The notes under the pieces: generated by a model
The model's input: the letters and a program-made list of their open reading frames with translations, nothing else
Told to the model about the DNA's origin: nothing
The model's database searches: none
Program-made: the position numbers and the translations under genes
Shown: positions 1 through 61,436 of the stretch, piece by piece
How the letters are laid out: every line of letters starts with the position of its first letter
How positions within the stretch are numbered: position 1 is the first letter of the stretch
Source of the DNA: Thiohalobacter sp.
GTDB taxonomy: Bacteria > Pseudomonadota > Gammaproteobacteria > DSM-19610
DNA length: 61,436 nucleotides
Assembly (NCBI GenBank): GCA_026984835.1
Contig: JALSRI010000100.1
Coordinates: 1-61,436 of the forward strand
Direction of reading: 5' to 3'

Positions 1-207
1 GGCGCCGGCGACGACGGTGTCGGCGGCTCTGCAGCGGTGGTCCGGCAGGGCGGCTTCGTGTGGACGCAGTCGCCGGAGAGCTGCGTCATGCCCGGCCTGC
101 CGGACGCGGTGCGGCGCGCCGGCCACGATTCGTTCAGTGGTTCGCCGGAGGAACTGGCGCAGGAACTCTACAGACATTGCAGTGCCGTTCAGCACAGACC
201 CTGTTGA
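1..207 (+). CDS. CheB-type chemotaxis methylesterase, C-terminal fragment
   Basis: Frame 1 is open from the window edge to a TGA at 205-207, leaving 68 residues. It opens with GAGDDGVGG, followed by a GG...Q stretch and ESCVMPGLPDAV. This matches the end of the CheB catalytic domain (G-x-G-x-DG, then Q-x-ESCVV-x-GMP). The active-site Ser and His lie upstream of the window, but the late catalytic Asp region (GDDG) is visible. The next gene is a CheW-like protein, so this is probably the end of a chemosensory operon, perhaps of the pilus (Chp) type. That assignment is inferred from context only. Confidence 0.75.
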   Translation, partial: GAGDDGVGGSAAVVRQGGFVWTQSPESCVMPGLPDAVRRAGHDSFSGSPEELAQELYRHCSAVQHRPC

Positions 208-235
208 CACGGCCACGCGGACAAGGAGCAACAGC

Positions 236-712
236 ATGAACGATGCAGCAGTGGAAACGGTACGCAGCCTGTGGGTGCCGCTGGCGGGAACCAACCTCCT
301 GGTGCCCAATGTGGCCATCGCGGAAGTCATCGGCCACCAGCCCTACGAGACGCTGGCGGGCGGGCCGGACTGGCTGCTGGGGTCGCTGCGCTGGCGCGAT
401 ATCCTGGTGCCCGTCGTGTCCATGGAGCGGCTGCTGGGTTTCGAGTCACCGGACGCCGGCCGCGGTGCCCGCATCGCGGTGGTCAATTCCGTCAAGGCCG
501 ACAGCGGTCTGAGCTTCTACGCCATGCCCACCGCCGGCATCCCGCGGCTGTTCGCCGCCGACGAGGACGCTCTGGGTGAAGCCGCGCAGGTGGACGGGGC
601 CCGGGTCGAATACATCGCCTGCGGCGTGCAGATCGGCAGCGAGCGGGCGCTGGTGCCGAACATGGAGCTGATCGAGGTGTTGATCGCCGAGACCTGGAAA
701 CAGTTCTTCTGA
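236..712 (+). CDS. CheW-like chemotaxis coupling protein (ChpC-like)
   Basis: This is a 158-residue protein. ATG 236 is preceded by AAGGAG at 223-228, and a longer in-frame extension upstream is the out-of-frame shadow of cheB. The fold signature runs through the protein: an early VPLAGTNLLVPNVAIAEV strand, WLLGSLRWRDILVPVVSMERLLG in the middle, and GVQIGSERALVPNMELIEVL at the end. CheW-domain proteins scaffold receptors and the histidine kinase CheA. Single-domain proteins of this length after cheB resemble ChpC of the twitching-motility chemosensory system. The Chp label is inference, since no pil genes are in view. Confidence 0.75.
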   Translation: MNDAAVETVRSLWVPLAGTNLLVPNVAIAEVIGHQPYETLAGGPDWLLGSLRWRDILVPVVSMERLLGFESPDAGRGARIAVVNSVKADSGLSFYAMPTAGIPRLFAADEDALGEAAQVDGARVEYIACGVQIGSERALVPNMELIEVLIAETWKQFF

Positions 713-760
713 CGGCGTCCGTCGGGGCGCCGGATTTCCGCCACAGCGCCGTGGAATCCT

Positions 761-797
761 GGCGGGGTTCCCTTCGGTCATCCCACCCCACCCCGCA
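761..797. repeat. Degenerate GGGGT...ACCCC palindromic repeat
   Basis: The sequence GGCGGGGTTCCCTTCGGTCA followed by TCCCACCCC forms an imperfect hairpin. It lies between the convergent CheW-like gene and rsmE. It resembles the better-preserved copies at 21995-22060 and 33079-33110, but the loop has diverged. It may also act as a shared terminator; no U-tract is evident. Confidence 0.45.
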
Positions 798-835
798 CGT
801 TCATCACGGGGCTTCTTCGCCAGCCGCTGCCGCCC

Positions 836-1570
836 TTACCGGAAATCGCCCCACAACAGCTGCAGGGCGCTCAGCGCCGCCACGGCCGCCGTCTCGGTAC
901 GCAACACGCGCGGGCCGAGCCGCACGCCGCTGAAGCCGGCCGCCAGCGCCCTGTCGATCTCTTCCGGCTCGAGACCGCCTTCCGGGCCGCTCAGCAGCAG
1001 GATGCCGCCGCCGCGCCCGTCGAGCGAACGCAGGCCGGCTTCCGCCGCCGGGTCGAGCACCAGGCCGAGCTGATCGCTCCGCCGCGCGCGGCACCAGGCC
1101 GCCAGGTCCAGGGGCGGCGCCAGCTCCGGCACACGCACGCGGCCCGACTGCTCGCAGGCGGCGACGATCACGCCGCGCCAGTGCGCCAGGCGTCTGTCCA
1201 GGCGTCGGCCTTCCAGTTTCACCTGGGTACGGCGGCTCCACAGCGGCGTGATGCGCGACACGCCCAGCTCCACCGCCTTCTGCAGGGTGTAGTCCATGCG
1301 CTCGCCGCGCGACACCGCCTGGCCGAGGTGGATGTCCAGTGGCGACTCGCGCGCCGGGCTGGACGCAGGCCCGGTCTCGACCCGCACGCGTTTCCCTTCC
1401 AGGGCGACGATGTGCGCCGGGTATTCCCGGCCGTCGCCGTTGAACAGCACCAGGGCATCGCCGGCGCGGCGGCGCAGCACCTGGACGACGTGGCGGGCGG
1501 GGCCGGCCTCCAGCGCCAGCGTCTGCCCCGCCGTCAAGGGTTGGTCGGTGTGGACGCGGGGCGTACGCAT
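836..1570 (-). CDS. rsmE: 16S rRNA (uracil1498-N3)-methyltransferase RsmE
   Basis: This 244-residue protein methylates U1498 of 16S rRNA using SAM. It starts MRTPRVHTDQPL, with an N-terminal PUA-like barrel (HVVQVLRRRAGDALVLFNGDG). The SPOUT/trefoil-knot domain carries the family signatures KAVELGVSRITPLWSRR, ACEQSGR, LLLSGPEGGLEPEEID and LGPRVLRTETAAVAAL, which form the SAM-binding knot. It lies 3 bp after the bioA stop and closes an apparent four-gene minus-strand transcription unit (MFP, RND pump, bioA, rsmE). Length and motif order are normal for the family. Confidence 0.95.
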   Translation of the reverse strand: MRTPRVHTDQPLTAGQTLALEAGPARHVVQVLRRRAGDALVLFNGDGREYPAHIVALEGKRVRVETGPASSPARESPLDIHLGQAVSRGERMDYTLQKAVELGVSRITPLWSRRTQVKLEGRRLDRRLAHWRGVIVAACEQSGRVRVPELAPPLDLAAWCRARRSDQLGLVLDPAAEAGLRSLDGRGGGILLLSGPEGGLEPEEIDRALAAGFSGVRLGPRVLRTETAAVAALSALQLLWGDFR

Positions 1571-1573
1571 CGC

Positions 1574-2923
1574 TCAGGCTTCGACCGCCCGGAGGATGCC
1601 CTGCCAGGCGACCTCCACCATGCGCCGGATCTGCTCGTCGTCGATGACATAGGGCGGCATGAAATAGACCACGTTGCCGAGCGGTCGCAGCAGCACGCCA
1701 TTGGCCAGGCCGTGCCGGTAGACGTGCAGGCCGCGCCGCTCCTGCCAGGGGTAGGGGCTGCGGCTGGCCTTGTCCCGTACCAGTTCGATGGCCAGGATCA
1801 TGCCGCGCTGGCGCACCTCGCCGACGTTGGGGTGGTCGCGGAAGGGTTCGGTGAGTTCGGCCATGAGGGCGGCGCGCTTCCGGTTGGCGGCCAGCACGTC
1901 GTCGTCGCGGAAGATGTCGAGGGTGGCCAGCGCGGCGCGGCAGCCCAGTGCGTTGCCGGTGTAGCTGTGCGAGTGCAGGAAGGCGGTCAGCTTCTCGTAG
2001 TCGTCGTAGAAGGCGTCGTAGACTCCGCCGCGGGTCAACACCACCGACAGCGGCAGGTAGCCGCCGGTCAGGCCCTTGGACAGGCACAGGAAATCGGGGC
2101 TGATGCCGGCCTGCTCGCAGGCGAACAGGGTGCCGGTGCGGCCGAAGCCGACCGCGATCTCGTCGGCGATCAGGTGCACCTGGTAGTGGTCGCAGGCCTC
2201 GCGCAGCAGGCGCAGGTAGATCGGGTCGTACATGCGCATGTAGCCGGCGCATTGCACCAGCGGCTCGACGATCACCGCGCAGGTCTCGCCGGCATGGCGC
2301 TCCAGCGCCCGGCGCATGGGCTCGAACAGGCGTTCGCTGTAGTCGGCGCAGGATTCGCCCGGCTCGCGGTGGAAGCAGTCCGGCGACGGCACCCGCAGGG
2401 TGTCCATGAGCAGCGGGCCGTAGGTGTCGCGGTACAGTTCCACGCTGCCCACTGCCAGCGCGCCCAGGGTCTCGCCGTGGTAGCTGTTCTCCAGGGTGAT
2501 GAATCTGGTCTTGCCGCTCCGGCCGCGGTTGCGCCAGTAGTGGAAACTCATCTTCAGCGCCACTTCGACGGCCGAGGAGCCGTTGTCGGCATAGAAGCAC
2601 TTGTCGAGACCGGCCGGCGTGATCTGCACCAGGCGTTCCGACAGTTCCACCACCGCCTCGTGGGTGAAGCCGGCCAGGATGGCGTGTTCCAGGGTGTCGA
2701 GCTGGCCGCGCAGGGCCGCGTTGATGCGCGGGTTGCAGTGGCCGAACAGGTTCACCCACCAGGAACTGATGGCGTCCAGGTAGCGGTTGCCGTCGAAATC
2801 CTCCAGCCACACGCCCTCGCCGCGGCGGATGGGGACCATGGGCAGCCACTCGTGGTCCTTCATCTGGGTGCAGGGGTGCCACAGCACCGCCAGGTCGCGG
2901 GCCACCAGCTCGGCGTTGTTCAT
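1574..2923 (-). CDS. bioA: Adenosylmethionine-8-amino-7-oxononanoate aminotransferase BioA
   Basis: This 449-residue PLP-dependent class III aminotransferase catalyses the KAPA-to-DAPA step of biotin synthesis, with SAM as amino donor. Visible signatures are LWHPCTQMKDHE at the N-terminus, AISSWWVNLFGHCNPRI, the PLP-binding DEIAVGFGRTGTLFACE, and the Schiff-base lysine in CLSKGLTGGYLPLSVVLT. ATG 2923 overlaps the RND pump stop (2920-2922) as ATGA, so translation is probably coupled. A long in-frame extension beyond this start is only a shadow of the pump gene. No other bio gene is in the window. Confidence 0.95.
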   Translation of the reverse strand: MNNAELVARDLAVLWHPCTQMKDHEWLPMVPIRRGEGVWLEDFDGNRYLDAISSWWVNLFGHCNPRINAALRGQLDTLEHAILAGFTHEAVVELSERLVQITPAGLDKCFYADNGSSAVEVALKMSFHYWRNRGRSGKTRFITLENSYHGETLGALAVGSVELYRDTYGPLLMDTLRVPSPDCFHREPGESCADYSERLFEPMRRALERHAGETCAVIVEPLVQCAGYMRMYDPIYLRLLREACDHYQVHLIADEIAVGFGRTGTLFACEQAGISPDFLCLSKGLTGGYLPLSVVLTRGGVYDAFYDDYEKLTAFLHSHSYTGNALGCRAALATLDIFRDDDVLAANRKRAALMAELTEPFRDHPNVGEVRQRGMILAIELVRDKASRSPYPWQERRGLHVYRHGLANGVLLRPLGNVVYFMPPYVIDDEQIRRMVEVAWQGILRAVEA

Positions 2924-5900
2924 GGGCGGGACAGGGTCTTGTGGCGCAGCGCGTAGTACATCACCGGTATGACCAGGAGGGTCAGCAGGGTGGACACCAG
3001 GATACCGAAGATGAGACTGATGGCCAGGCCGCTGAAAATGGGGTCGTCGAGGATGAACAACGCCCCCAGCATGGCGGCCAGTCCGGTCAGCACGATGGGC
3101 TTGGCGCGCACCGCGCCGGCGCGGATCACCGCCTCGTCGAAGGGCAGTCCCTGTTTCACCGAGTCGTTGATGAAATCCACCAGCAGGATGGAATTGCGCA
3201 CGATGATGCCGGCCAGGGCGATCATGCCGATCATGGAAGTGGCGGTGAACTTGGCGCCCAGCAGTGCGTGGCCCGGCAGCACGCCGATGATGGTCAGCGG
3301 GATGGGCGCCATGATGACCAGCGGCACCAGGTAGGAACCGAACTGGGCCACCACCAGCAGGTAGATCAGGATCAGGCCGACCGAATAGGCGATGCCCATG
3401 TCGCGGAAGGTCTCGTAGGTGATCTGCCACTCGCCGTCCCACTTCATGCTGTATTCGTAGGGGTTGTCCGGCTGCTGGATGAAGAACTGGCGGATGTCGC
3501 GGGTGGCGTCGCCTTGCAGCAGCGCCGAGCGGATCTCGAACATGCCGTAGAGCGGACTGTCCAGGGTTCCGGCCATGTCGCCGGTGACATAGACCACGGG
3601 CAGCAGGTCCTTGTGGTGGATGGCGTGTTCCAGGGTGCCTTTTTCGACCCGCACCACCTCGGCCAGCGGCACCAGGGCGCCGCCGCGCGCGCGCACCCGC
3701 ATGGCCAGCAGCGCGTCCAGGTCGGCCCGGGTGGCCAGCGGCGCCTGCAGGCGCACCGGCACCGGGTACTTGCTGTGGCGGCTGTGCAGGTAGGTGACGT
3801 CTTCGCCGCCCAGGGCCGCGGCCAGGGTGTCGACGACGGTCTGCTGCGACACGCCCAGGCGGGCGGCGCGCTGGCGGTCCACGCGCAGCGTCCATTTCTG
3901 CTGGGCGGCCTCGATGCTGTCGTCGACGTCGACGATGTCGGGGGTGGCGGCGAAGGCGGCGCGAATGCGTTTCGCGGCGTCGATCTGTCCCGCGTAGTCC
4001 AGGCCGTAGACCTCGGCCACCAGCGGCGACAGCACCGGCGGCCCCGGCGGCACCTCGGCCAGCTTGACGTTGGCGCCGAAGCGCGCGGCGATGGCCTGCA
4101 GAGGTTCGCGCACGGCGCGGGCGATGTCGTGGCTCTTGCGCTCGCGGTGCGCCTTGTCGGCCAGGTTGACCTGGATGTCGCCCTGGTAGGGCGCGGAGCG
4201 CAGGTAGTACTGCCGCACCAGGCCGTTGAAATTGATGGGCGCCGCGGTGCCGGCATAGGTCTGCACATTGTCCACCTCGGGCACCCGGAGCAGGTAGCCG
4301 GCCAGCGCGTCTAGCACCGCCGAGGTCTGTTCCACCGGGGTGCCCTCCGGCATGTCGACGACGACCTGGAATTCCGACTTGTTGTCGAAGGGCAGCATCT
4401 TCAGCACCACCACCTTGAACACCGCCAGGCTGACGGACAGGGCGATCAGCAGCAGCACCACGATGACCAGCATCCGGCGCCGGCCCTTGCCGGCATCGCC
4501 GCCGAGAAAGGGGCCGATGGCGCGCCGGAACAGGGCATTGAGGCGCCGGTCCATGGCCGATTCTCCCGCCGCGTGGGCGACCTTGCCCAGGGTACGGGAG
4601 CTCAGCCAGGGCGTGACCACGAAGGCCACCAGCAGCGAGATGAGCATGCCGATGCTGGCGTTGATGGGGATGGGGCTCATGTAGGGACCCATCAGGCCGG
4701 TCACGAAAGCCATCGGCAGCAGGGCGGCGATGACGGTGAAGGTGGCCAGTATGGTCGGGCCGCCGACCTCGTCCACCGCCGCCGGGATGGCCTCGGCCAG
4801 CGGGCGGCCGCCCATCTGCAGGTGGCGGTGGATGTTCTCCACCACCACGATGGCGTCGTCGACCAGGATGCCGATGGAGAAGATCAGCGCGAACAGCGAC
4901 ACCCGGTTGAGGGTGAAGCCCCAGGCCCAGGAGGCGAACAGGGTCAGCGCCAGGGTCACCACCACCGCGGTACCGACGATGAGCGCCTCGCGCCAGCCCA
5001 GCGCAAACAGCACCAGCAGCACCACGAAGGTGGTGGCGAAGACGAGCTTGCCGATCAGGGTGCGGGCCTTGTCGTTGGCGGTGACGCCGTAGTTGCGCGT
5101 CACCGTGGCATGGATGTTGTCCGGCACGAAGATGCCGCGCAGGTGCTCCAGGCGCTCGATGACCTGGTCGGCGATGCGCACGGCGTTGGTGCCGGGTTTC
5201 TTGGCGATGGCGACGGTGACCGCCGGGCGCAGCAGACCGGCGGCGCCGGCGTCCCCGGCCGCCGGGCCGGTGGCCGTCCACACCAGCCTGCCGGGCTGGT
5301 CCGGGCCGCGGCGGATGTCGGCCACGTCGCCCAGGAACACGGGGTTGTCGTCGTGGACGCCGATCACCAGCTGCTCCAGGTCGTCGGTGGCGCCGAAGAA
5401 GGTGCCGGCCTGGATCTCGATCACTTCGTTGTCCGTGATCAGGTGGCCGGCGTCCAGCGAGCGGTTGCCCGCCATCAGCGCGCCGCGCAGATCCTCCAGC
5501 GTGATGCCGTAGCCGGCCGCCCGCTGCGGGTCGAGCAGCACCCGCACCAGCTTGCCGGGTCCGCCGAGGGTGTAGATGTCGCGCGTCCCGGGCACGCGCT
5601 TGAGTTCCGCCTCGATGGTGTGGGCCACGCGCTCCAGTTCATAGGCGCCGATGCGGTCGTCGTCGCTCCAGAAGGTCAGGCTGACGATGGGCACATCGTC
5701 GATGCCCTTGGGCTTGATCAGCGGCCGGCCCGTGCCCAGGTTGGGCGGCAGCCAGTCCTGCTTGGAGTAGATGGCGTTGTAGAGGCGCACGATGGCCTGG
5801 GTGCGATCCTCGTTGACCCGGTACTCGACGGTCAGCACCGCCATGCCGGGCCGGGATACCGAATAGATATGCTTCACGCCGTCGATCTCCGACAGGATCT

Positions 5901-6114
5901 GCTCCGCCGGGGTGGTGACGAGCTGCTCGACCTCGCGCGCCGTGGCGCCGGGAAAGGGGATGAAGACGTTGGCGAAGGTGACGTCGATCTGCGGTTCTTC
6001 CTCGCGCGGCGTGACCAGCACGGCGAACAGCCCCAGCAGCAGGCCGGCCAGCGCCAGCAGCGGCGTGATCTCCGAGTCCTGGAACTGCCTGGCGATGCGG
6101 CCCGAGATCCCCAT
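2920..6114 (-). CDS. RND efflux pump, AcrB/HAE1-type inner-membrane subunit
   Basis: This 1064-residue protein has the RND layout: an N-terminal TM segment (LLALAGLLLGLFAVLVT), a large periplasmic loop, a TM block with DDAIVVVENIHRHL, a second loop, and a C-terminal TM block with GLAAMLGALFILDDPIF. The D-D pair in the TM4 region (SIGILVDDAIVVVEN) fits the proton relay. Such pumps export drugs, metals or solvents by proton antiport, working with a membrane-fusion protein and an outer-membrane channel. The MFP gene lies 9 bp upstream and no TolC-like gene is present here. Substrate cannot be inferred. Confidence 0.93.
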   Translation of the reverse strand: MGISGRIARQFQDSEITPLLALAGLLLGLFAVLVTPREEEPQIDVTFANVFIPFPGATAREVEQLVTTPAEQILSEIDGVKHIYSVSRPGMAVLTVEYRVNEDRTQAIVRLYNAIYSKQDWLPPNLGTGRPLIKPKGIDDVPIVSLTFWSDDDRIGAYELERVAHTIEAELKRVPGTRDIYTLGGPGKLVRVLLDPQRAAGYGITLEDLRGALMAGNRSLDAGHLITDNEVIEIQAGTFFGATDDLEQLVIGVHDDNPVFLGDVADIRRGPDQPGRLVWTATGPAAGDAGAAGLLRPAVTVAIAKKPGTNAVRIADQVIERLEHLRGIFVPDNIHATVTRNYGVTANDKARTLIGKLVFATTFVVLLVLFALGWREALIVGTAVVVTLALTLFASWAWGFTLNRVSLFALIFSIGILVDDAIVVVENIHRHLQMGGRPLAEAIPAAVDEVGGPTILATFTVIAALLPMAFVTGLMGPYMSPIPINASIGMLISLLVAFVVTPWLSSRTLGKVAHAAGESAMDRRLNALFRRAIGPFLGGDAGKGRRRMLVIVVLLLIALSVSLAVFKVVVLKMLPFDNKSEFQVVVDMPEGTPVEQTSAVLDALAGYLLRVPEVDNVQTYAGTAAPINFNGLVRQYYLRSAPYQGDIQVNLADKAHRERKSHDIARAVREPLQAIAARFGANVKLAEVPPGPPVLSPLVAEVYGLDYAGQIDAAKRIRAAFAATPDIVDVDDSIEAAQQKWTLRVDRQRAARLGVSQQTVVDTLAAALGGEDVTYLHSRHSKYPVPVRLQAPLATRADLDALLAMRVRARGGALVPLAEVVRVEKGTLEHAIHHKDLLPVVYVTGDMAGTLDSPLYGMFEIRSALLQGDATRDIRQFFIQQPDNPYEYSMKWDGEWQITYETFRDMGIAYSVGLILIYLLVVAQFGSYLVPLVIMAPIPLTIIGVLPGHALLGAKFTATSMIGMIALAGIIVRNSILLVDFINDSVKQGLPFDEAVIRAGAVRAKPIVLTGLAAMLGALFILDDPIFSGLAISLIFGILVSTLLTLLVIPVMYYALRHKTLSRP

Positions 6115-6123
6115 GGCGCGGGC

Positions 6124-7158
6124 CTAGCGCCGGGTCTTCAGGTAGATGCCGGCCTGGATGGGATCGAGCGCCACCCGTTCGCCCGGCCGCAGCCCGGCCA
6201 CCACCTCGATGCGGTCGCCGAACTGCCGGCCGAGGCGCAACTGGCGCAGCCGCACGCGGCCATCGGCGTCCAGGACATAGACGGCGGTCAGCTCGCTGCG
6301 GCGGACGATGGCGCCCTGTGGCAGCAGGATGAGCTGCCTGGGCTCGGTCGGGAAGGCGACCTTGACCAGCATGCCGGGATACAGCCCGGTCTGGCCCGGC
6401 GGCAGCTGCACCCGCACGGTGAAGCTGTGGCTGTGTGCATCGGCGAACGGGAACACCGTCAGCTTTTCGCTGGTGATGGGCGTCGCCCCTTCCCCCGGCG
6501 GCGTGACGGTCGCCGTGCCCGCCTTGCGCACGGTGTGGATGTAGGTCTGCGGCACGCTGACGCTGACGCGCAGCGATTCCAGCGAAATGCCGGTCATCAG
6601 CGGCTGGCCTACGGTGACGCTCTCGCCCACTTCCACGTGTCGCTCGGTGACGATGCCCGGATAGGGGGCGCGCACCACGGTGTGTTCCAGCTTCTCCTCG
6701 GCCCGGGCGACGGCGCTGCGGGCCGCCTTGAGGCGGGCCTGGGCGGCCTTCCAGGCGGCGCGGGCGCGGTCCATGTCCGATTTCGACACCAGCTTGCGCT
6801 TGTACACGTCGCGGATGCGCCGGAATTCGTTCTCGGCCTCCCGGGCGCGCGCCTCGGCCTCGGCCAGCTTGGCCTTGGCGCGGTCCAGTTCGGCCTGCTG
6901 CTCGCGGGCGCGGAAGCGGATCAGGATGGCGCCCTGCGGCACCTCGTCGTCGACGTCGAAGTTGATTTCCTCGATGCGCCCGGCGATCTGGGCCGAGACG
7001 GTCGATTTGTTGACCGCCTCGATGGTGCCGTCGAACCAGCGCTGCCAGACCACCGGTTCCGGTTGCAGCAGTAGGGTGGGGAAGGGCAGCCGGGACTCCG
7101 CGGCGCCGGCCGGTGGAGCGAGCAGAAGCAGGATCAGCAGACAGCTCGTGACGCGCAT
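6124..7158 (-). CDS. RND efflux periplasmic adaptor (membrane-fusion protein)
   Basis: This 344-residue protein has a signal peptide (LLILLLLAPPAGAAES). It then shows the lipoyl half-motif VSAQIAGRIEEINFDVDDEV, an alpha-helical hairpin rich in Ala/Arg/Glu (about residues 85-150), the second lipoyl half (HTVVRAPYPGIVTERHVEVG) and a beta-barrel domain (GLYPGMLVKVAFP). This is the HlyD/AcrA order. It bridges the RND pump encoded 9 bp downstream to an outer-membrane channel. It is the first gene of the MFP-RND-bioA-rsmE run; 146 bp separate it from metF and no clear promoter was recognised there. Confidence 0.92.
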   Translation of the reverse strand: MRVTSCLLILLLLAPPAGAAESRLPFPTLLLQPEPVVWQRWFDGTIEAVNKSTVSAQIAGRIEEINFDVDDEVPQGAILIRFRAREQQAELDRAKAKLAEAEARAREAENEFRRIRDVYKRKLVSKSDMDRARAAWKAAQARLKAARSAVARAEEKLEHTVVRAPYPGIVTERHVEVGESVTVGQPLMTGISLESLRVSVSVPQTYIHTVRKAGTATVTPPGEGATPITSEKLTVFPFADAHSHSFTVRVQLPPGQTGLYPGMLVKVAFPTEPRQLILLPQGAIVRRSELTAVYVLDADGRVRLRQLRLGRQFGDRIEVVAGLRPGERVALDPIQAGIYLKTRR

Positions 7159-7303
7159 GGTGGCAGGCTCGTTGGAAAGTTGGGGGAAGTCTACTCAGGG
7201 AAGCCGGGTGACGGCAAGCAGCGGGCCGGATGGAAGCCGATCCGGCCAACGGGTGGGGGCGATGTGGATGAAGGGAATCCCGCCATGACCCTTCGGCGGC
7301 TGA

Positions 7304-8152
7304 TCACAGGCCGAGCTTGCGCCAGATCGCCTGCGTCGGCCCCGCCTGGTTCATGGTGTAGAAATGCAGCCCCGGCGCGCCGGCCTCCAGCAGCCGCCGG
7401 CACATGTCGGTCACCACCTCCTCGCCGAAGGCGCGGATGGCGGCGCGGTCGTCGCCGAAGCCCTCCAGGCGCTTGCGGATCCAGCGCGGGATCTCGGCGC
7501 CGCACATGTCGGAGAAGCGCGCCAGCTGGGTGTAGTTGGTGATGGGCATGATGCCGGGCACGATGGGGATGTCCAGGCCGCGCCGTTCACACTGGTCGAC
7601 GAAATGGAAATAGGCGTCGGCGTTGTAGAAATACTGGGTGATGGCGCTGTCGGCGCCGGCCTCCACCTTGCGCTTGAAGTTGTCCAGGTCGGCCTGGGCG
7701 CTGGGCGCCTGCGGGTGGAACTCCGGGTAGGCGGCGACCTCGATGTGGAAGTGATCGCCGGTCTCGGCGCGGATGAATTCCACCAGCTCGTTGGCGTAGC
7801 GGAACTCGCCGGGCAGGCCCATGCCCGAGGGCAGGTCGCCGCGCAGCGCCACGATGTGACGGATGCCGGCCTTGCGGTAGGCGTCGAGGATTTCGCGGAT
7901 GTTCTCCCGCGTCGAGCCGACGCAGGACAGGTGCGGCGCTGCCTCGATGCCCGAGTCGCGCTGGATCTCCACCACCGTGTCGAAGGTGCGCTCGCGGGTC
8001 GAGCCGCCGGCGCCGAAGGTGACGGAGAAGAAGCGCGGCTTCAGCCTGGCCAGCTCGTCGCGGGTGTGGCGCAGCTTCTCGGCTCCCTCGTCGGTCTTGG
8101 GCGGGAAGAACTCGAAGCTGTAGGTGGGCTTGTGTTTTTTCTGTGAGTCCAT
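7304..8152 (-). CDS. metF: Methylenetetrahydrofolate reductase MetF
   Basis: This flavoenzyme reduces 5,10-CH2-THF to 5-CH3-THF for methionine synthesis. The 282-residue product begins MDSQKKHKPTYSFEFFPPKT, whose FEFFPPKT is the family hallmark, followed by VTFGAGGSTRERT, HLSCVGSTR, VALRGDLPSG, AITQYFYNADAY and VPGIMPITNYTQ. ATG 8152 matches where homologues begin; ATG 8164 is an alternative four codons upstream. Neither has a strong ribosome-binding site because a palindromic repeat occupies the upstream bases. It is the third gene of the metK-ahcY-metF SAM-cycle block. Confidence 0.93.
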   Translation of the reverse strand: MDSQKKHKPTYSFEFFPPKTDEGAEKLRHTRDELARLKPRFFSVTFGAGGSTRERTFDTVVEIQRDSGIEAAPHLSCVGSTRENIREILDAYRKAGIRHIVALRGDLPSGMGLPGEFRYANELVEFIRAETGDHFHIEVAAYPEFHPQAPSAQADLDNFKRKVEAGADSAITQYFYNADAYFHFVDQCERRGLDIPIVPGIMPITNYTQLARFSDMCGAEIPRWIRKRLEGFGDDRAAIRAFGEEVVTDMCRRLLEAGAPGLHFYTMNQAGPTQAIWRKLGL

Positions 8153-8162
8153 GGACTTGATC

Positions 8163-8281
8163 ATATGGCCACGGAAAGCACGGAAAACACGGACCAATGC
8201 CTCATAGGGGCGGGCCCGCGCTGCGCGCGGGGTCCGCAACAACGTTCTTGTCCGTGCTTTCCGCGCTTTCCGTGGCTATCT
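8163..8281. repeat. Nonamer-trimer inverted repeat, copy 1 (CACGGAAA family)
   Basis: The left arm (8165-8193) holds three tandem nonamers of type CACGGAAAG/A. The right arm (8249-8280) is their reverse complement, CCGTGCTTTCCGCGCTTTCC. Between them lies a second, GC-rich inverted repeat around GGGCCCGCGC/GCGCGGGGTCC. The element fills the ahcY-metF spacer. Copies 2 and 3 are at 9820-9928 and 19164-19279. Confidence 0.85.
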
Positions 8282-8297
8282 GTCTCTTTGAGGCTAT

Positions 8298-9710
<1,413 letters not shown>

Positions 9711-9731
9711 GTTCATCTCCTGTTCGAGCAA

Positions 9732-9808
9732 GATGAGCGCCGTTGTTCTGTTTCCGCTGATCCCCGAGCCTGACGGGTGGTCCCGCTGCAGCGCCCCTCG
9801 GGGAGGCA
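9732..9808 (-). promoter_or_regulatory. SAH riboswitch in the ahcY leader
   Basis: Read on the minus strand, the leader contains CCCCGAGGGGCGCTGCAGCG, then CCCGTCAGGCTCGGGG, and then AACAACGGCGCTCAT. These are the conserved blocks of the SAH riboswitch: CGAGG-GCGCTGC, CAGGCTCGG and AACGGCGCTC. CCCCGAG pairs with CTCGGGG to form P1, CGGG pairs with CCCG to form an internal stem, and GGGCGC pairs with GCGCTC for the pseudoknot. It ends about 22 bases before the ahcY start, suggesting control of ribosome access. SAH binding normally turns the gene on. A possible -10 (TATCAT, 9818-9823) lies just upstream inside repeat copy 2. Confidence 0.9.
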
Positions 9809-9819
9809 GTGTGGTTTAT

Positions 9820-9928
9820 GATAGCCACGGAAAGCACGGAAAGCACGGACAAAACCTTGTCACGTGCGGGAGCCGCGCTGCGCGCGCTCCCGAAAGCTGT
9901 TTTTTTCCGTGTTTTCCGTGGCTATTTG
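9820..9928. repeat. Nonamer-trimer inverted repeat, copy 2
   Basis: The left arm (9822-9850) is TAGCCACGGAAAGCACGGAA plus one more nonamer. The right arm (9905-9927) is TTCCGTGTTTTCCGTGGCTA and is shorter. The centre holds GGGAGC-CGCGC-TGC-GCGC-GCTCCC, a perfect GC hairpin. It fills the metK-ahcY spacer, abuts the SAH riboswitch and overlaps where the ahcY promoter must lie. Confidence 0.85.
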
Positions 9929-9944
9929 ACTGTCTTGACTACCT

Positions 9945-11111
9945 TCAAAGCCCCGCCGCCTCCCGCAGCAGCTCCGCCTTGTCGGTCCGCTCCCAGGGCA
10001 GATCCAGGTCGTCGCGGCCGAAGTGGCCGTAGGCGGCGGTGGGCCGGTAGTGGGGTTCGAGCAGGTCGAGCATGGTGATGATGCCCCAGGGACGCAGGTC
10101 GAAGTGCTCGCGCACCAGATTGATGATCTTGTCCTCGTCGACCTTGTGGGTGCCGAAGGTCTCGATGCTGATGGAAGTCGGTTCGGCCACGCCGATGGCG
10201 TAGGACACCTGGATCTCGCAGCGCTCGGCCAGGCCGGCGGCGACGAGGTTCTTGGCCACGTAGCGGCCGGCGTAGGCGGCCGAGCGGTCGACCTTGGAGG
10301 GGTCCTTGCCGGAGAAGGCGCCACCGCCGTGGCGCGCCATGCCGCCGTAGGTGTCGACGATGATCTTGCGGCCGGTCAGGCCGCAGTCGCCCACCGGGCC
10401 GCCGATGACGAAGCGGCCGGTCGGGTTGATGTGGATCTTGTCCTGCGGGCAGTCGTCCAGCCAGCCGGCCGGCAGCACCGGTTTCAGGATCTCGTCCATC
10501 ACCGCCTCGCGCAGGGCGGCGCTGCCGATGTCCTCGCTGTGCTGGGTGGACAGCACCACCGCGTCCAACCCCACCGGGCGGTGGTTTTCGTAACGCAGCG
10601 TCACCTGGCTCTTGGCGTCGGGGCGCAGCCACGGCAGGCTGCCGTTCTTGCGCACCTCCGCCTGGCGCCGCACCAGGCGGTGGGCGTAGGTGATGGCGGC
10701 GGGCATGAGCACGTCGGTCTCGTCGCTGGCGTAGCCGAACATCAGGCCCTGGTCGCCGGCGCCCTGCTGCTCGCGAGACTCGCGGTCGACGCCCTGGTTG
10801 ATGTCCTGCGACTGCTCGCCCAGGGCGTTGAGCACGGCGCAGGTGGCGCCGTCGAAGCCGATGTCGGAACTGTCGTAACCAATCGACAGCACGGTCTCGC
10901 GTACCAGCTTCTCGTAGTCGACCCGGGCGCCGGTGGTGATCTCGCCGGCCAGCACCACCATGCCGGTCTTGACCAGGGTCTCGCAGGCCACCCGGGCGTG
11001 GGGGTCCTGGTCGATGATGGCATCGACGATGGCGTCCGAGACCTGGTCGGCCATCTTGTCGGGGTGGCCTTCGGAGACGGATTCGGATGTGAACAGGTAG
11101 CTGTTTTTCAT
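9945..11111 (-). CDS. metK: S-adenosylmethionine synthetase MetK
   Basis: This 388-residue enzyme makes SAM from methionine and ATP. It starts [20 protein letters not shown], and shows the family motifs [26 protein letters not shown], the P-loop-like [19 protein letters not shown] and the terminal [15 protein letters not shown] 11111 is preceded by GAGGAGTACC, which fixes the start; an upstream extension reads through the leader terminator and is not translated. The leader contains a promoter, a SAM-II-type aptamer and an intrinsic terminator (11138-11284), predicting repression by SAM. ahcY and metF follow. Confidence 0.97.
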
Positions 11112-11137
11112 GATTTTTGGTGGTACTCCTCGCACAA

Positions 11138-11175
11138 AACAAAAAACCCGCCGGGCGTGAGCTCAAGCGGGTTTC
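11138..11175 (-). terminator. Intrinsic terminator in the metK leader
   Basis: On the minus strand ACCCGC, a 15-base loop and GCGGGT are followed by TTTTTTG. It stands between the SAM-II-type aptamer and the metK start codon, where a riboswitch expression platform would be, so it probably attenuates transcription of metK. Confidence 0.8.
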
Positions 11176-11190
11176 GGAATCGGGTGTGGA

Positions 11191-11250
11191 TGCCTCGCTT
11201 TAGCCGTATTTGTAGAGCGCCCGCAATCTGAACTCAAATCGGCGCTTGCC
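11191..11250 (-). promoter_or_regulatory. SAM-II/SAM-V-type riboswitch aptamer upstream of metK
   Basis: The minus strand reads AGCGCC, GATTTGA, a short loop, AGATTGC, GGGCGCT, then ACAAATA and GGCTAAAGCGAGG. AGCGCC pairs with GGGCGCT to form P1. The blocks GATTTG, TTGC, the AAA-containing linker and GCTAAA-CG-GG match the H-type pseudoknot core shared by SAM-II and SAM-V aptamers. The predicted transcript start at about 11248 falls at the aptamer's 5' edge, and an intrinsic terminator follows. Class assignment is by eye; SAM-V is the main alternative. Confidence 0.8.
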
Positions 11251-11254
11251 GTGC

Positions 11255-11284
11255 ATTCTAGGGTACTATGGTCCGCCCCGTCAA
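11255..11284 (-). promoter_or_regulatory. Sigma70 promoter of metK
   Basis: On the minus strand, TTGACG (11279-11284) and TAGAAT (11255-11260) are separated by 18 bp, close to consensus. The expected start at about 11248 places the riboswitch at the very 5' end of the RNA. Confidence 0.8.
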
Positions 11285-11409
11285 AGGCCGGCGCGCCGGG
11301 TCCGCGTCCGCGCGCCGGCGGCCTGATAAAAATACTTGAGATTCAACCAGATGAATGGGCTGCAAAACACCTTCTATACTCGGGTACCGGGACAGGGAGG
11401 GACAAGAAC

Positions 11410-13668
11410 ATGAGCAGGCGAGCCAACTGGCTGGTGCTGGCCGTGGCCCTGGCGACGGGGCTGGCCGGATGCGGCGGCGGTTCCTCCGGCGGTGGCGCCG
11501 CGCCCGGTGGCGGTGCAGGAGGTGGTGGAGGAGGCGGTGGCGGCGGCAACCCCGTTTCCGGCCTGGCCGCGCGCCCCGCCAATTCCACCTGCGTGGCGCC
11601 CGCGGCGCCGACGCCGGCCAGCGGCGTGGCGCTCACCGCGGCCTTCCCCAACCTGCCGGGCCTGAGCATGCCGGTGGCCCTGTTGCAGGCGCCGGGCAAC
11701 AGCGCGCGCTGGTACGTGGTGGAGCAGGGCGGGCGGGTGCGCTCCTTCGCCAACGATCCCGCCGCCAGCAGCCTGAGCCTGGTGCTGGACATCAGCGGCC
11801 AGGTGGTCTTGGGCGCCGAGTCCGGCCTGCTGGGCATGGCTTTCGCGCCCGATTTCGCCACCAGCGGCCTCGTCTACCTGTCCTATACGGGGCCGGGTAC
11901 CGGTGGCGCCGCGCTCACCAGCTACATATCGCGCTTCAAGAGCAACGACGGCGGCCTGACCATCGACCCCGCCAGTGAGGATATCGTGCTCAGCCTGGCG
12001 CAGCCCTTCGCCAATCACAATGGCGGAAACATTGCATTCGGACCCGATGGCTTCCTCTATATTGGTTTCGGCGACGGGGGCAGCGCCAACGACCCGGACG
12101 GCAACGGCCAGAACACCGGCACCTGGCTGGGCGCCATGCTGCGCATCGACGTCAGCACGCCGCCCTTCAGTACGCCGCCCTACGGCATCCCCGCCGGCAA
12201 CGCCTTTCCCGGCGGCAGTTGCGCGGCCGGGACCTGTCCCGAGATCTACGCCTGGGGGCTGCGCAATCCCTGGCGCTGGAGCTTCGACAGCGCCAGCGGC
12301 AAGCTCTGGGCCGGCGACGTGGGCCAGAACACCTGGGAAGAGATCGATCGGATCGAGGTCGGCAGGAACTACGGCTGGAACCGCTGCGAGGGCGCCCATC
12401 CGCTGGGCGGTGGCGCCGGCACGGCCTGCAACGACCCGGCATTGGTGGACCCCGTGGCCGAGTACGGCACCGGTGTGCAGGGCCGCTGCGCGGTGACCGG
12501 GGGCTATGTCTACCGCGGCAGCACCATTCCCTCGCTGCAGGGCACGCTGTTCTATGGCGACTTCTGCACCGGTGACGTCTGGGGTCTGGATACCACCCAG
12601 GCCGGGGCGACGCCGCAGTTGCTGATACCCGCTTCCGGACGGAACATCAGTTCCTTCGCCCAGGATGCGGGCGGGGAAGTCTACGTCCTGGACTATGGCT
12701 CCGGAGGACCGGACGGGGGCGTGTACCGCATCGATCCCCGGGGTGGCGGTTCCACCGTGCCCTCGCAACTCTCCGCCACCGGCTGCGTCAGCGCGACCGA
12801 TCCGACGCAGCCGGCCGACGGCCTGATCCCCTATGACATCAACGCCCTGTTCTGGTCCGACGGGGCGCAGAAGGAGCGTTTCCTGGCGCTGCCCGACACG
12901 GCCTTCATCGACATCGACCCGGACGACGACTGGAGCTTTCCCGTCGGCACGGTGCTGATGAAGCATTTCCGCCTCGGCGGCCGCCTGATCGAGACCCGCC
13001 TGCTCATGCGCCACACCGACGGCAGCTGGGCCGGCTACAGCTACGAGTGGAACGCCGCCGGGACCGATGCCACCCTGGTGCCGGGTGGCAAGACCAGGAC
13101 CATCAACGGCCAGCAGTGGATCTATCCCAGCGGCGGTGAATGCCTGCGCTGCCACACGGCGGCGGCCGGGCGGGTGCTGGGGCCGGAGACGGCGCAGATG
13201 AACCGCGACTTCACCTACCCCTCGACCGGTATCACCGCCAACCAGCTCACCACCTTCGAGGCCATCGGCCTGTTCTCCGCTCCGCTGGCGGCCGATCCCG
13301 CCAATCTGCCCGCCCTGCTCGACCCCTACGGCGGCGGCGACCGCAGCGGCCGGGCGCGGGCCTGGTTGCACACCAACTGCGCCTACTGCCACCGTCCCAA
13401 CGGTCCCACCCCGGCCAGCATCAATCTGGACTACCGTGCGCCGGTGGCCAACATGAACCTCTGCAATGCCGTGCCACTCCACGGCGATCTCGGGATCAAC
13501 GGGGCGCGCCTCGTCACCCCGGGCGACCACCGCCTGTCGCTGCTGTGGGAGCGCATGCAGCGGCGTGACAGCTTCGGCATGCCGCCGCTGGGCAGTACGC
13601 TGATCGACACGGCCGGCCGCCAACTGCTGCTGGACTGGATCGACGCCATGAACCAGAATTGCCTCTGA
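11410..13668 (+). CDS. Lipoprotein fusion: PQQ-type sugar dehydrogenase plus dihaem cytochrome c
   Basis: The 752-residue product starts MSRRANWLVLAVALATGLAGC, a lipobox (LAGC), followed by a Gly-rich linker. Residues about 80-430 resemble glucose/sorbosone dehydrogenases: GLLGMAFAPDF, NHNGGNIAFGPDGFLYIGFGDGG, EIYAWGLRNPWRW, GDVGQNTWEEID, GGYVYRGSTIPSL. The C-terminal part has two CXXCH haem sites, CLRCH (encoded near 13144) and CAYCH (near 13381), as in SO2930-type dihaem proteins. It probably sits on the envelope and passes electrons from an oxidised sugar or aldehyde to a respiratory acceptor. The PQQ requirement and substrate are inferred. A few bases separate it from a thioredoxin-fold gene. 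Confidence 0.82.
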   Translation: MSRRANWLVLAVALATGLAGCGGGSSGGGAAPGGGAGGGGGGGGGGNPVSGLAARPANSTCVAPAAPTPASGVALTAAFPNLPGLSMPVALLQAPGNSARWYVVEQGGRVRSFANDPAASSLSLVLDISGQVVLGAESGLLGMAFAPDFATSGLVYLSYTGPGTGGAALTSYISRFKSNDGGLTIDPASEDIVLSLAQPFANHNGGNIAFGPDGFLYIGFGDGGSANDPDGNGQNTGTWLGAMLRIDVSTPPFSTPPYGIPAGNAFPGGSCAAGTCPEIYAWGLRNPWRWSFDSASGKLWAGDVGQNTWEEIDRIEVGRNYGWNRCEGAHPLGGGAGTACNDPALVDPVAEYGTGVQGRCAVTGGYVYRGSTIPSLQGTLFYGDFCTGDVWGLDTTQAGATPQLLIPASGRNISSFAQDAGGEVYVLDYGSGGPDGGVYRIDPRGGGSTVPSQLSATGCVSATDPTQPADGLIPYDINALFWSDGAQKERFLALPDTAFIDIDPDDDWSFPVGTVLMKHFRLGGRLIETRLLMRHTDGSWAGYSYEWNAAGTDATLVPGGKTRTINGQQWIYPSGGECLRCHTAAAGRVLGPETAQMNRDFTYPSTGITANQLTTFEAIGLFSAPLAADPANLPALLDPYGGGDRSGRARAWLHTNCAYCHRPNGPTPASINLDYRAPVANMNLCNAVPLHGDLGINGARLVTPGDHRLSLLWERMQRRDSFGMPPLGSTLIDTAGRQLLLDWIDAMNQNCL

Positions 13669-13728
13669 GGCCGCCGCCCCGGGGCGGCGGGCCTGTCACT
13701 GCCAACTGTTCAGCGAGGAGATCCAACC

Positions 13729-14292
13729 ATGGTCAGTCTGGAAACCCCGGTGTGCGACTTCGGCGCCCCGGCCATCGATTTCGCCCTGCCCGGCGTGGAC
13801 GGCAAGATCTGGACCCTGGAGGACTGCCGCGGCGACAAGGGGTTGCTGGTCATGTTCATCTGCAACCACTGCCCCTACGTCAAGGCCATCCGCGAGCGGC
13901 TGGTGCGGGATACGCGCGAGCTGCTGGACTACGGCGTCAAGAGCGTCGCCATCATGTCCAACGACCCCGCCGAGTACGCGGAAGACTCCTTCGAGAACAT
14001 GAAGAAAGTGGCCGCGGAATACGATTTCCCCTTCCCCTATCTGCTGGATGAAACCCAGGAGGTGGCCCGGGCCTACGGCGCCGTCTGCACGCCGGACTTC
14101 TTCGGCTACAACGCCAAGCTGGAACTCCAGTACCGGGGTCGCCTCGACGCCAGCCGCAAGGAGACGGCACCGCCGGACGCCCGCCGTGAACTCTTCGAGG
14201 CCATGGTGCAGGTGGCCGAGACCGGCGAGGGTCCGCCGGCCCAGATTCCCAGCATCGGCTGCTCCATCAAATGGAAGGGCGAGGCGGCCTGA
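13729..14292 (+). CDS. Thioredoxin-fold (AhpC/TSA-like) protein
   Basis: This 187-residue protein has no signal peptide. A thioredoxin fold is indicated by FALPGVDGKIWTLEDCRGDKGLLVMF and the motif CNHCPYVKAI at the active-site position (CxxC), with a cis-Pro-type turn at CTPDFFGYN. This family is annotated as thioredoxin or redoxin domain proteins, often of about 185 residues, and the exact substrate is unknown. The ATG is preceded by GAGGAGATCC. It follows the cytochrome fusion by 60 bp and could be co-transcribed with it. Confidence 0.8.
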   Translation: MVSLETPVCDFGAPAIDFALPGVDGKIWTLEDCRGDKGLLVMFICNHCPYVKAIRERLVRDTRELLDYGVKSVAIMSNDPAEYAEDSFENMKKVAAEYDFPFPYLLDETQEVARAYGAVCTPDFFGYNAKLELQYRGRLDASRKETAPPDARRELFEAMVQVAETGEGPPAQIPSIGCSIKWKGEAA

Positions 14293-14795
14293 GGGAGGCG
14301 CCGGAAAGACAAGGTCGAGCCAGGTGCCCGCGCGGCAGCGCGGCAACCGGGAAGGACGCGCAGGGAAAAAAACAAGATGAAACCACCAAGGCGCACGAAG
14401 GCCCAAATATTTCTTGTCCATACATAAGAGCGTTCTTGGCGTCACCGGTGTCCTGGCGGCGGGAAAAAAGACCGTTGCCGCCGCGTGAAAGCGCTATCTG
14501 TCAACAAATTGTCACCCGCCGAAATCGCCTATTGCCCCCCGCGGCCATCTGTTGGAGAATGGCGCGCTCGACCCGGCTGCGACCCGCGGCGCATGGCATG
14601 CGGCGGCGGTGTCGGGCCCTGGGGTAGCGCCAGGATCGACGGCGAACGGGGCGACGGGCCAGGGCCCGCGCGGCGCCGCGGCATCCAGCACCCGGCATTC
14701 ACGACGGTCGCACCTCCATGCAGGTGGCGGGCGTGTTGCTGCTGAAAAAAGCGGCACGACGACAAAGATTCGAATCAAAACAGCAGGAGAGACCT
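14293..14795. other. Intergenic region upstream of tkt with a repeat remnant
   Basis: About 500 bp contain no supported gene. Bases 14378-14400 (ACCACCAAGGCGCACGAAGG) look like a single arm of the 9-bp-periodic AAGG repeats seen whole at 29846-29994, without a matching opposite arm. The remainder is GC-rich, with no recognisable tRNA, riboswitch or clear promoter. The tkt promoter must lie here. Confidence 0.5.
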
Positions 14796-16796
14796 ATGGC
14801 CTCGCGTAGAGAACTTGCCAATGCCATCCGTGCGCTCAGCATGGATGCGGTCCAGAAAGCCAAGTCCGGCCACCCCGGTGCCCCCATGGGTATGGCCGAC
14901 ATCGCCGAAGTGCTCTGGAACGATCACATGAAGCACAACCCGGCCAATCCCAAGTGGGCCGACCGCGACCGCTTCATCCTCTCCAACGGTCACGGCTCCA
15001 TGCTGATCTATTCGCTGCTGCACCTGACCGGCTACGACCTGTCCATGGAAGACATCAAGAACTTCCGCCAGCTGCATTCCAAGACCCCGGGCCACCCCGA
15101 ATACGGCTACGCGCCGGGCGTCGAGACCACCACCGGCCCGCTGGGTCAGGGCATCACCAACGGCGTCGGCATGGCCATCGCCGAAAAGGTGCTGGCCGGC
15201 CAGTTCAATCGCGACACCCACCACATCGTCGACCACTACACCTATGTGTTCATGGGCGACGGCTGCCTCATGGAAGGCATCTCCCACGAGGCCTGCTCGC
15301 TGGCCGGCACCCTGGGCCTCGGCAAGCTGATCGCTTTCTGGGACGACAACGGCATCTCCATCGACGGCCACGTCGAGGGCTGGTTCACCGACGACACGCC
15401 CAAGCGCTTCGAGGCCTACGGCTGGCACGTCATCCGCGACGTCGACGGCCACGACCCGGCCGCCATCGACAAGGCCATCCACGAGGCCAAGTCGGTCAAC
15501 GACAGGCCCACCCTGATCTGCTGCAAGACCGTCATCGGCTACGGCGCCCCCAACCTGTGCGGCAGCCACGACTGCCACGGCGCGCCGCTGGGCGAGGACG
15601 AGATCCAGGCCACCCGCGAGAACCTGGGCTGGAAATACGGTCCGTTCGAGATTCCGGACGAGATCTACGCGGGCTGGGACGCCAGAAAGAAGGGCGCCGA
15701 GGCCGAGCAGCACTGGAACGAGAAATTCGCCGCCTACAAGAAGGATCATCCGGAGCTGGCGGCCGAGTTCGAGCGCCGCGTGCTGAAGGGCGAACTGCCC
15801 GCCAACTGGGCCGAGGAAGCCGCGAAATTCATCACCAGCGTCAATGAAAAGGCCGAGACCATCGCCTCGCGCAAGGCCTCCCAGAACGCGCTCAACGGCT
15901 ACGGCCCGGTGCTGCCCGAATTCCTGGGCGGTTCCGCCGACCTGGCCGGCTCCAACCTGACCCTGTGGTCGGGTTCCAGGGCCATCAGCAACACGGTGTC
16001 CGACGGCAACTACATCCACTACGGCGTGCGCGAGTTCGGCATGTCCGCCATCATGAACGGCATCGCGCTGCACGGCGGCTTCATCCCCTACGGCGCCACC
16101 TTCCTGATGTTCTCGGAGTACGCCCGCAACGCCCTGCGCATGGCGGCGCTGATGAAGATCCAGAGCATCTTCGTCTACACCCACGATTCCATCGGCCTGG
16201 GCGAGGACGGTCCCACCCACCAGCCCGTCGAGCAGACCGCCACCCTGCGCATGATTCCCAACATGTCGGTGTGGCGTCCCTGTGACGCCGTCGAGTCGGC
16301 GGTGTGCTGGAAGGTCGCCATCGAGCGCAAGGAGGGCCCCAGTTCCCTGATCTTCTCGCGCCAGAACCTGGCCCACCAGAACCGTACGGCCGAGCAGATC
16401 GCCAACATCGAGCGCGGTGGCTACATCCTGAAGGATTGTGACGGCACGCCGGACGCCATCCTCATCGCCACCGGTTCCGAGGTGGATCTGGCGATGCAGG
16501 CGGCCGGGCAGATGTCCGGCCGCAAGATCCGCGTGGTGTCCATGCCGTCCACCGACACCTTCGACGCCCAGGACGAGGCCTACCGCGAGTCGGTGCTGCC
16601 GTCCTCGGTGCGCGCGCGCGTCGCCGTGGAAGCCGGTGTGACCGACTTCTGGCTCAAGTACGTGGGCCTGGAAGGCAAGGTCATCGGCATCAACCGCTTC
16701 GGCGAGTCGGCGCCGGCGGGCGAGTTGTTCAAATATTTCGGCTTCACCCCCGAGAAGGTGGTCGAGGCCGTCGAGGCCGTGCTCCAGGCGGTCTAG
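14796..16796 (+). CDS. tkt: Transketolase
   Basis: This 666-residue ThDP enzyme moves two-carbon ketol units in the Calvin and pentose-phosphate cycles. It begins [14 protein letters not shown] after AGCAGGAGAGACCT. Visible motifs are [28 protein letters not shown], the ThDP-binding [13 protein letters not shown] ending in DDN, and in the second domain [14 protein letters not shown]. It opens the tkt-gap-pgk-pyk-fba run, the order typical of autotrophic proteobacteria, so a role in CO2 fixation as well as central metabolism is likely. No cbbL/cbbM lies in the window. Confidence 0.97.
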
Positions 16797-17849
<1,053 letters not shown>

Positions 17850-17911
17850 GGCGGACCGATCGAGACAGTTTGCGGGGCGGGCAGACGCCCGCCCCGCCGG
17901 CTGCCCCACAG

Positions 17912-17945
17912 AGCATTTTGCCAAGCCATGGCTTGGCAAAATGCT
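17912..17945. repeat. Perfect 34-bp palindrome between gap and pgk
   Basis: AGCATTTTGCCAAGC is followed by CATG and then by its exact reverse complement, GCTTGGCAAAATGCT. It lies 62 bp after gap and 25 bp before pgk. It has no U-tract, so it is not a standard terminator. It could be an mRNA-processing or stability hairpin, a protein-binding site or a REP-like mobile palindrome. Confidence 0.9.
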
Positions 17946-17970
17946 TTGAACCCGCATCTGGAGTAACGCC

Positions 17971-19152
17971 ATGTCCGTAATCAAGATGACCGACCTGGAT
18001 CTCGCCGGCAAGCGCGTGCTGATCCGGGAAGACCTCAATGTACCCATCAAGGACGGCAAGGTCTCTTCCGACAAGCGCATCCGCGCCTCCCTGCCCACCA
18101 TCGAGCACGCCATGAAGGCGGGCGGCCGGGTCATGCTGATGTCGCACCTGGGCCGACCCACCGAGGGTGAGTTCAGCGAGGAATTCTCCCTGAAGCCGGT
18201 CGCCGATCATCTGTCGGGCCTGCTGGGCAAGGAAGTCCGCCTGGTCAGGGATTACCTCGACAACCCGCCCGAACTGGCCGATGGCGAGGTCGTGATCCTG
18301 GAGAACGTGCGCTTCAACCAGGGCGAGAAGAAGAACGACGAGGCGCTGTCGAAGAAATACGCCGCCCTGTGCGACATCTATGTCATGGACGCCTTCGGCA
18401 CCGCCCACCGGGCCCAGGCCTCGACCCACGGCGTGGCCCGCTTCGCGCCGGTGGCCTGCGCCGGCCCGCTGCTGGCCGGGGAGCTGGAGGCGCTGGGCAA
18501 GGCGCTCAACGATCCCGAGCGCCCCATGGTCGCCATCGTTGGTGGCTCCAAGGTCTCCACCAAGCTGACCGTGCTGGAATCGCTCAGCCAGGTGGTCGAC
18601 CAGCTCATCCCGGGCGGCGGCATCGCCAACACCTTCATCGCCGCCTGCGGCCACAACGTCGGCAAGTCACTGTACGAAGAGGATCTGATCCCCGAGGCCA
18701 GGCGCCTGATGGAGGCGGCGAAGGCCAAGGGCGGCGAGATCCCGGTGCCGACCGACGTGGTGGTGGGCAAGGAATTCTCGGAGCATGCCGAGGCGACGGT
18801 GAAGAAGGTCGACGAGGTGGCCGACGACGACATGATCTTCGACATCGGTCCCGAGACCGCGGCGCGCTTCGCCGATATGATGAAGAAAGCCGGCACCATC
18901 GTCTGGAACGGCCCGGTCGGCGTATTCGAGTTCGACCAGTTCGGCGAGGGCACCCGTACCCTGGGCCTGGCCATCGCCGAGTCCAGCGCCTTCTCCATCG
19001 CCGGCGGCGGCGACACCCTGGCGGCGGTGGACAAATACGGCATCGCCGACAGGATCTCCTACATCTCCACCGGCGGCGGCGCCTTCCTGGAATTCCTCGA
19101 GGGCAAGAAATTGCCGGCGGTGGCCATCCTGGAAGAGCGGGCTGCGGGTTGA
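17971..19152 (+). CDS. pgk: Phosphoglycerate kinase
   Basis: This 393-residue kinase transfers phosphate between 1,3-bisphosphoglycerate and ADP. It starts [25 protein letters not shown]. Motifs include [63 protein letters not shown] and [12 protein letters not shown]. It is third in the tkt-gap-pgk-pyk-fba cluster and is separated from pyk by repeat copy 3, which might reduce read-through. Confidence 0.97.
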
Positions 19153-19163
19153 GGAACTTTTGA

Positions 19164-19279
19164 TATGGCTACGGAAAGCACGGAAAACACGCACGGGATT
19201 CCCGTTTGCGGCACGCGCTCCGCGCGATGCCGCAACACGCAAGGTGTTTGTCCGTGTTTTCCGTGCTTTCCGTGGCCAA
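19164..19279. repeat. Nonamer-trimer inverted repeat, copy 3
   Basis: The left arm (19165-19194) is ATGGCTACGGAAAGCACGGA plus the next nonamer. The right arm (19248-19278) is GTCCGTGTTTTCCGTGCTTT then CCGTGGCCA. The interior contains TTGCGGCA...TGCCGCAA around a CGCGCTCCGCGCG core. It fills the pgk-pyk spacer, starting 11 bp after the pgk stop and ending 20 bp before pyk. Confidence 0.85.
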
Positions 19280-19298
19280 CCAACGACAACGGCTGACT

Positions 19299-20744
19299 AT
19301 GCAGCGTAGAACCAAGATCGTCGCCACCCTGGGGCCGTCCACCGACGATCCCAAGGTGCTGGACGACATGATCCAGGCCGGCGTGGACGTGGTCCGCGTC
19401 AACTTCTCCCACGGCACACACGAAGAGCACATGCGGCGCGCCGAACAGGTGCGCAACCGGGCCCGTGCCCATGGCCGCCAGGTCGGCGTGTTCGCCGACC
19501 TGCAGGGCCCCAAGATCCGCATCGACAAGTTCAAGGACGGCAAGATCCACCTGGTGGAGGGTGAGCGCTTCGTTCTGGATGCCTCGCTCGATCCCGACGC
19601 CGGCACCAGGGAGCGCGTCGGCATCGCCTACAAGCAGCTGCCGCAGGACGTCGACCGCGGCGACACCCTGCTGCTCGACGACGGCGCCGTGGTGCTGTGG
19701 GTCGAGGAAGTGAAGGGCATGGAGATCGACTGCCGCGTGGTGGTGGGCGGCGAGCTGTCCAACAACAAGGGCATCAACCGCCAGGGCGGCGGCCTGTCGG
19801 CCCAGGCCATCACCGACAAGGACCGCGCCGACATCAAGTTCGCCGCCGAGATGCAGGCCGACTACGTGGCGGTGTCCTTCCCGCGCAGCGCCGACGACAT
19901 CCACGAGGCGCGCGAGCTGCTGCGCCAGGCCGGCGGCCACGGCGGCATCGTCGCCAAGATCGAGCGCGCCGAGGCCATGGATGCCCTGGAAGACATCATC
20001 GCCGCCACCGACGTGGTCATGATCGCGCGCGGCGACCTGGGCGTGGAGATCGGCGACGCCGAGCTGCCGGCGGTGCAGAAGCGCATCATCAAGGTGGCCC
20101 GCACCATGGACCGGGTGGTGATCACCGCCACCCAGATGATGCAGTCCATGATCGAGAACCCCATACCGACCCGAGCCGAGGTGTTCGACGTGGCCAATGC
20201 CGTCATCGACGGCACCGACGCCGTCATGCTGTCGGCCGAGACCGCCACCGGCAAGCACGTCGCCAAGGTCATCGAGGCCATGGACCGCATCTGTCGCGGC
20301 GCCGAGCGGCAGCGTATCGACATGGGCTTCGAGCGGCGCTCCCGGGTTCAGTTCAAGCGCATCGACGAAGCCATCGCCAAGGCGGCCATGTACACCGCCA
20401 ACCACCTGGGCGTGAAGGCGATCGCGGCCCTGACCGAGTCCGGCGCCACGCCGCTGTGGATGTCGCGCATCAGCTCCGGCATCCCCATCTACGCCTTGAC
20501 GCGTCACGTGGAGACGCGTAGAAAAGTGACCCTGTACCGTGGCGTCTACCCGGTCAGTTTCGATGTCACCACCACCGATCATCCCCAGGTGAACCGGGAA
20601 GTTATCGACGAACTGGTCCGCCGCGGCGCGGTGCGTGACGGCGACCTGGTGATCATCACCAAGGGTGATCTGGCGGGGGTGCTGGGGGGCACCAACGCCA
20701 TGAAGATCATCCGCGTGGGCGAACACGTGCTGAACGTGGAATGA
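19299..20744 (+). CDS. pyk: Pyruvate kinase
   Basis: This 481-residue enzyme converts PEP and ADP to pyruvate and ATP. It starts MQRRTKIVATLGPSTDD, the usual start; the upstream in-frame extension reads through the repeat and is rejected. Motifs are VNFSHGTHEEH, DLQGPKIRI, VSFPRSADDI, AKIERAEAM, the catalytic IARGDLGVEIG and ITATQMMQSMIENPIPTRAEVFDVANAV. Its position inside a Calvin-type cluster suggests it drains fixed carbon to pyruvate. Confidence 0.96.
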   Translation: MQRRTKIVATLGPSTDDPKVLDDMIQAGVDVVRVNFSHGTHEEHMRRAEQVRNRARAHGRQVGVFADLQGPKIRIDKFKDGKIHLVEGERFVLDASLDPDAGTRERVGIAYKQLPQDVDRGDTLLLDDGAVVLWVEEVKGMEIDCRVVVGGELSNNKGINRQGGGLSAQAITDKDRADIKFAAEMQADYVAVSFPRSADDIHEARELLRQAGGHGGIVAKIERAEAMDALEDIIAATDVVMIARGDLGVEIGDAELPAVQKRIIKVARTMDRVVITATQMMQSMIENPIPTRAEVFDVANAVIDGTDAVMLSAETATGKHVAKVIEAMDRICRGAERQRIDMGFERRSRVQFKRIDEAIAKAAMYTANHLGVKAIAALTESGATPLWMSRISSGIPIYALTRHVETRRKVTLYRGVYPVSFDVTTTDHPQVNREVIDELVRRGAVRDGDLVIITKGDLAGVLGGTNAMKIIRVGEHVLNVE

Positions 20745-20855
20745 AGCCATTGTCCCCACGTTTTGTGTTGCTGATCGCCGCCGAACAGCGGCGGTACAAT
20801 GCGCCCAGCCGTTCGACAAATTCACTAGTCCACTGAACATTCCGAGGAGTACATC

Positions 20856-21920
20856 ATGGCCCTGATTTCCATGCGTCAATTGCTCGATTACGCGGCCGAA
20901 CACGATTTCGGCATGCCCGCCTTCAACGTCAACAACATGGAGCAGGTGCACGCCATCATGCAGGCGGCCGACGAGACCGACAGCCCGGTCATCATGCAGG
21001 GTTCGGCCGGCGCGCGTTCCTACGCGGGCGAGCCCTTCCTGCGCCACCTGATCGCCGCCGCCGTGGAGATGTACCCGCACATCCCGGTGGTCATGCACCA
21101 GGACCACGGCTCCGAGCCGGCCGTGTGCCTGCGCTCCATCCAGTCCGGCTTCACCTCGGTGATGATGGACGGTTCCCTGATGGCCGACATGAAGACCCCC
21201 TCCACCTACGAGTACAACGTCGACGTCACCCGCCGGGTGGTGGAGATGGCGCACGCCGGCGGCGTGTCCGTGGAGGGCGAGCTGGGCTGCCTGGGTTCGC
21301 TGGAGACCGGTGAAATGGGCGAGGAAGACGGCCACGGCGCCGAGGGCAAGCTCTCCATGGACCAGCTTCTGACCGACCCCGAGGAAGCCGCCAACTTCGT
21401 CAAGGACACCGGCGTCGACGCCCTGGCCATCGCCATCGGCACCAGCCACGGCGCCTACAAGTTCACCCGTCCCCCGACCGGCGACATCCTGGCCATCAGC
21501 CGCATCAAGGAGATCCACGCCCGCATCCCCAACACCCACCTGGTGATGCACGGTTCCTCGTCGGTGCCGCAGGAATGGCTCAAGATCATCAACGAGTACG
21601 GCGGCGACATGGGGGAGACCTACGGCGTGCCGGTCGAAGAGATCCAGGAAGGCATCAAGCACGGCGTGCGCAAGGTCAACATCGACACCGACCTGCGCAT
21701 GGCCTCGACCGGCGCTATCCGCAAGCACCTGTCGGAGAACCCCAGCAACTTCGACCCGCGCAAGTTCCTCAAGGCCTCCACCCAGGCCATGAAGGACATC
21801 TGCAAGGCCCGCTACGAGGCCTTTGGCGCCGCCGGCCATGCCCAGAAGATCAAGCCCGTCAGCCTGGAGGCCATGTACAAGCGCTACGAGTCCGGCGAGC
21901 TGGATCCGAAGGTGAACTGA
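20856..21920 (+). CDS. fba: Fructose-bisphosphate aldolase, class II, Calvin-cycle subtype
   Basis: This 354-residue Zn-dependent aldolase starts [27 protein letters not shown]. Metal-binding and catalytic motifs include [52 protein letters not shown] and [18 protein letters not shown]. Length and motifs fit the Calvin-cycle (CbbA-like) subfamily, which can also cleave sedoheptulose bisphosphate. CGAGGAG precedes the ATG, and a TACAAT -10-like hexamer occurs at 20795-20800. An intrinsic terminator follows at 21942-21972. Confidence 0.95.
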
Positions 21921-21941
21921 GCCCGGGTCGGGCATGGTTCG

Positions 21942-21972
21942 GAAAAAGCGGCCCCAGTGGCCGCTTTTTTCT
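21942..21972 (+). terminator. Intrinsic terminator after fba
   Basis: AAAAAGCGGCC and GGCCGCTTTTTT flank a short CCAGT loop and are followed by CTTTC. This ends the tkt-gap-pgk-pyk-fba transcript. Confidence 0.9.
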
Positions 21973-21994
21973 TTCTCCCACGGCGTCGTGGAAG

Positions 21995-22060
21995 GGTGGT
22001 GGGGTTCGCTGCGCTCACCCCACCCTACCTTCCTCCGTAGAGTGGGGTGACGAAGGAACC
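21995..22060. repeat. Paired GGTGGGGT...ACCCCACC palindromes
   Basis: The first unit is GGTGGGGT-TCGCTGCGCTC-ACCCCACC followed by CTACC (to 22029). The second unit, opposite in orientation, is GTAGAGTGGGGTGACGAAGG then AACCCCACC (22037-22065). These are the widespread repeats whose spurious translation reads GWGERSEPH. They lie between the fba terminator and the convergent DUF1499 gene. Confidence 0.8.
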
Positions 22061-22090
22061 CCACCAGGACGGCCCGCCGGCCACCCGCGC

Positions 22091-22528
22091 CTATGGCCCC
22101 AGCATCCGGCGTATCCGTTCCACCCGTCTGCGGTTGACGCCGAAATCGCTGTAGCCGGTCCGCGAGGCGGAGCGGACGTGGATCAGGCCGCCGTCCCTGT
22201 CCAGCAGGAACTCCACATCGTCCACGAACCGGAATACCCGGCTGGTCGCTTCCGCGTGCAGGTAGTCCGGGTCTTCCTCGACCACCCGCAGGCGCGGCAG
22301 CGCGCCCAGCGCGGCCTTGAGGCGGCGCCAGGCCAGTTCGGGATCGGGGGCGGCCGCCAGCGGGGCGATGTAGTGCGCGCTGTCACCGGCCTGGCTGGAC
22401 ACGCAGTTGGGCGACTCCGGGCAGGGCGGCAGGCGGCGGCTGTCGGCGGCGTGGGCGGGTGCGCTCATGAACGGGACTATGACGGCCAGCAGCCAGACAG
22501 GCAAGCCGGGGGCGGATCCAGGGGTCAC
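22091..22528 (-). CDS. DUF1499 family exported protein
   Basis: The 145-residue product starts at GTG 22528, which overlaps the srkA stop as GTGA. The first codons give TPGSAPGLPVWLLAVIVPFM followed by SAPAHAADS, a clear Sec signal peptide ending at AHA. The mature part has the DUF1499 signature CPESPNCVSSQA and ends with RTGYSDFGVNRRRVERIR. The biochemical role is unknown. Longer reading frames upstream are antisense shadow within srkA. Confidence 0.85.
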   Translation of the reverse strand: MTPGSAPGLPVWLLAVIVPFMSAPAHAADSRRLPPCPESPNCVSSQAGDSAHYIAPLAAAPDPELAWRRLKAALGALPRLRVVEEDPDYLHAEATSRVFRFVDDVEFLLDRDGGLIHVRSASRTGYSDFGVNRRRVERIRRMLGP

Positions 22529-23514
22529 AGCAGCGGTGGCTCGTCCAGCGCCGCCGCCTGTTCGCGCAGGTCGAGGATGTGTTCTTCCCAGTAGCGCGGC
22601 GAGTCGAACCAGGGGAAGGCCAGCGGGAAGGCCGGGTCGTCCCAGCGGCGTGCGATCCAGGCGGCGTAGTGCATGATGCGCAGGGTGCGCAGAGATTCGA
22701 TCAGACCGGCGCCGCGGTAGTCGAAGTCGAAGAAGGTCTGGTAGCCCTCCAGCAGCTCCTGGAACTGCTGGTGCCTTTCGCGGGCTTCCCCCGACAGCAA
22801 CATCCACAGATCCTGGATGGCCGGGCCGCTGCGGGCGTCGTCCAGGTCCACGAAATGGGGGCCCTGCCCGGTCCAGAGGATATTGCCGGGGTGGCAGTCG
22901 CCGTGCAGCCGGATGCGCGCCACCGGGCCGGCCGCCTCGAAGCGGGCGCGGACAGTCGCCAGCAAGTCTTGCGTCAGGCTGGCGTAGGCCTCCACCAGGT
23001 AGCCGGGGATGAGGTCCCGGTCCAGCAGGTAGCGCCGCGATTCCTCCCCCAGGCTGTCGATATCGAAGGCCGGGCGGTGGCGGAAGGGGCGGGTGGCGCC
23101 GACGGCGTGCAGGCGTCCCAGGAAGCGTCCCATCTGGCGGCGCTGTTCCGCCGTATCCAGATCCGGCCAGCGACCGCCGCAGCGCGGGTAGACGGCGAAC
23201 AGGAAACCGGCGTGTTCATGCAGGGTGGTGCCCTCGCTGTCTGGCAGCGGCGCCACCACCGGGATCTCCTGCGCCGCCAGTTCGGCGGCGAAGTCGTGTT
23301 CCTCCTGGATGGCCTGCCGCCTCCAGCGCCCCGGCCGGTAGAACTTGGCGATCACCGGCGGGCCACCTTCCATGCCCACCTGGTAGACGCGGTTCTCGTA
23401 GCTGTTGAGCGCCAGCAGTCGTCCATCACAAGCAAAATCGAGGGATTCCAGTGCCTGAAGCAGGATATCCGGGGTCAGGGACTGGTAGGGGTGGCTGCCG
23501 GCATCGTTGTCCAT
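22525..23514 (-). CDS. srkA: Stress-response kinase SrkA/YihE-type
   Basis: This 329-residue Ser/Thr kinase-like protein is related to aminoglycoside/choline kinases. It begins MDNDAGSHPYQSLTPDILLQAL. Signatures are LNSYENRVYQVG, AKFYRPGRW, the catalytic loop RLHGDCHPGNILW with HGD and N, the DFG-equivalent VDLDDARSGPAIQDLW, and the terminal WFDSPRYWEEHI. In E. coli SrkA protects against Cpx-linked stress and cell death. It is coupled to the DUF1499 gene by a 4-bp overlap. Confidence 0.92.
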   Translation of the reverse strand: MDNDAGSHPYQSLTPDILLQALESLDFACDGRLLALNSYENRVYQVGMEGGPPVIAKFYRPGRWRRQAIQEEHDFAAELAAQEIPVVAPLPDSEGTTLHEHAGFLFAVYPRCGGRWPDLDTAEQRRQMGRFLGRLHAVGATRPFRHRPAFDIDSLGEESRRYLLDRDLIPGYLVEAYASLTQDLLATVRARFEAAGPVARIRLHGDCHPGNILWTGQGPHFVDLDDARSGPAIQDLWMLLSGEARERHQQFQELLEGYQTFFDFDYRGAGLIESLRTLRIMHYAAWIARRWDDPAFPLAFPWFDSPRYWEEHILDLREQAAALDEPPLL

Positions 23515-23583
23515 CCAACCATGATACCGGGGAGGGCGGCCGTATGCCCGTCACCAGCCGACCCCGCCCCCGCAAGGAGGTGG

Positions 23584-23613
23584 CAAAAAAAAGCCCCTCG
23601 TGGCGAGGGGCTG
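23584..23613 (-). terminator. Intrinsic terminator of the qmo-hdr operon
   Basis: On the minus strand GCAGCCCCTCG-CCA-CGAGGGGCTTTTTTTTGCC forms a strong hairpin with an eight-T tract, 45 bp after the hdrB stop. Confidence 0.9.
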
Positions 23614-23657
23614 CGTCAAGGAATGGGACAGATGGCAGGTCTGTCCCTGGTTGGACG

Positions 23658-24557
23658 TCACTTGCCGGCGATTTCTTCCAACTGCCTGGCGCGGATGACC
23701 TGGCCGTCCAGGCCGCATTCCTTGGCCGACTTGCCGTAGGCCACCGACAGCAGGGTGGAATAGTACACCACCGGCATCTTGAACTTGGTGCCGTACTTGG
23801 CGTTGATCTGGTCCTGGTAGACCTCGGTGTTCATCTGGCACACCGGGCAGGGCGTCACGATCATGTCCGCGCCGTTGTCGTAGGCCGATTCCAGGATGTC
23901 CTTGATCAGGGCCTGGCTTTTCTCCGGCTCCGAGAAGGCCAGCGCGCCGCCGCAGCAGGACACCTTCTTCTCGTAGTCGTTGCAGGCCTCGGCGCCGACT
24001 GTCTCGATCATCTTGTCCAGGTACTTCGGGTTCTCGAAGGACTCGCCGTGGATGCCGAACGGCCGGTTGGTCTGGCAGCCGACGTAGCCGGCGATCTTGA
24101 GGCCTTCCAGCGGCTTCTTGACGTGCTTGCCGAGTTCCTCGTAGCCGATGTCCTCGATCAGCACTTCCACCATGTGGCGGATCTTCTTGTCGTTCTTGAG
24201 CTTGAGTCCGGCCTCGGCCAGCGCCTGGTTGGTCTCCGCCAGCAGTTCGTCGTCCTCGCCCAGGCGCTCCTGGGTCTCGCGGGTGGCGAGCCAGCAGGCG
24301 GCGCAGGTGGCGACGATGTCCTGGTCGGGGTGGGCCTGCTCGGACAGCGCCATGTTGCGTGCCGACAGGGCCAGGCGCGGCAGCTCGCCGCCGCCGGCGT
24401 AGCCGATGGAGGCAGAGCAGCAGTTCCAGTCCGGGATCTCGTTCAGTTCGATGTCCAGTTCCTGACACATGGCGTCGACGGACACCTGGTAGTTGGACGC
24501 GGAGGCGGCCTTCTGCGAGGAACAGCCGGGGTAAAAGGAATAGGATTTCTTTGCCAT
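23658..24557 (-). CDS. hdrB: HdrB-like heterodisulfide reductase subunit (CCG domains)
   Basis: This 299-residue protein starts MAKKSYSFYPGCSSQKAASA after TGAGGAG. It has two cysteine-rich CCG-type modules: N-terminal PGCSSQ...NCCSASIGY...CAACW and C-terminal GCQTNRP...SCCGGALAF...CPVCQMN. These bind the unusual [4Fe-4S] clusters seen in HdrB. With HdrC and QmoAB upstream it should form a cytoplasmic electron-transfer complex. In Gram-positive sulfate reducers hdrBC replaces the membrane subunit qmoC, and the same arrangement appears here. It is the last gene of the minus-strand operon, with a terminator 45 bp downstream. Confidence 0.9.
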   Translation of the reverse strand: MAKKSYSFYPGCSSQKAASASNYQVSVDAMCQELDIELNEIPDWNCCSASIGYAGGGELPRLALSARNMALSEQAHPDQDIVATCAACWLATRETQERLGEDDELLAETNQALAEAGLKLKNDKKIRHMVEVLIEDIGYEELGKHVKKPLEGLKIAGYVGCQTNRPFGIHGESFENPKYLDKMIETVGAEACNDYEKKVSCCGGALAFSEPEKSQALIKDILESAYDNGADMIVTPCPVCQMNTEVYQDQINAKYGTKFKMPVVYYSTLLSVAYGKSAKECGLDGQVIRARQLEEIAGK

Positions 24558-24568
24558 TTCGGTTCTCC

Positions 24569-25192
24569 TCAGCCGCGCTTGCCGATGCGGGCTTCTTCCA
24601 GCTCTTCAGCTTTCTTCAGCATGGCCTGCAGGCCCTTGACGTCCTTGCACTTGTGGCCGCCGAGCATCTCCATCGGGGTCATGCGCTTGGTCTTGAGCAT
24701 GCCCAGGCCGACGTCCTTCATCTTGAGCGCCGTCTTGATGCCCTCACCGAAGCCGTTCATGAAATACAGGGACAGGCCCAGCTTGAGTTCGTTGACGCGG
24801 CCGGTCTTCGTCAGGTTGTCCCAGAAAAGCTGCGCGAACTTGGCGGTCGGCTGCTCCTTGGGTGCCAGCCCCAGGCGCTTGGCGTAGGTGGCCAGGCCGT
24901 GCATGATGTGGGTGATGGGCAGGCCGCGCGGGCACCGGGCGATGCAGTTGTAGCAGGAGGTGCACATCCACATGGAGCTGGAGCTCAGGATGTCCTCGCG
25001 CTTGTTGGCGCGGATCATCATGAAGATCTCCTGCGGCGGATGCTCCCAGTGCGGGCCCAGCGGGCAGGAGCCCGAGCAGACGCCGCACTGCATGCACATC
25101 TTCACCCAGTCGCCTTCCTCCACGTTCGCTTCCACTTCCTTGAGGAAGTTTCCGCGGTACTTCTCGATCATCTGTTGGTTGTAGTCACTCAT
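24569..25192 (-). CDS. hdrC: HdrC-like iron-sulfur subunit
   Basis: This 207-residue protein begins MSDYNQQMIEKYRGNFL after TAGGAGCGAGGC. It has two classical [4Fe-4S] motifs, CMQCGVCSGSCP and CTSCYNCIARCP (residues about 33-90), separated by an alpha-helical segment. No transmembrane helices follow, which distinguishes it from QmoC, where HdrC is fused to an HdrE-like membrane domain. It lies 9 bp after qmoB and 11 bp before hdrB, and should link QmoB to HdrB electronically. Confidence 0.9.
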   Translation of the reverse strand: MSDYNQQMIEKYRGNFLKEVEANVEEGDWVKMCMQCGVCSGSCPLGPHWEHPPQEIFMMIRANKREDILSSSSMWMCTSCYNCIARCPRGLPITHIMHGLATYAKRLGLAPKEQPTAKFAQLFWDNLTKTGRVNELKLGLSLYFMNGFGEGIKTALKMKDVGLGMLKTKRMTPMEMLGGHKCKDVKGLQAMLKKAEELEEARIGKRG

Positions 25193-25201
25193 GCCTCGCT
25201 C

Positions 25202-27460
25202 CTAGAACTTGAAGGGGCTCATGCCGATCTTGTCGATCGTCTCGGCCATGTCGTTGATCAGCTTGGGTGCGCGCTCGATATCGGTGATGGCGACCTCGTA
25301 GGTCTCCACGCGTTCCTTCTCGAGGTTCAGCTGTTCCAGCGTGTCGTCGATCTTGCTCATGCGGTAATGCGCCATTTCAGAGCCCTTGACGAAGTGGCAC
25401 TGGTAGTCGTCCCCCTTCTTGCAGCCCATCAGCACCACGCCGTCGTAACCGGAGTTGAGCGCGTCGGTGATCCAGATGGTGTTGACGCTGCCCAGGCAGC
25501 GGACCGGTATGACGCGCGCCCACTGGCTGTAGCTGTTGCCCTGCATGGCGGCCATGTCGAGCGCCGGGTAGGCGTCGTTCTCGCAGGCCAGTACCAGGAA
25601 ACGGGGCTTCTCGTCGAACTCGTCGGGGATGTCGCAGTTCTTGATCTGCTGGCCGACGGTGTCCACCGAGTAGTTCTCGAAGGAGATGACGCGTACCGGG
25701 CAGGCGCCCATGCAGGTGCCGCAGCGGCGGCAGCGCGCCTCGTTGAACTTCGGATAGCGCTCTTCGTCCTCGTCGATGGCGCCGAACGGGCATTCCACCG
25801 TGCAGCGCTTGCACTGGGTGCAGCCTTCCTTGCGGAAGCTGGGATAGGACAGGTCGCCCGAACGCGGGTGGGCGGCCCGGCCCAGCTTGGCGTTCTCCAG
25901 TGCCTGGATCGCCTTCAGGGCGGCGCCGGTGGCGTCCTCGATGGCCTGCGGCGTGTCCATGGGCCGGCGCACCGGGCCGCTGGCATAGATGCCGGTGCGG
26001 CGGGTCTCGTAGGGGAAGCAGATGAAGTGCGAATCGTTGAAGCCGTACTTCAGGTGCGGCAGGTCCTTGCCCTGGCGGTAGGTCAGGTTGAGCACCGATT
26101 CCACCGGGATCTCGATGGCGTTGCCCTCGCTGTCGGTCTGGGCCTCTTCTTCCTCGCCCTCGACGTTGGGGCCGGCGGCCAGCTCGATGTCGACGCCCGA
26201 GTTGGGCACCATGCCGGTGGCCAGCACCACCAGGTCGGCTTCCTCTTCCACGTCCTCGTCCAGGATCAGGTCCTTGAACTTGACCACCGGTCCGTTGCTG
26301 CCGGCCACCACCTCACTGACCACGCCCTTGCGGAAGGTCACTTCCTTGTCCTGGCCGCTGCGGTAGAAATCCTCGCCCGGGGCGCCCGGGGTGCGCAGGT
26401 CGGTGAACAGCACCTCGGTCTCGATGTCCGGGTTCCGGTCCTTGAAGTACATGGCCTGCTTGATGGACGTCAGGCAGCAGTCGCCGGAGCAATAGGGCAG
26501 ATGGCCCTCCTTCTCGCTGCGCTGGCCGGCGCACTGGATGAAGGTGACCTTCTTCACTTCCTTGCCGTCGGACGGGCGCTTGATGGGGCCGCCGTCGGCC
26601 TCGATGGCCAGTTTCTCCATCTCGACGCGGTCGACCACGTCCGGGCTCTTGCCGTAGCCCAGCTCGGGGAGCTTGCTGGCATCGTAGGGCGTCGCCCCCG
26701 AGGCCATGACGATGGCGCCGAAGTTCTCGGTGGTGGTGGAACCCGACTCGGCGCTGATGTCGGCCGAGAAGCGGCCCGGGGCACCGGAGGTCTTCGTCAG
26801 GCGCGAGCTCAGGTGCACGGTGATGCGCTCGTTCGCCTCCACTTCCTCGATCAGGCGCCGGGTGACCGGCTCGACCGGATCGGTGTAGGGGCTGTGCATG
26901 GGGATGTCCTTCCACATCTGCCCCACCGCGCCGCCGAGCTGAGCCTCCTTCTCGACGATGTGCACCGGGTAGCCGGCCTTGGCGGCTTCCAGCGCCGCGG
27001 TCATGCCGGACACGCCACCGCCGACCACCAGGATGGCCTCGTGGCAGCCGCGCTCCTCGGCCGGGTGCGGCGGAGTCTGGTACTTGACCTCGGCGCAGCC
27101 CATGCGCACGTAGTCGGCCGCCATCTCCTGGGTGGTCTCCTGGAACTCGTCCTCGTCGGGGCGGATCCAGATCACGCCTTCACGCAGGTTGGCGCGCGCC
27201 ACGCACACCTCGCCGTCGAAGTTGAAGGCGTCGGTCTTGGCGCGCCGCGAGCAGGCGGCGATGACAACCCGGTTGACGCCCTCGTTGTCGATGTCGTTGC
27301 GGATCATGCTGACGCCGTCTTCCGAGCACAGGAAGTCGTGCTGCTGCACGACCTGGGCCTTGCCGTCGCGCTTGGCGATGGTGGCCAGCTCGTCGCAGTC
27401 CAGGCGCTCGCCCAGTCCGCAGCCCTTACAGATATAGGCACCGATTTTCATGTCTGCCAC
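25202..27460 (-). CDS. qmoB: QmoB-like flavin/iron-sulfur oxidoreductase
   Basis: This 752-residue HdrA-family protein is built like QmoB. The N-terminus has a cysteine cluster (CKGCGLGERLDC). An FAD site follows at ILVVGGGVSGMTAALEAAK (about residue 143), then the cysteines QCAGQRSEK...YCSGDCC. A two-cluster ferredoxin (CTQCKRCTVECPFG, CRRCGTCMGACPV) precedes a C-terminal MvhD-like domain (FLVLACENDAYPALD, PVRCLGSVN, GCKKGDDYQC). GTG 27460 has GGAGGG upstream; ATG 27451 is an alternative start. In sulfate reducers Qmo exchanges electrons with APS reductase, but aprAB is not in this window. Confidence 0.88.
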   Translation of the reverse strand: MADMKIGAYICKGCGLGERLDCDELATIAKRDGKAQVVQQHDFLCSEDGVSMIRNDIDNEGVNRVVIAACSRRAKTDAFNFDGEVCVARANLREGVIWIRPDEDEFQETTQEMAADYVRMGCAEVKYQTPPHPAEERGCHEAILVVGGGVSGMTAALEAAKAGYPVHIVEKEAQLGGAVGQMWKDIPMHSPYTDPVEPVTRRLIEEVEANERITVHLSSRLTKTSGAPGRFSADISAESGSTTTENFGAIVMASGATPYDASKLPELGYGKSPDVVDRVEMEKLAIEADGGPIKRPSDGKEVKKVTFIQCAGQRSEKEGHLPYCSGDCCLTSIKQAMYFKDRNPDIETEVLFTDLRTPGAPGEDFYRSGQDKEVTFRKGVVSEVVAGSNGPVVKFKDLILDEDVEEEADLVVLATGMVPNSGVDIELAAGPNVEGEEEEAQTDSEGNAIEIPVESVLNLTYRQGKDLPHLKYGFNDSHFICFPYETRRTGIYASGPVRRPMDTPQAIEDATGAALKAIQALENAKLGRAAHPRSGDLSYPSFRKEGCTQCKRCTVECPFGAIDEDEERYPKFNEARCRRCGTCMGACPVRVISFENYSVDTVGQQIKNCDIPDEFDEKPRFLVLACENDAYPALDMAAMQGNSYSQWARVIPVRCLGSVNTIWITDALNSGYDGVVLMGCKKGDDYQCHFVKGSEMAHYRMSKIDDTLEQLNLEKERVETYEVAITDIERAPKLINDMAETIDKIGMSPFKF

Positions 27461-27463
27461 GGT

Positions 27464-28750
27464 TTAACCCTCCGCTCCAGCAACTCGATTCACAACCTGG
27501 ATGGCGCGCAGCGCGCTGGCGGTGCCGCTCTGCACCGCGCGGTTCACGTCCAGCGCGTCCGACGAGCAGCCGGCCGCGAAGAACGCGCCGTTCTTCTCAT
27601 CCAGTTCCACGAAACCTTCCTCGTTGATCACCACCTCCATGGGGAAGCCGTCTGCCGGCACGCTCGGCTCCATGCCGATGGCCAGCACCACCAGGTCATG
27701 GGGGTTGCTGTAGCGATGGTAGCCCTCGGTGTCCACGCCGTGCAGCACCGGGTTGCCGGTCTCCTTGTCCTCGGTGATGGAGGCGACCTTGGATTTCACG
27801 AACTTGATGTTCGGATCCTTCTGGATGTTCTGGTAGAAGTCGTCCAGGCGGTCGATGGCGCGGATGTCTATGTAGTAGATGGTGCCCTTGTAGTCTTCGC
27901 CGTACTGCTCGGGCAGGTAGGTGGCCTGCTTGAGGCTGGCCATGCAGCAGATGCGCGAGCAATGCTTGAGGTGATTCTTGTCGCGCGAGCCGGCGCACTG
28001 GATGAAGGCGACGTCCTTCGCCTCCTTGCCGTCGCTCGGGCGCAGGATCTTGCCGCCGGTGGGGCCGTGCGGGTCCATCATGCGTTCCAGCTCGACGCTG
28101 GTGATGACGTTGTCGAAGCGGTCGTAGCCGTAGGGCTGGATCTTGCCGGCGTCGTAGGGTCGCCAGCCGGTCGCCCAGACGATGGCGCCCACCGTGATGG
28201 TGGTCTCCTCTTCCTGCATGTCGAGATCGATGGCGTCGTACTTGCAGGCCGCTTTCGCCTTGTCGGCGTCCGGCGTGCCGATGATGCGCGGGTCCAGCAC
28301 GTAGCGGAAGGGATAGGCCTGGTTGAAGGGAAGCCAGGCGCCCTTGCGCTTCATCAGCCCGTAGTTGTGCTCGTCGTCGAACTCGGCCTCGACGGCGTCG
28401 GCGCAGGCGCCGCAGGCGGTGCAGTTGTCGTTCACGTAGCGGGGGCTGGTCTTCAGGGTCACGCTGTAGTTGCCGGCCTCGCCCTCGACGGCTGTCACTT
28501 CGGTCAGGGTCATGAGGCGCAGGTTGCGGTTGGCCTTCATGCGGCGGAGGTTGATCTCCAGGCCGCACTTGGGGTGGCACAGCTTGGGGAAATACTTGTA
28601 CAGCTGGCTGACGCGCCCGCCGACGGTCGGGTTCTTCTCCACCAGCAGCACCTGCTTGCCGCATTCGGCGGCTTCCAGCGCGGCCGTCATACCGCTGATG
28701 CCGCCACCCACCACCAGAATGGTCTGGTTGGTTGCGATAACCTCTGACAT
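27464..28750 (-). CDS. qmoA: QmoA-like flavin/iron-sulfur oxidoreductase
   Basis: This 428-residue HdrA-family flavoprotein starts MSEVIATNQTILVVGGGISG behind AGCGGAGGAG. It shows the FAD fold (GGGISGMTAALEAAECGKQ), the cysteines in LCHPKCGLEI, one CTACGACADAVEAE half-cluster, the HdrA signature QCAGSRDKNHLKHCSRICC and a C-terminal AAGCSSDALDVNRAV. Size and motif set fit QmoA rather than full-length HdrA. It is the first gene of qmoA-qmoB-hdrC-hdrB and is transcribed away from the CbbQ gene. Confidence 0.88.
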   Translation of the reverse strand: MSEVIATNQTILVVGGGISGMTAALEAAECGKQVLLVEKNPTVGGRVSQLYKYFPKLCHPKCGLEINLRRMKANRNLRLMTLTEVTAVEGEAGNYSVTLKTSPRYVNDNCTACGACADAVEAEFDDEHNYGLMKRKGAWLPFNQAYPFRYVLDPRIIGTPDADKAKAACKYDAIDLDMQEEETTITVGAIVWATGWRPYDAGKIQPYGYDRFDNVITSVELERMMDPHGPTGGKILRPSDGKEAKDVAFIQCAGSRDKNHLKHCSRICCMASLKQATYLPEQYGEDYKGTIYYIDIRAIDRLDDFYQNIQKDPNIKFVKSKVASITEDKETGNPVLHGVDTEGYHRYSNPHDLVVLAIGMEPSVPADGFPMEVVINEEGFVELDEKNGAFFAAGCSSDALDVNRAVQSGTASALRAIQVVNRVAGAEG

Positions 28751-29024
28751 GGATACTCCTCCGCTCAGAGTTGTGACATGAATTGAGAGCCGATCCACCA
28801 CCCCCCTGCGCGCGGGGCGCAGGGCCGGACGGGGTCGGAGCCTGGAATCGGGCTAAACGATACTCTCTCACCCCCGCCCGCGCCAGCCAGCTATATATAA
28901 ATGAGCATTGAATTTTCCGATAACAAAATAGATACCTTATATAACACCCGTTCTTTGTGTGTTTGGTTGCCGCGCTCCCCGGGACGGGGTACCTTTCCGG
29001 GCTGGAAAGGACAGGAAAAACACC
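28751..29024. promoter_or_regulatory. Divergent promoter region between qmoA and cbbQ
   Basis: This 274-bp spacer separates the divergently transcribed qmo-hdr and cbbQ-fusion units. Bases 28891-28950 are strikingly AT-rich (CTATATATAAATGAGCATTG, then TTTTCCGATAACAAAATAGA and CCTTATATAAC) in an otherwise very GC-rich window. TATATA/TATAAC hexamers suit -10 boxes on both strands, but no -35 with good spacing could be fixed. Confidence 0.5.
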
Positions 29025-29837
29025 GTGACAGCCCAGGCCCTCAGACCCGAAGAGTATTTCATCCAGGACGAGCCCTACTACGAGCCGGTCGGCGACGAAA
29101 TCGCCGTGTTCGAGGCCGCCTATGCCAACCAGCTGCCGGTGCTGCTCAAGGGTCCCACCGGCTGCGGCAAGACACGCTTCATGGAGCACATGGCCTGGCG
29201 TCTGAAACGGCCGCTCATCACGGTCTCCTGCCACGACGACCTGACCGCCTCCGACCTGGTCGGCCGTTTTCTCATCAGCGGCGGCGAGACGGTCTGGGTG
29301 GACGGGCCGCTGGCGCGCGCCGTACGGGCCGGCGGCATCTGCTACCTGGACGAGATCGTCGAGGCGCGCAAGGACACCACGGTGGTCATCCATCCCCTGG
29401 CCGACGACCGCCGCCTTCTTCCCATGGAAAAGTTGGGGGAATTGCTGGAGGCCAGCCCCGAGTTCTGCATGGCCATTTCCTACAACCCCGGCTACCAGAG
29501 CGTGCTCAAGGACTTGAAGCAGAGCACCCGGCAGCGTTTCGTGGCGCTCGAGTTCGACTACCCGTCGGCCGAACTGGAACAGAAGATCGTGGTCACCGAG
29601 ACCGGCATCGCCCCGGACATGGCGGAACAACTGGTCAAGTTCGCCCGGATGACCCGCAACCTCAAGGGCAGCGGCCTGGAGGAAGGCGCCAGCACCCGCC
29701 TGCTGGTGCACGCCGCCAAGCTGATGAAGAGCGGCGTGCCGGCGGTCACCGCCTGCCGTTCCAGCATCGCCCAGGCGTTGACCGACGACGAGGAAATGCT
29801 GACGGCAGTGAATGAGTTGAGTAGTTCGGTGTTTTGA
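29025..29837 (+). CDS. cbbQ: CbbQ/NorQ-type MoxR-family AAA+ ATPase
   Basis: This 270-residue ATPase begins at GTG 29025 ([20 protein letters not shown]) after AAAGGACAGG. Walker A is [13 protein letters not shown] and Walker B is [13 protein letters not shown]. The sensor region [13 protein letters not shown] and the CbbQ hallmark [18 protein letters not shown] are present. CbbQ with CbbO removes inhibitors from form II/IAq RuBisCO, whereas NorQ and NirQ activate nitric oxide or nitrite reductase. The partner VWA protein is encoded downstream after a 149-bp repeat. No RuBisCO or nor genes are in view, so the client protein is undetermined. Confidence 0.9.
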
Positions 29838-29845
29838 GTTTTTTC

Positions 29846-29994
29846 ACCGCGAAGGACGCTAAGGACGCGAAGGAACGCGAAGTAAAAAACAAGAATAGAA
29901 TGTTTGCCCTAAAAGGGCGGGGGGTTACTTGATTTTACCATGATTACAATAAGATATAGGCCCTTTCCTTCGCGTCCTTAGCGTCCTTCGCGGT
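29846..29994. repeat. 149-bp element with perfect 29-bp terminal inverted repeats (CGAAGGACG nonamers)
   Basis: The left end (29846-29874) is ACCGCGAAGGACGCTAAGGA plus CGCGAAGGA. The right end (29966-29994) is its exact reverse complement. Each arm is a threefold 9-bp repeat. The interior is AT-rich with nested inverted repeats GTAAAA/TTTTAC and GCCCT/AGGGC. It separates cbbQ from the CbbO fusion and looks MITE-like; no transposase is encoded. Confidence 0.9.
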
Positions 29995-30026
29995 TAACCA
30001 AGCGCCCTTCGCAATTACATAACCCC

Positions 30027-33000
30027 ATGGTCCAGCTCCCCACAGTCCCCGAATCTGAGGTCCAGGACGCCCTGGTCGATACGCCGCTGGACGACTACGA
30101 GCTGCTCGATTTCGGCCACGGCCGCAAGCTGGAGCGCTGGGGCGAGTACCTGGTGGAACGGCCCGACCGCCTGGCGGGGGGGGAGCCGGCCGGGGAGGGC
30201 TGGCAGGCCGACTGGGTGTTCGTCAGCGAGCTGGGCCAGGGCCGCTGGCAGCCGACCCGCAGCGGCCTGCCGCGCGAGTGGACGGTCCGTGTCGGTGGCC
30301 AGGCGGTGCTGTGCCGGCTCGACGAACGCGGCCGGGTCGGCCTGCACGGCCGCGACATCCTGTGCGGCGGCTGGATCCGCCAGCGCATCGAGGGCTGCTA
30401 CGACCTCGACGAGCTGCGGGTGCTCAACCTGTTCGGCGGCAACGGTTTCGTGACCGCCCAGGCGCTGGCCGCCGGCGCCAGCGTGGTGCACGTGGAGTCG
30501 GACCCGGACATGCTGGCGCTGGCCCGCGCCAATGCGGGCCAGGCCGGCGTCGACTACGTGCACGACAACGTCATGGACTACGTCGAGCACCTGCTGCGCG
30601 ACCGGCAGCGCTTCGACCTGATCGTGCTGCCGGCGCCGCCGTTGGGCCACGGCCCGAAAGGGCAGCTCTGGGACCGCGAGGTGGACCTGCCGCGGCTGGT
30701 GCGCTACCTGCCGCGGCTGGTTTCCGACGACTGCCTGGGCATCTGGTTGTCCACCGACGGCGGCGCCATCGCCTGGAAGGCCGAGAGCCTCGGCCAGTTG
30801 CTGCGCGAGGTGCTGCCCGGCTGCACCATCGAACCCCTGCACCTGGGCGTGAAGACCGCCGCCGGGCGGGTGCTGGGCGCCGGGGTGGCGGCGCGCTGGT
30901 TCGACGAGACCGAGTTCCTGCAGACCGGCGACATGCCGCTCACCGCCGCCCAGCTGGAGGAGCGGCTGGACGCCCACATGGTGTCGCTGGGCGCGGCCGA
31001 GGCGCCGGCCCGCGCCCTGGCGGAATTCCCGCGCGCCCAGCAGGACCTGGTGCTGCGGCTGGTGGGCATGGTGGCCCGCACCAGCCACGGCATGGCGTTC
31101 AATTTCATCAGCCACGTCAGCGGCGCGCTGCGGCTCATGGACGAGGCCGGCGTCGAGGCCTGGCTGATGCACTGCATGGACATCTACGACACCCGCGGCC
31201 TGCACCCGGCGGTGACCGCGTTCAAGGATGTCGAGACCTTCGCCCGCGAGTACGAGGCGCGCAGCACCGGGCTGGCGCTGGACCGGGTGGCCAACGTGCT
31301 GGAGGCCTTCGTCCACGGCCTGGGCGGCCGGCGCCTGAAGGTCGAGGCCGGTGAACATACGTTCACCGATACCGAGACCCTGTTCCTGCCGGCCACCCTA
31401 AGCCGCTTCGAGGACCGCGAGCGCAATTTCCAGCTCTACAAGGCCATGGTCGTGCACCAGTGGGCCCAGACCTGGTACGGCACCTGGCGGGTGGACGTCG
31501 CCGCGGCGCTGGCCGCGCAGGCCGACTACGAGCGCGCGCTGGCCTGCTTCCACGTCCTGGAGACCCTGCGCCTGGACGCGCGCATCCGCGCGGCGCTGCC
31601 GGGCGTGTACCGCCACATGCAGGGCCTGCGCGAAGCCGCCGACGCCGGCATGGATGCGCGCTGGCGGCAGGCGGCGCAGCGGCTGGCGGCGGCCTCCGCG
31701 CGCGTCGACGACAGCCTGGCGCTGGTGGCGGAACTCATCGACACCGAGCTGCCGCCGCCGGCGCCCTACCAGGGCGTGCTGCGGCCGGCCGACGTCGAGA
31801 CCGTGCGCCGCGCCCGCATCGAGGCCGATCGGAAGCTGTTCCGCCTCGGCCTGCTCAAGATGCGCGAAGACCTGAAAAACCCGAAACCGGATACGGAAGA
31901 CGGTGGGCCGGAAGAGGAATCGTCCGACGGGACCGGGCCGGAGGAGCAACGTCTGCCGTTCAGGCTGCGCAAGGTGGAATCGGACGAGACGCCGGACGGC
32001 TTCGCCTGGGAAATCGAGCTGGACGGACGGCCGCTGCCGCCGCCCGATGACGTCAAGGGCACCATGGCGTCCATCCTGCAGGACCTGGGCGAGATCCCCG
32101 AGGATTACCTGGAAGCGGCCGGCGACGGCGTCTACTTCGCCGGCGACACCGGTGAACGCAGCGCCGAGGACGTCTGGAAGGGCACCTACCACGAGGAGGG
32201 CGCCTTCCTGTACAACGAATGGGACTACGAGCGCCAGAACTACCGCAAGAACTGGGCGGTGCTGCGCGAACTGGATGTGCATCCCAGCCACGACCATTTC
32301 GTCGACCGCACCCTGCACAAGTACCGCGGCCTGGCCACCGATCTGCGCCGCACCTTCGAGGCGCTGCGCGGCGAGGACAAATTGCTCAAGAAGCAGCCCT
32401 ACGGCGACGACGTGGACATCGACGCACTGGTCGAGGCGATGGCCGATTCCTGCCACGGCGAGGAAATGACCGAGCGCCTGTTCACCAAGATGCACAAGCT
32501 GGAGCGCAACATCGCCGTCATGTTCATGGTCGACATGAGCGGTTCCACCAAGGGCTGGATCAACGATGCAGAGCGCGAGTCGCTGGCGCTGCTGTGCGAG
32601 TCGCTGGAGACCCTCGGCGACCGCTATGCCATCTACGGTTTCTCGGGCATGACCCGCAAGCGCTGCGAGGTGTACCGGGTCAAGGGATTCGACGATGTCT
32701 ACGACGACGAGGTGAAGGCGCGCATCAGCGGCATACGACCGAAGGACTACACGCGCATGGGCGTAACCATACGCCACCTGAGCCACCTGCTGGGTGAGGT
32801 GGAGGCGCGCACCAAGCTGCTGATCACCCTGTCGGACGGCAAGCCCGACGACTACGACACCTACCGCGGCGCCTACGGCATCGAGGACACCCGCATGGCC
32901 CTGATCGAGGCCAGGCGGGCCGGCATCCACCCCTTCTGCATCACCATCGACACCGAGGCCCGCGACTACCTGCCTCACATGTACGGGCCGGTGAACTACG

Positions 33001-33068
33001 CCGTCATCGACGAAGTGCGCAAGCTGCCGCTCAAGGTGTCGGACATCTACCGCCGCCTGACGACCTGA
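30027..33068 (+). CDS. Fusion: SAM-methyltransferase-like domain + CbbO/NorD VWA protein
   Basis: This is a 1013-residue protein. Residues 1-330 resemble the COG1092 (RlmI-like) methyltransferases: YELLDFGHGRKLERWGEYLV, a SAM motif I RVLNLFGGNGFV (about 131-142) and VVHVESDPDMLALARANA. The motif IV position reads LPAPPLG rather than DPPKF, so activity is doubtful. Residues about 330-1013 are CbbO/NorD-like: AWLMHCMDIYDTRGLHPAV, LFLPATLSRFEDRERNFQLY, and a C-terminal VWA domain with intact MIDAS residues (VDMSGST, TRMG, SDGKPDD, from about residue 827). Canonical CbbO lacks the methyltransferase part. The start has no clear ribosome-binding site because it abuts the repeat. It is the probable partner of the upstream CbbQ. 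Confidence 0.85.
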   Translation: MVQLPTVPESEVQDALVDTPLDDYELLDFGHGRKLERWGEYLVERPDRLAGGEPAGEGWQADWVFVSELGQGRWQPTRSGLPREWTVRVGGQAVLCRLDERGRVGLHGRDILCGGWIRQRIEGCYDLDELRVLNLFGGNGFVTAQALAAGASVVHVESDPDMLALARANAGQAGVDYVHDNVMDYVEHLLRDRQRFDLIVLPAPPLGHGPKGQLWDREVDLPRLVRYLPRLVSDDCLGIWLSTDGGAIAWKAESLGQLLREVLPGCTIEPLHLGVKTAAGRVLGAGVAARWFDETEFLQTGDMPLTAAQLEERLDAHMVSLGAAEAPARALAEFPRAQQDLVLRLVGMVARTSHGMAFNFISHVSGALRLMDEAGVEAWLMHCMDIYDTRGLHPAVTAFKDVETFAREYEARSTGLALDRVANVLEAFVHGLGGRRLKVEAGEHTFTDTETLFLPATLSRFEDRERNFQLYKAMVVHQWAQTWYGTWRVDVAAALAAQADYERALACFHVLETLRLDARIRAALPGVYRHMQGLREAADAGMDARWRQAAQRLAAASARVDDSLALVAELIDTELPPPAPYQGVLRPADVETVRRARIEADRKLFRLGLLKMREDLKNPKPDTEDGGPEEESSDGTGPEEQRLPFRLRKVESDETPDGFAWEIELDGRPLPPPDDVKGTMASILQDLGEIPEDYLEAAGDGVYFAGDTGERSAEDVWKGTYHEEGAFLYNEWDYERQNYRKNWAVLRELDVHPSHDHFVDRTLHKYRGLATDLRRTFEALRGEDKLLKKQPYGDDVDIDALVEAMADSCHGEEMTERLFTKMHKLERNIAVMFMVDMSGSTKGWINDAERESLALLCESLETLGDRYAIYGFSGMTRKRCEVYRVKGFDDVYDDEVKARISGIRPKDYTRMGVTIRHLSHLLGEVEARTKLLITLSDGKPDDYDTYRGAYGIEDTRMALIEARRAGIHPFCITIDTEARDYLPHMYGPVNYAVIDEVRKLPLKVSDIYRRLTT

Positions 33069-33078
33069 GCGGCGACCC

Positions 33079-33105
33079 GGTGGGGTTCGCTGCGCTCACC
33101 CCACC

Positions 33106-33110
<5 letters not shown>
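33079..33110. repeat. GGTGGGGT...ACCCCACC palindrome at the degQ 3' end
   Basis: GGTGGGGTTCGCTGCGCTCA then CCCCACCCTACC repeats the unit at 21995-22029 almost exactly. It lies between two convergent genes, and its CTA (33106-33108) provides the stop codon of degQ on the minus strand. Confidence 0.85.
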
Positions 33111-34476
<1,366 letters not shown>

Positions 34477-34616
34477 CGGTGTTTCTCTCCCTGGAGGCTT
34501 GAAAGGACAGCCGCGGTGTTCGAAGGTTCCGCGCAGGCTCGTGCTACCGGCAGCAGGATCTGTGATATTGCCGCATGTTGGACAGCAGTTGCGGGCAGAT
34601 CGGCGCAATATTAGAA

Positions 34617-34632
34617 ACACAATATATAGTGT
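34617..34632. promoter_or_regulatory. NrdR-box-like palindrome (isolated copy)
   Basis: ACACAATATATAGTGT is a perfect match to the NrdR box pattern. It lies 141 bp upstream of degQ and 288 bp upstream of the nrdJa start. No partner box at 31-32 bp was seen, and its TATATT could also serve a degQ -10. Confidence 0.6.
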
Positions 34633-34756
34633 TCCGCTACTGGAAAGGCGATCATCGCATGCGCCGTCCGTTCGGCTCACCCCGAAGCGCAAATAATATC
34701 AGCAACTCGTTGTTATAGAAAGATAATAAAAATTTCCGGCGGGCCCCTCCGGGATC

Positions 34757-34785
34757 TTGACAGGCCCTTGGCCGGGGTCTAGTCT
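34757..34785 (+). promoter_or_regulatory. Sigma70 promoter of nrdJa
   Basis: TTGACA (34757-34762) and TAGTCT (34780-34785) are separated by 17 bp. The predicted start at about 34792 lies just before the NrdR-box pair at 34799. Confidence 0.8.
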
Positions 34786-34798
34786 GTCGAACCTCCCA

Positions 34799-34846
34799 AC
34801 ACAATATGTTGTGCCTCGCATTACCGGCCTACCACACATCTGGTGG
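34799..34846 (+). promoter_or_regulatory. NrdR-box pair upstream of nrdJa
   Basis: ACACAATATGTTGTGC (34799-34814) fits the NrdR consensus well. ACCACACATCTGGTGG (34831-34846) is a weaker copy 32 bp further on, the spacing at which NrdR boxes are normally paired. Lying just after the predicted transcription start, NrdR bound with (d)ATP would repress this operon. Confidence 0.7.
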
Positions 34847-34904
34847 ATGAAGGACGCCCGGCGGCCAGGCACCTGCAATGAACAATGTCAGGACAGGAGT
34901 CGCA

Positions 34905-37900
34905 ATGAACCCAGTGCAGCTGAAATCCGTGCCCTCCGGCGTCGCCGATATCCCCCTGCAGGACGCTTCCCTGGATATCTGGGACAAGAAGTACCGCTTG
35001 AAGCGCAAGGATGGCAGCGTCATTGACACCAGCATCGACGCGACCTACCAGCGCGTGGCGCGCGCCCTGGCCGACGTCGAGCTCACGCCGGAGAAGCGCG
35101 AGCACTGGTACGAGCAGTTCCTCTGGGCGCTGCGCCACGGCGCCATCCCGGCCGGCCGCATCACCTCCAACGCCGGGGCCCTGGAGCACAAGCCGGCCAC
35201 CTCCACCATCAACTGCACCGTGTCCGGCACCATCCGCGACTCCATGGACAACATCCTCGAGCGCGTGCACGAGGCCGGCCTGACGCTCAAGGCCGGCTGC
35301 GGCATCGGCTACGAGTTCTCCACCCTGCGCCCGCGCGGCGCCTACGTGTCGGGCGCCGGCGCCTACACCTCCGGCCCGCTGTCGTTCATGGACATCTACG
35401 ACAAGATGTGTTTCACCGTGTCCTCGGCCGGCGGCCGCCGCGGCGCCCAGATGGCGACCTTCGACGTCGGCCACCCGGACGTCATGGACTTCATCCGCGC
35501 CAAGCGCGAGGACGGCCGCCTGCGCCAGTTCAACCTGTCGCTGCTGGTCACCCGGGAGTTCATGCAGGCGGTGAGCCGCGACGCCGAGTGGAAACTGGCC
35601 TTCCCCATCAGCGAGAAGGAGGTCGAGGACGACGACATCGATTTCCGCGACCCCGACCAGGTGGTGTGGCGCGAATGGCCGCACCACCAGGGTTATGTCA
35701 CCAACGACGCCGGCCTGGTGGCCTGCAAGGTCTACAAGACCCTCCCCGCGCGGCGCCTGTGGGACATGATCATGGCCTCCACCTACGACTTCGCCGAACC
35801 GGGCTTCATCCTGATCGACAAGGTCAACGAGATGAACAACAACTGGTTCTGCGAGAACATCCGCGCCACCAATCCCTGTGTTACGGCGGATACCTGGGTG
35901 CACACCATGGACGGGCCGCGACAGGTGCGCGATCTCGTCGGTCGTCGCTTTGTTGCCAGGATCGATGGCCAGGCGCACCCAAGCGGTGCGGAAGGGTTCT
36001 TCCGGACGGCGACCAAACAGGTGTTTCGCCTGCAGACGGCGGAAGGGTACAGGCTGCGGTTGACTGGTGATCACAGGGTGCGGCGTATCAGCCGCTTCAC
36101 CCGCTACCGGACGGAGACCGAATGGTGCGAGGCGCGCGAGTTGCGACCCGGTGACCGGGTGCTGCTCAATGACCATCGGGCCGCTCCCGAATGGGCCGGC
36201 GAGTACACGCAGGAACAGGGCTACCTGCTGGGCCTGCTCGTCGGCGACGGCACCTTCAAGCGCGACAAGGCGGTGCTCTCGGTGTGGAAGCCGGCTGCGG
36301 TCGCAAACGGCGTGGATGCGGTGTTGTCCCGCGGTGTCGAGGCGGTCATGGCGGAAGCGTTGCGGGCCGCGCGCACCCTGCCGCACCGGGCCGATTTCAA
36401 CGGGTGGATGGCAGTTCCCGGTCGCAATGAATTCCGCCTGTCGCTGGCGGCGCTGAAGGCTCTGGCACTGGAGACGGGGATGGAGCCGGGACGCAAGGCG
36501 GTCACGCCCCGCCTGGAACAGGCATCCAGCGACTGTTGTCGCGGATTCCTTCGGGGCCTGTTCGATTCCGACGGTTCGGTACAGGGCGATCAGGGTAAGG
36601 GTGTCAGCGTGCGCCTCGCCCAGTCCGACCTCGATTGCCTGGAAGCGGTTCAGCGGATGCTGTTGCGGCTCGGGGTGGCCTCGCGAATCTATCGTGACCG
36701 CCGTAGAGACGGTGTGAGCAGCCTGCCGGACGGTCGGGGAGGCTATGCCGAATACAGGGTGCGGGCGCAGCACGAGCTGGTGGTCAGCGGCGAGAATCTG
36801 CTGCATTTCCATGAAACGATCGGTTTCGCCGACAGCGAAAAGGCCGCCCGACTGGCGCGTCTGCTGGCCGCTTACCGGCGCAGGCTCAACCGCGAGCGGT
36901 TCGTGGCGCGTGTTGTCGCCGTGGAGCCCGATGGCTGCGAAGACGTCTATGACGTCCAGGTGCCGGGCATCAATACCTTCGATGCCAATGGCCTGCATGC
37001 ACACAACTGCGGCGAACAACCCCTGCCCCCCTACGGCTCCTGCCTGCTCGGTTCCATCAACCTCACCAAGTTCGTGCGCGACGCCTTCACCGATGAGGCC
37101 CGCTTCGACTGGGACGAGTTCCGCAAGGTGGTGGGGGTGTTCACCCGCATGCTCGACAACGTGGTGGAGATCAACGGTCTGCCGCTGGAGCAGCAGCGCG
37201 ACGAGATCCTGCGCAAGCGCCGCCACGGCATGGGTTTCCTGGGCCTGGGCTCCACCCTGACCATGCTGCGCATGGTGTATGGCTCGTCGGATTCCACTGC
37301 CTTCACCGAACGCGTCAGCCGCGAGCTGGCGCTGGCCGGCTGGCACGCAGCGCTGGAGCTGGCGCGCGAGAAGGGCCCGGCGCCCATCATGGAAGAGGAG
37401 TTCGAGGTCAGCGCAGAAATGCTGCGCAAGCGGCCGGAAATGCAGCGCGACGGTTACCAGGTCGGCGACCGGGTCAAGGGCAAGGTGCTGCACGCGCGCT
37501 ACAGCCGTTACATGCAGCAACTGGCCGGCGTCGAGCCGGAGCTGGTGGATGCGCTCGCCGAGACCGGGGCGCGCTTCACCCACCACAGTTCCATCGCACC
37601 CACGGGCACCATTTCCCTGTCGTTGGCCAACAACGCCAGTAACGGCATCGAGCCCAGCTTTGCCCATCACTACTTCCGCAACGTCATCCGCGAAGGCAAG
37701 AAGAGCAAGGAGAAGGTCGACGTCTATTCCTTCGAACTGCTGGCCTACCGCGAGCTGGTCAACCCGGAGGCGGTGCCCTTCGCCGAGGAGCCGGACAAGC
37801 AGTTGCCCGACTACTTCATCTCGGCCGACGACATCTCGCCCAAGGCGCACGTCGACATCCAGGCCGCCGCCCAGAAGTGGATCGACTCGTCCATTTCCAA

Positions 37901-38189
37901 GACCGCCAACGTGCCGACCGAATATCCCTTCGAGGACTTCAAGGACATCTACCTGTATGCCTACGAGCAGGGACTCAAGGGCTGCACCACCTTCCGCTTC
38001 AACCCCGAGGCCTTCCAGGGCGTGCTGGTCAAGGAGAAGGATCTGGAGAACACCACCTACCGCTTCGTGCTGGAAGACGGGTCGACGCTGGAGGTCAAGG
38101 GCAACGAGGAAATCGAGTACGACGGCGAGACCCATACCGCGGCGAATCTCTACGATGCGCTGAAGGAAGGCTACTACGGCAAGTTCTGA
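34905..38189 (+). CDS. nrdJ: Class II (B12-dependent) ribonucleotide reductase NrdJa with intein
   Basis: The 1094-residue precursor starts at ATG 34905, fixed by AGGAG at 34895-34899; an in-frame ATG at 34878 lacks such a site. The mature extein is about 717 residues. It shows PATSTINCTVSGTIRDSM, TLKAGCGIGYEFSTLRP, AGGRRGAQMATFDVGHPDV, the interrupted active-site NP/CGEQPLPPYGSCLLGSINLTKF, and THHSSIAPTGTISLSLANNASNGIEP. It reduces ribonucleotides by adenosylcobalamin radical chemistry with or without oxygen. The catalytic cysteine is in CGEQ, directly after the intein. The C-terminal part is supplied by nrdJb downstream. Confidence 0.95.
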   Translation: MNPVQLKSVPSGVADIPLQDASLDIWDKKYRLKRKDGSVIDTSIDATYQRVARALADVELTPEKREHWYEQFLWALRHGAIPAGRITSNAGALEHKPATSTINCTVSGTIRDSMDNILERVHEAGLTLKAGCGIGYEFSTLRPRGAYVSGAGAYTSGPLSFMDIYDKMCFTVSSAGGRRGAQMATFDVGHPDVMDFIRAKREDGRLRQFNLSLLVTREFMQAVSRDAEWKLAFPISEKEVEDDDIDFRDPDQVVWREWPHHQGYVTNDAGLVACKVYKTLPARRLWDMIMASTYDFAEPGFILIDKVNEMNNNWFCENIRATNPCVTADTWVHTMDGPRQVRDLVGRRFVARIDGQAHPSGAEGFFRTATKQVFRLQTAEGYRLRLTGDHRVRRISRFTRYRTETEWCEARELRPGDRVLLNDHRAAPEWAGEYTQEQGYLLGLLVGDGTFKRDKAVLSVWKPAAVANGVDAVLSRGVEAVMAEALRAARTLPHRADFNGWMAVPGRNEFRLSLAALKALALETGMEPGRKAVTPRLEQASSDCCRGFLRGLFDSDGSVQGDQGKGVSVRLAQSDLDCLEAVQRMLLRLGVASRIYRDRRRDGVSSLPDGRGGYAEYRVRAQHELVVSGENLLHFHETIGFADSEKAARLARLLAAYRRRLNRERFVARVVAVEPDGCEDVYDVQVPGINTFDANGLHAHNCGEQPLPPYGSCLLGSINLTKFVRDAFTDEARFDWDEFRKVVGVFTRMLDNVVEINGLPLEQQRDEILRKRRHGMGFLGLGSTLTMLRMVYGSSDSTAFTERVSRELALAGWHAALELAREKGPAPIMEEEFEVSAEMLRKRPEMQRDGYQVGDRVKGKVLHARYSRYMQQLAGVEPELVDALAETGARFTHHSSIAPTGTISLSLANNASNGIEPSFAHHYFRNVIREGKKSKEKVDVYSFELLAYRELVNPEAVPFAEEPDKQLPDYFISADDISPKAHVDIQAAAQKWIDSSISKTANVPTEYPFEDFKDIYLYAYEQGLKGCTTFRFNPEAFQGVLVKEKDLENTTYRFVLEDGSTLEVKGNEEIEYDGETHTAANLYDALKEGYYGKF
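35877..37007 (+). other. Intein with LAGLIDADG homing endonuclease in NrdJa
   Basis: This 377-residue in-frame insertion begins with Cys1 (CVTADTWVHTMDG, block A) and has block B LTGDHRVR. Two dodecapeptide LAGLIDADG motifs are YLLGLLVGDGTF and FLRGLFDSDGSV. It ends YDVQVPGINTFDANGLHAHN followed by Cys+1. All splice residues (C1, B-block His, penultimate His, last Asn, C+1) are present, so splicing should work, and both endonuclease motifs keep an acidic residue. It sits between NP and CGEQPLPPYG, at the radical cysteine, a known RIR1 intein site. Confidence 0.95.
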
Positions 38190-38228
38190 GCGCCCGGCGG
38201 GAACGGGCGCCGTGAGGAGAATCGAAAC

Positions 38229-38939
38229 ATGGCGACACGCATAGACAAGAAGATCGTCGGCTACGAGGTGGTGAAGCCGGACGAGGAAGAGACCGCTGCG
38301 GCGGCCCCCGCCCAGCCGCAGGAACCGGAGCAGGAGCAGGACAAGGTCGTCCAGCTGCACGAGCGCCTGGAGCGCCCGGAGATGCTGCTGGGCTCCACCT
38401 ACAAGATCAAGACGCCGCTGTCGGAGCACGCGCTGTACGTCACCATCAACGACATCGTGCTCAACCACGGCACCGAGCACGAGCTGCGGCGGCCCTTCGA
38501 GATCTTCATCAATTCGAAGAACATGGACCACTTCCAGTGGATCGTGGCCCTGACCCGGATCATTTCCGCCGTGTTCCGCAAGGGTGGCGACGTCACCTTC
38601 CTGGTCGAGGAGCTGCGCTCGGTGTTCGATCCGCGCGGCGGCTACTTCAAGAAGGGCGGGCGCTACATGCCGTCGCTGGTGGCGGAGATCGGCGACGCCA
38701 TCGAATGCCACCTGCGCATGATCGGCATGCTCAAGGACGAGGGGCTGGACGAACACCAGAAGAAGCTGGTGGCGGAGAAGCGCGCCCAGTACGAGAGCGT
38801 GGTGGCGGAGACGGAAGACGCCGGCGAGGGCGATTTCCCGCCCGGCGCCCGGTTGTGCGGCAAGTGCAACACCAAGGCCATGATCCAGATGGATGGCTGC
38901 CTGACCTGTCTGAACTGTGGCGATTCGAAGTGCGGTTGA
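38229..38939 (+). CDS. nrdJb: NrdJb, C-terminal subunit of split class II ribonucleotide reductase
   Basis: The 236-residue product starts MATRIDKKIVGYEVVKPDEE. It corresponds to the separate C-terminal subunit found in Pseudomonas: RPEMLLGSTYKIKTPLSEHA, NSKNMDHFQWIVALTRIISAVFRKGGD and a terminal zinc-finger-like CGKCNTKAMIQMDGCLTCLN then CGDSKCG. The cysteine-rich tail is thought to re-reduce the active-site disulfide. A poorly conserved acidic/Pro-Ala linker lies at residues 20-40. It is 39 bp after nrdJa with GTGAGGAG before the ATG. In P. aeruginosa both subunits are needed. Confidence 0.93.
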   Translation: MATRIDKKIVGYEVVKPDEEETAAAAPAQPQEPEQEQDKVVQLHERLERPEMLLGSTYKIKTPLSEHALYVTINDIVLNHGTEHELRRPFEIFINSKNMDHFQWIVALTRIISAVFRKGGDVTFLVEELRSVFDPRGGYFKKGGRYMPSLVAEIGDAIECHLRMIGMLKDEGLDEHQKKLVAEKRAQYESVVAETEDAGEGDFPPGARLCGKCNTKAMIQMDGCLTCLNCGDSKCG

Positions 38940-38977
38940 ACCCGGACACCAACACCAACAATGCTGCGAGGGGAACC

Positions 38978-39208
38978 ATGCTGGTCCACCAACCGATACC
39001 CGGCTACTGGTACGCCAATATCGTCGGTCAGCTGATGCAGGTGCGCGCCGTCCTCTACGAAGGCCTGCAATGCACCCGCGTGACGCTGGAATACATCAAC
39101 GGCAGAAAGGAATGTGTGGACATGGACGGCTGGTATCGGCTCGACCTGTCGCTGCATTCGCCGGGCATCGAGCGCCGCCGCCGCTACCGCGACCGTAGCG
39201 TCGACTAG
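38978..39208 (+). CDS. Small conserved-type hypothetical protein downstream of nrdJb
   Basis: This 76-residue product starts MLVHQPIPGYWYANIVGQLM behind GAGGGGAACC, a good ribosome-binding site. The sequence is compact, with QVRAVLYEGLQC and a DMDGWYRLDL strand and an Arg-rich tail; there is no signal peptide or membrane segment. Codon use matches neighbouring genes, and it lies 38 bp after nrdJb, so it is probably in the nrd operon. The family is not recognised. Confidence 0.65.
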   Translation: MLVHQPIPGYWYANIVGQLMQVRAVLYEGLQCTRVTLEYINGRKECVDMDGWYRLDLSLHSPGIERRRRYRDRSVD

Positions 39209-39212
39209 CGTC

Positions 39213-39821
39213 TTGAAGGAAACCATCGACGGCCCGGCCGGGCCGCTGGAACTGCTCGTCGACACCCCGACCGGGCCGCCCCGCGCCCTGGCCGTCCTCT
39301 GTCATCCCCATCCCCTCCACGGCGGCAGCCTGAACAACAAGGTCGTCCACCAGATGGCGCGCACCTTCACGGAGCTGGGCGCGGTGGCGGTGCGCTTCAA
39401 CTTCCGCGGCGTCGGCGCAAGCGCCGGCACGTTCGACGGGGGGGAGGGCGAGACCGGGGATCTGCTGGCCGTGGCGGACTGGGCGCGCGGCCGCTGGCCC
39501 GGTCTGCCGCTGTGGCTGGCCGGGTTTTCCTTCGGTGCCTGGGTGGCGTTGCGTGCCGCGCCGACGCTGCAACCCGACTGGCTGGTGACCGTGGCACCGC
39601 CGGTCAATCTGTACGACGTGCCGGCGCCGGCCGACCCCGCCCCGCGCTGGCTCCTGGTGCAGGGCAGCGCCGATGACATCGTGCCGGCCGGCGCCGTATC
39701 GGACTGGGTGCAGCGGCTGCGGCAGCCACCCGAAACGGTGCTGCTGGAGGGGGCCGGCCATTTCTTCCATGGCCGTCTCAACGAACTCAGGCAGGTGCTG
39801 GTCGAGCGCGCTCCGGTCTAG
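39213..39821 (+). CDS. Alpha/beta hydrolase, COG2945-type
   Basis: The roughly 202-residue product has LAVLCHPHPLHGGSLNNKVV near the start, FNFRGVGASAGTFDGGEGE, the nucleophile elbow LAGFSFGAW (G-x-S-x-G), the Asp in VQGSADDIVP and the His in GAGHFFHG, a full alpha/beta-hydrolase triad. No ATG precedes the conserved region; TTG 39213 (LKETIDGPAGPLEL) is the best start and lies 4 bp after the previous stop. Longer upstream frames run through the 76-residue gene out of phase. Substrate unknown. Confidence 0.75.
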   Translation: MKETIDGPAGPLELLVDTPTGPPRALAVLCHPHPLHGGSLNNKVVHQMARTFTELGAVAVRFNFRGVGASAGTFDGGEGETGDLLAVADWARGRWPGLPLWLAGFSFGAWVALRAAPTLQPDWLVTVAPPVNLYDVPAPADPAPRWLLVQGSADDIVPAGAVSDWVQRLRQPPETVLLEGAGHFFHGRLNELRQVLVERAPV

Positions 39822-39994
39822 AGCCGCATGCGCTGCTCCGCGAAGCGGAATACATCGCGCGCCGAGGTGAAGGTCTTGGGCTGAACGCGATCCTCGATGA
39901 CACAGGCCCAGTAGGCCGGCTGGGTGCCGCCCTTGAATACCGGGCTGGCGATGACGGGACGACCGTTGATTATTTTTTCTACTTTTGCGTTCAT
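39818..39994 (-). CDS. Small hypothetical protein
   Basis: This 58-residue product starts MNAKVEKIINGRPVIASPVF at ATG 39994, preceded by GCGGAGAACGTC, a usable ribosome-binding site. The rest is GGTQPAYWACVIEDRVQPKT and FTSARDVFRFAEQRMRL, with no signal peptide or membrane helix. It ends convergently with the hydrolase gene, overlapping its stop by 4 bp. A longer in-frame extension to 40195 has low coding character. Family not recognised. Confidence 0.55.
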   Translation of the reverse strand: MNAKVEKIINGRPVIASPVFKGGTQPAYWACVIEDRVQPKTFTSARDVFRFAEQRMRL

Positions 39995-40367
39995 GACGTT
40001 CTCCGCGGCGCCGTTTCTTCTGCCCGAAATCCAGCAAGCAGCGTGCCACAAGCGCCAAGTGTTTCTCTTCCGGGCAAAATACGACGATCCCGGCGGCCCG
40101 GCGGAGTTATCGTAACAGAAGTGTAAGATTGCCCAACAAGGGTGGGCGCCCGTCAGGGGGCTTGTGAGTCGCAAGGGCTTGTCCCGGGGCGACATTCCCT
40201 TGTCGGGGCGACCCGGCCCGCCATGTCAGGAATTCCGACAATCTGTAGCAGGAGCCGGCAGGTCCGGCGGCCGGCCGTGCCCGGTTGGCATAATGGCGTT
40301 TTTTTCGCGCCACAAACGACCGGAACAGGCATAATCGCGACATCGTCCCCGAGTATCACCCGGCTCC
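39995..40367. other. Intergenic region upstream of gspA
   Basis: This 370-bp stretch holds no supported gene. It includes imperfect GC inverted repeats such as CCGGCAGGTCCGGCGGCCGG near 40250. A CATAAT hexamer near 40289 could be the -10 of gspA, but no -35 partner was found. Nothing else was recognised. Confidence 0.4.
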
Positions 40368-42089
40368 ATGTACGAAAAGCACTTTGGCCTGACAGAACGC
40401 CCCTTTTCCATTGCGCCCGATCCGCGCTTCCTCTATATGAGTCCGCGCCACCGCGAGGCGCTGGCGCACCTGTTGTACGGGGTCGGCGAGGGTGGCGGCT
40501 TCGTCCAGCTCACCGGCGAGGTCGGCACCGGCAAGACCACGGTATGCCGCTGCCTGCTGGAGCAGCTGCCGGGGGACGTGGACGTGGCGCTGATACTGAA
40601 TCCGCGCCTGACCGGCCTGGAGCTGATCGCCAGTCTGTGCGACGAACTGGGCGTCGACTACCCGGCCGGCACCACCAGCACCAAGGTGCTCATCGACGCG
40701 CTCAACCAGCGGTTGCTGGAGGCGCACGCCGGCGGGCGGCGTACGGTGATGATCATCGACGAGGCCCAGAACCTGAGCGCCGAGGCGCTGGAGCAGGTGC
40801 GGCTGCTGACCAACCTGGAGACCAACCGCGAGAAGCTGTTGCAGATCATTCTCATCGGTCAGCCCGAACTGCGCGACCTGCTGGCGCGCGATGACCTGCG
40901 CCAGCTCTCCCAGCGCATCACCGCCCGCTGCCACCTGGTGCCCATCGGCCGCGCCGAGACGGCGGCCTATATCCGCCATCGGCTGCAGGTCTGCGGCGCC
41001 ACCGAGGCCCTGTTCAGCGAACGCGCCGTGGACCGGGTGCATCGCCTGTCCGGCGGTGTGCCGCGCCTGATCAACGTCTTGTGCGACCGCGCCCTGCTGG
41101 GCGCCTTCGTGGAAGGCAAGCGGCGCGTCGACCCGGCCGTGGTGCGCCGCGCCGCCCGCGAGGTGCTGCCCGAGGAGGGCGTGGGGCGCAGCGGCCGGCG
41201 CTGGTGGCTGCTGGCGGCGGCGATCGGCTTCGTGGCGCTCCTGATCGCCTGGCAATACCCGCGCGTGAATCGCCTGCTGCGGGTCGCCGATCCCGGCCTG
41301 GCGCTCGAAGAACCCCGCCCGGTAACACCCGCGGTGGCGTCCGCCACCGGGGTTGCGCCCGCTGCCCCGCAGCCGGCCCCGGTCCCCGTTGGCGGCGTCG
41401 GCGACGATGCCCTGGCCGGGGTGGCGGCGCTGGAAGGGCAGCCCGCCGCGACCGCCGACGCGTCGTTGCAACAGGTGCTGGAACAGGCGTCCCCGCGGGC
41501 GTCCGCACATGCCTGGCAGGCGCTGTTCGGGCGCTGGCGACAGCAGACGAGCGCCGCCACCGACGCCCGCGCCTGTGCCCGGGCGGTGCAGGTCGGGCTG
41601 CGCTGCCTGCGGCAGGGCGGCAGCTGGCAGGCGGTGCTGCGCTACGACCGGCCGTTGCTGATACTGCTGACCGCGCCCGGCGGGCGCTGGGTGCCGGTGC
41701 TGGTGGAGTCCGTGCAGGGGGACCAGGCTCACGTGCAGGTGGACGGCCGCTACCTGGATGTCGGCATCGATGAACTGCTCGCGCGCTGGTATGGCGAATA
41801 CCGCCTCTTGTGGAAGCCGCCGCCCGGCGGGCGCGCCGTGCTGACGCCGGGCGACCGCGGCCCCGGGGTGCGCTGGTTGCGCGAACGGCTCAGGGAAGCG
41901 ACCGGTGCGGCCGCCATCGGCCGCGATCCGGACCTGTTCGACCAGGGGCTCAAGGTGCTGGTGCAGCAGTTCCAGCGCTCCCAGGATCTGGACACGGACG
42001 GTGTCGCCGGGGCGCGCACCATCATCCGTCTCAATACCGTCACCCGCCAGCCGGGCATTCCGCGCCTGCTGCTGACCGGCCAGGGTTGA
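40368..42089 (+). CDS. gspA: GspA/ExeA-type ATPase with peptidoglycan-binding C-terminus
   Basis: This 573-residue protein starts MYEKHFGLTERPFSIAPDPRF, the canonical ExeA start. Walker A is LTGEVGTGKTTV (about residue 48) and Walker B is VMIIDEAQNLSAEAL. After an AAA domain of about 270 residues comes one TM helix (WWLLAAAIGFVALLIAWQYP), a C39-like papain-fold region and a C-terminal peptidoglycan-binding module (GDRGPGVRWLRERLREAT, LDTDGVAGARTIIRLN). GspAB inserts the type II secretin through the peptidoglycan. It lies 5 bp upstream of gspB; no gspC-O genes are present. Confidence 0.92.
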   Translation: MYEKHFGLTERPFSIAPDPRFLYMSPRHREALAHLLYGVGEGGGFVQLTGEVGTGKTTVCRCLLEQLPGDVDVALILNPRLTGLELIASLCDELGVDYPAGTTSTKVLIDALNQRLLEAHAGGRRTVMIIDEAQNLSAEALEQVRLLTNLETNREKLLQIILIGQPELRDLLARDDLRQLSQRITARCHLVPIGRAETAAYIRHRLQVCGATEALFSERAVDRVHRLSGGVPRLINVLCDRALLGAFVEGKRRVDPAVVRRAAREVLPEEGVGRSGRRWWLLAAAIGFVALLIAWQYPRVNRLLRVADPGLALEEPRPVTPAVASATGVAPAAPQPAPVPVGGVGDDALAGVAALEGQPAATADASLQQVLEQASPRASAHAWQALFGRWRQQTSAATDARACARAVQVGLRCLRQGGSWQAVLRYDRPLLILLTAPGGRWVPVLVESVQGDQAHVQVDGRYLDVGIDELLARWYGEYRLLWKPPPGGRAVLTPGDRGPGVRWLRERLREATGAAAIGRDPDLFDQGLKVLVQQFQRSQDLDTDGVAGARTIIRLNTVTRQPGIPRLLLTGQG

Positions 42090-42094
42090 GCCTC

Positions 42095-42772
42095 ATGTCC
42101 TATATATTGGAAGCCTTGAAGAAAGCCGAGCAGCAGCGTGAACTGGGCAGCGTTCCGGGCATCGACGCGGCCCAGGAGACGCCGCCTTCGCCGCGCCGCA
42201 GCCGCTGGTGGTGGGTGCTGGGCGGCCTGCTGCTGCTGAACCTGGCGCTGGTCGCGGTGCTGATGTGGCCGGCGCCGGCGCAGCGCGGCGCCCCGGTCGC
42301 CGGCGTGGGCCGGGACCTGCCGCCGCGCCCGCCACCGGCCGGCGCGGATGGCCGTGTCGATCCGGCGGTCGCGGCGGTGAAGCCGTCTCCCCCGCTGCGG
42401 TCGACGGCGGCCGCGGCGGCGCCGCCACCCCCCCCTGTGCCACCACCGGCAGCCCGCAGTGCTGCCGTGGTCGCAGCGCCGCCCCCGGTTCCGGCACCAC
42501 CGCCGCGCGAGGCATCGCCCCGGCCGGCGCCGGCCCGGTCGCTGCCCGTCTGGCCGCAGATACCCACGGCCCTGTTCGACCGCCTGCAAGGCGGCCTGCA
42601 GCTCGACGTGCACGTCTACGACCGCCAGCCCGGGCGGCGTTTCGTCCTGCTCAACCTGCGCAAATACCGGGAAGGAGAGCAGCTTCGCGAAGGCCCGCTG
42701 CTGGAAGAGATCACCCCGGAGGGGGTCATCCTGTCGTTCCAGGGCCAACGTTTCCGGGTGCTCGCACAATAG
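42095..42772 (+). CDS. gspB: GspB-like general secretion protein
   Basis: This 225-residue protein starts MSYILEALKKAEQQRELGSV, the diagnostic N-terminus of GspB/ExeB. A TM helix (WWWVLGGLLLLNLALVAVLM) is followed by a long Pro/Ala-rich periplasmic linker and a compact C-terminal domain (LQLDVHVYDRQPGRRFVLLN). The last residues, EGVILSFQGQRFRVLAQ, match the conserved GspB tail. It should pair with GspA in a membrane complex. The long Ala/Pro segment is low complexity and normal for the family. Confidence 0.9.
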   Translation: MSYILEALKKAEQQRELGSVPGIDAAQETPPSPRRSRWWWVLGGLLLLNLALVAVLMWPAPAQRGAPVAGVGRDLPPRPPPAGADGRVDPAVAAVKPSPPLRSTAAAAAPPPPPVPPPAARSAAVVAAPPPVPAPPPREASPRPAPARSLPVWPQIPTALFDRLQGGLQLDVHVYDRQPGRRFVLLNLRKYREGEQLREGPLLEEITPEGVILSFQGQRFRVLAQ

Positions 42773-42824
42773 TAACCCGGCATACTGGGTTGCCGGGTTG
42801 ATAACACAAGAACAAGGAATGAAC

Positions 42825-44333
42825 ATGTACCGTACCCTTGGCGCCCTGTGCCTGCTGCTGGCCGCTTGTGCGGCACCCCCGGTCGCCTCGGCCCGAAGCG
42901 ATACCACCCATCGCCTGGTGCTGCGCATCGCGGACAGCGACAGACGCGTCCTGCAGTCGGTGCGCAGCCGCCAGCCGCTGCCGGGACTGAGCCTGAACGG
43001 ACAGCCGTTGACGCTGGTGCACCGCCCGGACGCGCACACGGTGGTGGTGCGTCTGCCGCGGGAAATGACGCTCGCCGAGGCCCGGCAGATGGCCCGGGAA
43101 CTGCTTGCCGATCCGATGGTGGAAGCGGCCGAACCCGATCGGCGCGTCTACCCGGCGTTCACGCCCAACGACACCTTCTACCCGGAGCAGTGGTACCTGT
43201 TCGACGCCAACAGCGGCATCAACGCCGACCTCGCCTGGGATCGCGGCACCGGGTCTTCCGCCGTCGTCATCGCCGCCCTGGACTCCGGCATCCTGCCGCA
43301 CGCCGACCTCGACATGGCGCGGGTGCTGCCCGGCTATGACTTCATCAGCGATCCGGTGACCGCCAACGACGGCGATGGCCGTGACCCGGATCCCACCGAC
43401 CCCGGCGACGCCGTCGCGGCGGGCGAGTGCGGGCCCGGCGAGCCGGCCGAGCCCAGCAGCTGGCACGGCCTGGCCGTGGCCGGCGTCATGGTGGCCACCC
43501 CCGACAACAGCCTGGGCGTCGCCGGCATCGATTTCGGCGCCCGGCTGCTGCCGGTGCGGGTACTGGGCAAGTGCGGCGGCTTCCTGTCCGATATCGTTGC
43601 CGCCATGCGCTGGGCGGCCGGCCTGCCGGTGCCCGGCGTTCCGCTCAATACCACGCCTGCGCGCGTCATCAACCTCAGCCTGGGCGGCGAGGGCGCCTGC
43701 ACCGACCGGGAGCAGAGCGCCATCGACGAAGTCGTCGCCGCCGGCGCCGTCGTCGTCGTGGCGGCCGGCAACGAGGGCGGCGACGTATCCCTGCGTACCC
43801 CCGCCAATTGCCGGGGTGTGATCACGGTGTCGGCGGTGGGCCGGTCCGCGGACCTGGCGTCCTACGCCAACTTCGGCGCCGCCGTCGACCTCAGCGCGCC
43901 GGGCGGCAGCGGTGGCCAGGGGATCATGACCTTGTCGAACAACGGCAGCCCGGCGCCGTCCACGGATGCCCTGGCCCTGGTGCTCGGCACCAGTTTCGCC
44001 ACGGCGCAGGTGTCGGCGGTGTCGGCACTGATGCTGGCGCTGAACGACTCGCTGGATGCCTGCACCGTGGAGCAGACACTGAAGGCAACGGTGCGCGCCT
44101 TCCCCGCCGGTTCCACCTGCACCACCACGCGCTGCGGGGCGGGGCTGCTGGATGCCGACGCCGCCCTGGCCGCGTCCCTCGATCCGGCTGCCGCCGTCGC
44201 CGCCTGCAGTGCCGGCGGCGGTGGCGGCGGTGGTGGTGGCTGCAGCCTGGCGGCGGGTGGAAGGCCGGATCCGCTGTGGCTGCTGCTGGCGCTCGCCACC
44301 CTGCTGCGGCGCTGGCGCAGCGGACGTCGGTGA
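42825..44333 (+). CDS. Secreted S8 (subtilisin) peptidase with C-terminal sorting-type tail
   Basis: This 502-residue protein has a signal peptide with a Cys (LGALCLLLAACAAPPVASA). An inhibitor-I9-like propeptide precedes the catalytic domain. The triad is Asp in IAALDSGILPHADLD, His in SSWHGLAVAGV and Ser in LGTSFATAQVSA, with the oxyanion Asn in AAGNEGGD. The C-terminus is a Gly9 run, Cys, then a hydrophobic helix (DPLWLLLALATLL) and RRWRSGRR, a GlyGly-CTERM-like sorting tail. AAGGA six bases before ATG 42825 sets the start; ATG 42819 is possible. Adjacent GspAB suggests type II export. Confidence 0.87.
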   Translation: MYRTLGALCLLLAACAAPPVASARSDTTHRLVLRIADSDRRVLQSVRSRQPLPGLSLNGQPLTLVHRPDAHTVVVRLPREMTLAEARQMARELLADPMVEAAEPDRRVYPAFTPNDTFYPEQWYLFDANSGINADLAWDRGTGSSAVVIAALDSGILPHADLDMARVLPGYDFISDPVTANDGDGRDPDPTDPGDAVAAGECGPGEPAEPSSWHGLAVAGVMVATPDNSLGVAGIDFGARLLPVRVLGKCGGFLSDIVAAMRWAAGLPVPGVPLNTTPARVINLSLGGEGACTDREQSAIDEVVAAGAVVVVAAGNEGGDVSLRTPANCRGVITVSAVGRSADLASYANFGAAVDLSAPGGSGGQGIMTLSNNGSPAPSTDALALVLGTSFATAQVSAVSALMLALNDSLDACTVEQTLKATVRAFPAGSTCTTTRCGAGLLDADAALAASLDPAAAVAACSAGGGGGGGGGCSLAAGGRPDPLWLLLALATLLRRWRSGRR

Positions 44334-44337
44334 ACCC

Positions 44338-44796
44338 ATGCTGAAAGCCATACAGGACTTCTTCCGTACGCGACTGCGGGCCGCCGGACCGGAAGGCCGT
44401 CACGACGACAAGGCGCTGCAACTTGCCACCGCGGCGCTGTTGTTCGAGATGGTGCGCGCCGATCACGAAGCGGGCAGCGACGAACGCGAGGTCGTCGAGC
44501 GGTCGCTGCGCAGCACCTTCGACCTGGACGAGAGCGAGACGCAGGCGCTGGCCGCACTGGCGGAGCAGGAGGCCGAGGAGGCCGTTTCCCTGTACCAGTT
44601 CACCGCCCTGATCAATCGTCATTTCACGCCGCAGGACAAGGTGCGGGTGGTGGAGATGCTGTGGCGGGTGGCCTGGGCGGACGGTCGCCTGCATCCCTAC
44701 GAAGAGGCTCTGGTGCGCAAGATCGCTGACCTAATCCACGTCCCGCATCGCGATTTTATCCAGGCAAAACACAGGGTTCAGGGCCAACAGTCCTGA
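44338..44796 (+). CDS. TerB-like protein (COG4103)
   Basis: This 152-residue soluble protein starts MLKAIQDFFRTRLRAAGPEG. It carries the TerB pattern: LQLATAALLFEMVRADHEAG, DEREVVERSLRSTFDLDESE, WRVAWADGRLHPYEEALVRK, with acidic metal-binding-type residues (D-x-E, D-G-x-L-x-x-x-E). This family is often annotated as tellurite resistance TerB or DUF533-like; function is unknown here. It lies 4 bp after the protease stop. An inverted repeat GGTTCAGG/CCTGAACC (44775-44799) overlaps its stop codon. Confidence 0.8.
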   Translation: MLKAIQDFFRTRLRAAGPEGRHDDKALQLATAALLFEMVRADHEAGSDEREVVERSLRSTFDLDESETQALAALAEQEAEEAVSLYQFTALINRHFTPQDKVRVVEMLWRVAWADGRLHPYEEALVRKIADLIHVPHRDFIQAKHRVQGQQS

Positions 44797-44820
44797 ACCG
44801 GCCGGTTGTCTCCAGGCAAA

Positions 44821-44850
44821 GAAAAAGGCAGCCTGGCGGCTGCCTTTCAG
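44821..44850 (-). terminator. Intrinsic terminator downstream of HU gene
   Basis: On the minus strand GAAAGGCAGCC-GCCA-GGCTGCCTTTTTC forms a stable stem followed by TTTTTCTTTG. It lies about 80 bp beyond the HU stop, and its stem could also stop the convergent TerB-like transcript. Confidence 0.75.
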
Positions 44851-44930
44851 GTATCGGATCTCGTTGTGCTTGTTCGGGCTTCCCGGCCTGGTCGCCTGCG
44901 TGATCCCTGTGCCGGCTGCGGGCAGGCCCC

Positions 44931-45299
44931 TCAGACCATGTCTTTCAGGCCCTTCAGCGCCAGCACCTTGACCACGTTGCGCGCCGGCTTGGCCTTGAAC
45001 ACCATCGGCTCGCCCGTGAACGGATTGACACCCTTGCGCGCCTTGGTGGCGGGTTTGCGAACGACCTTGATCTTCATCAGGCCGGGCACCGTGTACACGC
45101 CCGGACCGCTGCGTTTCAGGTCGCGCTTGATCAGCATCGTCATTGCCTCGAACACGGCGCCGACGTCCTTCTTGGTAAGCCCGGTCTTGTCTGCGATATA
45201 CGAGAAAGTCTCGGCTTTGGTGGTGGGTTTCTTTACCGCCTTGGCAGATGCCTTTTTCTTGGCGGATTTCTTTGCGGCGCTCTTTTTCTTCACGGCCAT
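44931..45299 (-). CDS. HU-family DNA-binding protein with histone-H1-like lysine-rich N-terminus
   Basis: This 122-residue protein has two parts. Residues 1-28 (MAVKKKSAAKKSAKKKASAK and beyond) are a Lys/Ala tail like histone H1. Residues 29-122 are an HU/IHF fold: SYIADKTGLTKKDVGAVFEA, PGVYTVPGLMKIKVVRKPAT, the arm ARKGVNPFTGEPMVFKAKPA and a terminal VVKVLALKGLKDMV. It likely compacts or bends DNA in the nucleoid. The ATG follows TAGGAGCTGAGTGC. HU proteins with such tails are known in other bacteria and can be regulatory; the specific role here is unknown. Confidence 0.9.
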   Translation of the reverse strand: MAVKKKSAAKKSAKKKASAKAVKKPTTKAETFSYIADKTGLTKKDVGAVFEAMTMLIKRDLKRSGPGVYTVPGLMKIKVVRKPATKARKGVNPFTGEPMVFKAKPARNVVKVLALKGLKDMV

Positions 45300-45782
45300 G
45301 CACTCAGCTCCTATTTCGATTGTTGGCTGGGAAAGTGACGGCGCAAAGATAGCACAAAGAAAAAAAAGTGGAAGCCCTAAATGCGATTTCAGGCCTGTTT
45401 TTTACTTGTGAAACCCGAATCGTCAAATTCCTGTTGGTATCGATGTGCTGCGAATGCAGTGTATCCGTTGCAGGTATGAATCCTGCTTGTTGCATTGCGC
45501 GCCGGGTGATCGAACGAACAGGGGGCCTGGCCATCGTCGCCGGCCCGGTGCACGCCGCGCCGGAAAATTTTACAGGGGCAAACAGCACCTGTTTCACGCC
45601 GTCGCCGACGGGCACCGGCGCTGTGTTCTGTGACCGGCTTCACAGCCCGCCTGGTGTGGTTGCGACCACTAAGCATTCATCCTCGCCGGCCGATAGAACG
45701 GGGGTGCGGCCGGCGCTGCAGGCGTGACGGCCGCCGCCATTCCCCGGAGCATGACAGACAGGTGCCGCAGAGCGGTTGACGG
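45300..45782. other. Intergenic region between HU gene and the giant cNMP/FGE gene
   Basis: This is a 480-bp divergent spacer. The HU-proximal 150 bp is relatively AT-rich with a long A/T run (45359-45368), suitable for a minus-strand promoter (GCTATCTTT at about 45348). The rest is GC-rich, with no recognised RNA or gene. Short frames on both strands lack coding features. Confidence 0.4.
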
Positions 45783-48700
45783 ATGATGGGAGCTGCAAAA
45801 AAACTCTTGGACAAGAAAGCGTTGCGGGATTTCATCCCAATCAATGCATTATCCCCGGCACACATCGAAGAGATTTCCAAGAAGGCCGTCATCGAGCAGG
45901 TTCGTTCCGGTCGCTACGTGTTCAAGGCGGGTGACAGGGACAACCAGTCGGTCTACCTGCTGGAGGGCAAGGTGGAACTGGTGGGCGACGGCCGCAAGGT
46001 GGTGGGCACCGTCACCGCCGGCACCGACAGCGCGCGTCATCCCCTCGCGCACAAGCAGCCACGCCAGATCTCGGTACGCGCCAGCGGAGCCGTGACGGTC
46101 GCGCGCGTCGATTCGAGCCTGTTGGATGTGCTGCTGACCTGGGACCAGTCGTCCGGATACGACGTGGTCGAGATCGACTCCGCAGAAGAGGGCGAGGACT
46201 GGATGACCCGCATGCTCCAGTCCGAGGCCTTTCTCCGCCTGCCGCCGTCAAATATCCAGCAGTTGCTGATGCGCATGGATGCCGTCAGCGCCCGGGCCGG
46301 CGACGTCATCGTGCGGCAGGGCGACGAAGGCGACTATTTCTACATCGTCAAGAGCGGGCGCCTGGCAGTCAGCCGTCGGCCCTCCTCGCACGGCCGCGAC
46401 GTGGTGCTGGCGGAGCTGTCCGGCGGCGCCTGTTTCGGCGAGGAAGCCCTGGTTTCGGACAGCAAGCGCAACGCCACGGTGACCATGATCACCGACGGCT
46501 CCCTGATGCGTCTGGCCAAGAACGACTTCGATGAACTGTTGCGCACGCCGCTGGTGCACGAAATCGACTATCCCCAGGCGCAACGCATGATCGCCGAGGG
46601 GGCGGAACTGCTCGATGTGCGCCTGCCGGGTGAATTCGTCAACCAGTCCATCCGCGGCAGCCGCAACCTGCCGCTCTCCGCGCTGCGCGACCGGCTGTCG
46701 GAACTCGATAGCAGTCGCAAATACATCCTCTGCTGCGACACCGGGCGGCGCAGCGCTTCCGCTGCCTTCGTGCTCGGCCAGCGCGGCTTCGAAGTCTACG
46801 TGCTGGCCAACGGCCTGGCCGACGTGCCGTCGCAGGACCTCGAGAACCCCGATGCGCCGGTGCAGGACGGGTCGCCGCCGGAAGCCGAGGTCATACCTTT
46901 CGGCGCCGAGCCGGCCGCCGGCGGCCAGGACGACAGCGGCGGGCCCGTGCAGGCGGAGCTGGAGCAGGCGCGCCAGCGCATCGCCGAACTGGAGCGGCAG
47001 CTGCACGAGCAGGGCGCGGAGCAGCAGCGGTTGCAGGCGCGCATGGAAGAGGTGGAACAGGAAGCCAGCCGCCGCGATCAGGCGCGGCAGCAGGAGATCG
47101 AGCGGCTGCAGGCCGCGGCGGAGGCGGCGCGCGGCCAGCAGGACGGGCTGCTGGAGCAGCTGCGCAGCGAAAAGCGGCAACTGCAGGAAGCGCTGCACAC
47201 CGAGCAGCAACGTGCGTTGCAGGCCAGCCGCGAACTCGAGCGCGAGCTGTCCTCGGTGCGGGACGACTACCAGCAGCTGGGCCAGCGGGCCAGCGCCCTG
47301 GCCGGCGAACGCGATGCGGTGCGCGCCGAGCGCGACGAACTGCAGCAGAAGCTGGACGCCCTGCAGGCCGACCGGGAGCTCGCCAGTGGCGAGCAGGCGG
47401 CCCGGATCGAGGAACTGCGCGCCCGGCTGCAGGAGCGCGAAGCGGCGCTGCAGGAACAGCAGCAGGGTCGTACCGAGCTGGAAGCACGCCTGCAGGCGCA
47501 TCGGCAACAACAGGTCGAACTGGAAGCACGGCTGGAAGCGCAGGCCGACGAACTGGTGCGCCTGGAAGCAGCGCATACCGGTCTGCAGTCGCAGAATGAA
47601 GCGCTCGCGGTCGAGCGGGACGCGCTGCGCGGCAAACTGGAAGATGCGGCAGCCGCCAACCGCGCCCTGGCCGACGACAAGCAGGCCCTGCAGGCGCAAC
47701 TCGAGTCCGTGCAGGGCGAGCTGGGCGCGCTGGAGGCGGATCAGGGCAAGGCGCTGGCGGATCTCGAGCAGCGCCTGCAGGACGGCATCGCCGAACGCGA
47801 TGCCGCGCGCGAAGAGCTGCAGGCCGCTCGGCAGCGTCTCGCCGAGGCCGCGGAACGCGAACAGGCGCACGCCGGCCGGCTGCGCGAGCTGGAGGAGCGC
47901 CTGGATGCCGAACGTCGCGAACTCGAGTCCGATCTCGACACCGCCCGCCGGGCGCTGGCGCGCGCCCAGGGCGAGCAGCAGAACGTCCTGCGTGAACAGG
48001 GGCGGCTGACGGATGCGCTGCGCAAGGCGGAGCAGCGCATGGAGCAGCAGCAGCTCGAGCACGACAGCGAACTGCACCGCCTGCGCAAGGAGCTCGAAAA
48101 GGCCGGCGGCGAGGCGGACGCCGCGCTGGTGGCCGAGGTGGCGGCACTGGAATCGCAGCTCGGCGAGGTTCGCCAGCAGGCCGCTGCCCTGGAATCGGAA
48201 CTGAACGGCCTGCGGGCCGAGAAGGAGGATGCCCGGGGTGCCGCCGATACCCGGGTGACGGAGCTCGAACAGGAGCTTGCATCCCTGCAGCGGCAGCTGC
48301 AGCAGGCCCGGGACAGCGCGCGGCAGGCCGAACAGCAGCTGCTGGAAGCCAACCAGGCCGCCAACGAGGAAATGACCGTCAGGCTGGAGGCGGAAGAGGA
48401 AGCGCGTCGCCAGTTGCAGGGCGAGGTCGAGGCGTTGCGCGCCGGCCAGGACGAGCGTGGCCGCCGTGTGCTGGAACTCGAGCAGCAGCTCGAGGCCCTG
48501 CAGCAGGAACTCGCCCAGGCCCGTTCGGCGGCCGGGGATGCGCAGCAGCTGGCGGTGCTGGAACAGCAGCTGCAGGCCGGGGAACAGGCCAGGGAGGAAC
48601 TGGAAGCCCGCCTGCAACAGCTCGAAGAGGCGCGCGACGCGGCGCTGGGCGAGGCCGATGCGGCGCGCCAGGAGGCGGACCGCCTGCGGGCGGAAGCGGA

Positions 48701-50210
48701 AGTGGCGCGCGGCCTGGTGGACATGCAGGGCGCGGCCGCCGAGCCCGACCCGGTATTGCGCGACGAACTGGAACAGGCCCGCAAGGACGTGGAGCTGGCA
48801 GTGCGGCTGCGCAGCCAGGCCGAGGACAAGGCCGCCCGCCTGCAGGCCGAACTCGAGCGCCTGCAGCAGGCTGCTGCCGCCGGGGCGGGGGATGCCGGCG
48901 CCGGGTTCAGTGATTCGCGCCTGCGGGTGCCGTCGCTGGATGAGAACGATCCGGATGCGACGGCGCTCATGGATGCGGTGGTGGCCGACCCGGCCGGTGA
49001 CGAGAACTGGCAGGAGGACGACGAATCGCAGCACCAGGCAGCCCCGGCCCGCCTCATCGACGAAGAGGGCGACGCGGCCGCCGGCCGCGGCGGCAAACGG
49101 GTGCTGCCGATCCTGGTGCTCGTCGCCGCCGCCCTGGCTGTGGGCGGGTGGTGGTACCTGCAGCAGCCGGGGAGGGTGCCGCCGGCCCGGCCGGGCACAC
49201 TGGTGCCGGAGCGGGATGTCGGGCCTCCGCCAGCGTGGGGGCGGCGGGCGCCGGCGGCCGATGGCGAGGCGGGCGCCGGCCAGGCGTCCCGGCCTGCCGC
49301 GCCGGAACCGGCGGCGGCTGCGGGCGCACCGGACCACGCGGCAGCCGCCGCCGCGCCCGGGCCGGTCGCCGAAGAGGTCGCGCCCGAAGATACGGGGCCC
49401 GAAGAGATGGCGCAAGAAAACACGGCGCCCGAAGATACGGCGCCCGGGCCGCAGGCTGAGGCAGCCGGGTTGCCGCGGCCACTGGGCAGCTTCAGCGACC
49501 CGCTGGCGGACGGCGGGCGCGGCCCGCGCATGGTGGAACTGGCGGCCGACCGTTACGACATGGGCAGCGGACCGACCTCGCCGCGCTTCGAAGAACGGCC
49601 CCGCCACGGCGTCTCGCTGCGGCGTTTCGCCATCGGTGAACGTGAGGTCACTTTCGCCGACTACGACCGCTTTGCGCGCGCCACCGGCCGGGCTCTGCCC
49701 GACGACAGTGGCTGGGGGCGCGGTCGCCGGCCGGTCATCAACGTGAGCTGGGAAGACGCCGTTGCCTACACGCGCTGGCTGAGCGGGCAGACCGGCCGGC
49801 ATTACCGGCTGCCCAGCGAGGCCGAATGGGAATACGCGGCCCGCGCCGGTACCCGCAGCCGCTTCTGGTGGGGTGACGAGGCGGCGGATATCCCCGCCAA
49901 CTGCTTCGATTGCGGCAGTGAATGGGATGCGTCACGCACCGCGCCGGTGGCCAGCTTCGCAGCCAACGGCCTGGGTCTGTACGACACCGCCGGCAACGTG
50001 ATGGAGTGGGTGCAGGACTGCTACGTCGGCAGCTACCAGTCTGCACCGGACGACGGTTCTGCGGTGCTGGCCGGACCCTGCGCCACCCGCGTGGTGCGCG
50101 GCGGCGGCTATTCCAGTCCTTCCGAGCAGCTGCGCAGCGCCTCGCGCGCCGAACGCGACCCCGCCAGTCGTCTGGACAATCTCGGCTTTCGCGTCGCGCG
50201 CGACCTTTGA
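45783..50210 (+). CDS. Giant signalling protein: 2x cNMP-binding, rhodanese, coiled coil, TM, FGE-fold domain
   Basis: This is a 1475-residue protein. About 30-125 is a degenerate cyclic-nucleotide-binding domain. About 150-255 is a second one with the phosphate-binding FGEEALVSDSKRNATV. About 259-355 is a rhodanese domain with the active-site CCDTGRRSA. About 389-1035 is one continuous Glu/Gln/Arg-rich coiled coil. About 1106-1126 is a TM helix (VLPILVLVAAALAVGGWWYL), followed by a Pro/Ala linker. About 1248-1475 is an FGE/SUMF1-fold domain (GEREVTFADYDRF, YRLPSEAEWEYAARAG, DTAGNVMEWVQD, VVRGGGYS). The FGE catalytic cysteines are absent. The N-terminus should be cytoplasmic and the FGE domain periplasmic. 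No family name is known to me for the whole protein. Confidence 0.88.
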   Translation: MMGAAKKLLDKKALRDFIPINALSPAHIEEISKKAVIEQVRSGRYVFKAGDRDNQSVYLLEGKVELVGDGRKVVGTVTAGTDSARHPLAHKQPRQISVRASGAVTVARVDSSLLDVLLTWDQSSGYDVVEIDSAEEGEDWMTRMLQSEAFLRLPPSNIQQLLMRMDAVSARAGDVIVRQGDEGDYFYIVKSGRLAVSRRPSSHGRDVVLAELSGGACFGEEALVSDSKRNATVTMITDGSLMRLAKNDFDELLRTPLVHEIDYPQAQRMIAEGAELLDVRLPGEFVNQSIRGSRNLPLSALRDRLSELDSSRKYILCCDTGRRSASAAFVLGQRGFEVYVLANGLADVPSQDLENPDAPVQDGSPPEAEVIPFGAEPAAGGQDDSGGPVQAELEQARQRIAELERQLHEQGAEQQRLQARMEEVEQEASRRDQARQQEIERLQAAAEAARGQQDGLLEQLRSEKRQLQEALHTEQQRALQASRELERELSSVRDDYQQLGQRASALAGERDAVRAERDELQQKLDALQADRELASGEQAARIEELRARLQEREAALQEQQQGRTELEARLQAHRQQQVELEARLEAQADELVRLEAAHTGLQSQNEALAVERDALRGKLEDAAAANRALADDKQALQAQLESVQGELGALEADQGKALADLEQRLQDGIAERDAAREELQAARQRLAEAAEREQAHAGRLRELEERLDAERRELESDLDTARRALARAQGEQQNVLREQGRLTDALRKAEQRMEQQQLEHDSELHRLRKELEKAGGEADAALVAEVAALESQLGEVRQQAAALESELNGLRAEKEDARGAADTRVTELEQELASLQRQLQQARDSARQAEQQLLEANQAANEEMTVRLEAEEEARRQLQGEVEALRAGQDERGRRVLELEQQLEALQQELAQARSAAGDAQQLAVLEQQLQAGEQAREELEARLQQLEEARDAALGEADAARQEADRLRAEAEVARGLVDMQGAAAEPDPVLRDELEQARKDVELAVRLRSQAEDKAARLQAELERLQQAAAAGAGDAGAGFSDSRLRVPSLDENDPDATALMDAVVADPAGDENWQEDDESQHQAAPARLIDEEGDAAAGRGGKRVLPILVLVAAALAVGGWWYLQQPGRVPPARPGTLVPERDVGPPPAWGRRAPAADGEAGAGQASRPAAPEPAAAAGAPDHAAAAAAPGPVAEEVAPEDTGPEEMAQENTAPEDTAPGPQAEAAGLPRPLGSFSDPLADGGRGPRMVELAADRYDMGSGPTSPRFEERPRHGVSLRRFAIGEREVTFADYDRFARATGRALPDDSGWGRGRRPVINVSWEDAVAYTRWLSGQTGRHYRLPSEAEWEYAARAGTRSRFWWGDEAADIPANCFDCGSEWDASRTAPVASFAANGLGLYDTAGNVMEWVQDCYVGSYQSAPDDGSAVLAGPCATRVVRGGGYSSPSEQLRSASRAERDPASRLDNLGFRVARDL

Positions 50211-50216
50211 CATTGC

Positions 50217-50244
50217 TTGACACCGGGTCCGCCGGGGGTACCCT
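50217..50244 (+). promoter_or_regulatory. Candidate promoter of the Rieske-kinase-ABC operon
   Basis: TTGACA (50217-50222) and TACCCT (50239-50244) with a 16-bp spacer lie 7 bp after the giant gene's stop. The -35 is perfect and the -10 weak. Confidence 0.4.
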
Positions 50245-50331
50245 CGTTCCCCATGACTGCAGTGGAGCCCCGCTCGTGAACGCCGTCCCGCCGGCCCGGT
50301 GCGTTTGCGGGGCCGCGGACCGGCGCCGTCC

Positions 50332-50706
50332 GTGATCGTGCCAGGCAAGCCTGTCACAGCCCGCCTCGCGTTGTGCGCCCTGCGCGATCTGCCCGACCCG
50401 GGCAGCCGCGGCTTCAGCGTCGACACCCCGGCCGGACCGCTGGACCTGTTCCTGGTGCGCCAGGGGGCTCAGGTGCACGCCTACATCAACCGCTGCCCGC
50501 ACACCGGTGCGCCGCTGGACTGGGTGCCCGACCGTTTCCTGAGCCTCGATGGCGAGCACATCCAGTGCGCCACTCACGATGCCCGCTTCCGCATCGGTGA
50601 CGGCCTGTGCGTGGCGGGTCCCTGCCGCGGCGACCGGCTTCAGCCGCTGGAGCTGTGGGTCGAGGCGGGGCGGGTGTACCTGGAAACGGAGACAACGGAT
50701 GACTGA
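50332..50706 (+). CDS. Rieske [2Fe-2S] ferredoxin-type protein
   Basis: This roughly 124-residue protein contains both cluster-binding halves, CPHTGAP and CATHDARF (C-x-H...C-x-x-H), preceded by a beta-rich segment (DTPAGPLDLFLVRQGAQVHA). There is no signal peptide, so it should be cytoplasmic like bacterial Rieske ferredoxins. No ATG is available; GTG 50332 is chosen, and GTG 50299 or 50338 are alternatives without better ribosome-binding sites. Its end overlaps the next gene by 8 bp. It may supply electrons to an unidentified oxygenase or serve as a redox sensor; this is inference. Confidence 0.8.
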   Translation: MIVPGKPVTARLALCALRDLPDPGSRGFSVDTPAGPLDLFLVRQGAQVHAYINRCPHTGAPLDWVPDRFLSLDGEHIQCATHDARFRIGDGLCVAGPCRGDRLQPLELWVEAGRVYLETETTDD

Positions 50707-51658
50707 AGGGTTGCTGCGCCTCTGCGCTGCCGCCATGCTGGCGCTGCTTTGCGCCTGTGGCGGCGACGGCCCGGGCGCTGGGACGCTGCGTATCGGCACC
50801 AATGTCTGGCCCGGCTACGAGCCGCTCTACCTGGCGCGCGACCTCGCCTTCTATGACGCCACCCCGGTGCGGCTGGTCGAGTATTCCTCCGCCTCCCAGG
50901 TGAGCCGCGCCTTCCGCAACGGCGCCATCGATGCCGCCGCCCTGACGCTCGACGAGGTGCTGCGCCTGGCCCAGCATGATTTCGAGCCCTGCGTGGTGCT
51001 GGTGCTGGATGTCTCCATGGGCGGCGATGCCATCCTCGCCAAACCGGCCTACACCGACCTGGCATCGCTCCGTGGACGCCGCATAGGCGTCGAGAGTACC
51101 GCGCTGGGCGCCTATGTGCTGAGCCGGGCGCTGCAACAGGCCGGCATGGACGAGGCCGACGTGCACATCGTGCCGCTGGAGGTCGACGAGCACGAGCGGG
51201 CCTTCCTCGACGGCCGGCTCGACGCCGTGGTCACCTTCGAACCGGTGCGCAGCCGGTTGCTGGCGGCCGGCGCCGTGCAGGTGTTCGACAGCCGCGCCAT
51301 TCCCGGCGAGGTGGTCGACGTGCTGGTGGTGCGTCGCGACGCCCTGGCGGCGCAGCCGCGCGCCGCCGCTTCGGTCGTGGACGGCTGGTACCGGGCGCTG
51401 GATTTCATGCAGGCCCAGCGTGGTGAGGCGATGCGGCGGTTTTCGGCCCGCATGCGGCTGGGTCCCGAGCAGACGGCGCGCGCCTTCGAGGGGCTGGACA
51501 TGCCCACACGCAGCGAGAACCGCAGGCTGCTGGGCGATGCTGCGGCCGTACCGGCGACCGCCGCCCGCCTGATGCGCCTGATGCGCAAGCGCGGGCTGCT
51601 GCACCACCACGTCGAGGTGGCGCCGCTGTTCTCCTGCCCCGGCTCGCCGCCCGGCTAG
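50699..51658 (+). CDS. Substrate-binding lipoprotein (SsuA/NMT1-like)
   Basis: This 319-residue protein has a lipoprotein signal (LLRLCAAAMLALLCAC). The mature fold matches NMT1/SsuA/TauA solute-binding proteins: LRIGTNVWPGYEPLYLARDL, SSASQVSRAFRNGAIDAAAL, LRGRRIGVESTALGAYVLSR, VPLEVDEHERAFLDGRLDAV. Such proteins feed importers of sulfonates, nitrate or thiamine precursors. No importer permease is present here; instead a histidine kinase starts 5 bp downstream, so the ligand may be sensed rather than transported. It overlaps the Rieske gene stop by 8 bp. Confidence 0.85.
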   Translation: MTEGLLRLCAAAMLALLCACGGDGPGAGTLRIGTNVWPGYEPLYLARDLAFYDATPVRLVEYSSASQVSRAFRNGAIDAAALTLDEVLRLAQHDFEPCVVLVLDVSMGGDAILAKPAYTDLASLRGRRIGVESTALGAYVLSRALQQAGMDEADVHIVPLEVDEHERAFLDGRLDAVVTFEPVRSRLLAAGAVQVFDSRAIPGEVVDVLVVRRDALAAQPRAAASVVDGWYRALDFMQAQRGEAMRRFSARMRLGPEQTARAFEGLDMPTRSENRRLLGDAAAVPATAARLMRLMRKRGLLHHHVEVAPLFSCPGSPPG

Positions 51659-51663
51659 AGGAA

Positions 51664-53214
51664 ATGGCGATGCGTCTGCCCCTGCGCCTGTTCATTCCGC
51701 TGCTGATCCTCGGCGCCGCCCTGCTGCTGGTGCTCTACCTGTTCTATTTCCAGTGGACGCAGATGCAGGGCAATATAGAGACCCACGCCCGGGAAACCCT
51801 GCGCTTCAGCATGATGCGCACCCAGGGCACTCTGGAATACCTGCTGCGGCACGGCGACGCCGTACAGGTCCGGGAAGAGGTGGCGGCGCTGGGCTCCGAC
51901 CCGGCGCTCGACACGGCGTTCTACGCCGGGCCGGATGGACGCATCGTGGCATCCATCCACGTCGCGGACCGCGGGCGGAGCCTGCGGGACTACGTGGCCG
52001 CGCGCTTCCCGGCGGCCCGCGATGCCATACTGCGGGCCACCGTCCAGGCACGCGAGCGGCTGCACGGGCGGGTGTGGCCGGATCCCTCGCGCCACGGGGT
52101 GCTTGCGCTCTTTCCCGTGCGGGTGGTGAACGAATCCGCCCCGGCTCGCGCCGACCGGGTGGGCATCTTGTTCGCCTACCGCGACATCGGCCGCCAGCAG
52201 GCCCGGGCGCACCGGGAACTGGTGGCGCGCGCCGCCGCCGTCGCCCTGCCCGTGATCGCCATGGCGGTGCTGGTCGGCTGGCTGCTGCACCTGCGCATCA
52301 CCCGGCGTGTCGAGCAGCTGGTGAAGGCCAGCCGCGAACTGTCGGAGGGCAGTTATGTGCCGGATCAGGCATTCCGTGGTGGCGACGAGATCGCCACGCT
52401 GTTCCGCGCCTTCGACGACATGGCCCGCCGCATCGGCAGCAGCCGCGAGGCGCTGCTGGAGCACCGGCGACACCTGCAGCGGCAAGTGGAAGAGCGTACC
52501 CGTGAACTGGAACAGGCCAACCACGAGCTGGAAGCCTTCTCCTATTCGGTCTCCCACGACCTGCGTGCGCCCCTGCGCAGCATCGACGGCTTCAGTGAAG
52601 CGCTGCAGCAGGACTGCGGAGACCGGCTCGACGACGACTGCAAGGACCACCTGCGCCGCATACGCGGCGCCAGCGCCCGCATGGCGGAGCTGATCGACGA
52701 CCTGCTGCTGCTGGCGCGCGTCACCCGCCAGCCCATGCGGCGCCAGCAGGTGGATCTCGCCGGACTGGCCGGGGATATCGTCGAGGGCCTGCGTCAGCAG
52801 GAACCGGGACGGAGCGTCGAGGTCGAGATACAGCCGGGCATGCGTGCCCGGGGCGACCCCAAGTTGCTGCGGGTGATGCTGACGAACCTGCTGGACAATG
52901 CCTGGAAATACACGTCGCAGCGCCCGTTCGCCCACATCGTGTTCGGCATGGACGACAGCGGCGGGACACCGGCGTTCTTCGTGCGCGACGACGGTGTGGG
53001 TTTCGACCCGCGTTACCTGGACAAGCTGTTCGAGCCCTTCCAGCGCCTGCACGGCACCGAGTTCCCCGGCAATGGCATAGGCCTGGCGACGGTGCGGCGC
53101 ATCCTGGCGCGGCACGGTGGGCGCATCTGGGCCCGGGCCGGTGTCGGCGAGGGCGCCGTGTTCTTCTTCACCCTGCCGGAGGATGCTGACCGGCCATCCG
53201 GGACGCCGGCGTGA
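51664..53214 (+). CDS. Membrane sensor histidine kinase
   Basis: This 516-residue protein has TM1 (LFIPLLILGAALLLVLYLFY), a periplasmic sensor of about 165 residues (residues 35-195), TM2 (AAAVALPVIAMAVLVGWLLH), a HAMP domain, a coiled-coil linker (ERTRELEQANHELEAF) and a HisKA domain. The phospho-acceptor is His in SYSVSHDLRAPLRSIDGF. An ATPase domain follows with N-box LLDNAWKYTS, G1 DDGVGFDPRY and G2 GNGIGLATVRRI. No response regulator is adjacent. The preceding binding lipoprotein could present a ligand to its sensor domain. Confidence 0.9.
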   Translation: MAMRLPLRLFIPLLILGAALLLVLYLFYFQWTQMQGNIETHARETLRFSMMRTQGTLEYLLRHGDAVQVREEVAALGSDPALDTAFYAGPDGRIVASIHVADRGRSLRDYVAARFPAARDAILRATVQARERLHGRVWPDPSRHGVLALFPVRVVNESAPARADRVGILFAYRDIGRQQARAHRELVARAAAVALPVIAMAVLVGWLLHLRITRRVEQLVKASRELSEGSYVPDQAFRGGDEIATLFRAFDDMARRIGSSREALLEHRRHLQRQVEERTRELEQANHELEAFSYSVSHDLRAPLRSIDGFSEALQQDCGDRLDDDCKDHLRRIRGASARMAELIDDLLLLARVTRQPMRRQQVDLAGLAGDIVEGLRQQEPGRSVEVEIQPGMRARGDPKLLRVMLTNLLDNAWKYTSQRPFAHIVFGMDDSGGTPAFFVRDDGVGFDPRYLDKLFEPFQRLHGTEFPGNGIGLATVRRILARHGGRIWARAGVGEGAVFFFTLPEDADRPSGTPA

Positions 53215-53963
53215 GCCGCCCGGCCATCGAGGTCGAGCACCTGGGCCGGCGCTTCGGCCAGGTGTGGGCCGTCGACGACATCAGCTTCACGGTTCCGGCT
53301 GGCAGCATCTGCGCCCTGCTGGGCGGCAACGGCGCCGGCAAGACGACCACGCTGTCGATGATGCTCGGGCTGCTGCTGCCGAGCGCCGGCAGCGTGCGGG
53401 TGCTGGCCGAGGACATGTGCAGGCACCGCTACCGGGTGCTGGGCCGGATGAACTTCTCCTCGCCCTATGTCGATCTGCCCCAGCGGCTCACGGTGGAGGA
53501 GAACCTGCGCGTCTATGCCCGGCTGTACGGTGTGCGGCCGGTCGGCAGCCGCATCGGGGAACTGGCGCGGGCGCTGGAGATCGGCCCCTTGCTGAAGCGT
53601 CATCACCGCACGCTGTCGGCCGGCCAGCGCACCCGCGTGGCGCTGGCCAAGGCCCTGCTCAACCGTCCCGAGGTACTGCTGCTGGACGAGCCGACCGCCT
53701 CGCTGGATCCGGACAGCGCCGACTGGATCCGCGGCTGGCTGCAGGACTACCGCCGCGACAGCGGCGCCACCCTGCTGCTGGCCTCCCACAACATGCCGGA
53801 AGTCGAGCGCCTGTGCGACCAGGTCTTCATGCTGCGCCGTGGCCGCCTCGTCGATCGGGGGACGCCGGCCGAACTGGTGGCGCGTTACGGCCGCAGCACG
53901 CTGGAGGAAGTGTTTCTCGATATCGCCCGCGAGCGGAGCGCGGCGGCGGAGCAGCACACGTGA
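53211..53963 (+). CDS. ABC transporter ATPase (ABC-2 exporter type)
   Basis: The 250-residue ATPase starts at GTG 53211, overlapping the kinase stop as GTGA. Walker A is LLGGNGAGKTTT, the signature is LSAGQRTRVALAKAL, Walker B is VLLLDEPTASLD and the H-loop is LLASHNMPEVERL. It is closest in style to NodI/DrrA-type exporters. It is paired with the ABC-2 permease gene by another 4-bp overlap. The exported substrate is unknown, and it does not match the importer expected from the binding lipoprotein upstream. Confidence 0.92.
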   Translation: MSRPAIEVEHLGRRFGQVWAVDDISFTVPAGSICALLGGNGAGKTTTLSMMLGLLLPSAGSVRVLAEDMCRHRYRVLGRMNFSSPYVDLPQRLTVEENLRVYARLYGVRPVGSRIGELARALEIGPLLKRHHRTLSAGQRTRVALAKALLNRPEVLLLDEPTASLDPDSADWIRGWLQDYRRDSGATLLLASHNMPEVERLCDQVFMLRRGRLVDRGTPAELVARYGRSTLEEVFLDIARERSAAAEQHT

Positions 53964-54769
53964 GCGCCGACAGCGTGTTTTCGTTGCGGCGCGTCAACGC
54001 CATGGTGTTGCGCTACCTGTACCTGGTGCGGGGGTCCTGGCCGCGCATCCTGGAACTGATGTACTGGCCGGCGGTGCAACTGGTGCTCTGGGGGTTCATC
54101 ACCAAGTTCTTCGTCACCAACAGCACCTGGCTGGCGCAGGCGTCGGGTGTACTGCTGGCGGCGGTGCTGCTGTGGGACGTGCTGTTCCGCGGTCAGCTCG
54201 GCGTGTCGCTGGCGTTCTTCGAGGAACTGTACTCGCGCAACCTCGGCCACCTGTTCGTCAGTCCGCTGCGGCCCTACGAACTGGTGATCGCCCTGATGGT
54301 CATCAGCCTGGTCAGGACGCTGATCGGCGTCGGGGGCGCGGCCCTGCTGGCGGTGCCGCTGTACCAGTTTTCGATCCTGGATCTCGGTCTGCCGCTGCTG
54401 GCCTTCTTCTTCAACCTGCTGGTGATGGGATGGTCCATCGGCCTGCTGGTGGCGGCGCTGGTGCTGCGCTACGGGCTGGGGGCGGAGAGCCTGGCCTGGG
54501 TGGCGATCTTCGCCATCGCGCCGCTGAGCGGCATCTACTATCCGCTGTCGGTATTGCCGGACTGGCTGCAGCCGGTGGCCAGGCTGCTGCCCTCCAGTCA
54601 TGTGTTCGAAGGGATGCGGGCGGTGATGTTCGAGCACCAGGTGCGGCTGGACTACCTGCTGTACGCGGCCGGCCTCAACCTGGTCTACCTGACCCTGGGT
54701 ACGGGGGTGTTCCTGTGGGTATTCCAGATCGCGCGGCGGCGCGACCTGTTGCTGCACACCGGCGAATGA
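53960..54769 (+). CDS. ABC-2 family permease
   Basis: This 269-residue protein begins at GTG 53960 within a GTGA overlap with the ATPase stop. It has about six hydrophobic segments (for example LMYWPAVQLVLWGFITKFFV, ALLAVPLYQF, LPLLAFFFNLLVMGWSIGLL) and the ABC-2 signature region PLSGIYYPLSVLPDWLQPVA then LLPSSHVFEGMRAV. With the ATPase it should form an exporter. A longer in-frame extension upstream is antiphase shadow within the ATPase gene. It is the last gene of the operon. Confidence 0.88.
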   Translation: MSADSVFSLRRVNAMVLRYLYLVRGSWPRILELMYWPAVQLVLWGFITKFFVTNSTWLAQASGVLLAAVLLWDVLFRGQLGVSLAFFEELYSRNLGHLFVSPLRPYELVIALMVISLVRTLIGVGGAALLAVPLYQFSILDLGLPLLAFFFNLLVMGWSIGLLVAALVLRYGLGAESLAWVAIFAIAPLSGIYYPLSVLPDWLQPVARLLPSSHVFEGMRAVMFEHQVRLDYLLYAAGLNLVYLTLGTGVFLWVFQIARRRDLLLHTGE

Positions 54770-54777
54770 AGCCCGCC

Positions 54778-54990
54778 TCAGTCGGTCCGTTCGAGGATGG
54801 CGCGGCGGTACAGGGCGCGTACGGCGTCCGGGAGCTGGTCGGAGAGATCGCGGCTCAGGTGGTCGACCTGCTGCAGTGCTTCGCAGGGTTCACCCGTGAC
54901 CAGCCGGGCCGGTTCGCGCGCGCCGTCGTCGCACGGTGCGTCTTCGCTTCGGTATTCCCTGCCGGTGGCCATATCCAGAATGAGTGCCAT
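54778..54990 (-). CDS. Small hypothetical protein with strong ribosome-binding site
   Basis: This 70-residue product begins MALILDMATGREYRSEDAPC and follows an excellent AGGAGGTACGCC. The remainder is acidic and helical (EPCEALQQVDHLSRDLSDQL, PDAVRALYRRAILERTD), with no membrane segment. It runs convergent with the ABC-2 permease gene. The strong Shine-Dalgarno and biased codon use support a real gene; the family is not recognised. Confidence 0.65.
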   Translation of the reverse strand: MALILDMATGREYRSEDAPCDDGAREPARLVTGEPCEALQQVDHLSRDLSDQLPDAVRALYRRAILERTD

Positions 54991-55128
54991 GGCGTACCTC
55001 CTGCGTTCCGGGCCGAGTCGGGTCGGCGTTCAACCGGGTTATCGGCGCCCGTGAACAAACATTGAGGTGGCCGGAATCCCGCGTATTATCCGCAGCTTGG
55101 GGGCGTGGGGCCGGTCCGGACCACGGGT

Positions 55129-55428
55129 CTACAGCTCCCTCGCGTCGATGCGGTCGAGCATGACCAGCCAGTCGGCCGTGCTGTCGGCATCGATGGACTG
55201 GGCGAAATCCTCGGCGGATATGTCCATGGAGCCGCTCCAGTCTTCCGGCGGCTCGATGGGTTCGGGTTGCAGCGTCTCCCAGGTATCCATGTCGAGTTCT
55301 TCCACGGTGCCGTCGTAGTACTGCAGTTCCAGCGTGTCGTCGTCCTCGTCCTGGGCGACGATCTCGAAGTAGTCGCCCACGGGGCTCTTGTACCAGTCGC
55401 CGATGCGGGGATTGTGCTCAGTGCTCAT
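55129..55428 (-). CDS. Small acidic DUF6763-like protein
   Basis: This 99-residue acidic protein starts MSTEHNPRIGDWYKSPVGDY and has FEIVAQDEDDDTLELQYYDG, EELDMDTWETLQPEPIEPPE and DWSGSMDI. It resembles gammaproteobacterial proteins annotated DUF6763, and that match is from memory. No signal peptide or membrane helix. GGAGGTAAAGCCGGC precedes the ATG. Function unknown. Confidence 0.7.
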   Translation of the reverse strand: MSTEHNPRIGDWYKSPVGDYFEIVAQDEDDDTLELQYYDGTVEELDMDTWETLQPEPIEPPEDWSGSMDISAEDFAQSIDADSTADWLVMLDRIDAREL

Positions 55429-55436
55429 GCCGGCTT

Positions 55437-55776
55437 TACCTCCATGATCAAACTGCTGATACTTGTCTTTCCGGTCCTGCCGCGCCCGCGGGGACGGTGG
55501 CGGATCCGGTTAAGTACAGGCTGCTTGTCGGGTACGGTATTCGCTGTTCGACCCGCTTTGTCGATGCGCGGGTTCCAGACGTTGTCCGTGGCCGGTGGGC
55601 CGATCGTCTGGGCTCAGTTATAGGCCCATAAAGCGGATTATGCAAGCGCCGCGGGGGTCGGCCCCGCGGCCGGGACGAAGGCGCCGGCGGTATTTTCGAA
55701 ACAGGCTTTAATATATGAAAAAACAAACACTTGAGATGACGCTGGGGCGCGGTCGCCCGCTCCGGGGAGGGTGCCG
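55437..55776. other. Intergenic region upstream of djlA with a GC hairpin
   Basis: This 340-bp spacer holds a strong hairpin at 55648-55670 (GCCGCGGGG-GTCGG-CCCCGCGGC) without a U-tract, and an AT-rich segment at 55710-55733 that may hold the djlA promoter. No gene was supported; a short frame starting MIKLLILVFPVLPRPRGR near 55446 lacks a ribosome-binding site. Confidence 0.4.
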
Positions 55777-56580
55777 GTGAGCTGGTGGGGGAAGCTGTTG
55801 GGCGGCGCTTTCGGTTTCATGCTGGCCGGCCCCCTGGGTGCCCTGATCGGTGCCGCCTTCGGTCACAACTTCGACAAGGGGGTGGAGTCCGGCCGGGGCG
55901 GCGGCCGCTTCGCACCCGGCGCCCAGGAGCGGGTGCAGACGGCGTTCTTCACCGCCGTGTTCTCGGTCATGGGCCACCTGGCCAAGGCCGACGGCCGCGT
56001 GTCGGAAGACGAGATCCGGCTGGCGCGCGAGGTGATGGCGCGCATGAACCTGAACGAGGACATGCGCCGCGCCGCCATCGAGTTGTTCAACCAGGGCAAG
56101 GCGACGGATTTCCCGCTCGACGAGGTCGTCGGCCAGTTCCGCACCGAGTGCCGGCGCCGCCGCCATCTCATGCAGATGTTCCTGGAGATCCTGCTGCACG
56201 CGGCCTATGCCGACGGCACGCTGCATCCGCAGGAGCGCCGCATCCTGGAGCATATCCGCGAACGGCTGGGCTTCTCGGCCGCCGAGTTCAGCCACCTGGA
56301 GGCGCTGGTGCGCAACGCCCGCCATTTCGCCGGCGGCGCCCGCGGGGAGCGGGTGTCGCCGCGGCAGGCACTGCGCGAAGCCTACGAAGTGCTGGGCGTG
56401 GCGCCAGGCGCCAGCGACGCCGAGGTCAAGAAGGCCTACCGGCGCCTGATGAACCAGCACCACCCCGACAAGCTCGTCTCCAAGGGCCTGCCGGAGGAGA
56501 TGATCAAGCTGGCCACCGAGAAGACCCAGGAGATCAAGCAGGCCTACGAGACCATCAAGGCCGGCCGGAAAAACCCCTAG
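55777..56580 (+). CDS. djlA: DjlA-type membrane co-chaperone (TerB + J domain)
   Basis: This 267-residue protein starts at GTG 55777 (SWWGKLLGGAFGFMLAGPLG), six bases after GGGGAGG; GTG 55771 is too close to it. A glycine-rich N-terminal TM segment leads to a TerB-like domain (VMGHLAKADGRVSEDEIRLA, AAYADGTLHPQERRILEHI). A C-terminal J domain follows (LREAYEVLGVAPGASDAEVK, with HHPDKL carrying the HPD triad). DjlA stimulates DnaK near the inner membrane and is linked to envelope stress signalling. Confidence 0.92.
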   Translation: MSWWGKLLGGAFGFMLAGPLGALIGAAFGHNFDKGVESGRGGGRFAPGAQERVQTAFFTAVFSVMGHLAKADGRVSEDEIRLAREVMARMNLNEDMRRAAIELFNQGKATDFPLDEVVGQFRTECRRRRHLMQMFLEILLHAAYADGTLHPQERRILEHIRERLGFSAAEFSHLEALVRNARHFAGGARGERVSPRQALREAYEVLGVAPGASDAEVKKAYRRLMNQHHPDKLVSKGLPEEMIKLATEKTQEIKQAYETIKAGRKNP

Positions 56581-57035
56581 GGTAGGTAGCGCCCGCCGGC
56601 GGCGATGACGATGACCGCGAAACCGATCAGGGTGTTGATGCCGACGGTGCGGCGGATGCGGGCGAGCTGGCGGCCGCCCTCCGGCCAGTCGCCGGTGACC
56701 ACTGCGTCCTTGAGTTTGCGGAAGGGGCCGAAATAGACGTGCAGGTAGAGCAGGATCATCAGCCAGCCCAGGCCCTGCATCAGGTGCACGTGCAGCCCCA
56801 CCGTGGCCATGCCGCCGAATACGTTGAACACCATCCAGTAGCCGGTCGCCGGCAGCAGCGCGACGACGATCCACACCCAGGGAAAGAAGCGCTCGAACAC
56901 CCCGACCCACAGGGGCAGGCGCTGCGGCGGTTCCAGCTGCCCGGCGGCGACCGGCCGCAGTACCTGGTGGGCGAAGAACATGCCGCCGACCCAGACGACG
57001 GCGGCGAGCAGGTGCAGGCTGATGGCGAGAGACAT
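56577..57035 (-). CDS. CopD-like integral membrane protein
   Basis: This 152-residue protein has four hydrophobic helices: SLAISLHLLAAVVWVGGMFF, FFPWVWIVVALLPATGYWMV, LMQGLGWLMILLYLHVYF and GINTLIGFAVIVIAAGG. Histidines in helices 1, 1/2 and 3 (LHLLAA, AHQVL, HVHLM, LHVYF) suit haem or metal binding, as in CopD-family membrane proteins. It converges with djlA, the two stop codons overlapping by 4 bp. Function unknown; copper or haem handling is only suggested. Confidence 0.75.
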   Translation of the reverse strand: MSLAISLHLLAAVVWVGGMFFAHQVLRPVAAGQLEPPQRLPLWVGVFERFFPWVWIVVALLPATGYWMVFNVFGGMATVGLHVHLMQGLGWLMILLYLHVYFGPFRKLKDAVVTGDWPEGGRQLARIRRTVGINTLIGFAVIVIAAGGRYLP

Positions 57036-57123
57036 GGGGCACTCTCCTCGGTTGGGGGGAGCGCCATCTTACCCGCGCCGGCCGGCCGCGTCATGGTGTG
57101 CCATCGCCGGTCGGATCACGTTC

Positions 57124-57222
57124 CCCTGTAGGAGCGGGCTTGCCCGCGAACCGGCACAGCCGGCAACGATGTTTCAGTGACCGGGCCCAATGGGCTCGCG
57201 GGCAAGCCCGCTCCTACAGGGG
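57124..57222. repeat. REP pair (Pseudomonas-type GTAGGAGCGGGCTTGCCCGCGA)
   Basis: The left unit (57124-57149) contains TGTAGGAGCGGGCTTGCCCG. The right unit (57195-57222) is its inverse, CGGGCAAGCCCGCTCCTACA. Each forms a GCGGGC-TT-GCCCGC hairpin, and about 45 bp lie between them. The motif is the same as the well-known Pseudomonas REP. It lies downstream of the DUF3530 gene and upstream of the CopD-like gene on the minus strand. Confidence 0.88.
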
Positions 57223-57237
57223 CGTCGGCGGCAGGGG

Positions 57238-58032
57238 TCAGCGGGGTTCGATAAACTGGCGGCGCAACCAGCCGTATACGGTGCGCACCAGCGTGTCCTG
57301 CATGCCCAGGAAGAAATGGTCGGCGCCCTCGATGCGCTGCTGCCGGTAGGCGTCGTTGCCGGCCTTGCGGGCGGCGCGGGCGCGCTGTCCGGCCGAGGCC
57401 AGCACCCCGTCCAGGTCGCGGCTGCCGTACAGGTCGAGCACCGGAATGTCGATCTTCTCCAGGGCTTTCGCACCGTTCATTCTGTCGTCCAGGGTGATCA
57501 CGTTCAGGCCGATGGCGACGAAGCCGTCTACCGGCGGCGCATCCTCGCCGGCCAGGTAGCGGGCGGCCATGGCGGCGCCCAGGCTGTGGCCGACGAGTAC
57601 GAGGGTCTTGTTGTCATGCTTGCGCAGGTAGTCGACGGCGGCGGCGATGCGGGGCGATGCTTCGTCGAACAGCGGTGCGTAGTCCCCGAGCGGCGCGTCG
57701 TTGGCCAGCACCGGCAGCTGGATGGACAGCGTCGCCCAGCCATGCTCCGGCAGCCCGGTGCGCAGGGGATGGACGACCTCGGGCCAGTCGGGGTGGGCGC
57801 CCATGCCGTGCAGCAGGATCACGGCACGGCCGGTGGGACCGTCGCTGGCCTCGGTATAGATGCCGAAGAACCCGGTGTCGCCGGCTTTCAGGGGGCAGGG
57901 CTCGCCGTCGATCAGGCCGTCCGCGATCTGTTCCTGCCAGCGTTTTTCCTTGGCCAGGTCGGAGCCGTTGGCGAGCGTCGCCAGGAGCAGCAGCACGGCC
58001 ACCCAGGGTAATTTCAACCAACTGATTTTCAT
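57238..58032 (-). CDS. Exported alpha/beta hydrolase, DUF3530 family
   Basis: This 264-residue protein has a signal peptide (LKLPWVAVLLLLATLANGS). An alpha/beta-hydrolase core follows: VILLHGMGAHPDW, the nucleophile in VLVGHSLGAAMAARYL, Asp in LDLYGSRDLDGV and the His in GADHFFLG. The ordering and IQLPVLANDAPLGDYAPLFD fit DUF3530. The probable location is periplasmic; substrate unknown. The ATG is preceded by GAGGAGTTTTATTC. Confidence 0.85.
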   Translation of the reverse strand: MKISWLKLPWVAVLLLLATLANGSDLAKEKRWQEQIADGLIDGEPCPLKAGDTGFFGIYTEASDGPTGRAVILLHGMGAHPDWPEVVHPLRTGLPEHGWATLSIQLPVLANDAPLGDYAPLFDEASPRIAAAVDYLRKHDNKTLVLVGHSLGAAMAARYLAGEDAPPVDGFVAIGLNVITLDDRMNGAKALEKIDIPVLDLYGSRDLDGVLASAGQRARAARKAGNDAYRQQRIEGADHFFLGMQDTLVRTVYGWLRRQFIEPR

Positions 58033-58171
58033 GAATAAAACTCCTCCCTCGCGGGGTGGCCCCGGGGCGCCCCGGTGGCGCTGGCGGGTGGCGGGCTGAA
58101 ATCGCCGTCCCGATCGGGTAAAGTGCGCCGTTTCAGTTCGCCAGCAGCCTTACTATCAAGAGGTCAGGATT

Positions 58172-58870
58172 ATGCCAGATTACAAGATCGCGCCCTCCAT
58201 TCTGTCGGCCGATTTCGCCCGCCTCGGCCAGGAAGTCGACAACGTGCTCAAGGCCGGCGCCGACATCGTCCACTTCGACGTCATGGACAACCACTATGTT
58301 CCCAACCTGACCATCGGCCCGCTGGTGTGCGACGCCCTGCGCAAGCACGGCGTGACCGCCGAGATCGACGTGCACCTGATGATCAAGCCGGTGGACGCCC
58401 TGGTGCCCGACTTCGCCAAGGCCGGCGCCAGCTACATCACCTTCCACCCCGAGGCCAGCGAGCACGTCGACCGCACCCTGCAGCTCATCCGCGACCAGGG
58501 CTGCAAGTCGGGCCTGGTGTTCAACCCGGCCACGCCGCTGGACTACCTGGAATGGGCCATCGAGAAGGTCGACATGGTGCTGCTGATGTCGGTCAACCCG
58601 GGTTTCGGCGGCCAGAGCTTCATCCCCTACGTGCTGGACAAGCTGCGCGCGGCGCGCAAGATCATCGACGCCAGCGGCCGCGACATCCGCCTGGAGATCG
58701 ACGGCGGCGTCAAGGTCGACAACATCCGCGAAGTGGCCGAGGCCGGCGCCGACACCTTCGTGGCCGGTTCCGCCATCTTCGGCGCGGCGAAGGAAAGCGA
58801 CCCGAACGTCTACGACTCGGTCATCGCCGCCATGCGCACCGAGCTGGACAAGGCGCAGAAAGCGGCCTGA
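58172..58870 (+). CDS. rpe: Ribulose-phosphate 3-epimerase
   Basis: This 232-residue TIM-barrel enzyme interconverts ribulose-5-P and xylulose-5-P in the pentose-phosphate and Calvin cycles. It begins [20 protein letters not shown]. Motifs are [68 protein letters not shown] and [20 protein letters not shown]. The stop overlaps the gph start by one base (TGATG), so translation is coupled. Confidence 0.96.
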
Positions 58871-59550
58871 TGGGGATCCGCAAGCCCGCCATGGTGCTCA
58901 TCGACGTGGACGGCACGCTGGTCGACAGCGTGCCGGATCTCGCCTACTGCGTCGACGAGATGATGAAGCGCCTGGGCCGCGAGCCCCGGGGCGAGGCGCG
59001 GGTGCGCGACTGGGTCGGCAATGGCGTGGAACGGCTGGTGCGGCGGGCGCTGATCGGCCGCCTGGAAGGGGAGCCCGACGAGGCGGAGTTCGAGCGCGCC
59101 TACCCGATCTTCCTCGACCTGTATGCCGACAACACCTCCAGGCGTTCGGTATTGTACCCGGGCGTGCGCGAGGGGCTGGACTATCTCAAGCGGGCCGGCT
59201 ACGCGCTGGGCTGCGTCACCAACAAGGCGGAGCGGTTCACCGTGCCGCTGCTGAAGGACCTGGGCATCCACGACGAGTTCGGCCTGGTGGTCAGCGGCGA
59301 CACCCTGGAACACAAGAAGCCGCACCCCGAACCGCTGCTGCACGCGGCGCGGTTCTTCGGCGTGGCGCCGGCCGATGCGCTCATGGTGGGCGATTCGGTC
59401 AACGACGTGAAGGCGGCGCGCGCCGCCGGCTTCATGGTCGCCTGCGTGCCGTACGGGTATAATCACGGCGACGACATCCGCGAAGCGAAGCCGGACCTGG
59501 TGATCGACACCCTGGCGGACCTGCGCACCGAACTCGAGAAAGCGGCCTGA
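58870..59550 (+). CDS. gph: Phosphoglycolate phosphatase
   Basis: This 226-residue HAD hydrolase starts [20 protein letters not shown], with the nucleophile and acid/base Asp pair in DVDGTLVDS. Further motifs are VTNKAERF (motif II), KKPHPEPLL (Lys, motif III) and MVGDSVNDVKAA (motif IV). It removes 2-phosphoglycolate, the product of RuBisCO oxygenation, which fits an autotroph. The rpe-gph-trpE-trpG order is common in gammaproteobacteria. A trp leader peptide starts 6 bp downstream. Confidence 0.93.
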   Translation: MGIRKPAMVLIDVDGTLVDSVPDLAYCVDEMMKRLGREPRGEARVRDWVGNGVERLVRRALIGRLEGEPDEAEFERAYPIFLDLYADNTSRRSVLYPGVREGLDYLKRAGYALGCVTNKAERFTVPLLKDLGIHDEFGLVVSGDTLEHKKPHPEPLLHAARFFGVAPADALMVGDSVNDVKAARAAGFMVACVPYGYNHGDDIREAKPDLVIDTLADLRTELEKAA

Positions 59551-59555
59551 GGATC

Positions 59556-59609
59556 ATGGTCACCTTTGAAACGCGCCTGCATGCACACGACGGACGATGG
59601 TGGTTCTGA
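59556..59609 (+). CDS. trpL: trp operon leader peptide (tandem Trp codons)
   Basis: ATG GTC ACC ... CGA TGG TGG TTC TGA encodes the 17-residue MVTFETRLHAHDGRWWF. The tandem Trp codons at 59598-59603 sit next to the stop codon, 52 bp before trpE, the arrangement of an attenuation leader peptide. It starts 6 bp after gph. Its first 18 bases are complementary, with one mismatch and a 3-base bulge, to 59643-59663, which covers the trpE ribosome-binding site and start. No U-rich terminator was found, so translational attenuation is more likely than transcriptional; this is inference. Confidence 0.75.
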   Translation: MVTFETRLHAHDGRWWF

Positions 59610-59661
59610 CTGCCGTCGCATCCCGTGTTTCCATGCATGAACCGTTTCAATGGTGAGGACC

Positions 59662-61149
59662 ATGACTCCTGAACAATTCGACCGGCTGGCGGCCGAGGGC
59701 TACAACCGCATCCCCCTGACCCGCGAGGTACTGGCCGACCTCGACACCCCGCTCAGCACCTACCTGAAACTGGCCGAGGGCCCGCATTCCTACCTGTTCG
59801 AGTCCGTGCAGGGCGGCGAGACCTGGGGCCGCTATTCCATCATCGGCCTGCCCTGCCGCACCGTGCTCAGCGTGCGCGGCGATCGCATCGAGTTGCGCCG
59901 CGACGGGGAAGTGGTGGAAGCCATCGACAGCGACGATCCGCTGGCCTGGATCGAGGCCTACCAGCGGCGCTTCCGGGTGCCGGAGCTGGACGGCCTGCCG
60001 CGCTTCTCCGGTGGCCTGGTCGGCTACTTCGGCTACGACACCGTGCGCTATATCGAGCCACGCCTGCGCGACGGCGACAAGCCCGACCCGCTGGACACTC
60101 CCGACATCCTGCTCATGCTGTCGGACGAGGTGGTGGTGTTCGACACCCTGTCGGGCAAGCTCGCCCTCATCGTGCACGCCGACCCGGCGCAGCCCGGCGC
60201 CTTCGAGCAGGCGCAGGCGCGGCTGGACGACATCCACCGGCGCCTGTGCGAGCCGGTGCGCATCCCGGGCCCGCCGGCGCAGTCCGCCGCCGTCAGCGAA
60301 TCCGACTTCGTGTCCGGCTTCACCCGCGAGGGCTTCGAGGCGGCGGTGGAGCGGGTCAAGGAGTACATCGTCGAGGGTGACGTCATGCAGGTGGTGCTGT
60401 CGCAGCGCCTGTCCATCCCCTATCAGGCGCCGCCGCTGGACCTGTACCGGGCGCTGCGTTGCCTGAATCCGTCGCCCTACCTGTTCTACCTGGACCTGGG
60501 GGATTTCCACGTGGTCGGCTCCTCGCCGGAGATCCTGGTGCGGCTGGAGGACGACATCGTCACCGTGCGCCCCATCGCCGGCACCCGGCCGCGTGGTGCC
60601 ACCCCGGAGGAGGACAAGGCGCTGGAAGCCGAGCTGCTGGCGGACCCCAAGGAACGGGCCGAGCACCTGATGCTGATCGACCTGGGCCGCAACGACGCCG
60701 GCCGGGTCAGCGAGACCGGCAGCGTGAAGCTGACCGAGAAGATGATCGTGGAGCGCTACTCGCATGTCATGCACATCGTCTCCAACGTCACAGGCCGCAA
60801 GCGCCCCGACATGAGCGCCATCGACGTGCTGCGCGCCACCTTCCCGGCCGGCACGGTGAGCGGCGCGCCCAAGATTCGCGCCATGGAGATCATCGACGAA
60901 CTGGAGCCGGTCAAGCGTGGCGTCTACGCCGGCGCGGTCGGCTACCTCGACTGGACCGGCAACATGGACACCGCCATCGCCATCCGCACCGCCGTCATCA
61001 AGGACGGCACCCTGCACATCCAGGCTGGCGCCGGCATCGTCGCCGACTCGGTGCCGGCCAACGAGTGGGCCGAGACCATGAACAAGGGCCGCGCCATCTT
61101 CCGCGCCGTGGCCCTGGCGCAGGCGGGGCTGGACGGGGGCTCATGTTGA
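59662..61149 (+). CDS. trpE: Anthranilate synthase component I
   Basis: This 495-residue enzyme uses chorismate and ammonia to form anthranilate. The N-terminal feedback domain includes [20 protein letters not shown] and [10 protein letters not shown]. The catalytic domain has [89 protein letters not shown] and [19 protein letters not shown] 59662 has GAGG upstream; GTG/ATG 59650 would add four residues. The conserved tryptophan-binding LLES-type motif is LFES here. Its stop overlaps the start of a short frame with two Trp codons. Confidence 0.95.
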
Positions 61150-61214
61150 CTGCCATGACCACCCCAGCCTGCGCTCCGGCAAATGTCGCCTGGTGGGTAT
61201 GCTCATGCTTTTGA
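61143..61214 (+). CDS. Candidate second Trp-rich leader ORF between trpE and trpG
   Basis: ATG 61143 overlaps the trpE stop (ATGTTGA) and the frame encodes 23 residues, [20 protein letters not shown] then SCF, ending at TGA 61212-61214. The stop overlaps the ATG at 61214 that would start MIDNYDSF of trpG. Tandem Trp codons late in a short frame are unusual, but no ribosome-binding site of note precedes it. It may be a chance frame. Confidence 0.35.
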
Positions 61215-61436
61215 TGATCGACAACTACGATTCCTTCACCTACAACCTGGTGCAGTACCTGGGCGAGCTGGGCGCGGACGTGCGGGTGTACCGCAACGAC
61301 CGCATCACCGTGGAGGAGATCGGCGAACTGGCGCCGGAGCGCATCGTCATTTCGCCCGGCCCCTGCACGCCCGACGAGGCCGGGGTGTCGGTGGAGGCGA
61401 TCCAGACCTTCGCCGGGCGCATTCCCATCCTGGGCG
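61205..61436 (+). CDS. trpG: Anthranilate synthase component II, glutamine amidotransferase (partial)
   Basis: The first 77 codons of trpG are present and continue past the window edge. The frame reads [20 protein letters not shown], then [19 protein letters not shown] and [15 protein letters not shown], the oxyanion-loop region of class I amidotransferases (SPGPGxP-like). The Cys-His-Glu triad lies beyond the edge. ATG 61205 gives the usual [11 protein letters not shown] start; 61199 and 61214 are alternatives. It supplies ammonia from glutamine to TrpE. Confidence 0.92.

Follow-up and report, generated by a model that had tools for sequence, protein, structure and literature searches.

Cyclic AMP in bacteria is known chiefly through CRP and its control of transcription. 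Fusions of cyclic-nucleotide-binding (CNB) domains with rhodanese domains have been on record since 2007 (PMC2246266), and a stand-alone CNB-CNB-rhodanese protein of about 355 aa is common in Gammaproteobacteria. cNMP-binding domains and sulfur-transfer proteins are also combined in the family 2 encapsulins, in which the 2B members are shells with cNMP-binding domains and the 2A members are shells with a cysteine desulfurase cargo and rhodanese genes (PMC8346489). On the periplasmic side the nearest described protein is PvdO, which is required for the final oxidation of pyoverdine; the purified protein showed no activity, and no cofactor could be detected in it (PMC6206403).

The gene analysed here lies in 61,436 nucleotides of DNA from Thiohalobacter sp. 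(contig JALSRI010000100.1), and this whole stretch is referred to as the window. The gene is a single open frame of 1475 aa (45783-50210, + strand) whose product carries, from the N- to the C-terminus, a degenerate CNB, a competent CNB, a rhodanese, a helix with heptads, a transmembrane (TM) helix, a linker and an FGE/SUMF1-fold domain. An earlier sequence-only reading had proposed this architecture and it holds, i.e. Pfam finds the domains in the same order within one frame (cNMP_binding twice, Rhodanese at residues 266-346, FGE-sulfatase at 1248-1473), every match being above cut-off. The same reading knew of no named family of this kind. Beyond the CNB-rhodanese fusions mentioned above, our results agree with it: no family model spans the whole giant protein, and the literature search found no paper on the whole architecture, even if a 2023 survey of the rhodanese superfamily may list the fusion. 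The giant protein is apparently undescribed as a whole, and all of its parts are known folds.

Features of the locus (coordinates in the window, strand, description):
40368..42772, +, GspA/ExeA-type ATPase gene and GspB gene (AAA + PG_binding_1, T2SSB)
44152..44796, +, TerB-domain protein, neighbour (PF05099)
44931..45299, -, HU-like DNA-binding protein, divergent neighbour (PF00216)
45783..50210, +, whole gene, CNB-CNB-rhodanese / coiled coil / TM / linker / FGE-fold (1475 aa; 45786 is the likelier start)
45894..46127, +, CNB1, degenerate, no FGE..R phosphate-binding cassette (PF00027, 37 bits)
46284..46544, +, CNB2, cassette FGEEALVSDSKRNATV intact with E220 and R229 (PF00027, 80 bits)
46578..46820, +, rhodanese domain, loop CDTGRRS, catalytic C318 at 46734-46736 (PF00581, E 7e-12)
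46947..48872, +, coiled-coil region, residues 389-1030, of which 389-987 are proline-free (heptad z = 14 vs shuffles)
48660..48977, +, conserved juxtamembrane module LRAEAEVxRGLVDMQ ... NVEVAVRLRxQAE ... IPSLDENDP (24-protein alignment)
49101..49157, +, predicted single transmembrane helix, residues 1107-1125, GGKR just before it (hydropathy 2.01)
49158..49487, +, predicted periplasmic linker, Pro/Ala/Glu-rich, about 110 aa (43-159 aa in relatives)
49488..50207, +, FGE/SUMF1-fold domain, no catalytic Cys; C1374, C1377, C1413 and C1433 invariant (PF03781, E 7e-53)
50299..50706, +, Rieske [2Fe-2S] protein, directly downstream (PF00355)

The head of the giant protein resembles the stand-alone CNB-CNB-rhodanese proteins (37-51% identical in the aligned set), in which E220, R229 and C318 are invariant too, but these proteins lack the coil, the TM helix and the FGE domain and are found at another locus. 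The tandem CNB fold is shared with the PKA regulatory subunit and PKG, and one CNB of the giant protein has the canonical cassette; the differences are that the giant protein has no known kinase partner, that its other CNB is degenerate and that a rhodanese is fused to the pair. With PvdO and the FGE/SUMF1 family it shares the fold and the motif GNVxEWVxDCY, and the alignment indicates that PvdO, like the giant protein, is devoid of the catalytic Cys pair. Unlike PvdO, the domain described here forms the C-terminal, membrane-anchored end of a giant protein, and it falls under the PvdO family cut-off. The family 2 encapsulins, in contrast, are HK97-fold shell proteins, and this fold is absent from the giant protein.

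The family alignment shows that the N-terminus MGAAKKL is kept across the family, which suggests that the second ATG, at 45786, is the true start. A promoter scan upstream of the gene gave no signal above chance. A role in anti-phage defence was considered and rejected, since the PADLOC models gave no match to the giant protein at 1e-5.

The predicted cytoplasmic head and its probable ligand

The sequence-only reading had counted two cyclic-nucleotide-binding domains, and Pfam indeed detects PF00027 twice, but the two copies are not equivalent. CNB1 is degenerate, and the FGE..R cassette is absent from the corresponding residues (77-86) in every group aligned. CNB2 carries the phosphate-binding cassette FGE-x-AL...R, i.e. 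the canonical FGE..AL..R motif (PMC2246266), except that E221 takes the place of the usual hydrophobic residue. Among the heads with complete frames, taken over all architectures, E220 is kept in 104/108 and R229 in 107/108. The rhodanese is even more uniform, as both C318 and D278 are present in 108 of the 108 heads; the cysteine is the first residue of the active-site loop (CDTGRRS against CxxGxRS), so that the active type read earlier from CCDTGRR is upheld. The structural model of the head (pLDDT 81) matches the tandem CNB modules of PKG and the PKA regulatory subunits, which the CNB pair resembles in sequence as well as in fold, and its pTM of 0.52 means that the packing of the CNBs and the rhodanese is not reliable.

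As to the ligand, class III cyclase is absent from the own genome of the window, and an orphan CNB without a messenger was considered on this ground; it was rejected once a search of 13 window-family genomes turned up a class I adenylate cyclase in 12, the own genome being one of them. Because of this cyclase, cAMP is likely available. DsrA scores above cut-off in the own genome and dissimilatory sulfur metabolism is therefore present. Thiohalobacter is a known sulfur oxidiser (PMC6504805), and the head carriers with names include Thiohalobacter and metagenome-assembled genomes (MAGs) labelled Thiogranum and Sedimenticola.

The rod, the membrane helix and the predicted periplasmic domain

The windowed heptad score averages 0.43 over residues 389-1030, 14 s.d. 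above the 0.21 (sd 0.015) obtained when their letters are shuffled. This score is taken as the evidence for the coil, since the Fourier test is equivocal at period 3.5 (power 2.6, and 12.2 at 3.55), as is expected given register breaks. The coil that the sequence-only reading put at about 650 residues is thus present but slightly shorter, about 600-640 aa. The span of 95 nm deduced at the time is not a conserved length, as the proline-free stretch varies from 420 to 866 aa among the relatives, roughly 60-130 nm of rod at 0.15 nm per residue. Divergence is free in the mid-coil, and in two relatives with near-identical ends the alignment of the coil is heavily gapped. Such variation in length speaks for a spacer rather than a ruler, and so does the combination of a variable coil with a conserved membrane-proximal element.

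K and R residues, summed over 22 proteins, number 55 in the 20 residues before the TM helix and 25 in the 20 residues after it, so the N-terminus of the giant protein is predicted to be inside and the C-terminus out. As a prediction, this is the one-helix topology given in the sequence-only reading, whose suggestion of a scaffold or tether between the envelope and the sensing of sulfur and cyclic nucleotides agrees with the anatomy and comes near to our own best guess.

The model of the FGE domain (pLDDT 73.5, pTM 0.81) has PvdO as its nearest fold and FGE as the next (TM 0.72 to PvdO 5hha, 0.64-0.67 to 2q17). PvdO is the best match in sequence as well, with a score that remains below the cut-off of the PvdO model NF051459 (151 vs 500 bits). 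Both catalytic cysteines of FGE are absent from all 33 FGE-bearing proteins compared, as had been noted for the window protein from its sequence, and four other cysteines are invariant in the same 33/33. The domain is not a formylglycine-generating enzyme. Given that purified PvdO was inactive, with no cofactor detected, we are unsure whether an FGE fold without the catalytic Cys has enzymatic activity, and the name of the fold therefore gives no certain function for this domain.

Relatives and gene neighbourhood

Relatives were sought with the globular ends of the giant protein as queries. The full architecture is intact in 32 relatives, 14 of them within the window's own family and the rest from named and class-wide loci. 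Together with the protein of the window this makes 33 in which head, coil and FGE domain are combined, and at least 13 taxonomic families of Gammaproteobacteria are represented. The giant protein is kept intact across many Gammaproteobacteria. Within the own family the heads are 63-74% identical, and the frames are 1450-1732 aa long unless the contig ends first; in one relative (G018, 71% complete) the frame begins at the rhodanese, and Thiogranum (G007) yielded a stand-alone head only. The pairwise identities of the head and the FGE domain co-vary (r = 0.81), which is expected if the domains were inherited as one protein. The head itself is present in 108 of the 232 sampled genomes of Gammaproteobacteria. 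Other relatives have the coil only, or the coil and TM helix with a different tail.

Trees were used to ask whether the FGE fusion arose only once. In a first tree the FGE forms and their near kin formed one group (SH-aLRT 91); a larger tree did not recover one FGE group, yet did not reject it (AU p = 0.187). In Thiohalobacter thiocyanaticus the gene occupies the same locus but its product has neither TM helix nor FGE domain, so the periplasmic end is dispensable in this species. The orthologues of a Thiohalobacter and a related MAG (L080, L079) finish in GGLVAGLFGGRRRREES where the TM helix and FGE domain would otherwise follow, and thus naturally lack the membrane and periplasmic parts. One genome has two coil-bearing homologues near each other on opposite strands (L184, L187). 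A sequence titled Klebsiella pneumoniae (L137, MAG MH-09jul19-253) clusters with uncultured environmental Gammaproteobacteria and is probably a mislabelled MAG.

The order at the loci of FGE-bearing proteins is TerB, HU, the giant-protein gene, often a PfkB-family kinase, and Rieske. The TerB gene is found upstream in 22/33, the divergent HU-like gene in 23/33, and a co-oriented Rieske gene lies downstream in 21/33, as opposed to 0/76 of the stand-alone forms in each case, and these neighbour counts are lower bounds as the flanks are short at some loci. The PfkB kinase gene lies in the same stretch at many FGE loci and is missing from the window. The linkage of Rieske and PfkB may reflect stable gene order alone, and any functional tie of the giant protein to Rieske, PfkB, TerB or HU is put forward here as an inference.

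Several further genes of the window were noted. A subtilase (S8) gene (42459-44333, +), kept in the window family, lies between GspB and TerB, and a TerB-DnaJ fusion protein (55771-56580, +) is family-syntenic at 65-75% identity. An adenosylcobalamin-dependent ribonucleotide reductase (NrdJ; 34878-38189, +) contains an intein with a LAGLIDADG domain, and a relative (L048) aligns with it over its full length (79% identity over 1098 aa). A SAH riboswitch aptamer scores above the Rfam gathering score at 9728-9805 (-). Elsewhere, the stand-alone CNB-CNB-rhodanese genes (L089-L155) are often convergent to a PilZ-holB-tmk-mltG-pabC stretch (names read by eye).

Competing readings and a proposed mechanism

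The explanation that we favour, tentatively, is that a cAMP-responsive sulfurtransferase head is joined by a membrane tether to a periplasmic receptor or redox domain. The protein would be a single-span inner-membrane protein with a cytoplasmic N-terminus, in which CNB2 would bind a cyclic nucleotide, most likely cAMP, with CNB1 as its degenerate partner, and ligand binding would govern a rhodanese carrying sulfane sulfur on C318. A long coiled-coil rod, probably a dimer and differing in length between relatives, would carry the head and act as a spacer. It would end in the conserved juxtamembrane segment, followed by the only TM helix and by a flexible linker. The periplasmic PvdO-type FGE-fold domain, presumably rich in disulfides, might bind a ligand or a partner or perform redox chemistry. 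A cAMP-responsive sulfurtransferase or persulfide head could in this way be coupled to an envelope partner, and electrons or sulfur might be exchanged between the giant protein and the Rieske protein encoded next to it. Points against this explanation are the dispensable periplasmic end in Thiohalobacter thiocyanaticus, the unreliable packing in the head model, the inactivity of PvdO after purification and the chance that the Rieske and PfkB linkage is gene order only.

A different explanation would be a pure scaffold, with the CNB and rhodanese folds as mere binding modules and the protein organising an inner-membrane complex or the cell pole. The great and variable length of the coil suits this, as do those relatives in which the coil is followed by a different tail or by no tail at all, but a C318 kept in 108/108 heads, among them 76 short stand-alone proteins, exceeds what a binding module needs, and we consider a pure scaffold rather unlikely. 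The periplasmic end invites yet another possibility, a two-sided enzyme in which a PvdO-like oxidase is regulated by the cytoplasmic head and the Rieske protein. Although PvdO is the top match in both sequence and fold and the Rieske gene is next in 21/33, the score is far under the PvdO cut-off, the mechanism of PvdO itself is unknown, and an export signal is not evident in the Rieske protein (sequence read by eye), so that this reading appears improbable to us.

The genes farther upstream point to an assembly or regulatory factor of type II secretion, acting with GspA and GspB: gspA-gspB lie there in at least 16/33 FGE loci, the own genome has three secretins, and GspB is known to attach the secretin both to peptidoglycan and to the inner membrane (PMC9239104). 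The AAA + PG_binding and T2SSB domains are found only in these neighbours and not in the giant protein. However, gspAB were not found at three loci (L052, L180, L182) that have TerB and HU and enough upstream sequence, which makes TerB, HU and the giant-protein gene the wider linkage, and a secretion role seems to us quite improbable. That separate proteins were misjoined in assembly, or fused by chance, would have accorded with an interrupted frame in the relatives, a test that the earlier reading had itself named. The frame is uninterrupted in all 32 relatives, from independent assemblies that include the single-contig G002 and G126, and the two ends diverge together; an assembly error or a pseudogene is rejected on these grounds, and the chance of a misjoin or accidental fusion is negligible.

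Returning to the favoured cAMP-responsive head with its tether, a broader form can be imagined, i.e. a widespread and so far undescribed class of bacterial transmembrane signalling proteins. In these, a rod of roughly 60-130 nm would couple cytoplasmic cAMP and the persulfide state to a receptor or enzyme of PvdO type in the periplasm, and the Rieske protein and the sugar kinase would be operon partners; this we regard as possible but doubtful. If the proposed mechanism is true, it would constitute a direct post-translational link among a second messenger, sulfur chemistry and the envelope. We found no role assigned to the CNB-CNB-rhodanese head, and since it is present in nearly half of the sampled Gammaproteobacteria, its biochemistry bears on many genomes.
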